A stretch of DNA of 64,000 bases from Jannaschia seosinensis (lineage in GTDB: Bacteria > Pseudomonadota > Alphaproteobacteria > Rhodobacterales > Rhodobacteraceae), in the NCBI RefSeq assembly GCF_001408515.1, contig NZ_CYPR01000185.1:1-64000 (forward strand). Direction: 5' to 3'. Positions 1-64,000 of the stretch are shown here, piece by piece (position 1 is the first letter of the stretch; each line of letters starts with the position of its first letter). Under the pieces are notes generated by a model that was not told where the DNA came from, did no database searches, and saw nothing but the letters and a program-made list of their open reading frames with translations. The translations under genes were made by a program, and so were the position numbers.

Positions 1-1032
1 CAGCGCTACGATTTCGGCGGCGGCCCGCCCGAGATCCGTCTCCGACAGGTCGGTCAGCGTGACGTGGCCGATCACGGTGCCGTCGCGGGCCGCCGTGCGG
101 TAGCGCGGGTCGTAGTGATGTTCGATCAGCGCCTCGGCCAGCGGGACCAGCGCACCCGTCCTCGCCAGGTCGTGCCACGCGGCGATGGTGTCGCCCGGAT
201 GATAGGGGCGCAGCGCGTCGATCCGGCGGTGAAGAAGTTCCCCATCCTCCGACAGGTCGGGATAGGCGCTCAGCAGGTGGCGCGCCCGCGCCCCGGCCGG
301 CGCGTCGAGGCGGACCACAGGGGCCGCGCGCATCGCCTTCCACAGGCTGGGCGGGATCAGGACGTCGCCGATGGCGTTGCTCTCGGCCTCGAGAAACAGC
401 GGCCGGTCGGGGTCAAGTTGGGAGAGCGCGGCGGCGAGGCGGGATTCGAACATCTTCTGGGCCGGCTGTCCGCCCGCGCGCCCGCCGAAATTGGAGCCGC
501 GGTGGTTCGCCAGCCCTTCGAGGTCGATCACCTGCGCGCCGGCCGCCTGCATATGGGGAAGGAGCTGTGTCTTGCCGGTGCCGGTGCCGCCGTCGATCAG
601 GATCGGCGTCACGGGCAGGTCCGCATCGTAGAGCACGGTCTTCACCAGCCGCCGATACGCCTTGTAGCCGCCCTCCAGCACGCCGACCCGCCAGCCGATC
701 TGTTCGAGGATCGACGCGAAGGAGCCCGATCTCTGGCCGCCCCGCCAGCAATAGACGAGGGGTCGCCAGCCGCCGTCGCGATCCGCCAGCGGGCCTTCGA
801 GATGGGCGGCGGCATTGCGCGAGACCAGCGCGGCGCCGACCTTGCGGGCGAGGAAACGGTCCTGCCGCACGTAGATCGTGCCGACGCGGGCGCGTTCCGC
901 ATCCGACAGGACGGGCAGGTTGATCGCACCGGGCAGATGATCCTCGGCGAATTCGGCGGGGGCGCGCACGTCGATGACCTCGTCGAAGGGCAGGGCGTCG
1001 AGGGCGGCGAGATCGGGGACGGAATGGCGCAT
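1..1032 (-). CDS. mnmH: tRNA 2-selenouridine synthase (C-terminus cut by window edge)
   Basis: The enzyme replaces sulfur by selenium (through a geranylated intermediate) in 2-thiouridine at the tRNA wobble position, using selenophosphate. The frame reads from an ATG at 1032 to the window edge, 344 codons, close to the family's usual ~365, so only a short C-terminal tail is missing. Residues 1-115 form a rhodanese domain with the active Cys95 in VYCWRGGQRSG. A P-loop, GGTGTGKT, follows at residues 148-155. This rhodanese plus P-loop order is diagnostic of MnmH/SelU. The gene diverges from hyuA across 106 bp. No selD or other selenium gene lies in the window, so use of the pathway cannot be confirmed here. 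Confidence 0.93.
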   Translation of the reverse strand, partial: MRHSVPDLAALDALPFDEVIDVRAPAEFAEDHLPGAINLPVLSDAERARVGTIYVRQDRFLARKVGAALVSRNAAAHLEGPLADRDGGWRPLVYCWRGGQRSGSFASILEQIGWRVGVLEGGYKAYRRLVKTVLYDADLPVTPILIDGGTGTGKTQLLPHMQAAGAQVIDLEGLANHRGSNFGGRAGGQPAQKMFESRLAAALSQLDPDRPLFLEAESNAIGDVLIPPSLWKAMRAAPVVRLDAPAGARARHLLSAYPDLSEDGELLHRRIDALRPYHPGDTIAAWHDLARTGALVPLAEALIEHHYDPRYRTAARDGTVIGHVTLTDLSETDLGRAAAEIVAL

Positions 1033-1138
1033 GGGGCCGCAAGGTGCAGGTCGCGGGGCCGGGGTCAAGGCGTGCGCAGACCCTTTACCCCCGGCGCGTG
1101 GTGGCGCTAGGCCTGTCGCGTCAAGAAGGGGATGGAAC

Positions 1139-3229
1139 ATGAGCGACCGCACGGCACGTCTGGGCGTGGATATCGGGGGCACGTTCACGGATGTCGTGCT
1201 GGAGCATCCGGGGGGGCGGGCCTCGACCAAGGTGCTGACGACCTACGCGGCGCCCGAGGATGCCATCGTCGAAGGCATGCACCGCGTCTGTGCCGAGGCC
1301 GGGATCGAGCCGGGCGGGATCGCGCAGATCATCCACGGCACCACGCTGGCGACGAACGCGCTGATCGAGCGGCGGGGGGCGAAGACCGCGCTGATCACGA
1401 CGAAGGGATTTCGCGACGTCATCGAGATGCGCACCGAGAGCCGGTTCGAGCAATACGATCTGAACCTGACGCTGCCCGAGCCGCTTTTGCCGCGCAACCG
1501 CCGCTATGTCGTCGAGGAGCGGATGGATGCGCGCGGCGAGGTTCTGGTGCCGCTGGATCGGGCGGAGGTCGAGACGCTGGCCGACGAACTGGTTGCCGCG
1601 GGCTACGAGAGCGTGGCGGTCGGGCTGCTCCATTCCTATGCGGGCGACGCGCATGAGCGGCTGATCGCGGAGGTTCTGGCGGAGCGGATGCCGGGCGTGA
1701 TGGTGTCGCTGTCCTGCGAGGTGTCGCCGCAGATGCGCGAATACGAGCGGTTCAACACAACCATCGCCAACGCGTATATCAAGCCGCTGATGAAATCCTA
1801 TCTGGGCCGCCTGAAGGGCCGGCTGGCGGAGGAGGGCGCGGATTGTCCCGTCTTCCTGATGCATTCGGGCGGCGGGATCATGGCGCTGGAGATCGCCGCG
1901 GAGTTTCCCGTCCGGCTGGTGGAGAGTGGCCCGGCGGGGGGCGCGATCTTCGCCGCCGACATCGCCGCCCGGCATGGATTGGACCGCGTTCTCAGCTTCG
2001 ACATGGGCGGCACGACGGCCAAGATCTGCCTGATCCGCGACGCCCGGCCCATGACCGCACGCGTCTTCGAGGTCGCGCGGACCTACCGCTTCAAGAAGGG
2101 GTCGGGGATGCCGATCTCGATCCCCGTCATCGACATGGTGGAGATCGGGGCGGGCGGCGGATCGCTGGCCTCGGTCGATGCGATGGGCCGGATCGCCGTG
2201 GGGCCGGAAAGCGCCGGATCTGAGCCGGGACCGGCCAGCTATGGCCGGGGCGGAACGCGGCCGGCGGTGACGGATGCCGATCTGGCGCTGGGCCGGCTGG
2301 ATCCGGCCAATTTCGCCGGCGGGTCCATCGCGCTGTATCCCGACCGGGCGGCGGCGGCGCTGGATGCGGCCGTGGGCGGCCCGCTCGGAATGGACGCGAC
2401 CGAGGCGGCCTGGGGCGTGGCGGAGGTCGTGGACGAGAACATGGCAAATGCCGCGCGCGTCCATGCGGTCGAGAACGGCGAGGACCTCTCGGGCTATACG
2501 ATGATCGCGTTCGGCGGTGCGGCGCCCCTGCACGCCGCGCGCCTGTGCGAGAAGCTGGGCATCGGGCGGTGCCTGATCCCGCAGGGCGCGGGCGTGGGCT
2601 CCGCCATCGGGTTCCTGCGCGCGCCCTTCAGCTTCGAGGCCAATCGGTCGGTCTTTACCCGCATGTCGGATTTCGACGCGGATGCGGTGGCGGATCTGTT
2701 CGCCGAGTTGGAGGAGGAGGCGACGGCCTTCGTGCGCTCCTGCGATGCTGAGGCGTCGGTCGTGGCGGAGCACAAGGTCTACATGCGTTATGCGGGGCAG
2801 GGCTGGGAGATCCCGGTGACCCTGTCGCCGCAGCAGGCCGCGCACCCGGAGGCTGCGGCGATCCTGGAGCGGTTCGAGGCGGATTACGCGGCTTTGTTCG
2901 GGCGGATCGTCGAGGGGATGGAGGCGGAGATCACCGTCTGGTCGGTCAATGCGCGTACGGAAAGTGCCGCGCCCGAGCCGCTGGGCGAAGCGCCGCCCGA
3001 GGGGGAGGCCAGGGTGGCCGAGCGGCGGGAGCTGTTCGACCCGGCCGTGGGTGCGCGTCTGGACGCGGCGGTGATCCGGCGGGCCGATCTCGCTCCGGGC
3101 GAGGGCGCGCCGGGGCCTGCGGTGGTGGTGGAGAACGAGACCTCGGTCATCGTGCCCGCAAGCCGCAGCGTTACTGCGCTGCCCGATGGAACGCTCGACG
3201 TGAAGGTGAAGGAGAACGCAGATGGCTGA
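1139..3229 (+). CDS. hyuA: Hydantoinase/oxoprolinase family protein, subunit A (HyuA-like)
   Basis: This is an ATP-dependent subunit of the N-methylhydantoinase / 5-oxoprolinase / acetone-carboxylase-type family, which opens cyclic amides or carboxylates ketones together with a B subunit. The protein has 696 residues. An actin-like nucleotide-binding motif GVDIGGTFTD lies at residues 9-18, and a second phosphate-type motif, FDMGGTTAK, lies in the middle. The ATG at 1139 is chosen because GAAGGGGA precedes it at a good distance and the family N-terminus begins here; an upstream in-frame extension to 974 would run into mnmH. The stop overlaps the hyuB start by 8 bases, so the two are translationally coupled. 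The substrate cannot be told from sequence. Confidence 0.9.
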   Translation: MSDRTARLGVDIGGTFTDVVLEHPGGRASTKVLTTYAAPEDAIVEGMHRVCAEAGIEPGGIAQIIHGTTLATNALIERRGAKTALITTKGFRDVIEMRTESRFEQYDLNLTLPEPLLPRNRRYVVEERMDARGEVLVPLDRAEVETLADELVAAGYESVAVGLLHSYAGDAHERLIAEVLAERMPGVMVSLSCEVSPQMREYERFNTTIANAYIKPLMKSYLGRLKGRLAEEGADCPVFLMHSGGGIMALEIAAEFPVRLVESGPAGGAIFAADIAARHGLDRVLSFDMGGTTAKICLIRDARPMTARVFEVARTYRFKKGSGMPISIPVIDMVEIGAGGGSLASVDAMGRIAVGPESAGSEPGPASYGRGGTRPAVTDADLALGRLDPANFAGGSIALYPDRAAAALDAAVGGPLGMDATEAAWGVAEVVDENMANAARVHAVENGEDLSGYTMIAFGGAAPLHAARLCEKLGIGRCLIPQGAGVGSAIGFLRAPFSFEANRSVFTRMSDFDADAVADLFAELEEEATAFVRSCDAEASVVAEHKVYMRYAGQGWEIPVTLSPQQAAHPEAAAILERFEADYAALFGRIVEGMEAEITVWSVNARTESAAPEPLGEAPPEGEARVAERRELFDPAVGARLDAAVIRRADLAPGEGAPGPAVVVENETSVIVPASRSVTALPDGTLDVKVKENADG

Positions 3230-4928
3230 ATCGACGCGCGTGGCCCAGCAGGTCATGTGGAACCGCCTGATCTCCATCGTCGAGGAGCAGGCGCAGGCGC
3301 TGGTCCGGACGGCCTTCTCGACGAGCGTCCGCGAGGCGGGCGATCTCTCGGCGGGGGTGTATGACGGCGAGGGGCGGATGCTGGCGCAGGCCGTCACCGG
3401 CACCCCCGGCCACGTCAATGCCATGGCCGACGCGGTGGGGCATTTCATGCGCCGGATCGGCGTCGCGACCATGGCCGAGGGCGATGTCTATCTCACCAAC
3501 GATCCGTGGGAGGGGACAGGTCACAAGCACGACATCACCGTCGTCACGCCGGTCTTCGTCTACGGAAAGCTGGTCGGGTTTTTCGCCTGCACCGCGCATG
3601 TCACCGATATCGGCGGGCGCGGTTTTGGCGCGGATGCCGACGATGTCCATGAGGAGGGGCTGGCCCTGCCGATCATGCGCCTCATGGATCGTGGCGAGGT
3701 GGACGGAACGCTGATGGCGCTGATCCGGGCAAATGTGCGCGAGCCGGATCAGCTGGTCGGCGACATCTTCGCCTTGGCCAGTTGCAACGGCATCGGTCAG
3801 CGGCGGCTGACCGAGATGATGGCGGAGTTCGGCCTCGCCGACCTCACCGACATCGCGGCGTTCATCCTGACCAGTTCGCGCGAGGCGACGATTGCGCGGA
3901 TCGCGGCGTTGCCGCGTGGTTCGGCCGACGGACATATGGCCATCGACGGCTATTCGGTGCCGGTCGACCTGCGCGTGCGCGTCACCATCGAGGCCGACCG
4001 CATCGTCACCGACTGGGCGGGGACGAGCGGGCTGGATCCGAAGGGGATCAACGTGCCGCTGGTCTATACCAAGGCCTATGCGTGCTACGCGCTGAAATGC
4101 GCGGTCGCGCCGGAGATCCCGAACAATGCCGGCAGCCTGTCACCCTTCGAGATCACCGCGCCCGAGGATTGCATCGTCAACGCACGGCCGCCCGCGCCTG
4201 TCGCCCTCCGGCACGTCATCGGGCACATGGTGCCGGACACGGTGTTCGACGCGCTGGACAAGCTGATCCCCGATCTGGTCCCTGCCGAGGGCGCGGGGTG
4301 TCTGTGCAACTTCCAGCTGTCGCTGCGGCCCCGGACGGACGCGCCCGCGCCGACGGATGCGGTGCGCGCCGAGGTGCTGACCTTCAACTCGGGCGGGTCG
4401 GGGGCGCGGCCCGGGCTTGACGGGATGAACGCGACGGCCTTCCCCTCGGGCGTGATGACCATGCCGGTCGAGGCGACGGAGCAGGTCGGTCCTGTCATCG
4501 TCTGGCGCAAGGAGTTGCGCCCCGATTCCGGCGGGGCCGGCCGGCGGCGTGGCGGGCTGGGGCAGTTCATGGAGGTCGGCGCGCGCGAGGGGCACGAATT
4601 CGACATCTCGGCCATGCTCGACCGGATCGACCACCCCGCGCGGGGGCGGCGTGGTGGCGCCGACGGGGCCCCGACATCGATCGGGCGCGACGACGGCGTG
4701 GCGATGCGCGGCAAGGGCCGGCAGCGCGTGCCGCATGGTCGTGTGGTGCGGATGGCGTTTCCCGGAGGCGGCGGTTACGGCGCCCCGTCCGAGCGGGCGG
4801 AGGCGGAGGTGCGGCGCGACCTGATGCTGGGCTACATCTCGGCGGAGACGGCGCGCGACGTGCATGGCTGGGACGAGGCGGCCATCGCGGCCGCGCTGGA
4901 GGCGGCCGCGCGGGGCGAGGAGACCTAG
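3222..4928 (+). CDS. hyuB: Hydantoinase/oxoprolinase family protein, subunit B (HyuB-like)
   Basis: This is the partner subunit of the upstream HyuA-like protein (568 residues, usual for the family). Typical HyuB features are visible: the N-terminal start with VAQQVMWNRLISIVEEQA, the DLSAGVYD segment near residue 40, the block YLTNDPWEGTGHKHD near residue 90, and a C-terminal GGGGYG-type segment. The start ATG lies inside the last codons of hyuA. The gene ends tail-to-tail with the FAD oxidoreductase gene; the two stop codons overlap, leaving no intergenic terminator. N-methylhydantoinase, oxoprolinase and acetophenone carboxylase are all possible specificities. Confidence 0.9.
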   Translation: MAESTRVAQQVMWNRLISIVEEQAQALVRTAFSTSVREAGDLSAGVYDGEGRMLAQAVTGTPGHVNAMADAVGHFMRRIGVATMAEGDVYLTNDPWEGTGHKHDITVVTPVFVYGKLVGFFACTAHVTDIGGRGFGADADDVHEEGLALPIMRLMDRGEVDGTLMALIRANVREPDQLVGDIFALASCNGIGQRRLTEMMAEFGLADLTDIAAFILTSSREATIARIAALPRGSADGHMAIDGYSVPVDLRVRVTIEADRIVTDWAGTSGLDPKGINVPLVYTKAYACYALKCAVAPEIPNNAGSLSPFEITAPEDCIVNARPPAPVALRHVIGHMVPDTVFDALDKLIPDLVPAEGAGCLCNFQLSLRPRTDAPAPTDAVRAEVLTFNSGGSGARPGLDGMNATAFPSGVMTMPVEATEQVGPVIVWRKELRPDSGGAGRRRGGLGQFMEVGAREGHEFDISAMLDRIDHPARGRRGGADGAPTSIGRDDGVAMRGKGRQRVPHGRVVRMAFPGGGGYGAPSERAEAEVRRDLMLGYISAETARDVHGWDEAAIAAALEAAARGEET

Positions 4929-6223
4929 ACCCCGAGGCGGTCGCGCAGCCCGTACCACCACGAGCCCATGGCCGAGTAGGGCACCCGCAACGCCCGGCCG
5001 CCGGGAAACGGCAGCCAGGGCAGACCGGCGAAGACGTCGAACCGCTCGGTGTCGCCGGTGATCGCCTCGGCGAGGATGCGGCCGAACAGGTGCGAGCCGG
5101 TCACGCCGTGGCCCGAGTAGCCATGCGCGAAATAGGTGGAGCGGCCGAGCCGCCCCATCTGCGGCACGCGGCTGAACGACAGGGCGAAATTGCCGCTCCA
5201 GGCATGTTCGACGCGCTTGCCCGCGAGTTCGGGGAAGACCTTGATCATGTTGCGGCGGAGCTTGCCCTCGATGTCGCGCGGATCGGTGCCGCCATAGACG
5301 GTGCCGCCGCCGAACAGCAGCCGCTTGTCCGCGGACAGGCGATAGTAGTCGAGGATGTAGCGCACGTCCTCGATGCATTCGTCGGTGGGCAGAAGCCGGT
5401 CGGCCAGATCGCCCAGCGGTTCGGTGGCCATCATCTGCGTCGAAACGGGCATCACCCGCGAGACGAGCGCGGGGATCACGTGCCCGAGATAGGCGTTGCC
5501 CGCGAGGACGAGCGTGTCGCAGGTGACGCTGCCGTCTTCGGTGCGCACGACGGGGCGGGCGGCCTCGGTGTCGGCGAAGGTCACCGCGCTCATCTCGTGG
5601 ATCGTGCCGCCGACGCTCTCCAGAGCGGCAGCCTCGCCGAGCGCGAGGTTCAGCGGGTGCATGTGCCCGCCGGTCGCGTCGCGCATGCCGCCGACATAGA
5701 GATCGGATGTCACGTGGCCGCGCATGGCGTCGCGGTCGAGCATTTCCTGCCCCTCGATCCCATGACCGCGCCAGAGGGCGTGCCGGGCCTCAAGCTCGCG
5801 CATGTGGGCGGGGGTCAGCGCGGCGAAGACGTTGCCGTCCTTAAGGTCGCAGTCGATGCCGTATTTCGCCACCCGTTCGCGGATGATCGCGCCGCCCTCG
5901 GTCACGAGCCCTGCGACGAAGCTTGCGGTGTCGGCGCCGTAGCGGCGTTCGATCGTCTGAAGCGAGGCGTTCAGGCCGTTGACGATCTGGCCGCCATTGC
6001 GCCCCGACGCGCCCCAGCCGATCCGGGCCCCTTCGAGAAGGACGACCCGGCGGCCGCGTTCGGCGAGGTGGAGCGCGGTCGACAGGCCCGAATAGCCGCC
6101 GCCGACGACGCAGACATCCGCCTCGACATCACCATGCAGGGCCGGCCGCTCGGGCGCGGGATTGGCGGTGGCGGCGTAGTAGCTGCCGACATGGGCGCCG
6201 TCGCCCGCGTAATGCCGCGCCAT
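4925..6223 (-). CDS. puuB: FAD-dependent oxidoreductase, gamma-glutamylputrescine oxidase-like
   Basis: The product is a DAO-family flavoenzyme of 432 residues. An ADP-binding GGGYSG motif lies at residues 41-46, and the conserved RNGGQ segment at 75-79 is usual in PuuB/OrdL-type oxidases. PuuB oxidises gamma-glutamylputrescine to the aldehyde, releasing ammonia and hydrogen peroxide. The gene follows the glutamine-synthetase-like puuA with a one-base TGATG overlap, which supports this assignment. ATG 6223 is preferred to the adjacent GTG 6226 because GGAGG lies 7 bases before it. A related amine or amino-acid oxidase remains possible. Confidence 0.8.
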   Translation of the reverse strand: MARHYAGDGAHVGSYYAATANPAPERPALHGDVEADVCVVGGGYSGLSTALHLAERGRRVVLLEGARIGWGASGRNGGQIVNGLNASLQTIERRYGADTASFVAGLVTEGGAIIRERVAKYGIDCDLKDGNVFAALTPAHMRELEARHALWRGHGIEGQEMLDRDAMRGHVTSDLYVGGMRDATGGHMHPLNLALGEAAALESVGGTIHEMSAVTFADTEAARPVVRTEDGSVTCDTLVLAGNAYLGHVIPALVSRVMPVSTQMMATEPLGDLADRLLPTDECIEDVRYILDYYRLSADKRLLFGGGTVYGGTDPRDIEGKLRRNMIKVFPELAGKRVEHAWSGNFALSFSRVPQMGRLGRSTYFAHGYSGHGVTGSHLFGRILAEAITGDTERFDVFAGLPWLPFPGGRALRVPYSAMGSWWYGLRDRLGV

Positions 6224-7575
6224 CACACCACCTCCAGATAGGTTTGGAACTCGAATTCGCTGACATGGCGGTTGAACTGCTTCTGCTCCTGCCGCTTGCA
6301 GTCGAGAAGCATCCGCCGAAGCCTGCGGGAGTAGATCGCGGGGATGTTGTCGCCCTCGGCGAAGGCCTTGATCGCGGTGGCCCAGTCGAGCGGCAGGTGC
6401 GGCAGGTCCTTGCTGTAGGCGTCGCCGGTGATCGGCGCGGCCGGGGTCAGGTCCCGTTCGATCCCCATGAGGGCGCCGCCGAGGATGCTGGCCAGGACGA
6501 GGTAGGGATTGGCATCCGCGCCGGCGATGCGGTGCTCGATCCGCCGGCCGGGTGCGGCGCCGCCGGGAATGCGGATCGCGGCGGTCCGGTTCTCGTAGCC
6601 CCAGGCGACGGAGGAGGGCGCATGCGTGCCGGGAAGCAGGCGACGGAAGCTGTTTTCATGCGGCGCGAAGGTCAGCGCGCATTCCTGCGCGGTCGCCAGA
6701 AGCCCCGCCACGGCGGCGCGCATCATGTCGGACCCGTCGGGGCCGCCATCATCGAAGACGTTCTTGCCCGCCTCGTCCACCACCGAGAAATGGACGTGAA
6801 AGCCGCTGCCCGAGCGGTCGCCGTAGGGTTTGGCCATGAAGGTCGCGGCCATGCCGTGCTTGCGCGCGATGCCCCGGACGAGACGCTTGAACAGGACTGC
6901 GTCATCGGCGGCCCGCAGCGGGTCGGGCAGGTGGCGCATGTTCACCTCGAACTGGCCCGCGCCGTTCTCGGAGATTGCGGAATCGGCGGGGATCCCCTGA
7001 AGCGCGCAGGCATCGTAGATTTCGTCGAGGAACCGCTCGAAATGCTCCAGATCGTCGAGGCTGAGCGCGCCGTCATAGCTGGAGCGTAGGCCCGTCACCG
7101 GCGAGACCGGCGGCTGGGGCACGCGCCCGGACGGGTCGATAAGATAGAATTCCAGCTCGGTCGCGACGACGGGGGTGAGGCCGCGCGCCTTCCAGCGGCT
7201 CACCACCTCGTCAAGGGTGCGGCGCGGATCGCCGAGGAACGGCGCGCCTGACTCTTCCCGCATCCACATCGGGATCAGCGATGTGGGCCGGTTCGTCCAG
7301 CTCAGGGGAAGGGGGCCGCGGCCCGTCGCCTCGCAGGTGCCGTCGGCATCGCCCGTCTCGAACAGGAGCGCGGAACCCTCGACGTCCTCGCCCCAGATGT
7401 CGGGGCCGCAGATCGACAGAGGCATCCGCATCCCGCCGCCGGCGATCTTGTCGATCTCGCCCACGGGCAGGCGCTTGCCGCGCATCACGCCGTTGAGGTC
7501 GCAGATACATGCAAACAGGGTCTCGGGGGGCGTCGTCGCCTCGTTCGCCTGGGCGGGCTCGGTCTGGTCGGTCAT
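6223..7575 (-). CDS. puuA: Glutamine synthetase family protein, gamma-glutamylputrescine synthetase-like
   Basis: The 450-residue protein belongs to the class I/III glutamine-synthetase fold group that includes PuuA, which ligates glutamate to putrescine with ATP. Visible GS motifs are the metal-site segments ELEFYLID and NGAGQFEVN, the ATP-site run ending GSGFHVHFS, and the glutamate-binding region RIPG..RIEHR near the C-terminus. The ATG at 7575 is chosen because the protein then starts at the usual length; upstream in-frame codons are an antisense shadow of the aminotransferase gene. It is coupled to puuB and diverges from the aminotransferase across 126 bp. Other gamma-glutamylamide synthetases share this architecture. 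Confidence 0.82.
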   Translation of the reverse strand: MTDQTEPAQANEATTPPETLFACICDLNGVMRGKRLPVGEIDKIAGGGMRMPLSICGPDIWGEDVEGSALLFETGDADGTCEATGRGPLPLSWTNRPTSLIPMWMREESGAPFLGDPRRTLDEVVSRWKARGLTPVVATELEFYLIDPSGRVPQPPVSPVTGLRSSYDGALSLDDLEHFERFLDEIYDACALQGIPADSAISENGAGQFEVNMRHLPDPLRAADDAVLFKRLVRGIARKHGMAATFMAKPYGDRSGSGFHVHFSVVDEAGKNVFDDGGPDGSDMMRAAVAGLLATAQECALTFAPHENSFRRLLPGTHAPSSVAWGYENRTAAIRIPGGAAPGRRIEHRIAGADANPYLVLASILGGALMGIERDLTPAAPITGDAYSKDLPHLPLDWATAIKAFAEGDNIPAIYSRRLRRMLLDCKRQEQKQFNRHVSEFEFQTYLEVV

Positions 7576-7701
7576 TCGGGGTCGTCTCCGGGGGGATGGC
7601 GCTTCGATGGCAGGCGGCTGGCGGGGCGTCAATCGCGGCGTCTTGCGGCCGGACGCGGGCTGCATCATCCAATGCCTGCGCCCCGCAATGGAGAATGGGA
7701 C

Positions 7702-9018
7702 ATGGACGGCAGCAACGACCGGCTCGACGCGTTTTGGATGCCTTTCACGGCGGGGCGGCAATTCCGCGCCGCGCCGCGGATGCTCACCGGCGCGAAGGGC
7801 GTACATTACACCACCGAGGACGGACGCGAAATCCTCGACGGGACCGGCGGCCTTTGGTGTTGCAACGCGGGTCACGGCCACAGGGAGGTCGCGGATGCGG
7901 TGCATGAGCAGCTTCTGCGGCTCGACTACGCGCCGGCCTTCCAGATGGGTCACCCGATCGCCTTCGACTTTGCGCGCCGGATCGCCGGCATGGCGCCCGA
8001 GGGGCTGGACCACGTGTTCTTCTCCGGCTCCGGGTCGGAGGCAGTGGAGACGGCGCTCAAGGTCGCGCTGGCCTATCACAAGGCGCGTGGCGAGGGGACG
8101 CGGACGCGCTTCATCGGGCGGGAACGGGCGTATCACGGCGTCGGCTTCGGCGGCATCGCTGTCGGCGGGATTGTCAACAACCGCCGGCATTTCGCGCAGA
8201 TCGTCGGCGGGGTGGACCACCTGCCGCACACCCACGCGCCGGAGCATAACGCGTTCTCGCGCGGGCAGCCCGCTTGGGGCGCGCATCTGGCCGAGGATCT
8301 GGAGCGGCTGGTGGCCCTGCACGGGGCGGAAACCATCGCCGCGGTGATCGTGGAGCCGGTGGCGGGCGCGACCGGCGTATTGCCGCCGCCGGTCGGGTAC
8401 CTGGAGCGGCTGCGCGAGATCTGCACCGCGCATGGGATCCTGCTGATCTTCGACGAGGTGGTGACTGGGTTCGGCCGCCTCGGCACACCTTTCGCCGCCG
8501 ATTACTTCGGCGTGACACCCGACATGATGACACTGGCCAAGGGGATCACCTCGGGGACCGTGCCGATGGGGGCCACGATCGTGTCCGGGGAGATCCGCCG
8601 CGCGTTCGAGCAGGGGCCCGAGCACGTGATCGAATTCTTCCACGGCTATACCTATTCTGGGCATCCGGCCGCCTGCGCCGCGGGAATGGCTATCATGGAC
8701 ATCTATGCGCGCGACGACGTCTTCGCCCGTGCCGCCGCGCTGGCCCCCCATTGGCAGGCGGCGATACATGGGCTGCGGGACGCGCCGCATGTCCGCGACA
8801 TCCGCAATCTCGGCCTGCTGGGGGCGGTGGAACTGGAGCCGCGCGCAACCGGGCCGGGCACGCGCGGCTACGATGTGTTCGTGGACGCGTTCCATCGCGG
8901 GGGCCTGATCCGCGCGGCGGGGGACGTGATGGTCCTGTCGCCGCCGCTGACCATATCGGCGGCGCAGGTGGACGAGTTGTTCGCGATCCTGCGCGCGTCG
9001 CTGGAAGCGGTCGCCTAG
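7702..9018 (+). CDS. Omega-amino acid:pyruvate aminotransferase (class III, PLP)
   Basis: This class III aminotransferase has 438 residues and an N-terminus (DAFWMPFT..RQF) and DGTGGLWCCNAGHG block typical of beta-alanine:pyruvate / omega-amino-acid:pyruvate transaminases. The PLP-binding Asp is D251 (IFDEVVTGFG) and the Schiff-base Lys is K280 (TLAKG). It moves the amino group of beta-alanine, putrescine-like amines or similar omega-amines to pyruvate. ATG 7702 is preferred over the in-frame ATG at 7672 because GGAG lies 8 bases upstream and the family begins here. Its divergent position next to puuA-puuB suggests a shared amine-catabolism role (inference). It ends in a 4-base stop overlap with treY. 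Confidence 0.88.
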   Translation: MDGSNDRLDAFWMPFTAGRQFRAAPRMLTGAKGVHYTTEDGREILDGTGGLWCCNAGHGHREVADAVHEQLLRLDYAPAFQMGHPIAFDFARRIAGMAPEGLDHVFFSGSGSEAVETALKVALAYHKARGEGTRTRFIGRERAYHGVGFGGIAVGGIVNNRRHFAQIVGGVDHLPHTHAPEHNAFSRGQPAWGAHLAEDLERLVALHGAETIAAVIVEPVAGATGVLPPPVGYLERLREICTAHGILLIFDEVVTGFGRLGTPFAADYFGVTPDMMTLAKGITSGTVPMGATIVSGEIRRAFEQGPEHVIEFFHGYTYSGHPAACAAGMAIMDIYARDDVFARAAALAPHWQAAIHGLRDAPHVRDIRNLGLLGAVELEPRATGPGTRGYDVFVDAFHRGGLIRAAGDVMVLSPPLTISAAQVDELFAILRASLEAVA

Positions 9019-11183
9019 GTCGCGCGCATCACGCGGACGGGGGAGGGGCCGGAGGCGGGCCAGAGCGCGTCCCCACCCGCGGGCAGCGTCGTCCCGCGGG
9101 TCGAGATGTGCAGGACGAACGGCCCGCGTGCCGCGCGAAGCTCTCCCTCGGGCGCATCAAGGGCGCGCCACTCAGTCGTGAAGGCGTCGGGGTTATCGCG
9201 GCGCAGTTGCAGGAGCGTGCGGGTCAGGTCGAACTTCGTGCGATCGAAAGGGGAGCGCACCTCCGCCCCTTCGTTCAGCTTTGCCAGCGCATCCCAATCC
9301 ACGGCTGCCCGGTTGTCCGGGTCGGTCAGGCGGAAACTGCCGATCTCGGTCCCCTGATAGATGTCGGGAATGCCCGGCACGAAGAACTTGAGCGCGCATT
9401 GCGCCAGCGCGAGGTTTTCGGCCCGCGTGGCAAGGCCCGACAGGTCATCGGCGGGGGCGAAGCGGTCGGCGACGCTGCGGGCCGCGTCGAGGACCGGGCC
9501 TTCGAACTCCTCGACCACATCGGTCCAGAACGTGTCCCGCTTGGCCTCGCGCATGGCCTTTTCCAGATGTGCGGGCAGCCGCTCCGCCAGATCGCCGTCG
9601 GGTGCGGCGGCGAAGGCCGATTGTGCCAGATACCAACGCCACGGCTGCGGCAGGTCGGGCACGCGGGACAGAAGCGCCTCGGCGGCGTCGGGATCGTGCG
9701 AGATGGCGGCGATCCGCATGCGCGCATCCTCCGACCGCTTGGTGTCGTGGCTGGAGGTCAGGGTCAGCGCGTTCGGCATCAGGGCCGCGCGGCGCTCCAT
9801 CCAGGTGTGGAAGGCGTCGGCATCCATCGCAGGTTCGTCCGGCTCCGCGCCCACCTCGTTGGCCGACAGAAGCGGCGTCCAGCGGTAGAAGGCGGTGTCT
9901 TCCTGCGCCTTGGCAATGGCCGCGCCGGTCAATTGTTGCAGACGCAGGCGCAGTTCGGAATTGGCCCTATCCGTCAGAAGGTCCGTCAGGTCGCCGAGCG
10001 CGGCGGCGGCGGGCCTGTCCCTTGCCGCGCGTGCGGCGGTGTCGCGGATCAGTTCGGCATCCGCCTCGGGCACGGCATCGGCCGTGGCATAGGTGCGGTA
10101 GCGCGGAAAGGCGCGGACATAGGCGAGAATCGCCTGTCGCCATGACGCCCGCCCCCATTCGAGATGCGCCCCCGCCCGGACGGCGAGGTTGGTCAGGCGC
10201 TCTACCTCGGCCTGAAGTTCGGTCGTCACGATCTGCGTCTTGGCGTCGTCGCGGACGTCGTGGAAGGCGGGCCAGCCTTCGGCCATGCGCGCGGCGCCGT
10301 CCCCATCGGTCAGCACGCGGGCGATCGAGCGGGCCGCGACGTAGCCGGTCGTGCCCTCGACCGGCCAATCGGGCAGGGGCTCGTCGCCGGTCAGGATCTT
10401 TTCGACCCAGATCGGCGTGCCGGGCAGGCGGTCGCGCAGACGGCCGAGATACTCGTCCGGGTCGGCCAGACCGTCCACATGATCCACGCGCAACCCGTCG
10501 GCCACACCGCTTTCGATCAGGTCGAAGGTCAGGCGGTGGACGTCCTCGAACACGTTCGGGTCCTCGATGCGCAAGCCGATCAGGCCGGTTACGGTGAAGA
10601 ACCTGCGGTGGTCGATGGCGGCGGACTCGGTGCGCCAATGGGTCAGGCGCCACGGCTGCGCATTGTGGATCGCGGTGAGGTCGCCCTCGGGCTGCGTCGC
10701 CAGCGGGATGCGCAGCCCGGGGGCGACCATCTCGTCGCCCTCAACCTCGATGTCACCCGCCGCGGCAAGCTCCGCGAAAGGGGCGCCGAGCCAGGGCAGG
10801 CGCAGGCGGCCATTGGACCAGTTGATATCGAAATGATCGGCGAAGCGGCTGTCGCGGCCGTGGCGGAGCACGTCCGAGAGCCACGGATTGTGGACGGTGA
10901 ACGCCATGTGGTTCGGCACGATGTCGAGGATCAGGCCCAGCCCCGCCTCGTGCAGCCGATCCGCCAGTGCCTCCAGCCCCGCACGGCCGCCGAGATCCGG
11001 TTCAACCTCGTTCGGATCGGTCACGTCGTAGCCGTGGGTCGAGCCGGGCGCGGCGGTGAAGACCGGCGCGAGGTAGAGATGCGAGACGCCGAGGTCGCGC
11101 CAATAGGGCACGAGGTCGGCGGCGCGGGCGAAATCCATCCCCTCGCGCAGTTGCAGGCGGTAGGTGGCGGTCGGCAGCTTCAT
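9015..11183 (-). CDS. treY: Maltooligosyl trehalose synthase
   Basis: TreY is a GH13 enzyme that isomerises the reducing-end alpha-1,4 bond of a maltooligosaccharide to an alpha,alpha-1,1 bond, giving maltooligosyltrehalose for TreZ. The protein has 722 residues. It opens with TATYRLQL, carries the Y-APVF..GSTHGYD segment near residue 40-55, the catalytic GLRVDHVDGL motif, the WVEKIL acid/base segment and the SSHDTKRSED region, all diagnostic of TreY. It is the last gene of the seven-gene glucan operon; its ATG overlaps the malQ stop as ATGA. Together with treZ it closes a route from alpha-glucan back to trehalose. Confidence 0.96.
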   Translation of the reverse strand: MKLPTATYRLQLREGMDFARAADLVPYWRDLGVSHLYLAPVFTAAPGSTHGYDVTDPNEVEPDLGGRAGLEALADRLHEAGLGLILDIVPNHMAFTVHNPWLSDVLRHGRDSRFADHFDINWSNGRLRLPWLGAPFAELAAAGDIEVEGDEMVAPGLRIPLATQPEGDLTAIHNAQPWRLTHWRTESAAIDHRRFFTVTGLIGLRIEDPNVFEDVHRLTFDLIESGVADGLRVDHVDGLADPDEYLGRLRDRLPGTPIWVEKILTGDEPLPDWPVEGTTGYVAARSIARVLTDGDGAARMAEGWPAFHDVRDDAKTQIVTTELQAEVERLTNLAVRAGAHLEWGRASWRQAILAYVRAFPRYRTYATADAVPEADAELIRDTAARAARDRPAAAALGDLTDLLTDRANSELRLRLQQLTGAAIAKAQEDTAFYRWTPLLSANEVGAEPDEPAMDADAFHTWMERRAALMPNALTLTSSHDTKRSEDARMRIAAISHDPDAAEALLSRVPDLPQPWRWYLAQSAFAAAPDGDLAERLPAHLEKAMREAKRDTFWTDVVEEFEGPVLDAARSVADRFAPADDLSGLATRAENLALAQCALKFFVPGIPDIYQGTEIGSFRLTDPDNRAAVDWDALAKLNEGAEVRSPFDRTKFDLTRTLLQLRRDNPDAFTTEWRALDAPEGELRAARGPFVLHISTRGTTLPAGGDALWPASGPSPVRVMRAT

Positions 11184-12901
11184 TCAGGCCTCGGACGTGC
11201 GTCGGACATGATCCGGGTGGTGCGGGAAAAGGTGGGATGGGTGGCGATGTCTTCGAGTCGCGTGGGCGAGCGGGGGCGCCAGTTCGGGTAGGCGTCCGTC
11301 ACGCCGGGCAGGTTGGTCGGCCGGGCCGGCCCCACCAGATCGGCCAGCCGCACACCGGCAAGAAGCGACGGCGTCGCGGCGATGAAGCGATGCGCGGCGT
11401 CGAGAAGCGTGTCGGGATCGGGATCCGTCGTGGTCACTCCGAGCGCGCGGGCCAGATGCTTGCGCTCCCACTCGCGATGTTTGCGATGCTCCTTGCTGGC
11501 CTTGGGCGAGACGAGGCCGTGCTCCTCGCGCAGATCGATATCGATGCCCTCCCACCACCCGGCAAGCGGGGGCAGATCGTGCGTCGACAGGCAGGCCAGC
11601 GCCATCTCCGGATAGGTGTCGGCGGTGGCGAAACCGTCTTCGGATTGCTCGAAATAGACGATGCGGTAGGACAGCACGCGCGCCTTTTCCATCGCATCGC
11701 GGAAGCCCTCGGGGACGAAGCCGAGATCCTCCCCGATGACCACGGCCTCCTCCTTTTGCGACGCGTTGGCGAGAACGCGGAGCATGTCGGGCAGGGGATA
11801 GCGCAGATGCGTGCCATGCGCGGCGGGTTCTCCTTCGGGGATGAGGAAGAGCTGCCAGAGGGCCATGGCGTGGTCGATCCGCAACGCGCCGGCATCGCGG
11901 AGCTGCGCTGCAATCATGTCGCGGAACGGGGCGAAGTCCGTTTCCCGAAGGGCGGCGGGCGAGGGCACGGCAAGCTGCCAGTTCTGCCCCTCCTCGCTGA
12001 AGACGTCGGGCGGTGCGCCGACGGTCAGACCGGGAAGAGCAGCGGCGGCGCCGGACCACGTCGCCGACCCGTCGAGGGCCTCGCCCACGGCGAGATCGAG
12101 ATAGAGCCCGATCCGCATGCCCGCATCCTTGGCCGCCATCTGCGCTTCGTGAAGTTGCCGCCGCGCAGTCCATTGCAACCACAGGTGGAAGCGGATCTCG
12201 GCCGCATTTTCCTCGGCGAAGGCGGCGACTTCCGGCGTGGCGGGATCGCGGAACGCTTCGGGCCAGTCGTGCCAGCCGCCGCCATGGGCGTGGCTCAGGG
12301 CCTCGAACAGGGCATGCAGCCGTAGCGCCTCGCCACCCTCGGTGACGAAGGCGTCGAAGGCCGGGTCGTCGCCGAACCCGTCGAAGGCGTGGCGCAGGGC
12401 GGTGAGCTTTGCCCGAGCCACGTCGGAATAATCGACCGTGTCGCCATCCGCCATTGCCGGCCGCGCGCAGCCAAGGGCATCGGGCGCGATGTAGAGCGGG
12501 TTCAGGAACCGCCTGCTCGACGGGGAGAAGGGGGAGGCATGTTCGGGAATCGCGGTGAACAGCGCGTGCACCGGATTGATCCCGAGGAAATCCGCGCCCG
12601 CCGCGCCGCAGATGCGCGCAAGTTCGGCCAGATCGGCGAAATCGCCGATGCCCCAGGAGCGATCCGACCGGATCTCGTAGAGTTGGCAGAAGATGCCCCA
12701 GCCGGGCGCGTCCCGCAGGGACGGCGGCAGGTAGCACCGCGCCTCCTTCGGTACGTTCATGCGTTTGGGCGCGGCCGGGCCGGTCGGCGGGCCGTCCGGG
12801 TCCTGGCCCAGCCCGTCGAGGATCAGGCGCAGGGTTTCCTGCGGAACCTCTCGCCCGTCATATTCCAGCGTCAATCCGTGATGGCGGGCAAGGCGTTTCA
12901 T
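11180..12901 (-). CDS. malQ: 4-alpha-glucanotransferase (amylomaltase)
   Basis: MalQ is a GH77 enzyme that transfers alpha-1,4-glucan segments between chains (disproportionation). The 573-residue protein shows the GH77 markers: GWGIFCQLYEIRS-type N-terminal block, the nucleophile region ALRIDHAMALW, the acid/base region VIGEDLG, and the CLSTHDLPPLAGWW segment. It lies between treZ and treY, coupled by ATGA overlaps at both ends. In this setting it probably recycles short malto-oligosaccharides released by GlgX so that TreY or GlgB can use them (inference from context). Confidence 0.95.
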   Translation of the reverse strand: MKRLARHHGLTLEYDGREVPQETLRLILDGLGQDPDGPPTGPAAPKRMNVPKEARCYLPPSLRDAPGWGIFCQLYEIRSDRSWGIGDFADLAELARICGAAGADFLGINPVHALFTAIPEHASPFSPSSRRFLNPLYIAPDALGCARPAMADGDTVDYSDVARAKLTALRHAFDGFGDDPAFDAFVTEGGEALRLHALFEALSHAHGGGWHDWPEAFRDPATPEVAAFAEENAAEIRFHLWLQWTARRQLHEAQMAAKDAGMRIGLYLDLAVGEALDGSATWSGAAAALPGLTVGAPPDVFSEEGQNWQLAVPSPAALRETDFAPFRDMIAAQLRDAGALRIDHAMALWQLFLIPEGEPAAHGTHLRYPLPDMLRVLANASQKEEAVVIGEDLGFVPEGFRDAMEKARVLSYRIVYFEQSEDGFATADTYPEMALACLSTHDLPPLAGWWEGIDIDLREEHGLVSPKASKEHRKHREWERKHLARALGVTTTDPDPDTLLDAAHRFIAATPSLLAGVRLADLVGPARPTNLPGVTDAYPNWRPRSPTRLEDIATHPTFSRTTRIMSDARPRPE

Positions 12902-14622
12902 GAGATCCAGAATGCAGTCGAGGCCGGAACGCCGGGAGCGTCGCCGGTCAGGTGGATGAGGTCACCGTCGGCCGGCGGCAGATCGGCCTTTGCGTCCGAC
13001 AGGTTCGTACGCACCGAAAGCCGGCCGCCGCCCAACTGCCAGTCGACGGCGAAACACAAGGCAGGGGCCTTGAGCATGGTGCCGCAATCGGAGCCCGTGC
13101 CGGGGATCATCGGAACGATCCGCTCCCGACGAAGGATCAGCAATTCGCGGTGGCGGGCCAGCGCGGCCTGACCGGCTTCGCTCTCGGCCTTGGACCAGTC
13201 GATGCGGCTGCGCTCGAAGGTTTTGGGGTCGACGGGATCGGGCACGTCGCTGGCCGAAAAGCTCTTGAAATGTTCGAACTCGCGGCGGCGGCCTTGGGTC
13301 ACGGCCTTTCCCAACTCGCCCTCGAACCCGGCGAAGAACAGGAACGGGTTCGTCTCATCCCATTCGTCGCCCATGAAGATCATCGGGACATGCGGCGAAA
13401 GAAGCAGGAGAGCCTGCATCGCCCGCAGGCGGTCGTGATCGGCCAGCACGGTCAGACGTTCGCCCATGGCGCGGTTGCCGATCTGGTCGTGGTTCTGGAG
13501 GAAGTCGATGAAGACGTCCGGCGGCAGATGCCCGGAGGGAGAGCCTTTGCCGCCCGCCCCGCGCGTCGAAAACCCCTCGGCCATCGAACGGACCAGAAGG
13601 CTGGTCGGATCGTCGGCATAGGCGTCGTAATAGCCCTCCGTCTCGCCGGTCAGAAGGACATGCGCGGCATTGTGCCAGTCGTCGTTCCACTCGGCGGTCA
13701 TCAACGGCACGCGGTCGCCGTCGCGGGCGTGCAGATGCGTCACGTTGCGGTTGTCCTCGGTGGTCAGGTGCACGGGCCGGTCCACGGTCGCGCGCACCTC
13801 GCGGGCGAGGTCGATCAGGATCTCCGTGTCGGAATGCGGATCGCGGACGTGGTCGATCGCGTCGAGCCGGAGCCCGTCGAGGTTGAAGTCGCGGATCCAG
13901 TAGAGCGCGTTCTCGATGAAGAAGCGGCGGACCGGCTCGGCGGCATAAGCGATGCCCGCGCCCCAAGGCGTCTGCCGCTCCGGATCGAAGAAGCGGGACG
14001 CGTACATGTGCAGGTAATTTCCGTCCGGGCCGAAGTGGTTGTAGACGACATCCATCAGCACCATCAGCCCGTGCGCATGCGCCGCGTCGATCAACTCGCG
14101 CAACTCCTCCGGGGTGCCGTAGGCGGGATGCGGCGCGTAAGGCAGAACGCCATCATACCCCCAGCCCCGATCGCCGCCGAAATGCGCCACGGGCAGGATT
14201 TCCAGCACCGTTACGCCCAGATCGGCGAGATGCGGCAGCTTTTCGATCGCGGCGCGGTAGGTGCCTTCGGGCGTGAAGGTGCCGATATGGCACTCGTAGA
14301 TCACCGCCTCGTGCCAGCCCCGGTCGGGCCGGTCGTGGCGCCAGTCGTGGGCGGAGGATGCGACGACGCTGGTGCCGTGCACCGTCTCGGCCTGAAGCCG
14401 CGAGGCGGGATCGGGAACCCGGTGATTGTCGGGCAGGCGGAACGCGTATTCCGTGCCCACCGGCGCGTCGGCGGTGAGTTCGAACCAGCCGTCGCCGACG
14501 GTCTTCATGTCGTGCTCCCCGTCGGGAAGGCAAAGCCCGACCTCCGGCACGTCGGGGGCCCAGAGGCGGAAGCGGGTTCCGGTGTCAGACGGGATCGCTC
14601 CCCAAGTCGGAAGGTCGGTCAT
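12898..14622 (-). CDS. treZ: Malto-oligosyltrehalose trehalohydrolase
   Basis: TreZ is a GH13 enzyme that cuts maltooligosyltrehalose to free trehalose. The protein has 574 residues: an N-terminal beta-sandwich beginning TWGAI..GTRFRLWAPDV, then the catalytic barrel with [12 protein letters not shown] (nucleophile Asp), the TTEDNRN acid/base segment and FLQNHDQIGNRA. The ATG at 14622 is chosen because it overlaps the glgX stop as ATGA and gives the family N-terminus; the in-frame extension upstream is an out-of-frame shadow of glgX. It works with treY at the far end of the operon. Confidence 0.95.
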   Translation of the reverse strand: MTDLPTWGAIPSDTGTRFRLWAPDVPEVGLCLPDGEHDMKTVGDGWFELTADAPVGTEYAFRLPDNHRVPDPASRLQAETVHGTSVVASSAHDWRHDRPDRGWHEAVIYECHIGTFTPEGTYRAAIEKLPHLADLGVTVLEILPVAHFGGDRGWGYDGVLPYAPHPAYGTPEELRELIDAAHAHGLMVLMDVVYNHFGPDGNYLHMYASRFFDPERQTPWGAGIAYAAEPVRRFFIENALYWIRDFNLDGLRLDAIDHVRDPHSDTEILIDLAREVRATVDRPVHLTTEDNRNVTHLHARDGDRVPLMTAEWNDDWHNAAHVLLTGETEGYYDAYADDPTSLLVRSMAEGFSTRGAGGKGSPSGHLPPDVFIDFLQNHDQIGNRAMGERLTVLADHDRLRAMQALLLLSPHVPMIFMGDEWDETNPFLFFAGFEGELGKAVTQGRRREFEHFKSFSASDVPDPVDPKTFERSRIDWSKAESEAGQAALARHRELLILRRERIVPMIPGTGSDCGTMLKAPALCFAVDWQLGGGRLSVRTNLSDAKADLPPADGDLIHLTGDAPGVPASTAFWIS

Positions 14623-16685
14623 GGCAGAGCCTCCAGAAGAATGAGGGCGCGGGCGTCGATTTCGATCTGGTCCTCGACGGGTTCGCCAAAGCCGTCGGGC
14701 GTGGCGGCGCCCTCCGTCGTGGAGACCAGATGGCGCCAGCGGCCTTTGGGCAACTCGACTTCGCGCGGCTCGGCGCCCGCGTTCATGGCGAGGAACAGTG
14801 TCGCGTCGTCGCGCCCGTGATAGCTGATGGCGAGGGCCCGCCGCTCCGGGTCTTCCCAGGCCTCCGGCTCTATCCCGCCGCCGCGCAGGCGGTGCCACGT
14901 CACGTGCCGGTTCTCGGGATTGTCCGCCGATGCATGCAGGAAGCGATGCGCCGTCAGGATCGGCCTCGAATTCCGCACGGCGATCAGGCCGCGCACGAAA
15001 TCGACGAACGGGTCGTCGGCCTGATCCCAATCGAACCAGTTCATCTCGCCGGGCTGGCAATAGGCGTTGTTGTTGCCGTCCTGGCTTCGCCCGTTCTCGT
15101 CGCCCATCAGGATCATCGGCGTGCCTTGGCTCAGCATGAGCGTGGCCATCATGTTGCGCCGCTGCCGGTCGCGCAGCGCGTTGATCTCGGGGTCGTCGGT
15201 CGGCCCCTCGACGCCGTGGTTCCAAGACAGGTTGTGCGAATGGCCGTCCTTGTTGTCCTCGCCATTCGCCTCGTTGTGCTTTTCGTTGTAGGAGACGAGG
15301 TCGGCCAGTGTGAAGCCGTCATGCGCGGTGATGAAATTCACCGACGTCCAAGGCCGCCGCCCGTCATGCTCGAACTTCGAGGCCGAGCCGAGCAGCCTGT
15401 CGGCCATTTCGGGCGTCTGACCCGCATCGCCTTTCCAGAAGGAGCGGACGGTGTCGCGGTAGGTGTCGTTCCACTCCGCCCAGCCGGGGGGAAAATTGCC
15501 GACCTGATAGCCGTCATTGCCGGTATCCCACGGCTCGGCGATCAGCTTGACCTGACCCAGAACCGGATCCTGCCGCACGGCGGTGAGGAACGGATTGGCC
15601 GGGTCGAAGTAGTCGCGCCGCCGGCCCAGCGTCGTCGTCAGGTCGAAGCGGAAGCCGTCCACATGGCAATCCTCGACCCAGTAACGCAGCGAGTCCATCA
15701 CCATCTGCATCACGCGGCTGTTCTCAAGATTGAGCGTGTTGCCGGTTCCGGTCGTGTCGAAGCAGTAGCGCGGGTCGTCGCCCAGCAGGTAATAGGAAGC
15801 GTTGTCGATCCCGCGGAACGACAGGGTCGGGCCAAGCTGGTTGCCTTCGGCGGTGTGGTTGTAGACCACGTCCAGGATCACCTCGATGCCCGCATCGTGC
15901 AGGCGGCGGACCATCACCCGGAACTCGTCGAGGGCGCCGGGCTGCACGAGATAGCGGTTCGCGGGCGCGAAGAACCCGGTCGTGTTGTAGCCCCACCAGT
16001 TCACGAGGTCCTTCTCCAGAAGGTATCTGTCGTCGTGGAAGGAATGGATCGGCAGCAGCTCGATCGCGGTGACACCGAGGCGCTTGAGATGCGCGATCGT
16101 GCCCGGCTCGGCCAAGCCCTCGAAGGTGCCGCGCATGGGCTCCTCGACATGTGGCGCGCGCATCGTCATCCCGCCCACATGGGCCTCGTAGATGATGGTC
16201 CGGCTCCAGGGTGTGCGGGGGTGGGCATCGTCGCCCCACGTGGCGGCGTCGGGCGTGACGACGCATTTGGGCATCATCCGCGCGCTGTCGCGACGGTCGA
16301 AGCTCAAATCCTCCTTCCGGTGTCCGATCCGGTAGCCGAACAGCGCGTCGTGCCAGCGCAATTCGCCCTTGTGGCCCCGGGCGTAGGGGTCGAGCAGCAG
16401 CTTGTTGGGATTGAACCGATGCCCCGCTTCGGGGGCATAGGGGCCGTGAACCCGGTAGCCGTAGAGCTGGCCGGGCCGCACTTCGGGCAGGTAGCCATGC
16501 CAGATCTGGTGCGTGTTCTCGGGCAGGGGGATGCGCGCGATCTCGCGCGTTCCCGCGTTGTTGAACAGGCACAATTCGACCTTTGTCGCATTGGCGGAAA
16601 ACAGGGCGAAATTCGTTCCCGCCCCATCCCAAGTCGCGCCACGGCGCGACCCGATGCCGGGTTCGACTCGATACTCGGATGACAT
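14619..16685 (-). CDS. glgX: Glycogen debranching enzyme
   Basis: GlgX is a GH13 isoamylase-type enzyme that hydrolyses alpha-1,6 branches of trimmed glycogen. The 688-residue protein has an N-terminal CBM48-like domain (GATWDGAGTNFALFSANA), the catalytic DGFRFDLTTTLGR and LIAEPWDTG motifs, and the characteristic late block AHDGFTLADLVSYNEKHN with WNHGVEGPTDD. It lies 10 bases after the glgB stop, the only junction in the operon without an overlap, and GAGGGAA precedes its ATG. Its products would feed MalQ and TreY. Confidence 0.96.
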   Translation of the reverse strand: MSSEYRVEPGIGSRRGATWDGAGTNFALFSANATKVELCLFNNAGTREIARIPLPENTHQIWHGYLPEVRPGQLYGYRVHGPYAPEAGHRFNPNKLLLDPYARGHKGELRWHDALFGYRIGHRKEDLSFDRRDSARMMPKCVVTPDAATWGDDAHPRTPWSRTIIYEAHVGGMTMRAPHVEEPMRGTFEGLAEPGTIAHLKRLGVTAIELLPIHSFHDDRYLLEKDLVNWWGYNTTGFFAPANRYLVQPGALDEFRVMVRRLHDAGIEVILDVVYNHTAEGNQLGPTLSFRGIDNASYYLLGDDPRYCFDTTGTGNTLNLENSRVMQMVMDSLRYWVEDCHVDGFRFDLTTTLGRRRDYFDPANPFLTAVRQDPVLGQVKLIAEPWDTGNDGYQVGNFPPGWAEWNDTYRDTVRSFWKGDAGQTPEMADRLLGSASKFEHDGRRPWTSVNFITAHDGFTLADLVSYNEKHNEANGEDNKDGHSHNLSWNHGVEGPTDDPEINALRDRQRRNMMATLMLSQGTPMILMGDENGRSQDGNNNAYCQPGEMNWFDWDQADDPFVDFVRGLIAVRNSRPILTAHRFLHASADNPENRHVTWHRLRGGGIEPEAWEDPERRALAISYHGRDDATLFLAMNAGAEPREVELPKGRWRHLVSTTEGAATPDGFGEPVEDQIEIDARALILLEALP

Positions 16686-16695
16686 CGAAATTCCC

Positions 16696-18866
<2,171 letters not shown>

Positions 18867-18870
<4 letters not shown>

Positions 18871-21800
18871 GCGTTCTCCGCGATTTGTAGAAGGCCCTTC
18901 AGGGGCACGTCGATCCAGGCGGGCCGGAAGGACCGCTCGTATTCCACCTCGTAGGCGCATTTGCGCAACAGGTGCAGGTCGAGGAGCGCGTCCTCGAAAT
19001 CCCGGTCGGCGGGGCGGACGGGCGCGTTGCCCATCGTCTCGCGCCAGGCATCGAGGAAGGCGCCGGCCGTGGCCGCGCGCCATTCGTCGACCTGCGCCAT
19101 GGCGCGGGTGGCGTCGGCACCCGCCTCGATCCGGCGATCAAGCGCCGTCCACAGCGCATAGTCGAAGCTGCGCAGCATCCCCGCCACATCGCGCAGGGGC
19201 GAGGACTTGGCCTGCCGCTCCGCGAGGCTGCGGGACGGCTCGCCCTCGAAGTCGATGATGGCGAGGTCGCCCTGCGCCACGAGAACCTGCCCCAAATGGT
19301 AGTCGCCATGGACACGGCATTCCGCGCCCGAGGGCGTCATGGCGGAAACCCGGTCGATCCGCGCCATGATCGCATCGCGGCGATCGAGAACCTGCCGCGC
19401 GATCTCGGCCGCCTTGGGGCTGAGTTTGGCCGGATCGATCGCGTCGAGCGTCCGGGCCATCTCCGTCCGGGTTTCTTCGACCAGAACCGCGAGGCGATCG
19501 GCATCGACCGGTTCCGTTCCGAATGCATCGGTGCCGGAAGCCAGAGCGAGGTGCATCTCGGCCGTGCGTTGACCCAGCAGCGTCCCGAGATCGAGCGCGC
19601 CGACCATCAGCGGCCGCTGATCGCCCTCATGACCGACCTCGCGGGCTTCCATCTCCCGGTCGAGGCCCTCGGTGACGAAGGACCAGGCATCGCCTTGATT
19701 GGGCACGTATTCGGACGCGGCGGCCAAGACCGTCTCGGTCCCGTCCGCACCTTGCCAGGCGATCGTGCCCAGAAGGCGCGGCGTGGCGGTGAAGTCCGTC
19801 TCCTCCGAAAGGAAGCGCGCGACCTCGATATCGGGCTGCAGCCCTTCGCGAAGGCGGCGGTAAAGCTTGAGTACCACCTGATCGGAGAACGCGACGGAGG
19901 CGTTCGACTGCTCCGCACCCAGAAGGCGCGGCTCGCCGGCCGTCTCCTCGTCCGGCAGGTCGGTGCCGGTGAAGACGAGCTTGCCGCCCTCACCCGTCAT
20001 CACGAGCTTTTCGCGCATCGCGTCGAGCAGGGTACGGGCCATGTCCTCGTCGGAGGCACCGTCCATCAGCGCGCCGACCTTGTTGGTGCGCCGCAGCTTG
20101 GCCAGCGTCGCCGGCAGGCGCGGCGACATGGTCAGCGCTGATTCATCCCAAACGGCTGAGAGTGGCAGGAAGTAGTTCTGCGTCTCGCCCCCCGTCTCGA
20201 CCTCGGCGACCGCCAGCATGTGCTTGCCGGACTCGAGCTCGCCCAACTGGCGCAGCCGGACGGAATCGGCTCCGGCGGATTTGCCCGCGAACCAGCGCTG
20301 CAGGTCGATATATTGCGGCAGGGAGCGTTCCATGAACTGCCGCGCGTCACGCCCGTCAAGGGCGGTCGAAATCCGGCCGTCGCGCGTCGTCAGCGTCACG
20401 AAATCGGGCAGGACCTGTGGGCTGGGCATGTGCCAATCCGGTGCCTCTTCCTCGGAGGCGAGGACGAACCAGAAGAATCCGTAGGCCGGCAGCGTCAACA
20501 TGTACGGAAGCTCGCCCACCGGCGGGAACGGCGCCTGGCCCACAAGCTCGACCGGCACGCGGCCCTTGTAGCGGCTCAGGTCGATTTCCACCGCCTGCGG
20601 GGCGCGGCTGAGATTTGCGACGCACAGGACGGCCTCGTCCCCCTCGGCGCCCGGATCGACATCCTTGGCCCGGCGGATATAAGCGAGTACCTTGCGGTTG
20701 GCGGGATAGAGCAGGTCGATCTCGCCGCGCCCGAACACGTCGTGCTTCTTGCGCACCGTCACCATGCGCCGCATCCAGTTGAGGAACGACGACGGCGACA
20801 GGGCCTGCGCCTCGACGTTCAGCCCCTCATACCCGTATTCAGGATCCTGGATGACCGGCAGGTAGAGCTGCTGCGGCACGGCGCGGCTGAAGCCCGCGTT
20901 GCGGTCGGCGGACCACTGCATCGGCGTGCGGACGCCGTCCCGGTCGCCGAGATAGATGTTGTCGCCCATCCCGATTTCGTCGCCGTAATACATGATCGGC
21001 GTGCCCGGCATGGACAGCAGCATGGAGTTCAGAAGCTCGATCTTGCGCCGGTCGTTCTTCATCAGCGGCGCGAGGCGGCGGCGGATCCCCATGTTGATGC
21101 GCGCCCGCTTGTCGGCGGCATAGGTCTCCCACAGGTAGTCCCGCTCCCGGTCGGTCACCATTTCGAGCGTCAGCTCATCGTGATTGCGCAGGAAGATGCC
21201 CCATTGGCAATCTTCGGGGATCTCGGGCGTCTGGCGGATGATGTCGGTGATCGCGTGGCGATCCTCCTGCGCGACGGCCATGTACATCCGCGGCATGAGG
21301 GGGAAGTGGAATCCCATGTGACACTCGTCGCCCTCACCGAAATAGGGGCGGGTATCCTCGGGCCACTGGTTCGCCTCGGCCAGGAGCATCCGCCCTTCGT
21401 AATGCTCGTCCAGGTCCTTGCGGATCGCCTTCAGGATGTCGTGCGTCTCGGGGAGGTTCTCGTTGTTCGTCCCGTCCCGCTCCACGAGGTAGGGGATCGC
21501 GTCGAGCCGCAGCCCGTCCACGCCCTTGTCGAGCCAGAAATGCATGACGTCCAGCACCGCGTCGAGAACGGCGGGGTTGTCGAAGTTCAGGTCCGGCTGG
21601 TGGTCGAAGAAGCGGTGCCAGTAGAACTGGTCGGCCACCGGATCCCAGGTCCAGTTGCTGTCATGGGTGTCGTTGAAGATCACCCGTGTCGTGTCCATCC
21701 AGCGCGTCGGGTCGTCGGACCAGACGTAGTAATCCCGCTCCGGGCTGCCCTTGGGGGCGCGGCGGGCCTTCTGGAACCACTCGTGCTGGTCGGAGGTGTG

Positions 21801-22148
21801 GTTGATGACCAACTCCGTGATGACCTTGAGGCCGCGACGATGCGCTTCGTCGACGAACTTCTGGAAATCGTCCATGTCGCCGTATTGCGGATTGACCGCC
21901 TTGAACTCGGCGATGTCGTAGCCGTCGTCGCGCAGCGGCGAGGGATAGAACGGCAGCAGCCAGACGGCCGTGGCCCCCAGCGACTGGATATGGTCGAGAC
22001 GCTGCATCAGGCCCTTAAAGTCGCCGATGCCGTCGTTGTTGCTATCTTGGTATGCCTTGACGTGGCACTGGTAGATCAAGGCGTCCTTGAACCAGTCCGG
22101 CCGGTCGGCCTTTTCGTCTGTGGCGATGTGCGGTGCGGGCGCGTTCAT
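18867..22148 (-). CDS. treS: Trehalose synthase fused to maltokinase (TreS-Mak/Pep2)
   Basis: This is a natural two-enzyme fusion of 1093 residues. Residues ~15-560 are TreS, a GH13 isomerase interconverting trehalose and maltose: it opens [15 protein letters not shown], with nucleophile D216 ([11 protein letters not shown]), acid E258 (LLAEANQW) and H323-D324 (RNHDE). From about residue 590 to the end is a maltokinase domain of aminoglycoside-phosphotransferase type, shown by the catalytic [12 protein letters not shown] and [10 protein letters not shown] motifs. The fusion should channel trehalose to maltose 1-phosphate, the substrate of GlgE encoded just upstream. The start ATG overlaps the glgE stop (ATGA). 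A longer in-frame extension to 22304 lies within glgE and is rejected. Confidence 0.95.
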
Positions 22149-24127
22149 CGGGCTCCTCCCGGTGCGGTAAGTTTCCAGATGGCATAGGGGCGCTCGTGCG
22201 GATCGAGCGCAAGGCGGTGGTCCCGCCCGTGCCAGGTGAATCGGTTGCCCTGTACAAGATCCTGAACCTCGATCGAGGCGTCTTCCGGCAAGCCGAACTT
22301 CCACAGCGGCACCTGAAAGTCGAACTCCGCCGGTGCGTGCGGGTCGAGCAGGACGTGGAAGAACACCGCCCCGTCCGCGTCGAACCGCCCATAGGACAGG
22401 ACGCGGTCGTCAAAGGCGGGCACGAAGGACAGGTTGCGCATGTCGCGCATCTGCGGGTGCTCGCGCCGGATGCGGTTGATCAGCCGGATGTCGTCTCGAA
22501 TGTGACCGGGCGTTTCCGGGTCGCGGTGGCGCAACTGGTATTTCTCGGAATCGAGATATTCCTCCTTGCCGGGCATTGGCGCGCCCTCGCAGAATTCGAA
22601 CCCTGAATAAAGGCCCCAATTCCCCGCCAGCGAGGCGGCGAGAATCGCGCGGGTCCGGAAGCCGGGCCGCCCGGAGGTCTGCAACGGGACCGGGTTGATG
22701 TCGGGCGTGTTGACGAAGAAATTGACGCGCATGTAGTCGCGGCAATCCTCCTGCGTCAGCTCGGTGAGATACTCGGTCAGTTCGTACTTGGTGTTGCGCC
22801 AAGTGAAGTAGCTGTAGCTCTGGTTGTAGCCGATCTTGGCCAGACGCTTCATCACCTTGGGGCGCGTGAACGCCTCGGCGAGGAAGATCGCGCCGGGATG
22901 CAGCTTGCGGACTTCGGCCATCAGCCACTCCCAGAACGGGAACGGCTTGGTGTGCGGGTTGTCGACGCGGAAGACGATGACGCCGTGATCCGCCCAGAAC
23001 AGGAACATGTCGAGGATCGCTTCCCAGAAGGGGGCGTTCGGAGAGCCGTCATCCATGTAGTAACGGAAGTTGACGATATCCTCGTACTTCTTCGGCGGGT
23101 TCTCGGCATAGGCGATGGAGCCGTCGGGCCGCCATTCGAACCATTCGGGATGCTGCTTGATCCAGGGATGGTCAGGCGACGCGTTCAGCGCGATGTCCAG
23201 CGCCACGTCCAACCCCGCTTCGCCGGCCCGGGCCACGAGGCGGTCGAAATCCTCGATCGTGCCTAGTTCCGGATGGACCTCCGTATGTCCGCCCGCCTCC
23301 GAGCCGATCGCGTAGGGCGAGCCGACATCTTCGGCCCCGGCGGTCAGGGTGTTGTTCTTGCCCTTGCGGTTGGTCCGCCCGATCGGGTGGATTGGCGGAA
23401 AGTACAACGTGTCGAACCCCATGTCGGTGACGTAGCCGAGGTTGTCGATGACGTCTTCGAACGTGCCGTGCCGCTCCGGCCCACCCATGGAGCGGGGGAA
23501 CAATTCATACCACGCCGAGAACGCCGCCGCTTCGCGGTCGACCCAGATCGGCATGTCGGGCGCGGCCGTGAGATGTGCACGCGGACCGGCCCGCGCCATG
23601 AGGGCTTCGGTCTCGTCGGACAGAAGGACCTCCTGCGCCTGCGGGCCCTTGGCCTCGACGCGCAGGGCCTTGATCGCCCCGGCGTCGTCGCCCTTGGCGC
23701 GCATGCTCTTGAGGATCGCACGCGCTTCTTCGAGTTCCACGGCGACGGACTGGCCCGCTGCGACCTTCTTGCGGGTTCCGCGCAGCCAGGTCGCGAACAC
23801 GTCGCGCCAGGCGTGGATGGTGAAGCGGGCGGGGCCGACGGTGTCGAACCGTGCCTCAGCGACCCAGCGGTCGTTGATCTCGTGGATCATCGGCACCTCG
23901 ACCGGATCGGCGCCGGGTGTGCTTAGAATGACTTTTGCGCCCAGCACTTCATGGCCGTCCGAAAAGATGTCGGCCGCGATCCGCGTCGGCCAGCCGGCAA
24001 CCGTCTTGGCGGCAAAGCGCCCCCCTTCGACGGTCGGTTCAATTGCTTCGATCACAAGCCGCGCCGGAGCCGCGGGAACCCGCTCCCGCGTCGATTTGAC
24101 AGCCTTCCGCGTGGTGCCGCGCCCCAT
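22145..24127 (-). CDS. glgE: Alpha-1,4-glucan:maltose-1-phosphate maltosyltransferase
   Basis: GlgE (GH13_3) extends alpha-1,4-glucans by transferring maltosyl units from maltose 1-phosphate. The protein has 660 residues, typical for the family. An N-terminal sandwich domain starts near residue 20 (ARLVIEAIEPTVEGGRF). The barrel has nucleophile D389 (IVFRVDNPHTKPF), acid E418 (IFLAEAFTRP) and D476 (VNTPDINP), matching the known catalytic set of Streptomyces and Mycobacterium GlgE. It is the first gene of the seven-gene operon, behind a 190-bp leader that holds a small hairpin and a short open frame. Being first suggests that maltose 1-phosphate polymerisation is the operon's main output. Confidence 0.96.
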   Translation of the reverse strand: MGRGTTRKAVKSTRERVPAAPARLVIEAIEPTVEGGRFAAKTVAGWPTRIAADIFSDGHEVLGAKVILSTPGADPVEVPMIHEINDRWVAEARFDTVGPARFTIHAWRDVFATWLRGTRKKVAAGQSVAVELEEARAILKSMRAKGDDAGAIKALRVEAKGPQAQEVLLSDETEALMARAGPRAHLTAAPDMPIWVDREAAAFSAWYELFPRSMGGPERHGTFEDVIDNLGYVTDMGFDTLYFPPIHPIGRTNRKGKNNTLTAGAEDVGSPYAIGSEAGGHTEVHPELGTIEDFDRLVARAGEAGLDVALDIALNASPDHPWIKQHPEWFEWRPDGSIAYAENPPKKYEDIVNFRYYMDDGSPNAPFWEAILDMFLFWADHGVIVFRVDNPHTKPFPFWEWLMAEVRKLHPGAIFLAEAFTRPKVMKRLAKIGYNQSYSYFTWRNTKYELTEYLTELTQEDCRDYMRVNFFVNTPDINPVPLQTSGRPGFRTRAILAASLAGNWGLYSGFEFCEGAPMPGKEEYLDSEKYQLRHRDPETPGHIRDDIRLINRIRREHPQMRDMRNLSFVPAFDDRVLSYGRFDADGAVFFHVLLDPHAPAEFDFQVPLWKFGLPEDASIEVQDLVQGNRFTWHGRDHRLALDPHERPYAIWKLTAPGGAR

Positions 24128-24150
24128 CTCATGCCCCCTGTCATTCAGAT

Positions 24151-24217
24151 GGCGGCCTCATCACGAAGCCGCCTCACTAGAATTTTTGTTACCGCCAAAC
24201 GCCGCTCGCGCGGACAT
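24151..24217 (-). other. glgE leader: 18-codon open frame overlapping a small hairpin
   Basis: On the minus strand an ATG at 24217, preceded by AAGG at 7 bases, opens an 18-codon frame ending at 24161, 33 bases before the glgE start. A stem of GGCGGC (24151-24156) and GCCGCC (24168-24173) overlaps its end. It could be a translated leader that tunes glgE, or chance. No repeated codon type is seen that would suggest classical attenuation. The rest of the 24128-24317 gap holds no recognisable gene or clear promoter. Confidence 0.25.
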
Positions 24218-24317
24218 GTTCCGACCTTGACCCACGTCTTGGGGCCGGCGCAAGCGCGCGTCGCGCCGCCGGGGGCATGGCCGGTGCCGCCAACACGGCC
24301 CAAGCGCCGACCTTAAG

Positions 24318-26666
24318 TCAAGCGGCGAGGGCTCGCGGCGCCCTCGCCAACCAGGTGCCCCGCTCGTAGCGGGCGACGACCTTTCCCGCATCGTCCAGCG
24401 CCGCGAGGGACAGCCAGCCGTTGTCGAACAGGTCGCGCACCTGCGGATGCGCGTCGAGGACCCCGGAGATCGCGTCCGTCGGAGCGGCAATCGCCACCAT
24501 GAGGCGCTCCGGCTCATGGCGCAGGGCCTCGCCGTCATGCACGGATTGCCAAGGCAGGCCCGCGCGCAGGTGGCCCGCACTGCCCTCGATCACACCGATC
24601 CCGCCGGTGACGTTGTGCAGCAGCTTGTCGCCCGCGCCGAACTGATCCGGAGACAGGGCCGAGCCGTGATATTGCAGCGCGATCCAGCTCGCCACGACGA
24701 CGGGCGCGGTCAGGATCGTCGTAAGCGTGGCATCATCGCGATCGGCGTGCCGGTCGTATTCGTGCAGGAATACGCGACCGCCGAGGTCGCGCCCGGATGT
24801 CGCGGCCCGCGGCGCGGCGATGAAGGCGTGGCAACCGGCAAGGCCCCATTCGGGACGAATTTCGGCCCAGTCGCGGCCGCGGGCGCTCAGGCTCTCCGGG
24901 TTGCGGGCGCGCGGCAGGCGCCGGGCCCGTTCGGTTCGGGCGAGGATCGCGGCTCGCCCGAGGAGGCCGCGCAGCCGCGTGAGGTCCGCATCGGGCGGTG
25001 CGTCGAACAGCGTAACCTCGTCCGAGACCGTGTCGTGCAGCCCGGCGACGAAGCGGGTCTCGTCCGGGATCGCGATCCCCTCGTCACGAAGGCCCGCGCG
25101 AACCTGCGCGTTGTTGAGCAGTCCGGCCAGAAGCCGCGCATTGACGTCGCCCGCATGGCCGCCGCAGGCCCCGCATTGCAGCGCGCTGGCGAAAGGAGCG
25201 TTCGTCACATGCGCGCCGTGGCCCGCGATCAGCACGAGCGGGGCGAAGCCGTCGGTGAGGGACATCGCCCGAAGGATCGCGGCCGCCGCCGCCACGCGGC
25301 CGGGCGGGTCGAGGTCGAGATGCGGCGGAGGCGGTGGCGGTGCGTCGGCGCCAAGGCCCAGCCCGTCCCGGATCAGCTTGCCGACATAGATCGGACCGGC
25401 CGCCTCGACGAAGGCAAAGGCGGAGACCGTCGCCATCTTGAACCGGCCCCAGGCCCGGACGGTCCGCGCCCGGATGCGCGCGGCGATCTCCGCCGTCTCG
25501 CCACGGGTGGACCTGGCCTGCGCGCCCGGAGACAGAAGGATGGGGCCGCGCGCCTCGGTCAGGTCGGAGGCGGCGGGCCGGTGCGCGACGGCGAGGCCGA
25601 AGAAGCCCGCGAAGCCGATCGTCTGAACGTCCGGGTCGGCGGTCTCCATCGCCCGGCGGAAGGTCTCGGAGCGGACGTCAATGCAGAAGGCGGCCTGAAT
25701 GGCGGGACGGGTTTCGCGTGCGGGGCGGGGAGGGGGTGCGTCGAAGGTCGCGGCCAGCCGGGCCTCGGCGCTGCAATCGGCGGCCTCCTGCAGCGCGAGA
25801 TCCACCGCGAGATCGCGACCGGGGGCGGGCGGATCCGCATAGGCCGCGCGCGCCGAGGCCCATGCCGCCGACAGGTCGGGCCGGGCCCGCAGCAGCATTG
25901 CTTCCCATGTCAGTCGGATGACCAGGAACGCGAAGGCATCGCCGCTCGTCTCTCCGTCCCTCTCGGCCAGCCAGACGCGGCCGCGGGCGAATTGTGCCCA
26001 CCCTTCCAGCGTCATCAGCAGTCGGTGGAAGTAGAGCGGCCCGGCCTCGGGCGGAAGTTCCAGCGCCTCGCAGGCCATCGCAAAGGCAATGCGCGGATCG
26101 TCGGACAGGCTGGCGGCATGGGTCGCGATACCGGGCAGGCCGAACAGACCCGGCGACAGGTCGCGCGACGCGAAAGCGCGCCAGGCGGCGAAGGGGGGTG
26201 CCTCGTGAGCGGGCCAGAAGGCCTGACCCCGATCGTAATGCGATGCGGCCCAGAGGCCGATCCGCTGGGTCAGGAAATCGGGCCAGTCGATGCCGTCCGC
26301 CTCGCGCGCGAGATCGGCGATCGTGGGCAGCGGGGCGACGGAGGCAGCGGGCGCGTCCGCGGCAATGCGCAGCTTCTCCGGCGTCATCCCGAGGTTCGCG
26401 GCGGCACGGGCCAATTCCTCCGGCATGATCCGCCCGTCGCCGATCATCGCGCGGAGTTCCGTGCGCGGCCGGGCGAGGCGCGCGCCGCTCGTGCGGGCCA
26501 GCAGAAGCGCCGCGTCGGCCCGGTCCATCCCCGTCTGGCCGAGATAGGGATTGACGGCGACCGTGGCGGTCAGGGGAAAGGCGGGCGGCACCTGACGCAC
26601 CGCATCCGCACCGGCCGCCATGAGTTCGAGGAGCGGGCCGGGAAACCGGACGTGCTGGAGGTTCAT
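24318..26666 (-). CDS. dabA: Inorganic carbon transporter subunit DabA (DUF2309)
   Basis: DabA is the beta-carbonic-anhydrase-like subunit of the DAB complex, which is thought to hydrate CO2 at the membrane driven by ion flow through DabB. The 782-residue protein carries the CxD pair in AFCIDVRSETF and the later His/Cys pair in GHGAHVTN and CGACGGHAGD, the pattern of zinc ligands known from Halothiobacillus DabA. It is somewhat short for the family, whose members reach about 1000 residues. It is coupled to dabB by an ATGA overlap and is the second gene of the pair. No carboxysome or RuBisCO genes lie in the window. Confidence 0.92.
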   Translation of the reverse strand: MNLQHVRFPGPLLELMAAGADAVRQVPPAFPLTATVAVNPYLGQTGMDRADAALLLARTSGARLARPRTELRAMIGDGRIMPEELARAAANLGMTPEKLRIAADAPAASVAPLPTIADLAREADGIDWPDFLTQRIGLWAASHYDRGQAFWPAHEAPPFAAWRAFASRDLSPGLFGLPGIATHAASLSDDPRIAFAMACEALELPPEAGPLYFHRLLMTLEGWAQFARGRVWLAERDGETSGDAFAFLVIRLTWEAMLLRARPDLSAAWASARAAYADPPAPGRDLAVDLALQEAADCSAEARLAATFDAPPPRPARETRPAIQAAFCIDVRSETFRRAMETADPDVQTIGFAGFFGLAVAHRPAASDLTEARGPILLSPGAQARSTRGETAEIAARIRARTVRAWGRFKMATVSAFAFVEAAGPIYVGKLIRDGLGLGADAPPPPPPHLDLDPPGRVAAAAAILRAMSLTDGFAPLVLIAGHGAHVTNAPFASALQCGACGGHAGDVNARLLAGLLNNAQVRAGLRDEGIAIPDETRFVAGLHDTVSDEVTLFDAPPDADLTRLRGLLGRAAILARTERARRLPRARNPESLSARGRDWAEIRPEWGLAGCHAFIAAPRAATSGRDLGGRVFLHEYDRHADRDDATLTTILTAPVVVASWIALQYHGSALSPDQFGAGDKLLHNVTGGIGVIEGSAGHLRAGLPWQSVHDGEALRHEPERLMVAIAAPTDAISGVLDAHPQVRDLFDNGWLSLAALDDAGKVVARYERGTWLARAPRALAA

Positions 26667-28222
26667 GCCGTGTCTTTCCTGATATGCGCGCGGTGTCCGG
26701 TCAGCCGATCCGCCAGCGCGTTGAGGTAGAGTCCGTTAAGGAGGTGCACCCGCAGTCCGGCGACCGCCGGATGCCCGGCCCAGAGCGGAAACGTGGCCTG
26801 CGCAAAGGCGGCGAGCGCAAAGGACGCGATCGCTAGGACGATCACCGCCCAGATCAGCCCGTCGGGCGGCGGCGGTGGCGGGAGCGTTCCGGCGGAGACC
26901 GCCACCGCGGCCGCCTGGAATGCGTAGTAACCCAGCGTTGCGGCAACCGAGATGGCGACGACGCGCCAGGTCAGCGCGCGCGGCGCCGCATCCGCTAGGC
27001 CCTGCGCGATCAGGTAGGCAACCCCGAAGATCAGGATCGCGCCGAGGGCTACGGCCTGCGGGGCCTTCTGCGTCATCCCGAAGGCGAGACCGACGAGGAG
27101 ATAGACCGCCAGCGCCATCGCGAAGGCCCGGCCCACGGCCCGCAGGTCGGGGATCGCGACGGGTCCGGGCCGGCGGATGGCGGCCACTTGCTCCACCGCG
27201 CCGCCCGAGGCGAGGAAGGCATGGGCCTTGTAGAGCGAGTGCGCCACGATATGCAGCAGCGCCAGCGGGAACAGCGCCAGTCCGCATTGCAGCACCATGA
27301 AGCCCATCTGCGCGCAGGTGGACCAGGCCAGCGCCGCCTTCACCGAGGGCTGCGTCAGGGCCACGGCCGCCCCCACGAGCGCGGAGAAGCCGCCGACCAG
27401 CGCCAGCACGGCCAACACGCCGGGCGCCAGCAGCAGCACGTCGGCGAAGCGGATCAGCAGGAACCCCCCCGCATTGACCACGCCGGCATGCAGCAGGGCC
27501 GAGACCGGTGTGGGCGCCTCCATCACCTCGGTCAGCCAGCCATGCGTCGGGATGAGCGCCGATTTGAAGATCGCCGCCACCGCAAGGAGGAGCGCGGCCA
27601 GCCAGAGCCCGTCGGGCGCGAGGCCCGCCCGGGCCGCGACGGCGATGGCCGCGATATCGGTCGTCCCGTAGCCCCAGCCGAGGATTGCGACGGCGACGAG
27701 CAAAGCGCCGCTGCCGATGACGCTGCTCACCGCTTTCTTGCGCGCGGCGCGGCGGGCGCGGGGGCGATCGGCGCGGAACAGGATGAGGCGGCGCAGGCCG
27801 ACCCCGACCGCAAGCCACGCCACCGCGAGCTGTACGAGGTTTCCGGCCATCACCAGCAGGAGAACGCAGGCGAGCGTCGCGCTCATGCCGGAGAGAAAGC
27901 GCGCGTGGTCCCGCTCCCCGTCGAGCGCCGTGCGCGAGAAGCGGAGCACGATCCATCCGACGAAGGACACCGTGAGCGACAGGGCGACGGAGACGATGTC
28001 GATGCGGATCGACACGCCGATGCCGCCAGCGCCGAGGAGCGGCCCCGTGACCGGACCCAGCAGAGCCAGCCCGAGCGCACAGATCGCGGCGCCGGCACAG
28101 GCCAGCAATGCCGCCCCCTCGGGCAGGCGCAGCGCATGATCGCCGCGCGGTGGTGGCCGCAGGCGCAGGTAGAGCGCCACGGCGAGCAGCGCGAGGGGGC
28201 CGAGTAACGCGGCAAGGGTCAT
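26663..28222 (-). CDS. dabB: Inorganic carbon transporter subunit DabB (NuoL/MrpA-like membrane protein)
   Basis: This is a polytopic membrane protein of 519 residues from the proton-conducting NuoL/MrpA family, rich in leucine and alanine helices, with the usual antiporter-core segment PTPVSALLHAGVVNAGGFLLIR in the middle and a Lys/His-containing helix region after it (SLYKAHAFLASG). In the DAB system it provides the ion path that energises DabA. The ATG at 28222 has GGAG 8 bases upstream. It is the first gene of dabB-dabA and diverges from a LysR gene. A stand-alone NuoL-like paralogue is ruled out by the coupled dabA. Confidence 0.9.
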   Translation of the reverse strand: MTLAALLGPLALLAVALYLRLRPPPRGDHALRLPEGAALLACAGAAICALGLALLGPVTGPLLGAGGIGVSIRIDIVSVALSLTVSFVGWIVLRFSRTALDGERDHARFLSGMSATLACVLLLVMAGNLVQLAVAWLAVGVGLRRLILFRADRPRARRAARKKAVSSVIGSGALLVAVAILGWGYGTTDIAAIAVAARAGLAPDGLWLAALLLAVAAIFKSALIPTHGWLTEVMEAPTPVSALLHAGVVNAGGFLLIRFADVLLLAPGVLAVLALVGGFSALVGAAVALTQPSVKAALAWSTCAQMGFMVLQCGLALFPLALLHIVAHSLYKAHAFLASGGAVEQVAAIRRPGPVAIPDLRAVGRAFAMALAVYLLVGLAFGMTQKAPQAVALGAILIFGVAYLIAQGLADAAPRALTWRVVAISVAATLGYYAFQAAAVAVSAGTLPPPPPPDGLIWAVIVLAIASFALAAFAQATFPLWAGHPAVAGLRVHLLNGLYLNALADRLTGHRAHIRKDTA

Positions 28223-28318
28223 CGAAAGGTCTCCGAAAGCGGTTTTCGGTGACCTAGCGGCGTGGGAGAAGTAAAGAAATTACATTGTCTCTAGGTTTCT
28301 GTTCTATAAAATCGAACG
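28223..28318. promoter_or_regulatory. Divergent control region between dabB and the LysR gene
   Basis: This 96-bp gap separates dabB from the divergent LysR gene. Its right half (28270-28312) is markedly AT-rich against the GC-rich surroundings and contains TTACATTG and CTATAAAAT, suitable for a LysR binding site and overlapping promoters. Divergent LysR regulators usually bind such gaps to control both genes. The exact -35/-10 pairs cannot be fixed by eye. Confidence 0.5.
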
Positions 28319-29233
28319 ATGGCTGCTTTGAATTACCATCATCTCCGGCTGTTTCACGCGGTCGCGCAGGATCGCACGCTCACGGCAGCGGCAAGGCGGC
28401 TGAATTTGTCGCAATCTGCGTTGTCGGTGCAGCTGCGGCAGCTTGAGGCGCGGCTCGGCCATGAGCTGTTTGCGCGCGAGGGGCGGCGGCTTCTGCTGAC
28501 CGAAGCCGGGCGTATCGCGCTCGATCACGCGGACCGGATCTTCGGTGCGGGAGAGGAACTTCTGGCGACGCTGGCGCGGGAGGGCGTTGCGCGCCGCCGG
28601 GTGCGGGTGGGCGCGCCGGCCACGCTGTCGCGGAACTTCCAGTTGCGATTTCTCCGGCCGGCGCTCGGCCGCGACGATGTCGAGATGGTGCTCGTCTCCG
28701 GGGATCCGACGACTCTGTTCGAGGGTTTGCGGACCCTGTCGCTGGATGTTGTGCTGGGAACGGCGCCGCCGCGGGAGGGGGCGGATGCGGGTATCGTTGC
28801 GCATCGGGTCGGGGCGCAGGCCGTCGGGCTGCACGGTCCGCCGGAACGGCTGGCCCGGCCCGACCTTGGCGCGTTGCTGGCCAGCGAGCCGGTCATCCTG
28901 CCGACGGAAGGGGCGATCCGCAACGGTTTCGCCAGTCTCGCCGCCCGTCTCGACGTCACCCCCCGGATCGCGGCGCGGGTCGATGACATGGCGATGGTTC
29001 GCCTGCTCGCCCGCGAAGGACTAGGGCTTGCCGTCGCCCCGGCGGTCGTTCTGGCCGACGAGATCGAGTCCGGGCTTCTGGCGACTGCGCCGTTCGATCT
29101 CGGGCTGGTCGAGACATTCTACGCGATGGTCGTCGAGCGGCAATTTCCGCATCCCGTGGTGGGAGAACTCCTCGCCGCCGCCCGCCACGGGGAACTGGAT
29201 CCGTCGCTCGCCACGGATCATCGGGGACCCTGA
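28319..29233 (+). CDS. LysR-family transcriptional regulator, probable dab regulator
   Basis: The product is a 304-residue LysR-type regulator. Residues ~4-62 form the winged helix-turn-helix (NYHHLRLFHAVAQ, then TAAARRLNLSQSALSVQLRQLE), and residues ~90-300 form the effector-binding domain. The N-terminus resembles the NhaR/CbbR-like branch, but the effector is not evident. It is transcribed away from dabB-dabA, the usual arrangement for a LysR protein that controls the neighbouring operon. By analogy it may respond to low inorganic carbon (inference). Confidence 0.88.
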   Translation: MAALNYHHLRLFHAVAQDRTLTAAARRLNLSQSALSVQLRQLEARLGHELFAREGRRLLLTEAGRIALDHADRIFGAGEELLATLAREGVARRRVRVGAPATLSRNFQLRFLRPALGRDDVEMVLVSGDPTTLFEGLRTLSLDVVLGTAPPREGADAGIVAHRVGAQAVGLHGPPERLARPDLGALLASEPVILPTEGAIRNGFASLAARLDVTPRIAARVDDMAMVRLLAREGLGLAVAPAVVLADEIESGLLATAPFDLGLVETFYAMVVERQFPHPVVGELLAAARHGELDPSLATDHRGP

Positions 29234-29235
29234 CG

Positions 29236-29253
29236 GGGGGCGGGAAAGCCCCC
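29236..29253 (+). terminator. Terminator-like hairpin after the LysR gene
   Basis: GGGGGC (29236-29241) pairs with GCCCCC (29248-29253) around a GGGAAA loop, three bases after the LysR stop codon. No T-run follows, so it may be a weak or factor-assisted terminator. Confidence 0.45.
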
Positions 29254-29278
29254 TGATAAAGTCGGGTCTTGTCATGCC

Positions 29279-29293
29279 TGACTAGTTCAGTCA
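29279..29293. promoter_or_regulatory. Iron-type operator TGA-N9-TCA (RirA/IRO-like palindrome)
   Basis: TGACTAGTTCAGTCA is a perfect inverted repeat (TGACT/AGTCA) and fits the TGA-N9-TCA pattern described for iron-responsive RirA-type operators of alphaproteobacteria. It lies 178 bp before the first imelysin gene and 10 bp after a possible -35 (TTGTCA, 29269-29274), where repressor binding would block transcription. The downstream operon encodes iron-associated protein families, which supports the call. The rest of the 29294-29470 leader shows no recognisable feature. Confidence 0.6.
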
Positions 29294-29470
29294 GAAAAGC
29301 GCCGTAATCTCTGGACCACTTGCGGTCGCAAGGGTCGCCGACGGCTCCTGCCGGGTTTGGACAGGACCTCGCGGCTCTCTCGGAAGGCGCCCGTCGCTCT
29401 GCATCGCGAGCCAGTCGCACCGTCGATCCGTGGCGATGCAATTCAAAGACACGAAGACAGGAATTCCACG

Positions 29471-30733
29471 ATGACCCGCACCCTCATGACGACAACCGCG
29501 TTGCTTGCGGCAATCGCCGGCACCGCGCAGGCGCAGACCGCGCCGGAGGTTCTTGAGACCTATGCTGACATCGCGCAGGCGAAATACGAGGACAGCCTGA
29601 TCGCCGCGCGCGTCCTGCGGGATGCGATCGGGACGCTTGCCGAGCAGCCCTCCGCCGGGGCCCTGCAGGCCGCACGGGAGGCGTGGGTCGAGGCGCGCGT
29701 GCCGTATCAGCAGACCGAGGTTTATCGCTTCGGCAATCCGATCGTCGACGATTGGGAGGGGCGGGTGAATGCCTGGCCGCTCGACGAGGGGCTCATCGAT
29801 TATGTGGAGGGCGATTACGCCGGACCGTCCGACGAGAACCAGCTTGCCGCGCTCAACGTCATCGCCAATCCGACCTTCGAGTTGTCGGGCGAGGAAATCG
29901 ACGCGAGCGAGATCACGCCCGCGCTCCTGCAGGATACGCTGCATGAGGTCGACGGGATCGAGGCCAACGTCGCCACGGGCTACCACGCCATCGAATTCCT
30001 TCTCTGGGGGCAGGACCTGAACGGCCATGGCGACGGGGCGGGCGACCGGCCCTGGACCGATTATGCGCAGGGAGACGACTGCACCGGGGGCAATTGCGAC
30101 CGGCGGGGGGCGTATCTGACGGCGGCAACCGATCTGCTGGTCTCCGATCTGGAATGGATGGCCGGTCAATGGGCAGAGGACGGCGCGGCCCGCGAGGCCG
30201 TGACGGAGGATGAGCGGGCAGGGCTGTCGGCGATCCTGACCGGCATGGGGTCGCTGTCCTACGGCGAGCAGGCGGGGGAGCGGATGCGTCTCGGCCTGAT
30301 GCTGAACGACCCGGAGGAGGAGCATGATTGCTTCTCCGACAACACGCATAACAGCCACTACTACGACGGGCTCGGCATCCGGAACGCCTACCTTGCCGAT
30401 TACGTCCGCATCGACGGCACGCGGGTTTCCGGGCCGTCCCTGGCCGACCTCGTGGCGGCGGACGATCCGGCGCTCGATGCGGAGATGCGCCAGCGGCTGT
30501 CGGAGACGATGATGGCGCTGGGCGCGATCAAGACGGCGGCCGAAGCCGGGTTCGCCTATGACGAGATGCTGGAGCGGGGGAATGCGGCTGGCGAGGCGCT
30601 GATCATGGGCGGCGTCGATGCGCTGGTCGCGCAGACCCGGTCCATCGAGCGGATCGTCGCCGCGCTCGATCTCGGCGGGGTGGAGATGGAAGGCTCCGAC
30701 AGCCTCGACGATCCCTCCGCCGTGTTCCAGTAA
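29471..30733 (+). CDS. Imelysin family periplasmic protein (iron-associated)
   Basis: The protein has 420 residues with a Sec signal peptide (MTRTLMTTTALLAAIAGTAQAQ begins the precursor with a cleavage AQA site near residue 20-22). It belongs to the imelysin/peptidase M75 family, which includes iron-regulated IrpA and IcmP proteins. The family's GxHxxE motif is present (GYHAIEF), and the conserved EVYRFGNP and WPLDEGLIDY segments lie near residue 90-115. It is predicted to bind iron or another metal in the periplasm or outer membrane. It heads a four-gene set with a di-haem protein, a second imelysin and a DUF1513 protein. The ATG at 29471 is chosen because the signal peptide begins there; an upstream extension to 29357 is not signal-like. 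Confidence 0.88.
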   Translation: MTRTLMTTTALLAAIAGTAQAQTAPEVLETYADIAQAKYEDSLIAARVLRDAIGTLAEQPSAGALQAAREAWVEARVPYQQTEVYRFGNPIVDDWEGRVNAWPLDEGLIDYVEGDYAGPSDENQLAALNVIANPTFELSGEEIDASEITPALLQDTLHEVDGIEANVATGYHAIEFLLWGQDLNGHGDGAGDRPWTDYAQGDDCTGGNCDRRGAYLTAATDLLVSDLEWMAGQWAEDGAAREAVTEDERAGLSAILTGMGSLSYGEQAGERMRLGLMLNDPEEEHDCFSDNTHNSHYYDGLGIRNAYLADYVRIDGTRVSGPSLADLVAADDPALDAEMRQRLSETMMALGAIKTAAEAGFAYDEMLERGNAAGEALIMGGVDALVAQTRSIERIVAALDLGGVEMEGSDSLDDPSAVFQ

Positions 30734-30743
30734 GGCCGAGACG

Positions 30744-30759
30744 GGGGCGTGCGCGCCCC
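30744..30759 (+). other. Intercistronic hairpin
   Basis: GGGGCG (30744-30749) and CGCCCC (30754-30759) can pair around a TGCG loop in the 45-bp gap between the first imelysin gene and the di-haem gene. It could set relative transcript levels or stability; there is no T-run. Confidence 0.35.
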
Positions 30760-30778
30760 TGCATCCGGAACGATGCCC

Positions 30779-32335
30779 ATGACACGTCTGCCTCCTTCGC
30801 TACTGCCGATCGCGGCTATTTTCGTCCTCCCCGCCCTCGTTTTGGCCGACGGGGCGGGCGATGCGACGTGGCGCGAATTGTCGGACGTGCATCTGAACGT
30901 GGTTCCACGGACACAGGAGGAGCGTGCACGGGTCGCAGCCATCGCCGCCGCCCCCACCGACTTCTCCGTCCCTTGGCCGTTCGAGGAGAATTCCGGCGGT
31001 GCGCAGACCGTTCGGGCGCGGGGCACGGCGGATGCGTTCTCGCAACCCGCCGCCAACCTGACCTTTGCGCAGGAACTGGATTTCCGCGTCGGCAACGGGA
31101 TGTTCCGCCGGCTATGGGTTTCGGCCCCCGCTTCGACGCTGGCGTCCGACGGCCTGGGTCCGCTCTACAATGCGCGGTCCTGTCAGCGCTGCCACCTGAA
31201 GGACGGTCGCGGCCATCCGCCCGAGGGGCCCGACGATACCGCGGTGTCCATGGTGCTGCGTGTGTCGGTCCCGGCGCCCGATCCTGCGGCGTTGGAGCAC
31301 TACATCAAGGGCGCGCATGCGACGGTGGCCGAGCCCACCTATGGCACGCAGTTGCAGGATTTCAGCCTGCCCGGCCATGCGCCGGAATATCGGTTGGCGG
31401 TGGAATACGAGGAAGTCGAGGTTCCGCTGTCGGGCGGCGAGGTGGCGACGCTGCGCCGCCCGACCTACGAAGCCGCCGATCTGGGCTACGGTCCGCTGGC
31501 TGCCGATGCGATGCTCAGCCCCCGTATCGCGCCGCAGATGATCGGTATGGGCCTGCTGGAAGCAATTCCGGTCGAGGAAATTCTGGCGCGCGCCGATCCC
31601 GACGATGCCGATGGCGACGGCATTTCCGGACGGGCGCAGGTCGTGTGGTCCGACGTCCACGACCGGCCGATGCTGGGCCGCTTCGGGCACAAGGCGGGCA
31701 ATCCTTCGGTTCTGGAGCAGACGGCCAGCGCCTTCGCGGGCGATATCGGCATCTCCAACCCGATCCATCGGGCCGGATCGGGCGAATGCACGGATCTGCA
31801 GACGGATTGCACCGCCGCGCTCGATGGCAGCGACCCCGAACAGGGCGGCTTCGAGATCGATCAGGTGGGTCTCGACCTCGTGGAGTTCTACAGCCGCACG
31901 CTCGCCGTTCCCGCGCGGCGCGATGTGGGCGACCCGGAGGTTCTGCGCGGTCGGGAGGTATTCTTCGAGACCGGCTGTTCCTCCTGCCATCAGCCCAATC
32001 ACGTGACGCACAGACTGGACGGCGACGACCCGGCGAGCTTCCAGTTGATCTGGCCCTACACGGATCTGCTGCTGCACGACATGGGGCCGGGTCTGGCCGA
32101 CAACCGTCCCGAAGGGCGCGCCGACGGGCGGGAATGGCGGACGGCCCCGCTCTGGGGGATCGGGATGACGGAGACGGTTTCCGGCCACACCAATTTCTTG
32201 CATGACGGTCGTGCGCGGTCGCTTCTGGAGGCGGTGCTTTGGCATGGCGGGGAGGCGCAGGCGGCGCGCGATGCCGTGATGGATCTGCCGCCCGTCGATC
32301 GCGCCGCACTGATCCGATATCTGGAGAGCCTATGA
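30779..32335 (+). CDS. Di-haem oxidoreductase family c-type cytochrome (DHOR, formerly 'thiol oxidoreductase')
   Basis: The 518-residue secreted protein carries two c-type haem motifs, CQRCH near residue 140 and CSSCH near residue 405, inside a DHOR (DUF1111) domain that also shows GRFGHKAGNPS and the C-terminal TNFLHDGRARSLLEAVLWHGGEA block. A signal peptide (MTRLPPSLLPIAAIFVLPAL) precedes the mature chain. Start ATG 30779 is preferred to 30773 because GGA lies 9 bases before it. Members often sit next to imelysin genes and are induced by iron limitation; an electron-transfer role in handling periplasmic iron is plausible but unproven. Its stop overlaps the next ATG as ATGA. Confidence 0.88.
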   Translation: MTRLPPSLLPIAAIFVLPALVLADGAGDATWRELSDVHLNVVPRTQEERARVAAIAAAPTDFSVPWPFEENSGGAQTVRARGTADAFSQPAANLTFAQELDFRVGNGMFRRLWVSAPASTLASDGLGPLYNARSCQRCHLKDGRGHPPEGPDDTAVSMVLRVSVPAPDPAALEHYIKGAHATVAEPTYGTQLQDFSLPGHAPEYRLAVEYEEVEVPLSGGEVATLRRPTYEAADLGYGPLAADAMLSPRIAPQMIGMGLLEAIPVEEILARADPDDADGDGISGRAQVVWSDVHDRPMLGRFGHKAGNPSVLEQTASAFAGDIGISNPIHRAGSGECTDLQTDCTAALDGSDPEQGGFEIDQVGLDLVEFYSRTLAVPARRDVGDPEVLRGREVFFETGCSSCHQPNHVTHRLDGDDPASFQLIWPYTDLLLHDMGPGLADNRPEGRADGREWRTAPLWGIGMTETVSGHTNFLHDGRARSLLEAVLWHGGEAQAARDAVMDLPPVDRAALIRYLESL

Positions 32336-33318
32336 AACGATTTGGCGCAATTGCCCTTTCCGTCTGTCTGGCGGGGCCTGCATCGGCGGATGTGGACGCG
32401 GCGCTCGACCGGCACATCCTGCCGGGGCTCGATGCCTTTGCCGACGCCGCGGCAAAGCTGGAGCGGGAGACTGCCGAGGATTGCCGGGCCGAGGCCTTGC
32501 GGCCCGCCTGGAATGCGGCGTTCGACGCATGGACGCAGATCGGGGACCTCAGGATCGGCCCGTCCGAGACCGGCGCCCTGTCGATCGCTTTCTGGCCCGA
32601 CGCGCGGGGGTTCACGCCGCGCACGCTGTCGCGCCTCGTGGCCGAGAGCGATCCGATCGTCTTTGATCCCGCTGCCTATTCCGATGTGTCGATCGCGGCC
32701 CGTGGTCTCTACGCGCTGGAGATGCTGATCCACGATCCGGCATTCGCGGATTACGGAAGGGACAGCTACGGCTGCGCACTGGCGCGGGCCATTTCGAGCG
32801 ACCTTGCCGGGCAGGCGGCGCGGCTTGAGCAGGCGTGGGAGGAGGCGTTCGCCGAGACGCTGCGAACCGCCGGTGCGCCCGACAACGCCATCTATCTCGA
32901 CGAAGACGAAGCCTTTCGGGCGCTCTACACCCAGATCCTGTCGTCGCTGGACTTTACGGCGGAGCAGCGGCTCGGCCGCCCGATGGGCGAGTTCGACCGA
33001 CCCCGTCCGACACGGGCCGAGGCCTGGCGCTCCGGCCGCAGCCTGCGCAACGCGGTTCTCGCGGTCGATGCCGCGCATGCCTTGGCCAAGGTGCTGGCGG
33101 ACTGGCCGCTGCCCGAAACGGATGCGGCGGTGGCGCGTGTGCACGAGGCCGCGGCGCATATCGACGACCCGTCGTTTCAGGACCTGACCAATCCGCAAGG
33201 CCGGCTTCGGGCCGAGGTCCTTCAGCAGGCCGTTCGCGGCGTTCGCGCGAGCCTCGAGACCGAAACCGGCGCCCGGCTGGGCATTACACCCGGCTTCAAC
33301 TCTCGGGACGGAGATTGA
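32332..33318 (+). CDS. Second imelysin-family protein, GxHxxE motif altered
   Basis: The protein has 328 residues with a short signal peptide ending ...SADV near residue 20. It follows the imelysin pattern (DLRIGPSETGALSIAFWPDARG, late FDRPRPTRAEAWRSGRS block). The position expected to carry GxHxxE reads RGLYALE, so the metal-site histidine is missing while the glutamate is kept. It may be the structural partner of the first imelysin rather than an equivalent copy. Coupled to the di-haem gene by ATGA and followed after 4 bases by the DUF1513 gene. ATG 32332 is chosen over a longer frame because of the signal peptide and the coupling. Confidence 0.84.
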   Translation: MKRFGAIALSVCLAGPASADVDAALDRHILPGLDAFADAAAKLERETAEDCRAEALRPAWNAAFDAWTQIGDLRIGPSETGALSIAFWPDARGFTPRTLSRLVAESDPIVFDPAAYSDVSIAARGLYALEMLIHDPAFADYGRDSYGCALARAISSDLAGQAARLEQAWEEAFAETLRTAGAPDNAIYLDEDEAFRALYTQILSSLDFTAEQRLGRPMGEFDRPRPTRAEAWRSGRSLRNAVLAVDAAHALAKVLADWPLPETDAAVARVHEAAAHIDDPSFQDLTNPQGRLRAEVLQQAVRGVRASLETETGARLGITPGFNSRDGD

Positions 33319-33322
33319 TTGC

Positions 33323-34393
33323 ATGACGACCCGTCGCGGCTTTCTGGCATCGCTCCTCGCCGCGGGGACGGCGCCGCGATTGGGGTGGGCGGCGGTTGGC
33401 CGTCCGTCTTACCTTGCCGCCGCGCGCGAGAGGGACGGCAGTTTCGCGCTCTATGGTCTGAATGACGGCGGTGCGGCGACCTTCCGCGTCCCCCTTCCGG
33501 CGCGCGGTCATGCCGGTGCGGGGCATCCAACCCGCGCTGAGGCGGTGGCCTTCGCCCGCAGGCCCGGCACCTTCGCGCTGGTCCTCGACTGCGCGACCGG
33601 TGCCGTGCGTCACCGGCTGACGCCTCCGCGGAACCGGCAATTCAACGGTCACGGTGCGTTCGCCGATGACGGGGCGGTGCTTCTCACCAGCGAGCAGCGC
33701 AGCGACACGAGCGATGGTGTGATCGGCCTCTGGGACGTCGCCGCGGGATATGTCCGGATCGGGGAGATGCCGTCGGGCGGGGTCGGGCCCCACGACATGC
33801 GCCTGCTGCCGGAGGGGGAAACGCTGGTCGTCGCGAATGGCGGGATCGCAACCGACCCGTCGGACCGCACCAAGCTGAACGTGCCGACGATGCGGCCGAA
33901 CCTGACCTATCTCAACCGAGGCGGTGCGATTCTCGAGCGGGTCGCGCTCGCGCCCGACCTGTCGCGGAATTCGATCCGCCATCTCGCAATCCGCAAGGAT
34001 GGGCTGGTCGGCTTCGCGATGCAGTGGGAGGGGGAGAGTGACGCGGCCGCGCCCCTGCTCGGGCTGCATCGGCAGGGCGGGGCGCCCGTGCTCGCCGAAG
34101 CGCCCCTGTCCCACGAGATTGCCATGCAGGGCTATGCCGGCAGCGTTGCGTTCGACGGATCCGGCGCGGAGATCGCCATCAGTTCGCCGCGTGGGGGGCG
34201 GGTGCACAGATTCTCGGCCGAGGGGGCTTTCCTCGGCGCCGTCTCGCGCTCCGACGTCTGCGGTCTGGCGACGCGGAACGGAGGCTATTTGGCGAGTGAC
34301 GGGCTGGGCGGCCTGCTCTCCATCGCGGGGGCGGAGCCGCACCTCCTCGGTCGGCACGATTGTGCCTGGGATAATCACATCGTCACCCTGTGA
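33323..34393 (+). CDS. DUF1513 family protein, Tat-exported
   Basis: The 356-residue protein begins with a twin-arginine signal (TTRRGFLASLLAAGTAPRLGWA), so it should be exported folded. The mature part is repetitive in blade-like segments (for example GPHDMRLLPEGETLVVANGG and PNLTYLNRGG) and matches DUF1513, predicted to be a beta-propeller. It is the last gene of the imelysin/di-haem operon, starting 4 bases after the second imelysin with GGAGA upstream. The same four-family neighbourhood is known from Pseudomonas aeruginosa around icmP. No enzymatic function is established. Confidence 0.86.
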   Translation: MTTRRGFLASLLAAGTAPRLGWAAVGRPSYLAAARERDGSFALYGLNDGGAATFRVPLPARGHAGAGHPTRAEAVAFARRPGTFALVLDCATGAVRHRLTPPRNRQFNGHGAFADDGAVLLTSEQRSDTSDGVIGLWDVAAGYVRIGEMPSGGVGPHDMRLLPEGETLVVANGGIATDPSDRTKLNVPTMRPNLTYLNRGGAILERVALAPDLSRNSIRHLAIRKDGLVGFAMQWEGESDAAAPLLGLHRQGGAPVLAEAPLSHEIAMQGYAGSVAFDGSGAEIAISSPRGGRVHRFSAEGAFLGAVSRSDVCGLATRNGGYLASDGLGGLLSIAGAEPHLLGRHDCAWDNHIVTL

Positions 34394-34402
34394 GTGACGG
34401 CA

Positions 34403-34424
34403 GGGGCCGCGTTCGATCGGCCCC
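34403..34424 (+). terminator. Terminator-like hairpin after the iron operon
   Basis: GGGGCCG (34403-34409) pairs with CGGCCCC (34418-34424) around an 8-base loop, 10 bases after the DUF1513 stop. No T-run follows. It probably ends or attenuates the imelysin operon transcript before the aminotransferase gene. Confidence 0.5.
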
Positions 34425-34510
34425 GCATGGCGCGTCCGCAGGTCCGGCTGCTGCATTGACCCCGCCGCGCCGGCCGTTGCATCACCGCGACAAACGAGAG
34501 GTGGCAGAGC

Positions 34511-35659
34511 ATGACCGGCATGAAAATCTCCGAGCGGTCGCGGGTCGACCCGTTCATCGTCATGGATGTTATGGAGCGAGCGCGCGCCGCCGAAGCGGCG
34601 GGCCGGTCGGTGATCCACATGGAGGTAGGGCAGCCCGGAACGCCCGCCCCGGCCGCCGCGCGCACCGCGCTTGCCGCCGCGATGGAGGCTGGCCCGCTCG
34701 GCTATACCGTCGCGCTTGGCCTCCCGGAGCTGCGAGCGCGGATCGCGCGGCTTTACGCCGAATGGTACGGGATCGACCTTGACCCTGCGCGGGTGGTGGT
34801 GACCTCCGGCTCCTCGGCAGGGTTTCTGCTGGCCTTCACGGCGCTGTTCGACGCGGGCGACAAGGTCGGGCTGGGCCTTCCCGGCTATCCGTCCTACCGC
34901 CAGATCCTGCGCGCCCTGAGCCTCGAGGCGGTCGGGATCGAGACGGCGCCGGAGAACCGGTTTCAGCCCGTGGCGGGCGACCTGCCCGAGGATCTCGCCG
35001 GGCTGATCGTCGCCTCGCCCGCCAACCCGACCGGCACGATGCTGGACCGGGGCGCGATGGCGGCGTTGATCGACGCCTGCGCCGCGCAGGGGACGCGCTT
35101 TGTCAGCGACGAGATCTATCACGGCATCGACTACGGCACGCGCGCGGTGTCGGCGCTGGAAGTTTCGGACGACGTTTACGTCATCAACTCCTTCTCCAAG
35201 TTCTTCTCGATGACGGGCTGGCGGATCGGCTGGATGGTGGTGCCGCCGGACCACGTCCGCGCCATCGAACGGCTGGCGCAGAACCTGTTCATCTGCGCCC
35301 CGCATGCAAGCCAGATCGCGGCGCTTCACGCGATGGACGCCGAGGAGGAACTTGCGGCAAACCTGTCCGTCTATGCCCGTAACCGGAAACTCATGCTCGA
35401 CGGGCTGCCGCGCGCGGGTTTCGACCGGATCGCCCCGCCGGACGGCGCGTTCTACGTGTATGCGGATGTCGGCGACCTGACGGATGACAGCCTGCGTTTC
35501 GCCTCCGAGATCCTCGACAAGGCCGGTGTCGCGGTCACGCCCGGTCTCGATTTCGACCCGAACCGCGGGGGGCGAACCCTGCGGTTCAGCTATGCGCGCG
35601 CGACGGCCGATATCGAGGAAGGGCTGGTGCGGCTGCGAGAGTTCATGGCGGCGCGATGA
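34511..35659 (+). CDS. Aminotransferase class I (aspartate/aromatic-type, PLP)
   Basis: This fold-type I PLP aminotransferase has 382 residues. It shows the early GQPGTPAP and YTVALGLPELRARIA segments, the ASPANPTGTM block, the PLP Asp/Tyr region SDEIYHGIDYG, and the Schiff-base Lys in NSFSKFFSMTGWRIGW. The arginine binding the alpha-carboxylate lies in the late LRFSYA segment. The substrate cannot be decided; aspartate, alanine or aromatic amino acids are possible. It is coupled by ATGA to the downstream amidase gene. Confidence 0.87.
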   Translation: MTGMKISERSRVDPFIVMDVMERARAAEAAGRSVIHMEVGQPGTPAPAAARTALAAAMEAGPLGYTVALGLPELRARIARLYAEWYGIDLDPARVVVTSGSSAGFLLAFTALFDAGDKVGLGLPGYPSYRQILRALSLEAVGIETAPENRFQPVAGDLPEDLAGLIVASPANPTGTMLDRGAMAALIDACAAQGTRFVSDEIYHGIDYGTRAVSALEVSDDVYVINSFSKFFSMTGWRIGWMVVPPDHVRAIERLAQNLFICAPHASQIAALHAMDAEEELAANLSVYARNRKLMLDGLPRAGFDRIAPPDGAFYVYADVGDLTDDSLRFASEILDKAGVAVTPGLDFDPNRGGRTLRFSYARATADIEEGLVRLREFMAAR

Positions 35660-36816
35660 TCCGGGCGGCGCTCCTTGCGCTGGCGATGACTGCGCCCGCA
35701 TTCGCCGAGGTGGCGACGCTGACCGGTGTCGCGGCGGATCGCGGCTGGAGCGGGGCGAACATCGATCTGACGCTCGACCGGGAGGTGCCGTGGCGCGTCT
35801 TCGTCGAGGCGGCCCCCCCGCGCCTGGTGCTCGATACGGCCGAGGTGGATTGGGCGGGGCTGGATCCCGCGCATCTGTCGGAGGTCGGCGCGGTGCGGGT
35901 CGGCCGGCTTCGCCCCGGCTGGTCGCGTCTCGTGGTGATGCTGGACGAGCCGATGGGCGTCGAACGCGCCTGGATGGAGACGGGCATGCAGGGCGCGCGC
36001 ATCCGGGTGGAGCTTTGGGAGGGCGAGGGCGCCACGGGGCCGCGCGTCCCTTGGGTGGGGGAGGTCGCGCCAGACCCCTTGCCCTCCACGCCGCGCTCCC
36101 GGCAGGACGGAACGCGCCCGCTGGTCGTGGCTCTCGACCCCGGTCACGGCGGCGTCGATCCCGGCGCGGAGCGCGACGGCGTGAACGAGGCGGACCTGAT
36201 GCTCGGCTTCGCGCGCGAGTTGGCCGCCGCGCTGCGCCGGGCGGGACACGAGGTCGTGCTGACACGGGATGACGATGTTTTTCTTGGGCTTCGGGGCCGG
36301 TCCTCGGTCGCGCGCGCGGCGGGGGCGGATCTGATGATTTCCCTCCATGCCGACGCGGTGGCGGGCGGGGGCGCCGAGGGGGCAACGGTCTACACATTGA
36401 ACGAGACGGCGCCGGACGCGCTGAGTGCGGAGATCGTCCAGCGTCAGGCGCGCGACGATCTGCTTCTTGGCGCTGTGCTGGCGGAGCCGGGGGATGAGAT
36501 CGCGCGCCTCCTCGTGGAGATGGCGCGCACGGAGACGGCGCCCCGGTCGGACCGGCTGGCCGATGCGCTGGTCGGTGCACTGGGCGAGGCGGGCGTCCGC
36601 CTGCACAAGCGGCCCCGGCTGGGCGCGGCCTTCACCGTGCTCAAGGCGCCCGACATCCCGTCGGTCCTTCTGGAGCTTGGCTTCATGTCGGACCCGCGGG
36701 ATCTTGCCAATATCCGCTCGCCCCAGTGGCGGGCGCGGACGATCGAGGCGGTGGTGCGCGGCGTTGCCGGATGGGCCGAGGCGGATGCTGCGGAGGCGGC
36801 GCTTTTACGGCGTTGA
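35656..36816 (+). CDS. amiC: N-acetylmuramoyl-L-alanine amidase (AmiC type)
   Basis: This secreted cell-wall amidase cleaves the bond between muramic acid and L-alanine in septal peptidoglycan. The 386-residue protein has a signal peptide (MIRAALLALAMTAPAFAE), an AMIN domain at about residues 20-115 and an Amidase_3 domain from about 155. Zinc ligands are in DPGHGGVDPG, NEADL and SLHADAV, and the catalytic Glu is in LELGFMSDP near the end. It starts within the aminotransferase stop (ATGA) and lies upstream of the PBP1A gene, a pairing common in alphaproteobacteria. Confidence 0.92.
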   Translation: MIRAALLALAMTAPAFAEVATLTGVAADRGWSGANIDLTLDREVPWRVFVEAAPPRLVLDTAEVDWAGLDPAHLSEVGAVRVGRLRPGWSRLVVMLDEPMGVERAWMETGMQGARIRVELWEGEGATGPRVPWVGEVAPDPLPSTPRSRQDGTRPLVVALDPGHGGVDPGAERDGVNEADLMLGFARELAAALRRAGHEVVLTRDDDVFLGLRGRSSVARAAGADLMISLHADAVAGGGAEGATVYTLNETAPDALSAEIVQRQARDDLLLGAVLAEPGDEIARLLVEMARTETAPRSDRLADALVGALGEAGVRLHKRPRLGAAFTVLKAPDIPSVLLELGFMSDPRDLANIRSPQWRARTIEAVVRGVAGWAEADAAEAALLRR

Positions 36817-37275
36817 AGTTACTCGGGGCTGTCGAGGCGCGGCGTCTTTTGATGTGCTGGTGAAGAAGGCCCATCAGGCGTGACATCGGCTGCGTAAAAG
36901 GCTTCGTTAAAGCGGCGAAAGCGCGCAGAGCGGACATGCCCTCGGGCCACGTCTTGTCTTGGCGTGGTGAGAGGCGCCGGAGTCGTTGAGGATGGAAGGG
37001 CGTCGACGCACTCGTCGGCATCCAGCCCACGGCGACCTGCTCGTGAGCGCCACCGATGCATCTAAGCACGTCCACCGCGCCGACAGTCGGCAGGCGTGAA
37101 ACCCGCTAGGCCAGAATCTCCTGATCCTGAGGGCGACGCGCTGCGCGAACTCGTTCAATATCTGTCGGCGATCGGCGGCACGTCGCCATGTTGTGAACTC
37201 TCCGCGCTTTGACCCGGGTCGGGGTGCCGCGTATAGGGGTGGGGCCGCGAACCTGCCGCGGCAGAGGGATGCCAC
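36817..37275 (+). promoter_or_regulatory. 459-bp gap between amiC and PBP1A, with a sigma70-type promoter at 37209-37237
   Basis: No convincing gene is seen in this gap on either strand. Near its right end, TTGACC (37209-37214) and TATAGG (37232-37237) are separated by 17 bases and lie 39 bases before the PBP1A start, a good housekeeping promoter match for the penicillin-binding protein gene. Confidence 0.6.
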
Positions 37276-39873
37276 ATGCTGAAACCCATGCTCCGGAAAT
37301 CGGGATCCGTAATGCTGCGCGGCCTGCAGCGAACGATGATGTTCGTGCTGTCGGTGATTGGCGGCGTCTTTTCGGCCGCGACGCTCGGTGTGATCGTCGT
37401 GGCTCTTGGTATCGGCGGCGTTTTGTGGATGTACGGCCGGGACCTGCCCAACCACGAGCAGCTGTCGCAATATACCCCGCCGACGATCAGCCGGATCTAT
37501 TCGGGCGAGGGACGCCTGATGGACGAGTTCGCGCGCGAGCGGCGTCTTTTCGCGCCCGCCGAAGAAATCCCCGATCTCGTCAAGCAAGCTTTCATCTCCG
37601 CCGAGGACAAGAACTTCTACCTGCATGCGGGTTACGATCCGGTGGGCATGGTCGCGGCCGCGCTGGACGCGGCGCAGGGTGCGCGGCTGCGCGGGGCATC
37701 GACGATCACGCAGCAGGTGATGAAGAACTTCCTGCTGTCCTCGGATCGGTCGGCCGAGCGCAAGGTCAAGGAGATCATCCTCGCCAGCCGCGTTGAGGAG
37801 GCGCTGAGCAAGGAGGACATTCTCGAACTCTACCTCAACGAGATCTTTCTCGGCCAGAACAGCTACGGCGTGGCCGCGGCCGCGCAGACCTACTTCAACA
37901 AGACGCTGGCCGATCTGACGCTGGAAGAAGCGGCCTACCTCGCCATCTTGCCCAAGGCGCCCTCGGATTATCACCCTGTCCGGCAGGCGGAGCGCGGCAT
38001 CGAGCGGCGCAACTATGTGCTGCGCCAGATGTGGGAGAACGGCTACATCACGCAGGCGGAGATGCAGCGCGCGCAGCAGACGCCGCTTCTGACCGTGCAA
38101 TCCGGGCACTACCCGCCCTTCCGGGCGGCCCTGCCGCCGCGCGACTACTTCACCGACGAAATCCGCCGCCAGCTGACCGCCGATTTCGGCGAGGAGGCAT
38201 TTTTCACGCAGGGCTTCTCGGTCCGCGCGACGGTCGATCCCGAAATGCAGGTGGTCGCGGCGCAGGCGTTGCAGAATGCGCTTGAGGAGTACGATCGCTC
38301 GTTAGGCATCTGGCGCGGCACCGGAGAGACGATTCCGGTCGAGACGCTGGACGATGCGGCCGAATGGCGCGCGGCCTTGGCCGGTGCCGACGTGGCCCGG
38401 GATATCGACCTCGACAATCGCTGGTTCCCGGCGGTGGTGCTCGGGGTCGAGGAGCAGTCTCTGGAGCTGGGTGTCGAGGACATCTCCGAGACCGTCTCCG
38501 TTCCGAGGGAGGACATCGCCTGGCTGCGCGGCGACTTCTTCGACAATTTCGAGCGGGGCGATGTCGTTCATGTCCGCCGGATGACGGATGATGAGGACAA
38601 CACCCTGATCCGCTGGTCGTTGCGACAGGTGCCCGAGGTGGAGGGCGGCTTCATGGCGATGGACGTCAATACCGGCCGCGTTCTGGCGATGCAGGGCGGG
38701 TTTTCCTACCAGCATTCGGTGTTCAACCGCGCCACGCAGGCCACGCGGCAGCCGGGATCGAGCTTCAAGCCGTTCGTCTATGCGGCGGCTTTGGATTCAG
38801 GATACCAGCCGAACACGATCGTCGTGGACGCGCCCATCGAGATCGATCAGGGCAACGGCGAGATCTGGCGCCCGAAGAACGCGTCCAACAGGTTCTACGG
38901 GCCTTCGCCGCTGCGGACGGGGATCGAGCGGTCGCGCAACCTGATGACGGTGCGTCTGGCGCAGGATGTGGGCATGACGACCGTCGGCTCCTATGCGGAG
39001 CGGTTCGGGGTCTACGACCGGATGAACCGGCTTCTGGCCAATGCCTTGGGAAGCCAGGAAACGACGCTGTACAAGATGGTCGCCGCCTACGCGATGTTCG
39101 CCAATGGCGGCGAGCGGGTGGAGCCGACGCTGGTGGACCGGATTCAGGATCGCTACGGGCGCACGGTGTACAAGCACGATCAGCGGACCTGCGACGATTG
39201 CGAGCGGTTTTCCACGCTGCCCCCCGGAACCGCTCCGCGTATCGTGTCGAACCGCGACCGGGTAATGGACCCGATCACCGCCTATCAGCTGACCTCGATG
39301 ATGACCGGTGTCGTCGAGCGCGGAACGGCCTCCCGGTCAATCGATCTGCCGGTTCCGATCGCGGGCAAGACCGGCACAACCAACGATTCCAAGGACGTCT
39401 GGTTCGTCGGCTTCTCCTCGACGATCGCAGCGGGCTGCTACATCGGCTACGACAGGCCTCGTTCGCTGGGTCCCAATGCATCGGGCGGCGGCACCTGCGG
39501 ACCTGTGTTCCAGGAGTTCATGGCGAAGGCGATCGAGAAATACGGCGGCGGTGAATTCGCGGTGCCCGAGGGCGGATATTTCGTGAAGATCGATCGCTAC
39601 ACCGGCGCGCGCCTGCCCGATTCCGCGACCGGTGAAAACGTGGTGTCGGAATATTTCCGTGAGGGCGACGACGGCTTCATCGGCGCGGGTTCCGGCACCG
39701 TCATCGACGGGGGCTTCGCCATGGCGGCGGACCTGCCTCTGTTCGGACGCGGCGAGGGCGATGACGAGGCTCCGGCCGAGCAGGCGCGCGAGGTCGAGAC
39801 GTCGACCGGCCGCAGCGTGACCGTGCCCGGCCGGGCGACCTTCGGCACGCTGAGTTCGGGCGGCCTGTACTGA
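37276..39873 (+). CDS. mrcA: Penicillin-binding protein 1A, bifunctional glycosyltransferase/transpeptidase
   Basis: This class A PBP polymerises and cross-links peptidoglycan in the periplasm. The 865-residue protein has one N-terminal membrane anchor (residues ~22-52), a GT51 domain with the catalytic Glu110 in SAEDKNFYLHAGYD and the STITQQVMKNFLL block, an OB-like insert, and a transpeptidase domain with SxxK at S495-K498 (GSSFKPF), SRN (ERSRNLMT) and KTGT at residue 698. GAGGGA lies 6 bases before the ATG at 37276. A promoter is seen 40 bp upstream. Confidence 0.95.
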   Translation: MLKPMLRKSGSVMLRGLQRTMMFVLSVIGGVFSAATLGVIVVALGIGGVLWMYGRDLPNHEQLSQYTPPTISRIYSGEGRLMDEFARERRLFAPAEEIPDLVKQAFISAEDKNFYLHAGYDPVGMVAAALDAAQGARLRGASTITQQVMKNFLLSSDRSAERKVKEIILASRVEEALSKEDILELYLNEIFLGQNSYGVAAAAQTYFNKTLADLTLEEAAYLAILPKAPSDYHPVRQAERGIERRNYVLRQMWENGYITQAEMQRAQQTPLLTVQSGHYPPFRAALPPRDYFTDEIRRQLTADFGEEAFFTQGFSVRATVDPEMQVVAAQALQNALEEYDRSLGIWRGTGETIPVETLDDAAEWRAALAGADVARDIDLDNRWFPAVVLGVEEQSLELGVEDISETVSVPREDIAWLRGDFFDNFERGDVVHVRRMTDDEDNTLIRWSLRQVPEVEGGFMAMDVNTGRVLAMQGGFSYQHSVFNRATQATRQPGSSFKPFVYAAALDSGYQPNTIVVDAPIEIDQGNGEIWRPKNASNRFYGPSPLRTGIERSRNLMTVRLAQDVGMTTVGSYAERFGVYDRMNRLLANALGSQETTLYKMVAAYAMFANGGERVEPTLVDRIQDRYGRTVYKHDQRTCDDCERFSTLPPGTAPRIVSNRDRVMDPITAYQLTSMMTGVVERGTASRSIDLPVPIAGKTGTTNDSKDVWFVGFSSTIAAGCYIGYDRPRSLGPNASGGGTCGPVFQEFMAKAIEKYGGGEFAVPEGGYFVKIDRYTGARLPDSATGENVVSEYFREGDDGFIGAGSGTVIDGGFAMAADLPLFGRGEGDDEAPAEQAREVETSTGRSVTVPGRATFGTLSSGGLY

Positions 39874-39903
39874 CCGCCCGACGGCGACATCCGAAGAGTG
39901 GGG

Positions 39904-39931
39904 GGACAGGTCGCGTCGCGATGACCTGTCC
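39904..39931. terminator. Convergent terminator hairpin
   Basis: GGACAGGTC (39904-39912) pairs perfectly with GACCTGTCC (39923-39931) around a 10-base loop. It lies in the 66-bp gap between the convergent PBP1A gene and the coiled-coil gene and could end both transcripts; neither side has a long T-run. Confidence 0.6.
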
Positions 39932-39939
39932 GCCATCGC

Positions 39940-41262
39940 TCAATCCGCTGCGGTGAATGTCGTGCCCGCCAGCGGGCCGCAATCTCCGTCCACTTCAGGC
40001 GCCGTCAGAGCGAAGCCGTCGGTCCGGTTTTCCAGCATGCAGGTCAGCGGGAAGGACACGTTTCCGCTCAGGTCGCCCTCCGGCTCCGACAGGATCAGGA
40101 GACCGGCTTCCTCCACGAACTGCCCGGACACGTTCTCGTCGCTGGCGGTGTTCTCCATGCGGAAAGTTCCGTCCTCGGCGAACGTGGCGCTGATCTCACC
40201 GCTTTCGTAGGTGCCGGGGGCGACGGAAACGGACTGCGCTCCGACGATCGGCGCATCTTCCGCGGCTTCGAGCGTGCCGAGCGACGTGTCGGTTTCGTCT
40301 GCCGCTTCGTCGGTCTGTTCGGAGAGAAGTTGCTCTCCTTCGGCCGCGCCCTCGTCCTGCGCCTCTTCGAGAGTAGCGGTGATGCGCTGCTCGATCTGCG
40401 CCAGTTCATCGCCACGCTGGGACAGCAACTGCGTCAGCTGCGTCAACTCTGTCTGCACCTGCGCACGCTGCTCCTGCGCGGCGGCGGTGTCCGTCTCAAG
40501 CGTGTCGCGTCGCGCGGTCAGGTCGGCGATCTCGGATTCGAGTTCGGATTGCGTCTCCTCCAAGGCGGCGCGCTCGTCGCGTGCATCCTGCAGGAGTTGC
40601 TGAAGGTCGGTTTCCGCGCTGCGGGCTTCTTGTGTGCGGGTTTCCGCGTCGGCGAGTTCCTGCGCCATGCCCGCGGCCTCGCCTTGCATCTCGGCCAGCG
40701 TCTCGCGAAGTTGCGCTTCCTGCGCGCGGGCTTCCTGCAGCCGCGATCCGACGGCGGCGAGTTCATCGAGCTGCTCGGTCAGGCGCGTCTCCGTCTGCGT
40801 CAACCGCTCGGTCCGCTCCGAAAGCGTCTGCTCCAGGCGATCGGCCTCTGCGCGGATATCTTCCAGCGCAGTGCTTTCCTCGGCCACAATGGCCACGAGG
40901 CGGTCACGCTCACTTTCGGCAGCTTCCGTCTCCGAAAGTGCAACTTCGCGCCGGGAGGTAAGATCGGCGAGTTCCGTGTCGAATGCGCTCTGCATCTCGC
41001 TGCGTTGCGTGGCCAGTTCGGCGAGCGACGCGTCCGTCTCGGCAATGCGCATCCGAACGGTTTCCAGCTCACCCGACGACGCTTCAAGCGCGGCCAATGC
41101 TTCGGCCACCTGCAGCCGCTCCGTCTCCTCGGTCTCAAGGCGGGTCGTGTAGTCCTGCTGCATCGAGGTGCGGTCCACCGCCAGCCAGATGATCACGATC
41201 GCCGCCAGCACGAGGGCTCCCACGAGCCCGATCGTGACCCAAGTTCCCCTGTCTTTCCCCAT
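39940..41262 (-). CDS. Coiled-coil inner-membrane protein of unknown function
   Basis: The product is not a recognised family. The 440-residue protein has one membrane helix (residues ~7-28, WVTIGLVGALVLAAIVIIWLAV) right after a charged start, then about 290 residues of continuous heptad-like coiled coil rich in Glu, Gln, Arg and Leu, an acidic linker, and a compact C-terminal part (~345-440) of beta-type sequence with two cysteines. The arrangement suggests a periplasmic rod carrying a small globular head. ATG 41262 has GGAGAG upstream; the in-frame extension to 41361 lacks a membrane or signal character. It diverges from prfB and converges on PBP1A, so an envelope role is a guess only. Confidence 0.75.
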   Translation of the reverse strand: MGKDRGTWVTIGLVGALVLAAIVIIWLAVDRTSMQQDYTTRLETEETERLQVAEALAALEASSGELETVRMRIAETDASLAELATQRSEMQSAFDTELADLTSRREVALSETEAAESERDRLVAIVAEESTALEDIRAEADRLEQTLSERTERLTQTETRLTEQLDELAAVGSRLQEARAQEAQLRETLAEMQGEAAGMAQELADAETRTQEARSAETDLQQLLQDARDERAALEETQSELESEIADLTARRDTLETDTAAAQEQRAQVQTELTQLTQLLSQRGDELAQIEQRITATLEEAQDEGAAEGEQLLSEQTDEAADETDTSLGTLEAAEDAPIVGAQSVSVAPGTYESGEISATFAEDGTFRMENTASDENVSGQFVEEAGLLILSEPEGDLSGNVSFPLTCMLENRTDGFALTAPEVDGDCGPLAGTTFTAAD

Positions 41263-41411
41263 GTTCGCTCTCCGATTTGAGTCCGCGGCCTTCTCCGGCC
41301 CTTCTGGCGTCAACGCATGGAACCCGGAACAGGATCCGTGGGCGGCCACCTTGCCGTACATCTGTACAGGGTTTAGGTCACTGAACGACCCCAGAACGTC
41401 ACGGTGATCCC

Positions 41412-42536
41412 TTGCGCGCAGAAGTCCAGAACAACGTCGAGTCCATCGAAAAGTCGGTGGCGCTTCTCAAGCGCCGCCTCGACTGGGAAACGGCCGCGCA
41501 TCGGATGGAGGAATTCGATGCGATGATCGAGGATCCCACCCTCTGGGACGATCCCGCGCGCGCGCAGAAGCTCATGCGTGACCGGCAGGCGCTCAAGGAC
41601 GGGATCGAGGCCATCGAGACGCTGGAGCGCGAGACCCGCGACAATTTCGAGATGATCGAGTTGGGCGAGGCGGAGGGCGATGCCGAGGTGGTCACCGAGG
41701 CCGAGGCCGCGCTTGCCCGTCTCGTGGACGTTGCGGCGGAAAAGGAGCTGGACGCCCTGCTCGACGGTGAGGCGGACGGAAACGATACCTTCCTCGAGAT
41801 CAATGCGGGCGCCGGCGGCACGGAAGCCTGCGACTGGGCCGAGATGCTTCAGCGCATGTATGTCCGCTGGGCCGGCAAGCGCGGCTTCGATGTCGATCTG
41901 CAGTCCCAGGAGGCCGGGGGCGAGGCGGGCATCAAGTCCGCCGTCTACAAGATTAGCGGCAAGAACGCCTATGGTTGGCTCAAGTCGGAGAGCGGCGTGC
42001 ACCGGCTGGTGCGCATCTCGCCTTTCGGCAAGGGCACTCGTGAGACATCGTTCGCGTCGGTCTGGGTCTATCCTGTGGTGGATGACAACATCGAGATCGA
42101 GGTGAGCCCCTCGGATATCCGCATCGACACCTACCGCTCATCCGGGGCGGGCGGACAGCACGTCAACACGACCGACTCGGCGGTTCGGATCACGCACGCC
42201 CCGACCGGAATCGTCGTGACGTCGTCCGAGAAGTCGCAGCACCAGAACCGCGACATCGCGATGAAGGCGCTGAAATCCCGGCTCTACCAGATGGAGCTTG
42301 ACCGCCGGCACGCCGAGATCAACGCCGCGCACGAGGCCAAGGGCGATGCCGGATGGGGCAATCAGATCCGGTCCTACGTGCTGCAACCTTACCAGATGGT
42401 GAAGGATCTGCGCACGGGCTTCGAGACGTCCGATACCGGCGGCGTGCTGGATGGCGATCTCGATGGTGTGATGGCGAGCGTACTGGCCTCCGATGCGAGC
42501 GGCAAGAGCCGGGCGGACGCGACCTCGGAGACCTGA
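41412..42536 (+). CDS. prfB: Peptide chain release factor 2 (TTG start)
   Basis: RF2 recognises UGA and UAA stop codons and releases the finished chain. The 374-residue protein contains the SPF anticodon tripeptide (VRISPFGKG) and the catalytic GGQ ([15 protein letters not shown]). The start is TTG at 41412: the family N-terminus begins MRAE, no ATG or GTG exists in frame upstream, and an in-frame stop lies at 41382-41384. Only a weak GGTGA precedes it. Unlike many bacterial prfB genes there is no in-frame UGA with +1 frameshift, as usual in alphaproteobacteria. A GTACA/TGTAC palindrome at 41356-41367 lies in the divergent leader. Confidence 0.95.
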
Positions 42537-42649
42537 GGCGCGGCTCTTGGGTGCGTGATTGCGTGGCGTGGTCGGGGCAGTCAGCTTACTTGGATCAGCT
42601 TGAGTTGATCTCCGTGAGAAGCTTACGACTCTTGTCGCGTGGCTCAGGT

Positions 42650-42723
42650 GCTTCCCGAACGGCTGTGACGATTGCGTTCAATGCCATTCGGGAAGCGTTC
42701 AGGGGCGGTGCTTCCACCGCCCC
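42650..42723 (-). terminator. Two hairpins downstream of the VPLPA-CTERM gene
   Basis: GGGGCGGT (42702-42709) pairs with ACCGCCCC (42716-42723) around a 6-base loop, 6 bases after the minus-strand stop at 42730: a terminator-like stem. Further on, GCTTCCCGAA (42650-42659) pairs with TTCGGGAAGC (42687-42696) over 27 bases. Both lie in the gap to prfB and may end both converging transcripts. Confidence 0.5.
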
Positions 42724-42729
42724 CGAAGA

Positions 42730-43597
42730 TCAGGCGCGACGGCTGCCCCAGCGGCGGAAACCGGCGAATGCCGCAAGCCCGCCCATCAACAGGGGAAGAC
42801 CGGCCGGCAGCGGCGTCGGGACGATTTCGACATCGTATTCAATGTAGTACCCGGTCATGCTGTCGAATTTCATACCGGCCAAGGTAAGGCTGTCTGGCCA
42901 ATCTGTTGCAAAACCCGCCCGATTATTAGATAAGCCCTGAGACCAATTGTACATATCTGTAGCCTCAATGTTGAAATCTGTCGCGGAAGCGGTGCCAAAG
43001 ACCCAAGTGTTATCAAAAACTCCGTTCCAGTCGCCGGGAGCCAGCAGAGTTTGGCCACAGAACCACAGAAAATTGCTTAAGTTTCCGCCGCAACCGACCG
43101 GCGCGCCAACACTAAGTTCAATCCGGCCACGAAGGGCGCCTGTCTCGAACGGAGCCTCTATGGGCGCATCTAGCAAGCGTGAAAGCTCGATTAGATTTCG
43201 TGTCGGCAACGCACTGGAATCGCAGCGCAGATCTCCTGATCCTCCCCAACAATCGCCTTCCAGGGATACACCAGCTGGAACGGAAGCATACGGGGCTAGA
43301 GAAAAATATGTCGCATCATACATGCGCAACTTTGTTGGCGTGAGCTTTAGCAGGCTGCTGAAAAAGTCTTGAGTGCCCATCTTCGACTCCTACGACGACA
43401 CATCATATCGGTTTTGGAAGCGCCTGCGCACAATATCTTGTCATCCCTTCGAGACGGCTGATGCAGTTCGTCGAGGTCCATTTCCTTTTTCAGCAGCCTG
43501 TTAGATCAAACTCGAATGTCTGCGTCGAGGCCGAGGCTGCCGTGGCGACCCAGAGCGATGCAATGAAATAAAAAAACCATGTCGAAAAACGTCTCAT
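42730..43597 (-). pseudogene. VPLPA-CTERM sorting-signal protein gene, split by a 150-bp insertion
   Basis: The intact protein would be exported and processed by an exosortase-like system through a C-terminal sorting signal. The 3' part ends in PTPLPAGLPLLMGGLAAFAG then FRRWGSRR, a VPLPA-CTERM signal: motif, membrane helix and basic tail. The 5' part begins at ATG 43597 with a signal peptide (RRFSTWFFYFIASLWVATA then ASA) and reads 35 codons into a stop at 43490 inside the inserted element. Removing 43351-43500 plus one TTAG copy joins QTFEFDL to KLTPTKL in frame, giving 237 residues. The 3' part can also be read from an ATG at 43380 inside the element, but without a signal peptide. The passenger domain is unrecognised. 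Confidence 0.88.
43351..43500. mobile_element. Miniature inverted-repeat element (MITE), 150 bp, with TTAG target duplication
   Basis: The left end is CAGGCTGCTGAAAAAG (43351-43366); its exact reverse complement, 16 of 16 bases, forms the right end (43485-43500). Direct repeats TTAG flank it at 43347-43350 and 43501-43504. The 118-bp interior encodes no transposase, so the element would need one supplied in trans. Four-base YTAR-type duplications are known for the IS5 group, and ends of this type also recall IS1182-like elements; the parent family is not settled. It inserted into a VPLPA-CTERM gene. On the minus strand it offers AGGAG followed 6 bases later by ATG (43380), in frame with the host gene. 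Confidence 0.87.
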
Positions 43598-44111
43598 TGG
43601 TCGTACCTTGCTGTAAGATTTAAAAGAAGTGGCTCTTAATGGCGCGGTGCTCCTTGATTGCGCCGATCATCCGCGCCGCTTTCGCAGCGCCGCAGATCTC
43701 GAAGGTGGTGGCATGCCCGAAGGCGCTGCCGACCGGATTAGTTGTTGGCTGAACGGTTCGCGCTTCTGCGGCTTGCGACGCGTGTACGCCCCCCTCCGCG
43801 GTTCGGCCTGCCGTCTGGAAGATTTAGGGCAGAGGGCGGAGGCTGACATTACGGTCGTAACGTCGAAACGCGCACCGCACCGCGGCCGCTGAGGACTGAC
43901 TGATATTCCCGTCACGTCGGCATGGCCGAACCGGATGCTTCGGCGGAGGCGCAGCGACACTGCAAATGGTGGCGGCCGCATCGCCAGTGATCATCCGCGC
44001 AGGAATCCAAGAATCCGCTCTGCATAGGTTGCTCCGCTGATCTGCTGCCGTTGGACAGGCAAAGCATATCCGCAACCGCACCCCGGTTCCTACCAGTTTG
44101 TTAATGGATTA
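43598..44111. other. 514-bp region without a recognisable gene
   Basis: Short open frames on both strands (up to about 100 codons) show no family motif, no good ribosome site and the composition of random GC-rich DNA. The region may be the upstream control sequence of the VPLPA-CTERM gene, or gene remains. AT-rich patches lie at its ends, near 43608-43640 and 44096-44120. Confidence 0.5.
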
Positions 44112-44116
44112 TTAAC
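44100..44116. promoter_or_regulatory. CtrA-like palindrome TTAA-N7-TTAA
   Basis: GTTAATGGATTATTAAC is a perfect inverted repeat (GTTAAT/ATTAAC) and fits TTAA-N7-TTAA, the CtrA binding pattern of alphaproteobacteria. It overlaps the stop codon of the glycosyltransferase gene, an unusual place for an operator, so chance or an end-of-gene structure remains possible. Confidence 0.35.
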
Positions 44117-45431
44117 TTTTACTGACTTCGGGGTCCGCGGAAGCCGGTCTGTCTGATCTGGCGACCGACTCAAGAAGGCGCGCCGCGACGGCCGCGCCGT
44201 CCTCCTCTCCGACCTGCTCCGCCACCTCCGCGGCATGAGCATAGTCGAACTGGTCGAGCAGGATCCTCAGCGCCGCCATCCCGCGTTCCGCCGTGAACCT
44301 CCGCACCGGGATCGTCGCGGCAACCTTCAGCAATACGAGACGTGCGGCATTGTCCGGCTGATCTCCTCCGACGGGGCAGACGAGTTGCGGGCGCCCCGCG
44401 CGCACCGCCTCGGCCGTGGTGCCGATGCCGCCATGGTGGATGACGGCCGCCGCGCGTGGGAAGAGCGGGGCATGCGCTGCATACGATAAGGGAAGAAGGT
44501 CGTCGCCCTTCGGGACCGGAACCTGTCCGTGCAGCAGGACGGCACGAAGCCCCATCGCGCGAGCCAGACGCACGGCCTCTTCCCAGAAGCGGACGCCCCC
44601 TTGGCCTTGTGCAATGCTGCCCAGCGTCACCACCAGAGGCGGCGGGCCTGCGTCAAGCCAAGTCCGGACGTCATGCGTCAAGTCTCCGTCAGGCGCCGGC
44701 GGAAAGCCCGTGACCCGCAACTCCGGCGGCGCGTCGGCGGGCCGTTGTGCGAATGTGTGCGACCACAGGCCGAGGCGCAGCGGCACATCAGGGTTGCCGG
44801 GATCGATCAGCGGCGTGCCCCGGTGAGGGGGCAGGTCCAGATCGGCCCGCACCCGTCGGAGCGGGCCCGCGTGGCGGTGCTTCAGCACTTGGCGCCCGAT
44901 GGCTAGGTAAAAGCGGTTCCAGGCGCGCCCCGTCCGGCTTTGCGGGCTGTGGATGACCGGTCCCAGGTTCCGGCCGGTCGGGCCGTCGGTGGCGGAGAGC
45001 AGCATCATCGGTTGCAGGATCAGCGGCACGAAAGGCAAGCCCGCGCGTTCCGCCGCGAGAGGGGCATGGAGCGCGAAACTCGTCCCCGCGATGCAGGCCG
45101 CGCCTTGGGCCAACTCGCCGAACTGCGCCACAAGCTGCGGCAGCATCGGGATCATCACGCGGTTCAGCATGGGCGACGGGTCGCGGAAGATCGATGCGGC
45201 AACCTCGTCCGGAGACAGGTTCAGCCTCTCGCACACCTCCGCCTGCGTGGGTCCGACGGGCACCGCCGGCAGGCCCCAGCGGCGCGCCATGTCGCAATTG
45301 TCCGGGGGCAGGGCGAGACGGCATTCCACGCCCGTCTTTTCGAGCGCACGCGCGACCGATAAAACGGGGAAGAGATCGCCGAGGGAGCCGAGTGCCGTGA
45401 GGACGATGGCCCGGCGACGGGACCGGGGCAT
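44112..45431 (-). CDS. Glycosyltransferase, GT1 family (UDP-sugar dependent, lipid/secondary-metabolite type)
   Basis: The 439-residue GT-B-fold glycosyltransferase transfers a sugar from a nucleotide donor to a lipid or small molecule. An N-terminal acceptor domain begins VLTALGSLGDLFPVLSVARAL, and the C-terminal donor-binding block reads APLFPRAAAVIHHGGIGTTAEA then GRPQLVCPVGGDQPDNA, typical of GT1 enzymes. ATG 45431 is chosen because GGAGG lies 5 bases upstream; the in-frame ATG at 45503 would place the start inside and before the bactofilin terminator hairpin. It stands alone between that terminator and the gap to the VPLPA-CTERM gene. The acceptor is unknown. Confidence 0.85.
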   Translation of the reverse strand: MPRSRRRAIVLTALGSLGDLFPVLSVARALEKTGVECRLALPPDNCDMARRWGLPAVPVGPTQAEVCERLNLSPDEVAASIFRDPSPMLNRVMIPMLPQLVAQFGELAQGAACIAGTSFALHAPLAAERAGLPFVPLILQPMMLLSATDGPTGRNLGPVIHSPQSRTGRAWNRFYLAIGRQVLKHRHAGPLRRVRADLDLPPHRGTPLIDPGNPDVPLRLGLWSHTFAQRPADAPPELRVTGFPPAPDGDLTHDVRTWLDAGPPPLVVTLGSIAQGQGGVRFWEEAVRLARAMGLRAVLLHGQVPVPKGDDLLPLSYAAHAPLFPRAAAVIHHGGIGTTAEAVRAGRPQLVCPVGGDQPDNAARLVLLKVAATIPVRRFTAERGMAALRILLDQFDYAHAAEVAEQVGEEDGAAVAARLLESVARSDRPASADPEVSKS

Positions 45432-45457
45432 GCGTCCCTCCAGCCCCGGAAGACGCG

Positions 45458-45488
45458 AAACCCCGCTCCATTGGAGGGGCGGGGTTTT
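45458..45488 (-). terminator. Intrinsic terminator after the bactofilin gene
   Basis: AAACCCCGC (45458-45466) pairs with GCGGGGTTT (45479-45487), with an inner TCCA/TGGA stem between. T residues follow on both strands (TTTT at 45485-45488 on plus), so it can act in both directions. It lies 37 bases after the bactofilin stop and just before the glycosyltransferase start. Confidence 0.75.
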
Positions 45489-45524
45489 GCTGTCATTCGT
45501 CATTCGTGTCGGGGCGCCGGAGCG

Positions 45525-46055
45525 TCAGCCTTGCTGATCGGCGGTCGGTCGCGGCTGGGCATTGGCCTGCGGCGCCTGCGACCGGCTGCTCGAGCCGAGC
45601 GGATCGTCCTGACGTTGCACCGCACCCTCGAAATGGGCGCCCGACTCGATGGCGATGGTCTTGTGGATGATGTCGCCCTCGACGCGTGCGGTCGAGGTCA
45701 GGCGGACCTTCAGGCCCCGCACCCGCCCGATGACGCGTCCGTTGACGACGATATCGTCCGCGACGCATTCGCCGCGTACGGTGGCGCCTTCGCCCACGGT
45801 CAGCAGGTGCGCCTCGATATTGCCCTCGACCTCACCCTCGATCTGGATGTCGCCCGCGCATTTCAAGTCGCCCTTCACCACGAGGTCCGAGGACAGGATT
45901 GATGGCGGCACCTTCTGCTTCATCGCGGAGGCCCCGGCCCCAAGTTCCAGCGCGGTCGGCTTGGAGGGCGGGTTGGGCGACGCCTGCGACCCCGAGGAGG
46001 GGGACTTGTCGCCGGAGCTGTCGCTCGGCTGGTTCATCTTCGATTTAGAAAACAT
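45525..46055 (-). CDS. bacA: Bactofilin (polymer-forming cytoskeletal protein)
   Basis: Bactofilins polymerise without nucleotides into filaments that position cell-wall enzymes. The 176-residue protein has a disordered Ser/Pro-rich N-terminus (residues 1-50), the central beta-helix bactofilin domain (~52-145) with regular repeats such as GDIQIEGEVEGNI and ATVRGECVADDIVVNGRV, and a disordered Gln-rich tail. Its ATG overlaps the end of the M23 peptidase gene by 11 bases. This peptidase-bactofilin pairing is widespread in alphaproteobacteria and points to a local peptidoglycan-remodelling complex. Confidence 0.92.
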   Translation of the reverse strand: MFSKSKMNQPSDSSGDKSPSSGSQASPNPPSKPTALELGAGASAMKQKVPPSILSSDLVVKGDLKCAGDIQIEGEVEGNIEAHLLTVGEGATVRGECVADDIVVNGRVIGRVRGLKVRLTSTARVEGDIIHKTIAIESGAHFEGAVQRQDDPLGSSSRSQAPQANAQPRPTADQQG

Positions 46056-47373
46056 CCTGACCTGCGCTTAAGAAGGTGTTCGGGTTCAAGGCCTGACCGC
46101 CGCGACGAACCTCGTAGTGCAGGTGTACGCCGGTCGACCGTCCGGTCGTTCCCATACCACCTAAGGTGTCCCCGCGCGAGACCCTTTGGCCGACCTTGAC
46201 GCCGATGGTGTTGAGATGGGCGTAACGCGTCTCGAAGCCGAGCGCGTGCCGGATCTTGACCAGCTTGCCGTAGCCCGATTGCCAGCCCGCGAACGTGACC
46301 ACGCCATCGGCCGTGGTGTGGATCGGGGTGTCCCGACCCGCGGCGAAGTCCATGCCCGAATGCATCCGGCCCCAGCGCGGGCCGAAGCCGGAGGTGCGGC
46401 GATGCGCGGAGCGGAGCGGATGCGCCAGCGGAATGGTCTCGGCGGCGAGGCGGTAGGCGTCGACCTCGTCGAGCTTGTCGAGAATGCGGTTCGCGCGTTC
46501 CGTCTCGATATCCGGGATCGCGCTGCCGCCGCGCGTGGAGATCACGACCGGCTCGAGGGGGCCGCCCTGGCCGGAATAGCCGCTGCGCACGGAACTGAGC
46601 AGCGCGTCCGACGAGATGCCGGCACGGCTGAACACCTTGTCCAGCGGCGCGAGCGAGGTCTCCAGCGCCTCCTCCAGCCGGGTGAAGATGCGATCGTTCC
46701 GCTCGGCCACAACCTCCGCCATCGTCTCCATCCGGGCGATCTCGGCATCCGCGCCTTCGGCCACGACCCGCGCCTCGTCCCGCTCGAGCGCCGTGGCGTC
46801 GAGCGCGTCGGCGAGCGCCAGTGCCGTGGTCGACCGGTCGGCGGCCAGCCGCTCGGCCTGCGCGGCGGCCTCGGGCGCATCCTCGATGCGCGCCATGAGT
46901 GTCTGGACCTCGTCGCGGGCCTCGTTACGCTCGCTCACCGTGCGGCGCAGCGTGCGCTGGATCACCTCGATGCCGGTCTCGAGCTCGCGCACCCGCTGCT
47001 CGGCGGCCAGAACGGTGCTCTGCATCTTCGAGACCTCGTCGAGGGCCGCGTAGAACCGGTTCAACGCCTGCTCCGCCTCGGCGGTGCGGCTGTCTCGCTC
47101 CTCCGAGATGGCGGCAAGGCGGGTCTCGTAGGCGGTGTAGGCGCGCGCGGTCTGGTCGCGGCTCGAGCCGGAGGAGATCGTTCCGATCAGGAAGAATGAT
47201 GTCACCACGACCGTCCAGCCCAGAAACAGCGCCCCACCCGCCAGAACACCGGCCTGCATCAGCGGCCGCAGACGGACGAAGCGCGTTCCCTGTTCGGATT
47301 TCATGAACAGCCGCTGTTCCGGCAGATGCCGTTCGAGCCGCGCGTTGATCTTGTCCGACAGGCGTCGCTTCAC
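46045..47373 (-). CDS. M23 family metallopeptidase with coiled coil, bactofilin-associated (GTG start)
   Basis: The 442-residue membrane-anchored endopeptidase cleaves peptidoglycan cross-links. Residues ~35-68 form a membrane helix (LMQAGVLAGGALFLGWTVVVTSFFLIG region), ~75-260 a long coiled coil, and ~320-435 the LytM/M23 domain with zinc ligands in MHSGMDFAAG and HLHYEVRRG. All four ligands are present, so it should be active, unlike degenerate EnvC-type members. The start is GTG at 47373 with GGGGAACGGA upstream; an ATG at 47304 is the alternative. Coupling to the bactofilin gene resembles the LmdC-BacA module. Confidence 0.9.
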   Translation of the reverse strand: MKRRLSDKINARLERHLPEQRLFMKSEQGTRFVRLRPLMQAGVLAGGALFLGWTVVVTSFFLIGTISSGSSRDQTARAYTAYETRLAAISEERDSRTAEAEQALNRFYAALDEVSKMQSTVLAAEQRVRELETGIEVIQRTLRRTVSERNEARDEVQTLMARIEDAPEAAAQAERLAADRSTTALALADALDATALERDEARVVAEGADAEIARMETMAEVVAERNDRIFTRLEEALETSLAPLDKVFSRAGISSDALLSSVRSGYSGQGGPLEPVVISTRGGSAIPDIETERANRILDKLDEVDAYRLAAETIPLAHPLRSAHRRTSGFGPRWGRMHSGMDFAAGRDTPIHTTADGVVTFAGWQSGYGKLVKIRHALGFETRYAHLNTIGVKVGQRVSRGDTLGGMGTTGRSTGVHLHYEVRRGGQALNPNTFLSAGQDVF

Positions 47374-47570
47374 GTCCGTTCCCCGTATCTGCCTGAGCGA
47401 GGCCGCCCGTGTGCGGCATGGCCTGCGGGGTGTTCTACCCTCGACGGCCGCCGTTTTCCGGCGATCTCGCTTCTGTGCGGCTTCTAGGTTTCACGAATGT
47501 TTGAAGCAACCGCGTCCGCCCGAAGCCCCATCGGCACGGCAGATTCTCGCCTGATGCCGCTGGGTCCCCG

Positions 47571-48380
47571 TCAGGCATTCTCGGTCAGCGGCCAGTAGAA
47601 ATCCGGCGGCAATCCGGCCTCGGCGCGGCGCGCTTCGTCAAAGGGCGGTTTCAGCGGTCCGTGGAAATGGCGCCGAACGAGATCGTGGAAGACGTCCTTC
47701 GGGTCGAGGTCATGGCGGCCGCACAGGAAGTGGAACCATTTCGAGCCGTAGGCCACGTGCGCGACTTCCTCGGCGGAAATGATCTCGAGCGCCGCGACGG
47801 CGTCGTCCTCTTTTGCCCGACGAAAGATCTCGATCATGCCCGGCGTCACGTCGAGGCCGCGCGCCTCCAGCACCATCGGCACCACCGCGAGCCGGGCCAT
47901 GAGATCGGCGGCGGTGTCTTCGGCGGCGCGCCACATGCCGGCATGGGCGGGGAGGGCGCCATAATGCGATCCCGCGGCCTCCAGGCAGTCGGCCATCAGG
48001 CCGAAATGCTTGGCCTCGTCATCGGCGGCCTGCACCCAATCATCGTAGAACCCCATCGGAAGCGGCGTATCGGTGAACCGCGCGATCACGTCCCAGTGCA
48101 GATCGACGGCGTTGAGCTCGATATGCGCGACGGCATGAAGCAGCGCGCGCCGTCCTTCCGGCGAGCCGGGGCGGCGGCGCGGCACGTCGCGCGGGTTCTT
48201 CAGCTCCGGCCGATCGGGGCGTGCGGGACGGTCCGGGGGCGCGGCGTGACCGACGGGCAGGGGCGTCCCCACCTCCCGCGCCGCACGCCAGGCATCGGCG
48301 TGGCGGCGGGACAGGGCCGCCTTCTCGCGCGGATCGGGGGTGCCGAGCACCTCCACCGCCATGGCCGACAGGGTCGTCAC
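47571..48380 (-). CDS. DUF455 ferritin-like protein (GTG start)
   Basis: This is a helical ferritin-like protein of 269 residues. Carboxylate/His metal ligands of the di-iron type are visible in AHIELNAVDLHWD (~residue 85), DDEAKHF (~120) and SAEEVAHVAYG (~205). Known relatives are uncharacterised or linked to hydroxylation of tRNA or small molecules. The GTG start overlaps the bcp stop (GTGA), so it is co-expressed with that peroxiredoxin. A role in oxidative-stress or iron chemistry would fit but is inference. A 197-bp gap separates it from the M23 gene. Confidence 0.85.
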   Translation of the reverse strand: MTTLSAMAVEVLGTPDPREKAALSRRHADAWRAAREVGTPLPVGHAAPPDRPARPDRPELKNPRDVPRRRPGSPEGRRALLHAVAHIELNAVDLHWDVIARFTDTPLPMGFYDDWVQAADDEAKHFGLMADCLEAAGSHYGALPAHAGMWRAAEDTAADLMARLAVVPMVLEARGLDVTPGMIEIFRRAKEDDAVAALEIISAEEVAHVAYGSKWFHFLCGRHDLDPKDVFHDLVRRHFHGPLKPPFDEARRAEAGLPPDFYWPLTENA

Positions 48381-48868
48381 GATGACACGGCCCCGAGAAC
48401 CTCTTCGATATGGCCGGGCACCTTCACCTTGCCCCAGACCTGCTGCACGATGCCTTGTGGGTCGATCAGAAAGGTCGTGCGCTCGATCCCCATGAAGGTC
48501 TTGCCGTACATGTTCTTCTCGACCCAGACGCCGTAATCCTCGCAGGTGGTTCCGTCCTCGTCCGAGGCGAGGATGAGGTTCAACCCATGCTTGGCGGCGA
48601 ACTTGTCGTGCTTGACGACGCTGTCCTTGGAGACGCCCACGATCACCGCGCCGGCCGCGGCGAAGGCATCTGCGGCTTCGGAGAAGGCGATGCCCTGCTT
48701 GGTGCAGCCCGGCGTGTCGTCTTTGGGATAGAAGTACAGCACGACCGTCTTGCCGCGCAGCGCCGACAGCGACACTTCGCCGCCGGTGCCCGCGCCCGCG
48801 CCCGCGGGAAGGGTGAAATCGGGGGCGGGATCGCCTGCTTTGACAGGGTTATCGGTCTGGGTGGTCAT
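48377..48868 (-). CDS. bcp: Thioredoxin-dependent thiol peroxidase (peroxiredoxin Bcp/PrxQ)
   Basis: Bcp reduces hydrogen peroxide and organic hydroperoxides with thioredoxin. The 163-residue protein has the AhpC/TSA fold with LYFYPKDDTPGCT, giving the peroxidatic Cys55. The residue 5 positions later, often a resolving cysteine, is Ile60, so this is not the classical Cys-x4-Cys type; the only other cysteine is Cys109. It is the first gene of a two-gene unit with the DUF455 protein, and diverges from the large AsmA-like gene across 119 bp. Confidence 0.93.
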   Translation of the reverse strand: MTTQTDNPVKAGDPAPDFTLPAGAGAGTGGEVSLSALRGKTVVLYFYPKDDTPGCTKQGIAFSEAADAFAAAGAVIVGVSKDSVVKHDKFAAKHGLNLILASDEDGTTCEDYGVWVEKNMYGKTFMGIERTTFLIDPQGIVQQVWGKVKVPGHIEEVLGAVSS

Positions 48869-48987
48869 GGCGGTGCCTCCGGATTGACGTGAGTGGGGTC
48901 TTGGAACCCACAGGCTTAACGGTCAAGGTAAACGGGGCCGAAGCTTGGCCCGTTTCCCGTCCACCCGAACGATCACGACGCCCGTCC

Positions 48988-51900
48988 ATGTCCGATCCCG
49001 CCCCGCCAGCGCGCGCCCGCCGCAGGCGCCGCCGCGTCGCGGGGGCGCTGATCTGGCTGTTGATCGTCGTCGTGGGTCTTGCGATTGGTACCGGCTGGCG
49101 CCTGACGCGCGGGCCGATCGCGCTGCCCGATTGGGCGGTCGCGCGGGTGGAGCAGCGCCTGTCGCGAGGCATGGCGGGTCAGGCGGTGTCGCTGGGACAG
49201 GTCGCGCTGGCCTACGATCTCGAGGAACACGCGTTGCGCCTGCGCCTGCGCAATGCGCGGCTGACGCAGAATATGGCGGAGGAGACCATCGACATCGCCC
49301 GCCTGCCCGAGGCGCAGGTCGCGCTTGACGGGATGGCGATGCTCCGCGGGCGGCTGCGGCCCCGGCAGGTGGCCGTCGACGGGCTTGCGGTCGATGTGTC
49401 GCGCGATGCGGAGGGGCGTCTGTCGCTGGCTTTCGGGTCGGGCGGCGGCGCGTTGCCTTCGAATTGGGAAGAGGCGCTGGAGACACTCGACGCCGCGCTG
49501 GCCGCCCCGATCATCGCCGAGCTGGCCGAAGTCGATGTCACCGGCGTCGAGGTTTCCTTTCGCGATGAGGTGACAGGGCTTGCGCAGCGTGTCTCTGACG
49601 GTGCGCTCGAATGGCGGCGCGAGGGGGACGCGGCGCGTCTGTCGCTGGCTTTCGCGCTGCCCTTTGCGGGGCGCGACGCGGCGGCGCGGGTGACTCTCTC
49701 CCGAAATGGCGGTCGCGGTGGCGGAGGCGCACAGGCGCGGCTTGCGGTCGAGGGCGTCTCGGTCGCCGGTCTGGCCGAAGCGCTGCCCAACGTTCCGGCC
49801 CTGTCGCTCGTGCGCGGCGAGATCGGCGCGACCGCCGCGATGACCCTCTCCGAGAACGGTGCGCCGGGCCCCCTGATCGGACGGCTGGAACTGCGCGACG
49901 GCGCGATGACGGACCGCCCGGCGCTCGCGCTCGACCGGGCGGTGGTGGCCTTCGACTGGGTTCCCGGAGCGGATCGGATCGGCCTGACCGAGATCGCCGC
50001 GTCCGCCGACGACGTCCAGGCCGAGGCGTCGGGGCAGGTCCTGCTCGAGGAGGGTCCGACCGGGCCGATCGTGGTGCAACTTCGCCTCGGGCCGACTGTC
50101 CTCGACCCCGAGGGGATGTTCGACCGCCGGGTCGCCTTCGACGAAGGTGTGATCGAGGCGCGCATCACGCAGGACGATCTGGGCCTGCGGATTGGTCAGG
50201 CCATGTTGACCGGCCCGTCCGGCACCGTGCGCCTGTCCGGGCGCCTGTCCTATCCGCCCGAGGGAATTGCTGGCACGCTGCGCCTGGCAGTTCCGCGCAT
50301 GGATCTCGACCAGCTTGTGGCGCTGTGGCCGCCGGACCTGCTGCCGCGCTCACGGGACTGGTTCACGACCAACATCCTCGAGGGGACGGCGGTGGATGCG
50401 ACCGGTCTCGCCCGGCTGCGCCCCGGCGAGGAGCCGGAGGTTCTGGCGAGCTTCGGCATTGAGCGGGCCCGCTTTCGGTACATGCGCGACATGCCGCCGG
50501 CGAATGACGTCTCGGGCTTCGCGCAACTCGATGACAACCGCCTGACGCTGCGGGTGGACCGCGGGACGGTGCCCGCGCAGGGCCCCGACGGAACGGGTGC
50601 CGGAGAGATCGACGTGGCGGGAACGGTCTTCGTCATTCCCGACGCCGCCGCCCGCCCCGCCGAAGGGGAGCTGGACCTCGCCGCGCGGGGTGAGATTGGC
50701 GACATGCTCACCCTGCTCGACAATCCGCCCTTTCGCCTGCTGGAGCGGCTCGACCGCACGCGGGATCTCGCGCGGGGGCAGGCCGACGCCCGGGTCTCCG
50801 TCCGCCTGCCGCTGCGTCCCGACAATGCGCCCGTCGACATCGTGTGGGAGGTGGATGCCCGCCTGATCCGTGCGGTAAGCGACGAGATCGTTCCGGGACG
50901 CCTTCTGGCGGGGCGCGACCTGCGCCTTTCCGGCTCGCCCGAGCTGGTGGAGATCGCGGGCGATCTGACGCTCGAAGGTGTACCGTTCACCGGCCGCTGG
51001 GCGCAGCCCCTGCCGCCGCCGGCGACCGTGCCCCTCGACCCGGACGCGCCGCCTGAGCCCGCAATCGCCCCGCCGCCCGGACGCGTGACCGGCGTTGCGC
51101 GGGTGGATCCCGAGGGCCTGTCGCGTCTGGGCGTCGCGCTTGATGCATTCGAGTTGTCGGGTGCGACGGAGGCGAGCATCGAAGTCGAGCTGGCGCGGGG
51201 AAGCCCGCCGCGTCTTCGCATCGAGAGCGATCTGCGCGGCCTTTCGGTCGCGCTGCCGGCGATATCCTGGACCAAGCCGCGCGCCGCCGCCGCGACGCTC
51301 GGCGTCGAGGCGATTCTGAGCGACACGCCGGAAATTCCGTCGGTGACGCTCGATGCGCGGGGTCTCGACGCGGCTGGGCGCGTCACCCTGCGGTCCGGGG
51401 GCGGGCTTGCGACCGCGCGCTTCGACCGAGTCGAAACCGGGTGGTTTCGCGGCGCTGTCGTGCTGGAGGGGCGCGGGACGGGCGTGGCCCCAGCCATCTC
51501 CATCCGTGGCGGAGAGGCCGATCTGCGTCAGGCGCTGCTGCGCGGCGAGGGCGGTGGTGGCGGCGACAGCGCGCCGCTCTCCGTGGCGCTCGATCGTCTG
51601 ACGATCACCGAGGGGATCGCGCTGACAGATCTGCGCGCGACCCTGCGCGACGGTTCGGGCGAGTTCACCGGGCGCCTCAACGGCGGAACGCCGGTGGCGG
51701 GTGTCATCGCGCCCGACGGCGCCGGAACGGCCGTGCAGGTGCGTGGCGACGATGCGGGCGGGGTTCTGCGATCTGCGGGATTGTTCGAGGATGCCCACGG
51801 TGGCCGGCTCATCCTGACGCTTCGCCCGACGGGGCAGACGGGCGTGTACCGTGGCGGGGTGCGTATCGCCGAATTGTCGGTCCGCAACGCCCCGGCCCTC

Positions 51901-52293
51901 GCCTCGCTGCTGCAGGCGCTGTCGGTCGTCGGCATTCTGGAGCAGCTTACGGGTGAGGGGCTCTTTTTCCAGACCGTCGAGAGCGATTTCTTTCTGCGGC
52001 CCGACGACATTCTCGTGCGCGAGGCCAGCGCCGTCGGTCCGTCCATGTCGATCACCGCCGACGGGGTCTACGACATCGGGACGAAGCGGCTTGACATGCA
52101 GGGGGTCATCTCGCCGATCTACCTCGTCAACGGGCTGTTCGGGGCGCTGTTCGGACAGCGCAACGAAGGCCTGTTTGGCTTCACTTACCGCCTGACCGGC
52201 CCCGCGTCGGACCCGTCGGTCGCGGTTAACCCGCTGTCGATCCTGACGCCGGGCGCATTTCGAGAGATCTTCCGCCGCCCGCCTCCAGCCTGA
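48988..52293 (+). CDS. AsmA-like/YhdP-family large membrane-anchored protein (DUF3971)
   Basis: The 1101-residue protein has an Arg-rich cytoplasmic start, one membrane helix (residues ~18-38, [17 protein letters not shown]) and a very long periplasmic beta-rich region. It matches the YhdP/AsmA-like group, now thought to form bridge-like channels moving phospholipids between inner and outer membranes. The C-terminal AsmA-like block ends with [20 protein letters not shown] and [19 protein letters not shown]. The start is uncertain: ATG 48988 lacks a clear ribosome site, and an in-frame GTG at 48889 exists, but its 33-residue extension shows no conserved character. It lies 13 bases upstream of queA. 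Confidence 0.82.
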
Positions 52294-52306
52294 TAGGGGG
52301 CGGGGC

Positions 52307-53359
52307 ATGAAGCTGTCCGATTTTGATTTCGATCTCCCCGAGGAGCTGATCGCCACGCGACCCGCGCGGCCCCGCTCCTCCGCGCGGCTTCTGGTGTCCG
52401 ACGGCGATGCGATCACGGATGCGCGGGTGACGGATCTGACGCGTTGGCTGCGGCCGGGCGACCGTTTGGTGCTGAACGACACGAGGGTCATTCCCGCGCG
52501 CCTCGAGGGGGAGCGGGTGCGCGAGACGCGCGACGGGTCGGGCCGTGCACGAGTCGAGATGACCCTGACCGCGCCGCAGGCGGACGGAACGTGGCGCGCG
52601 CTCGGCCGGCCGCTGAGGAAGATGCGGACGGGGGACCGGATCGAATTCGCCGCCGGACTGACGGCGCGGGTGACGGAGAAGGGCGGGACCGATGTCGCGC
52701 TCGCCTTCGATAGCGGCGGCAAGGATCTGCAGGAGGTTCTGCAGGTGGCCGGCCAGATGCCGCTCCCGCCGTATATCGCGGCCAAACGCGCGCCCGACGC
52801 GGCGGACCGTGACGATTACCAGACGATCTGGGCGCGTCATGCGGGTGCCGTGGCGGCCCCGACGGCCAGCCTGCACTTCGATGCGCCGCTGCTCGAAGAG
52901 TTGAGAACTCACGGTGTCGATTTCACCGAAGTCACGCTGCACGTCGGGGCAGGGACGTTCCTTCCGGTCAAGGTGGAGGACGTGACGACTCACCGGATGC
53001 ATGCCGAGTGGGGCGAGGTCACCCTCGAGGCCGCGGAAGCCATCGCCCGGACCCGCGCGGCGGGCGGCCGGGTGATTCCGGTCGGCACGACCGCGCTGCG
53101 CCTGATCGAGACGGCGGCCCGCGGAGGTGCGATCGCGCCGTTCCGGGGGGAGACCGACATCTTCATCTATCCCGGTTTCGACTTCCGCGTCACCGACGGG
53201 CTGATGACCAATTTCCACCTGCCGCAGAGCACGCTTCTGATGCTGGTTTCGGCGTTGATGGGGCAGGATCACATTCTGAAGATCTACGATCATGCCGTGC
53301 GCGCGGGTTATCGGTTCTTCAGCTACGGGGATGCGTCGCTTCTGTTGCCTCGCGGCTGA
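52307..53359 (+). CDS. queA: S-adenosylmethionine:tRNA ribosyltransferase-isomerase
   Basis: QueA converts preQ1 in tRNA to epoxyqueuosine using the ribose of SAM. The 350-residue protein matches the family throughout: N-terminal [20 protein letters not shown], the [11 protein letters not shown] segment, [15 protein letters not shown], the [13 protein letters not shown] block and [17 protein letters not shown] near the end. It starts 13 bases after the AsmA-like gene with GGGG-type ribosome site, so the two are probably co-transcribed. Confidence 0.97.
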
Positions 53360-53739
53360 TCGCGCGACTTGCGCCACGTCGACGAGTGCGGGGTTTGTTC
53401 CGGCGGGTGCAGTGCGCATGCGGTCTGGCATTGGGCGAATCATCCTGCAGATCACCCTGCTGCAGCGGTCTTGCGAAGGGAGATTAGCTCGTCCTAATCC
53501 GTGGCTTTGCCGGAATGGCAGGATCGCGGCCGGGATTGCATCGTTTTAACTTGCGTTAACCCTTCCCCGACGGCAAACATAACGCACCGAACACCGACCG
53601 GGCACAACGCGGAACGGCCGTTTGAAGGCCGCTTCGGCGCGGTGCCGCTTTTGCGTGTTCGCAGCGCATTTTCGCCATGGACGCGCCCCCCTGCGCGAGC
53701 GTAGGCGCAGGCGAAATTCCGTCGCATCCAGAGGCCTCG
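53360..53739. other. 380-bp gap with an AT-rich TTAA palindrome
   Basis: No gene is recognised. An AT-rich patch contains TTAACTTGCGTTAA (53546-53559), an inverted repeat that also reads TTAA-N6-TTAA, one base short of the CtrA spacing. It lies ~180 bp before the MFS transporter gene and may mark its promoter region. Confidence 0.4.
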
Positions 53740-55020
53740 ATGCTCATCGTTATTCGCAATTCCTGGGCGCTGCTCATCGGCATTACGCTGCTGATGATCG
53801 GCAACGGCATTCAGGGCACGCTGCTGGGTGTTCGTGGCGCGCTGGAGGGATTCTCCACCGGCGCGATGTCGATCGTCATGTCAGCCTATTTTGCGGGCTT
53901 CCTGCTGGGATCTCAGTTCGTTCCCGACCTGATCCGCAAGGTGGGGCATGTCCGTGTCTTCGCGGCGCTCGGCTCGCTCGCCTCGGCGGGGCTCATCCTC
54001 TATCCGGCGCTGACGCATCCCGTGGCCTGGGTTGGGCTGCGTCTGCTGCTCGGATTTTGCTTTTGCGGCGTCTACATCGTCAGCGAAAGCTGGCTTAACA
54101 ACACGACCACGAACGAGACGCGGGGGCGGGCGCTTTCGCTCTATCTCATCGCGCAGATGGTTGGCATCGTCGTCGCACAGGCGATCTTTGCCTGGGGCGA
54201 TGCGGACGATTACCTCCTGTTCGTGATCGTGTCGGTTCTGGTCAGCCTGGCCTTCGCGCCAATCCTTCTCTCGGCGACGCCGGTGCCGCCGTTTGCCACG
54301 TCAAAGCCGATGTCCTTCCGCAAGCTTTACAACACGTCACCGCTCGGCTTCGTGGGGGTCTTCCTGCTGGGGGCGGTGTTTTCGGCGATCTTCGGCATGG
54401 CGGGTGTGTTCGGTGCCGCGGCGCAACTGACGCCGGCGCAGATCGCGCTCTTCGTGTCGGCGGTGTATTTCGGCGGGCTGGTGCTGCAATATCCGATCGG
54501 ATGGGCATCGGATCGGCTGGATCGACGCAAGATGGTGATCGTCGGCTCTGTCTTGGGCGCGGCGGGCTGCGGGCTTGGCCTGACCGGGATCGGCGGGACG
54601 ACGGGCCTCATGGTCGCGGCTTTCGTAATCGGGGGAATGGCCAATCCGCTCTACGCGCTGCTTCTGGCCTATACGAACGATTATCTCGAAGCCGACGACA
54701 TGGCCTCGGCTTCGGCCCGGCTGCTCTTCGTCAATGGTCTCGGCGCCATCGGAGGCCCGTTGTTGACGGGTTGGCTGATGGGCGTCATGGGCGCAGGTGG
54801 CTTCTTCGTCTTCATCGGCGTGCTGATGATCGCCCTCGCGCTCTACGCGTTCTGGCGGACCTTCCAGCGTGCGGCGCAGAGCACGGACGAGACCGGCGCC
54901 TACATCGCCGTCTCGCCGTTGACGATCACGCCGGTCACGATGGAAACCTATGCGGAGGAATACGAGCATTCCTCCGAGGAGGCCGCCGCGGAGGCGGAGG
55001 CGAAGGTGGCTGCGGAATGA
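53740..55020 (+). CDS. Major facilitator superfamily transporter
   Basis: The 426-residue protein has twelve predicted membrane helices and an MFS layout: the GRALSLYLIAQMVG region after helix 4-5, a central cytoplasmic loop, and the helix 8-9 loop DRLDRRKMVIVG. It ends in an acidic Glu/Ala-rich cytoplasmic tail of ~50 residues. The ATG at 53740 has AGAGG 6 bases upstream; the in-frame extension to 53677 adds 21 non-hydrophobic residues and is less likely. It resembles YcaD-type permeases; the substrate is unknown. Coupled by ATGA to a DUF924 gene. Confidence 0.85.
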   Translation: MLIVIRNSWALLIGITLLMIGNGIQGTLLGVRGALEGFSTGAMSIVMSAYFAGFLLGSQFVPDLIRKVGHVRVFAALGSLASAGLILYPALTHPVAWVGLRLLLGFCFCGVYIVSESWLNNTTTNETRGRALSLYLIAQMVGIVVAQAIFAWGDADDYLLFVIVSVLVSLAFAPILLSATPVPPFATSKPMSFRKLYNTSPLGFVGVFLLGAVFSAIFGMAGVFGAAAQLTPAQIALFVSAVYFGGLVLQYPIGWASDRLDRRKMVIVGSVLGAAGCGLGLTGIGGTTGLMVAAFVIGGMANPLYALLLAYTNDYLEADDMASASARLLFVNGLGAIGGPLLTGWLMGVMGAGGFFVFIGVLMIALALYAFWRTFQRAAQSTDETGAYIAVSPLTITPVTMETYAEEYEHSSEEAAAEAEAKVAAE

Positions 55021-55601
55021 GGCATGGCACGAACTGGCACCCCGAACACGTGATCCGGTTTTGGGTCGAGGAGGTCGGGCCGGGGGGGTGGTACAACGGC
55101 AGCGATGCGCTCGATGCGGAAATCCGCGCCCGGTTCGCCGCACCATGGCGTGCGGCCCGGGCGGGAGGGCTCGACCGTTGGCAGGCGACGCCGCGCGGCG
55201 CGCTCGCCTTCTGCATCCTCACCGACCAGTTCCCGCGCAACATGTTCCGCGGCGAGGGCCGGGCCTTTTCCACCGACCGGCTCGCGCGCGGCGCGGCGCG
55301 GGCCGCGATTGATGCCGGCTTTGACCGCTCTACAGGCACGCCAGAGCGGCAGTTCTTCTACCTTCCGTTCGAGCATTCGGAGCGGATGGCGGATCAGGAT
55401 TACGCCCTGCATCTGATCTTGCGGCGCATGAACGACTCCGAACTCGCGCTTCACGCCCGTGCACATCGGTCGATCATCCGGCGGTTCGGGCGGTTTCCGT
55501 TTCGCAACGACGCGCTCGGGCGCGGCACCAGCACGGCAGAGCGGGCATGGCTCGAGGCCGGCGGATATGGCGCGGAAGTGCGGCATCTGCGCGGCGCCTG
55601 A
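55017..55601 (+). CDS. DUF924 family protein
   Basis: The 194-residue soluble helical protein matches DUF924, a TPR-like fold of unknown function. Recognisable family segments are VIRFWVEEVGPGGWY at the start, FCILTDQFPRNMFRG near residue 70 and FYLPFEHSE near 115. It starts in the MFS stop codon (ATGA), so it is translated from the same message; a direct functional link to the transporter is not established. Confidence 0.88.
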   Translation: MRHGTNWHPEHVIRFWVEEVGPGGWYNGSDALDAEIRARFAAPWRAARAGGLDRWQATPRGALAFCILTDQFPRNMFRGEGRAFSTDRLARGAARAAIDAGFDRSTGTPERQFFYLPFEHSERMADQDYALHLILRRMNDSELALHARAHRSIIRRFGRFPFRNDALGRGTSTAERAWLEAGGYGAEVRHLRGA

Positions 55602-55646
55602 AGCGGCCCAGCGCCGCACACTCTTCCCCCGCGTCGTTTCGCACGT

Positions 55647-55664
55647 TAGTTCGATGTCGAACTA
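55647..55664. promoter_or_regulatory. 18-bp palindrome upstream of lpd
   Basis: TAGTTCGATGTCGAACTA has perfect 8-base arms around TG and ends 21 bases before the lpd ATG, inside the 84-bp promoter gap. It has the form of a dimeric repressor operator. It is GTTC-N6-GAAC, so it is not the GTTC-N7-GTTC direct repeat used by LexA here. The binding protein is unknown. Confidence 0.55.
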
Positions 55665-55685
55665 TTGCACGCGAGAGGTAACTCC

Positions 55686-57080
55686 ATGGCCCAATCCTAC
55701 GACGTCCTCGTCATCGGCGCAGGCCCCGGCGGCTACGTCGCCGCGATCCGCGCAGCTCAGTTGGGCCTCAAGGTCGCCTGCGTGGAGCGGGAGCATCTTG
55801 GCGGGATCTGTCTGAACTGGGGCTGCATCCCGACCAAGGCGATGCTGCGCTCTTCGGAGGTGTTCCACCTGATGCACCGCGCCAAGGAATTCGGGCTGAA
55901 GGCCGACGGGATCGATTACGACCTCGATGCGGTGGTCAAGCGGTCGCGCGGCGTGGCCAAACAGCTTTCGGGCGGGATCGGGCACCTGTTCAAGAAGAAC
56001 AAGGTCACGACCATCATGGGCGACGCGAAGCTTACCGGGAAGGGCAAGGTCACCGTCACCACCGACAAGGGCACCGAGGAGATCGAGGCCAAGAACATCG
56101 TGCTGGCAACCGGTGCCCGCGCGCGCAACCTGCCGGGGCTGGAGGCCGATGGCGAGCGGGTTTGGAATTACAAGCACGCCCTGGTCCCTCCGCACATGCC
56201 CAAGAAGCTGCTGGTCATCGGCTCGGGCGCCATCGGGATCGAATTCGCAAGCTTCTACAATACCCTCGGCGCCGAGACGACGGTGGTGGAGGTCATGGAT
56301 CGCATCCTGCCCGTCGAGGACGAGGAAATCTCCAAATTTGCGAAGAAGCAGTTCGAAAAGCAGGGTATGAAGATCCTGCAAAAGGCGATCGTGCAGGGGC
56401 TGGACCGTCAGAAGGACAAGGTGATCGCCACGATCGAGTCGAACGGCAAGAAGGCGGAGCATGAGTTCGACACCGTCATCTCCGCCGTCGGCATCGTCGG
56501 TAACGTCGAGGGGCTGGGCCTCGAGGAGGCCGGGATCAAGGTCGAGAAGTCGCACGTGATCGTGGACGAATATTGCCGGACCGGTGTCGAGGGTGTCTAT
56601 GCCATCGGCGATCTCGCCGGCGCACCGTGGCTTGCCCACAAGGCGTCGCATGAGGGCGTCATGGTGGCGGAGCTGATCTCCGGGCGCAACGATGTCCACC
56701 CCGTCCGGCCCGAAAGCATCGCCGGCTGCACCTATTGCCAGCCGCAGGTGGCGAGCGTCGGCCTGACCGAGGCGCAGGCCCGTGAGGCGGGGCACGACAT
56801 CAAGGTCGGGCATTTCCCGTTCATCGGCAACGGCAAGGCCATCGCGCTGGGTGAGCCGGAGGGCATGGTCAAGACGATCTTCGATAAGTCCACCGGGGAG
56901 CTTCTGGGGGCGCACATGATCGGGGCCGAGGTGACGGAGCTGATCCAGGGCTATGTTGTGGGCCGCCAGCTTGAGACCACGGAGGAGGATCTGGCGCATA
57001 CGGTGTTCCCGCACCCGACCCTGTCGGAGATGATGCACGAGAGCGTGCTCGACGCGGACGGCCGGGCGATCCACTTCTGA
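55686..57080 (+). CDS. lpd: Dihydrolipoyl dehydrogenase
   Basis: This is the E3 flavoprotein of 2-oxo-acid dehydrogenase or glycine-cleavage complexes, re-oxidising dihydrolipoamide with NAD. The 464-residue protein has the FAD motif GAGPGG (11-16), the redox disulfide Cys42/Cys47 (ICLNWGCIPT), an NAD motif GSGAIG in the middle and the C-terminal active-site HPTLSE. ATG 55686 has GAGAGG 8 bases upstream. It stands alone, not in an odhAB or pdh operon, behind the palindrome at 55647, and ends at a strong hairpin. Confidence 0.95.
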   Translation: MAQSYDVLVIGAGPGGYVAAIRAAQLGLKVACVEREHLGGICLNWGCIPTKAMLRSSEVFHLMHRAKEFGLKADGIDYDLDAVVKRSRGVAKQLSGGIGHLFKKNKVTTIMGDAKLTGKGKVTVTTDKGTEEIEAKNIVLATGARARNLPGLEADGERVWNYKHALVPPHMPKKLLVIGSGAIGIEFASFYNTLGAETTVVEVMDRILPVEDEEISKFAKKQFEKQGMKILQKAIVQGLDRQKDKVIATIESNGKKAEHEFDTVISAVGIVGNVEGLGLEEAGIKVEKSHVIVDEYCRTGVEGVYAIGDLAGAPWLAHKASHEGVMVAELISGRNDVHPVRPESIAGCTYCQPQVASVGLTEAQAREAGHDIKVGHFPFIGNGKAIALGEPEGMVKTIFDKSTGELLGAHMIGAEVTELIQGYVVGRQLETTEEDLAHTVFPHPTLSEMMHESVLDADGRAIHF

Positions 57081-57161
57081 GGCATCGCATGGCCGACGGT
57101 GGCAATTTGAAGGAGATGGTCGGCCGCGGCCGGTCGTAAATTCGATCCTGCCAGAATTGAT

Positions 57162-57191
57162 GCGCCGCCCGATCAACGTTTCGGGCGGCGC
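57162..57191 (+). terminator. Terminator hairpin after lpd
   Basis: GCGCCGCCCG (57162-57171) pairs perfectly with CGGGCGGCGC (57182-57191) around a 10-base loop, 81 bases after the lpd stop. The T-run is short (TTCG), but the 10-bp all-GC stem is strong. Confidence 0.65.
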
Positions 57192-57295
57192 TTCGCTGGA
57201 TGGCCGGGGGCGCAACGCGATCCGCCGGTTTCTCTTCCCGGCGCTTCGTTCGAAACCCATGGCACGGATCCGGCTGATCGGTCATTGAGAGCCAC

Positions 57296-58447
57296 ATGGA
57301 ACGTACGCGTTGGTCCCTCGTCCTGCTCGTCTTCGCCGGCGGCCTGCTGGCGGCGGCGCAGTTCGGCAAGGTGGCGCTGACCCTTGATGCGACGGCGGCG
57401 GCTTTCGGGCGGCCGGCCACGGACGTCGCCTTCCTCGTCTCTCTCGTGGGAGGCGTCGGGCTGGTCCTCGGGGCAATGGCGGGAGGTGTCGCGGCGGCAT
57501 TCGGGCCGGGGCGGACTTTTCTCGTCGGTCTGCTGCTGGGCGGAATGCTGTCGCTCCTGCAGGCTTTGTTGCCCTCCTTCGGCCTGTTCGCCGTGACGCG
57601 TGCGGTCGAGGGGCTGGCCCATCTGGCGCTGGTGGTCGGTGGGCCGCCCTTGATGGCGGCCGCGGCGTCGGATCGCGACAGATCCTTGGTCATGGGGCTC
57701 TGGGCGGTCTTCTTCGGCGCATCGCTGGGTGTGTCGGCGCAGGTCTTTCCTTGGATACTCGCCGCCGGTGGGCTGCCGCTTTTGCTCGGATTGCACGGAG
57801 CGGCGCTTCTGGCGCTGGCCATTCCGCTGTGGTCGCGGGTGCCGCGGGTGGCGATGGCGCCGATGCCGCTTGATCCTGTCGCCGTGCACCGGGAGATCTA
57901 TGGCGGCATTCGGTACATGGCTCCCGGCCTCGGCTTCGTCTGCTACACGTTCCTCTTTGTTGCTGGCGTGGCGATCCTGCCCGGTGCGCTGGGCCGCCCG
58001 GAGTTGGCGACATCGCTGCCGCTCGTGACGCTGACGACGACGCTGGTGGGAGGGGCACTGTGCCGCCGGTTCCCGCCGCATCGCGTCGTCGCGATGGGCT
58101 ATGCCGGGACGGGGGCGGGCGCGCTCGCGATCGCGCTGAACCTGCCCTTGGGAGCGGAGTTCTGTTTTGCGGCGATGGGGGTGGTTCCGGGGGCGAGCTT
58201 TGCGGCCATTGCGGCTTGGAACGTGGGGCCGCGCGACCGCGCCCGTGCGACCGGAGCCATCGCGCAGCTCGGCAATCTGGGCACGGTGACCGGGACGCCG
58301 GTTTTCGCCTTCGTCGCCGCACGCGCAGGAGCGGCGGGACTTGTCTGGCTCATTGCGGGGGCGGCGCTGCTGGGTCTGGTTCTGGCCTTGGGGGCGGGGC
58401 GACGGGCGGCTGGTGCACAGAAGTCGGAGATGTTACCCGTTCGCTGA
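57296..58447 (+). CDS. Major facilitator superfamily transporter
   Basis: The 383-residue, very hydrophobic permease has about twelve short membrane helices and small loops; after helix 2 the [16 protein letters not shown] segment matches the MFS loop pattern. It is unrelated in sequence to the MFS protein at 53740. The short length recalls CynX/NIMT-type carriers, but the substrate is unknown. Its last codons overlap the LexA operator that precedes uvrA, so its 3' end and the uvrA promoter share sequence. Confidence 0.8.
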
Positions 58448-58453
58448 ATGTTC
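58439..58453. promoter_or_regulatory. LexA (SOS) box GTTC-N7-GTTC for uvrA
   Basis: GTTCGCTGAATGTTC is an exact match to the alphaproteobacterial LexA operator, a direct repeat GTTC-N7-GTTC. It lies 79 bases upstream of uvrA, a classical SOS gene, and overlaps the stop of the upstream MFS gene. It predicts DNA-damage induction of uvrA. Confidence 0.82.
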
Positions 58454-58532
58454 GCACGGGAATCGGACCGCTACGGATTGTAGCGGCGGCCGACCTTCCT
58501 ATGTCGAATGGTCAGAGTTTCGCGGGGGCAGC

Positions 58533-61391
<2,859 letters not shown>

Positions 61392-61675
61392 GCGCGGATG
61401 ACCGGCAGTACGTCGAGGAGGGTGGAGTTATCCTTGACGCGTTGGTGGGATTAGACGGTTCGGTGGGTTGCTCGGAACAGGTCGAGGTTTCTCGTTCTTG
61501 GGCCCCTTGGGCCGTTCGGACGACGTTGAAGTTTGGCCGATCCGACGCTTGAGCATGTGGACGTTTTTGTGATCGGTTCAGGTGCGGCGTTTACCTTTTG
61601 TGAACGTCTTCTTCGGAATACTGCGACTGGCCCGAGGCCGGCACGTCCGGCACCGCATCATCAGGAGTCGTCGCC
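61392..61675. other. Region after uvrA, no recognised gene
   Basis: No gene or clear terminator is seen. A weak promoter-like pair, TTGTGA (61567-61572) and TTTACC (61590-61595) with 17-base spacing, points right towards the small frame at 61676. Confidence 0.3.
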
Positions 61676-61804
61676 ATGAAACGCACGCTTTTCACTGCGG
61701 CCTTCTTCGCGATCTGGTCCTCCTTGCCGGCGCAGTCGGGTTCGCCGGCTTGGACAGGATCGGCCGTATGTCTTCTGCCGCTGCACCCCACCGCGCTCGT
61801 CTGA
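61676..61804 (+). CDS. Possible small secreted peptide (42 residues)
   Basis: An ATG with AGGAG 8 bases upstream opens 42 codons. The start MKRTLFTAAFFAIWSSLPAQ looks like a signal peptide (two basic residues, hydrophobic core, short AQ end), but only about 20 residues follow and no family is recognised. It may be a short peptide, the remains of a longer gene, or chance. It points towards and ends close to the minus-strand gene at 61819. Confidence 0.3.
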   Translation: MKRTLFTAAFFAIWSSLPAQSGSPAWTGSAVCLLPLHPTALV

Positions 61805-61818
61805 GGCCCGACGGTCAG

Positions 61819-62121
61819 TTACCGTGCCTCCGTGTCGATCACGTCCATGATGATCCGTCCGTCTATCATGACTCGCATCAGCAGGTTCTCGACTTCGGCA
61901 AAAGCCTCTCCCGGCATCAGAGGCGGAACGTCTTCGCGGTCCGCGGGATCGAGCGGTACGTCCTCGTCAAGGCGGTCACCGATATTGTATGCCTGACTGG
62001 CCAATCCTGCCGTCGGCACGCAACGCGGATCATCGGCGGGAACGTCGGGAGGGCAATCATAATCCTGCGCGACTGCAGGAGCTCCGACCAGTAACAGGGC
62101 TGCGATAAGAGTGCGGGTCAT
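61819..62121 (-). CDS. Small periplasmic protein, possibly RcnB-like
   Basis: The 100-residue precursor starts with a signal peptide (MTRTLIAALLLVGAPAVAQ) and has two cysteines just after it (DYDCPPDVPADDPRC). The remainder (YNIGDRLDED..., ending RVMIDGRIIMDVID) resembles the C-terminal RcnB/DUF-type pattern of small periplasmic proteins with a GD...DGxxxDVI layout, though the match is weak. ATG 62121 is chosen for its signal peptide; the longer frame to 62190 lacks one. A GAGGC/GCCTC plus ACGGT/ACCGT stem at 61803-61829 overlaps its stop. Confidence 0.6.
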   Translation of the reverse strand: MTRTLIAALLLVGAPAVAQDYDCPPDVPADDPRCVPTAGLASQAYNIGDRLDEDVPLDPADREDVPPLMPGEAFAEVENLLMRVMIDGRIIMDVIDTEAR

Positions 62122-62307
62122 GTGGTTCTCCGTTTCCAGAGAAACGACGCGACCCCCGTCTCCGGTTCCGGCCACAGAACTTGAGCACAACCGACTTATT
62201 CCAGGTTAATCGCGTCGACGGCCCAAACCGCCGGGTAACCGCTTCGGTAGGGCCGCACGAGGGCCGGATCGCGGCTATACCCAACCCGATGACGGCGACG
62301 CACCGCT

Positions 62308-63468
62308 TCAACTAACGTCCACCTGGAGCCGCTCCAAGCCGTGGAAATGGTAGATGTTCGCGTATCGCGGGGGCTCGACCACACGCAAATCGGGGCAGCG
62401 TTGCGCGAGGATGCGGAGTGCTTCGAGCAGTTCCAACCGCGCGAGCGGCGCGCCGAGGCAGAAGTGCAAGCCGGCGCCAAAACTGACCGATGCGGGCGCT
62501 GCGGGGTACCTGTCGGGGATGAACCGGGCCGGGTCGGAGTAAACATCCGGATCGCGATTGGCAGCGGCAAGTAGCAGACCGACACGATCGCCCCGCGCGA
62601 ATTGATGACCGTGGGCCTCCACGTCTTCCATGGCGAAGCGTGTGAACAGGTGCAGGGGCGGATCGTGACGTAAAACCTCCTCGACCAGATTCGGTGTGAC
62701 TTCTGCGCCCCACAGATCGGCGGCGCAGAGGCCTGCGACGCCGTTTCCAAGGGTGTGGACCGTCGCCTCATGTCCTGCATTGAGCAGCAGGATACAGGTC
62801 GCGCATGTTTCGTCGCGCGACAGCTTGTTCTCGGCCTCAACCGCAAGAAGTTGTGCGATCAGACCGTTTGGCGCAGGCGCGCGGAACATGTCCGTCAGGT
62901 AGGAGGTGAATTCGGCCGCCGCGCGTGCCGCGGCGACCTCATCGGCATGGGTGCGGCGGGCCTGATACATGCCGACCATCGCGTTCGACCAGGCGAGCAG
63001 CGACGGCGCGTCGGCTTCGGGCACGCCGAGCAGGCGGGCGATGACGCGAACGGGAAGGGGTCGGGCGAAAGCGTCCAGCAGGTCGAACGGCTCTGACGGA
63101 AACGCATCGACCAGTTCATGGGCCAATGCGGCGATCTCCGGGCCGAGCGCGGCAATGCGGCGCGACGTGAAGGCGCGAAGAACCTGCGCCCGCAAACGGG
63201 TGTGCCGGGGTGGCTCAAGTTCCAGCATGGAGTGGTTCTCGACCGCCCAGAAGTCCGCCTGATGGGCAGGCCGATCCGGTGGAACCGGATCCTCTCGCCC
63301 GAAGCGGCGATCGCGCAGGAGCGCTGAGACGGTGGCGTGATCAGCGGCCATCGGCATTGCATAGTCGCTCCAAAATGCGAGCGGTCCTGCGGCGCGTAGG
63401 CGATCGTAGAACGGGTAGGGATCCTGCACAAAGGCAGGATCCGAGGGTAACTGACTGAGCTGCTGCAT
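62308..63468 (-). CDS. Cytochrome P450
   Basis: This is a bacterial class I-type P450 monooxygenase of 386 residues, soluble, needing ferredoxin and reductase partners that are not in the window. The I-helix oxygen motif is AGHEAT (231-236), the ExxR pair is E264/R267, and the haem loop is FGAGLHFCLG with Cys337. ATG 63468 gives the family length; an ATG at 63519 would overlap tpiA by 41 bases and adds a Cys/Pro-rich stretch. It lies 10 bases after tpiA in the same direction, an odd pairing that may be only transcriptional. The substrate is unknown. Confidence 0.9.
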   Translation of the reverse strand: MQQLSQLPSDPAFVQDPYPFYDRLRAAGPLAFWSDYAMPMAADHATVSALLRDRRFGREDPVPPDRPAHQADFWAVENHSMLELEPPRHTRLRAQVLRAFTSRRIAALGPEIAALAHELVDAFPSEPFDLLDAFARPLPVRVIARLLGVPEADAPSLLAWSNAMVGMYQARRTHADEVAAARAAAEFTSYLTDMFRAPAPNGLIAQLLAVEAENKLSRDETCATCILLLNAGHEATVHTLGNGVAGLCAADLWGAEVTPNLVEEVLRHDPPLHLFTRFAMEDVEAHGHQFARGDRVGLLLAAANRDPDVYSDPARFIPDRYPAAPASVSFGAGLHFCLGAPLARLELLEALRILAQRCPDLRVVEPPRYANIYHFHGLERLQVDVS

Positions 63469-63478
63469 CGTCGGTTGG

Positions 63479-64000
63479 TCAGGATTCCGAGAGGGCGCGC
63501 ATGATGGGCACGAAGTCATCGGCCTTCAGGCTGGCGCCGCCGACCAGCGCACCGTTCACATTGGCCAGCGCGAAGAGCTCCGCCGCATTCGCCGCCTTGA
63601 CTGAGCCGCCGTAAAGCAGCGCCATATCAGGACCAAGCCGTTCGCGAAGCGCGTTATGAACTTCGGCTACCTGATCCGGAGTGGCCGTCTTGCCGGTCCC
63701 GATGGCCCAGACGGGCTCATATGCGATGACGGTGTTTTCGGCGTTCGCTCCCTCGGGGACGGATCCGTCGAGCTGTGCCATGAGGCGGTCGAGAGTCGCG
63801 CCCGCTTCGCGTTCCTCAAGGGTCTCTCCGATGCACAGGATGGCGGTGAGGCCCGCATCCCAGGCAGCTTCTGTCTGCGCGCGAACATCGGCATCGGTTT
63901 CGCGGTGATCGGCGCGGCGTTCGGAATGGCCGGTAATGCACCAGGTTGCGCCGGCATCGGCCAGCATCGGTGCGGAAACGTCTCCGGTGTGCGCGCCCGA
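63479..64000 (-). CDS. tpiA: Triosephosphate isomerase (5' part beyond window edge)
   Basis: TpiA interconverts dihydroxyacetone phosphate and glyceraldehyde 3-phosphate. 173 C-terminal codons are visible, from [13 protein letters not shown] at the edge to the stop at 63479; about 75 N-terminal residues with the catalytic Lys are outside. The catalytic His lies in ITGHSERR and the catalytic Glu in [11 protein letters not shown]; the phosphate-binding GGSVKA and GGASL segments follow. The P450 gene begins 10 bases later. Confidence 0.95.

Follow-up and report, generated by a model that had tools for sequence, protein, structure and literature searches.

A 150-bp MITE with IS5-group ends in Jannaschia seosinensis, most likely mobilized in trans by an ISRssp10-like transposase

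A 150-bp element of Jannaschia seosinensis, located in a window of 64,000 nt (the whole stretch of DNA that was analyzed), is with high confidence a MITE with IS5-group ends, most likely mobilized in trans by an ISRssp10-like IS5-group transposase, whose identity we infer. Judged against the open-access literature searched, it is a new MITE family of a well-known kind. Like bacterial IS MITEs in general, it is short, lacks a transposase gene, carries inverted IS ends, is bordered by a target duplication and occurs in multiple near-identical copies; it differs from the general class in that its end-plus-core sequence was found in its own genome only, among the genomes searched. A search of the open-access literature found no description of the 150-bp element, and the sole match there to a 14-base stretch of its end was a Borrelia paper.

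Results

Structure of the element

The MITE occupies positions 43351 to 43500 (+ strand) and has no transposase gene. Its terminal inverted repeats, read from the sequence, are both CAGGCTGCTGAAAAAG and match at 16/16 positions in inverted orientation (left, 43351 to 43366, + strand; right, 43485 to 43500, - strand). They enclose a 118-bp core (43367 to 43484, + strand), and a 4-bp TTAG target duplication stands on either side (43347 to 43350 and 43501 to 43504). The sequence thus bears out the initial annotation, which had described a 150-bp element with perfect 16-bp inverted ends and TTAG on both sides; the interval that it gave, 43347 to 43504, comprises the element plus both duplications. 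Under a simple independence estimate for the 64-kb window at its GC content, a perfect inverted repeat of 16 bp whose arms lie at most 500 bp apart is expected 0.05 times by chance, and 0.0003 times when a matching 4-bp flank is included. A chance origin of the inverted repeat is excluded because the genome holds 13 full copies.

MITEs range in size from about 100 to 500 bp, and the 150 bp with 16/16 ends observed here fall within that description. At this length the element is too short to encode its own transposase, as had been proposed from the sequence; its longest stop-free frame amounts to 49 codons on the minus strand and spans the whole element. Consensus inspection revealed no outward promoter in the MITE. 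Furthermore, a comparison of positions 43250 to 43650 with Rfam returned no family above the gathering score, and the one sub-threshold match lay outside the element.

Copies and target sites

The J. seosinensis genome is a draft of 3.83 Mb in 253 contigs. A search of the full genome for other copies, suggested by the initial annotation, recovered 13 full copies, nine of which, the window copy among them, are identical; the rest differ at one or two positions. This near-identity suggests a recent spread. In addition, two broken pieces were found on contigs C209 (element positions 1-114) and C97 (element positions 110-150). On C97 (G000:C97, L061:335-375), the right end of the MITE stands immediately 3' of the apparent end of a transposase gene, which we take to be IS66-type. 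We considered whether a single copy, broken in two by an IS66-type element, could have given rise to both pieces. Elements of this type are expected to produce an 8-bp duplication and the junctions had none; therefore, C209 and C97 were counted as two broken pieces. The 8-bp value for IS66-type elements also appears in a table of PMC3281130.

Two pairs of copies (C191a/C152 and C191b/C230) have both flanks in common, on contigs that overlap or are duplicated, so the 13 full copies represent 11 distinct sites. Identical 4-bp flanks border 12 of the 13 full copies, and these flanks are YTAR in 11 of the 12. Counted by site (n=11), the flanks are TTAG at seven, TTAA, CTAA and GATG at one each, and unmatched at the last. 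YTAR is the duplication motif given for IS5 in a portion of PMC10359306, and the MITE conforms to this IS5-group target use at 9/11 distinct sites, where YTAR is duplicated. The two exceptions are the C27 copy, flanked by TGAA and CTAA with no matching duplication, and the C112 copy (G000:C112, L065:766-915), which is full and has GATG, not YTAR, on either side.

On C131, an ORF with a strong match to the NO_synthase oxygenase domain (G000:C131, L064:3461-4738; Pfam PF02898, 451.8 bits) abuts a MITE copy, and its stop codon lies within the TTAA duplication of the MITE. Bacterial nitric oxide synthases are uncommon in the group to which J. seosinensis belongs.

Empty sites demonstrate insertion

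The initial annotation had held that the inverted ends and the flanking TTAG showed insertion by a transposase directly. The duplication by itself is insufficient for that claim; the proof comes instead from the MITE copy on C42, which sits at the 3' terminus of an ORF for a transposase (Pfam DDE_Tnp_1) whose plasmid relatives are annotated as IS1634 family. When the C42 flanks were joined, IS1634-type copies on C20, C4 and C191 aligned with them gap-free over the junction, at 98.4, 97.7 and 96.4%, respectively. All three carry a single, uninterrupted TTAG where C42 reads TTAG-MITE-TTAG. A more distant IS1634-type copy on C227 (72%) is unoccupied too, with TCAG at the site. Because of these empty sites in paralogous IS1634-type copies, insertion of the 150-bp element with a 4-bp duplication, and with it its transposition, is established directly. 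Plasmid IS1634 matches extend across the C42 insertion junction as well, as judged from the span of the match only.

The insertion altered the C42 transposase, which ends in ...DALTGC followed by a MITE-derived stop, the unoccupied form ending in ...DALSLTKPT. At this locus the transposase ORF spans L067:8260-9975 and the MITE 9965-10114, and the last residues are replaced by MITE codons and a stop.

An empty TTAG site, which had been named as a means of verification, was precise in the three paralogous copies. For the window copy, the 19 congeners yielded no such site; in them the split gene described below has no clear ortholog and gave two weak partial matches. For the C196 copy, empty-site searches of the J. 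seosinensis genome and of phages gave matches that start 18-22 bases past the site, where the downstream gene begins or shortly ahead of its start.

The window copy splits a gene

When the element and one TTAG were removed from the window, the flanks joined into one continuous reading frame for a 237-aa protein. As it stands, the gene is split into a 5' fragment (43490 to 43597, - strand), terminated after 35 codons, when its frame reaches a TGA in the MITE (43490-43492), and a 3' fragment (42730 to 43380, - strand), listed as a 216-aa ORF. The joined protein has a start that resembles a signal peptide by eye and a weak VPLPA-CTERM-like end (TIGR03370, 22.9 bits, cut-off 25.35), and it matched no Pfam family. 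These features suggest that the gene probably encodes a secreted protein, possibly of the VPLPA-CTERM type.

The putative 216-aa ORF opens at an ATG inside the MITE with AGGAG six bases upstream, and its product would lack the N-terminal stretch of the split gene. We considered the internal AGGAG-ATG as a general portable start. In a comparison of 11 sites, from which an exact search missed the C196 copy, its end differing by a base, the 216-aa host frame was seen at the window copy only, and nine others gave frames of 17-105 aa. The portable-start reading was rejected, and annotation of the interrupted window gene, with its VPLPA-CTERM-like end, from the internal ATG is unwarranted without evidence.

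A resident IS5-family element carries the same end

The 15-bp end, with at most one mismatch, occurs at 33 places in the J. seosinensis genome: 26 are ends of full MITE copies, C209 and C97 account for one each, and the remaining five, on C9, C13, C54, C89 and C221, all belong to one IS. This resident IS (C9:15093-16466) measures 1374 bp and carries an intact 399-aa transposase gene. The transposase scored 264.5 bits against NCBIfam NF033581 (IS5 family; cut-off 140), contains the Pfam domains DUF772 and DDE_Tnp_1, and scored 203.5 against the IS1182 profile, under the cut-off of 270. The C13 copy is frameshifted and those on C54, C221 and C89 are partial; degraded relatives were found on C85 (71%) and C239 (76% over 121 bp).

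The left end of the resident IS is identical to the MITE end at 16/16 bases (17 bp against the right arm of the MITE), and its right end matches at 14/16. Hence, whereas the two MITE ends are identical to each other, those of the resident IS are not. The two full-length copies, on C9 and C13, have a common left flank; their YTAR flanks differ between the two sides, TTAA on the left and CTAA on the right, a pattern that recombination or assembly might explain. The same genome thus provides a candidate autonomous partner, an IS5-family IS whose left end is identical and whose transposase gene is intact. A full-length IS with the same ends and a YTAR-type duplication had been named in the initial annotation as something to look for; this held for the left end and for the flanks of most relatives, and fell short at the right end.

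Matches spanning most of the resident IS were found on plasmids, at 83.7-88.9% identity in the best nine records, and included ISRssp10 of Roseovarius plasmids. This element (IS5 family, IS5 group) is 84% identical to the resident IS over its full length and has ends, CAGGCTGCTGAARAAG, like those of the MITE; likewise, its copy in Roseovarius sp. THAF9 has TTAA on both sides. Unlike the MITE, which does not code for a transposase and whose core shows no detectable relation to it, ISRssp10 is 1364 bp long and transposase-coding. Flanks were matched YTAR in 7 of the 11 plasmid ISs measured, ISRssp10 among them; of the other four, one had two different YTAR flanks, two had YTAR on one side and one had it on neither. 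Of the seven relatives in other genomes with an assigned right end, four (L093, L100, L104 and L107) had matched YTAR flanks, a count that leaves out four loci yielding no right end; two others had two different YTAR flanks and one had a doubtful right end. The section of a Paracoccus survey (PMC3281130) that covers three IS5-group members gives them lengths of 1282-1485 bp and ends of 16-18 bp; two have a 4-bp duplication and one a duplication of 6 bp.

The core is unlike the resident IS

Neither the 118-bp core nor either of the 59-bp subterminal arms gave a significant local alignment with the resident IS or four related ISs, the lowest p values being 0.066 among 20 arm comparisons and 0.255 among five whole-core comparisons. 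The ends alone are in common; therefore, an origin of the MITE by simple internal deletion of the resident IS is unsupported. We also looked for a parent IS with the subterminal sequence of the MITE. The pattern GGCYGCTGAARAAGTCTTGA occurred in nine stretches of genome contigs and in none of the viral contigs, and in none of the nine did both MITE arms face each other within 3 kb. A related short element is likely at one of them only, L087 of Haematobacter missouriensis.

Distribution and look-alike elements

Among 19 congeners, the MITE had no match apart from a 31-bp partial one in a single genome. In 394 genomes of the family (393 genera, own included; two candidates scored per genome), three matched, namely J. 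seosinensis itself and two over short stretches, and plasmids and phages gave no match. A gapped pattern in which the two ends stand 132-162 bp from each other retrieved 2 of the 394 genomes, J. seosinensis and H. missouriensis (G340). The latter, whose species is taken from 2693 bp identical to a named contig, holds three MITE-like elements (L090, L091 and L092) with nearly the same ends, other cores and no matching 4-bp flanks. In IMG/VR, the end pair was found in two contigs. The first, IMGVR_UViG_2711768077_000003, is C196 of J. seosinensis (equal in length at 65190, and 100% identical over the 11191 bp compared); the second, 3300001336_000609 (L122:673-821), has an element of 149 bp whose ends agree with those of the MITE and whose core differs, flanked on each side by TTAA. 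At total lengths of 102-131, 163-192 and 193-222, IMG/VR contained no such elements.

The five MITE-like elements from these three sources measure 149, 150, 154, 154 and 161 bp. Their cores have no obvious mutual relation (raw local scores of 13-26, the highest between two H. missouriensis elements). It is conceivable, albeit improbable, that ISRssp10-type IS5 elements repeatedly yield MITEs in which 16-bp ends surround foreign cores and the length stays nearly constant, at about 150 bp; the set behind this reading is n=5, of which 3/5 have no matching duplication, and the family-wide search spanned 132-162 bp only. If true, the substrate would be defined by its ends and a length constraint and not by descent from an IS.

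The C196 copy (G000:C196, L070:5650-5799) lies a short distance upstream of a gene for a minor tail protein. Since this contig has tail genes and is listed as viral by IMG/VR, a phage may carry the MITE. Relatives of the C196 tail gene region on C205 and C19 (L148 and L149; 95% and 86%) start 18 bases past the MITE site, so that several related prophages may be present.

Discussion

We propose that the resident IS5-family transposase, or a close relative, would bind the common 16-bp ends in trans and would then insert the MITE at YTAR sites. The window copy inserted into a TTAG within the gene for the probably secreted protein, thereby splitting it. Several observations count against this explanation: the core is unlike the IS, the MITE has two identical ends and the IS does not, the C9 and C13 IS copies have unmatched flanks, as do 4 of the 11 plasmid ISs, and the C27 and C112 copies of the MITE depart from the YTAR pattern.

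A different IS5-group or IS1182-like transposase, lost or missing from the draft, could have mobilized the MITE, with the resident IS sharing the end only. We consider this rather unlikely, although it overlaps with the preferred explanation, which allows for a close relative, and the two probabilities are not exclusive. It would fit with the core and subterminal sequences unmatched in the resident IS, the degraded relatives on C85 and C239, a genome in 253 contigs, and a Muribaculaceae contig with a similar end, GAGGCTGCTGAAAAAG, facing GAGGCCGCTGAAAAAG about 2 kb off. However, the left end of the resident IS is identical over 16 bp, most measured relatives have YTAR duplications, and all 33 end places in the genome fall in MITE copies, MITE pieces or the resident IS.

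That the element is a repeat with a regulatory or structural role (e.g. REP-like, or a transcribed hairpin), dispersed in the genome and kept for its function with no transposon involved, has very little probability. A single strand of the MITE does fold more stably than shuffled sequences (z -3.8 and -4.2), a result for the whole element to which the perfect ends must contribute much. Nevertheless, the precise empty site with its 4-bp duplication, the insertion within a gene and the near-identity of the copies all contradict such a repeat, as do the 19 congeners with nothing beyond the 31-bp partial match and the Rfam comparison. Finally, that the 150 bp form part of a longer conserved gene, which the initial annotation had named as grounds for refutation, and have coincidental TTAG flanks is next to impossible: a minus-strand frame is open across the element and the internal ATG opens the 216-aa ORF, but the 11 distinct flanks, the empty site and the split gene that reads through once the element is removed contradict it.

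Mobilization in trans by an ISRssp10-like IS5-group transposase thus remains the preferred reading. The element records an apparently recent MITE burst in an apparent member of a Rhodobacterales family, with H. missouriensis in the same family group, and is otherwise one further case of a well-known class. The organism allows a direct test of trans-mobilization of an IS5-group MITE, since its genome offers both an internal empty-site control and a candidate transposase of its own.
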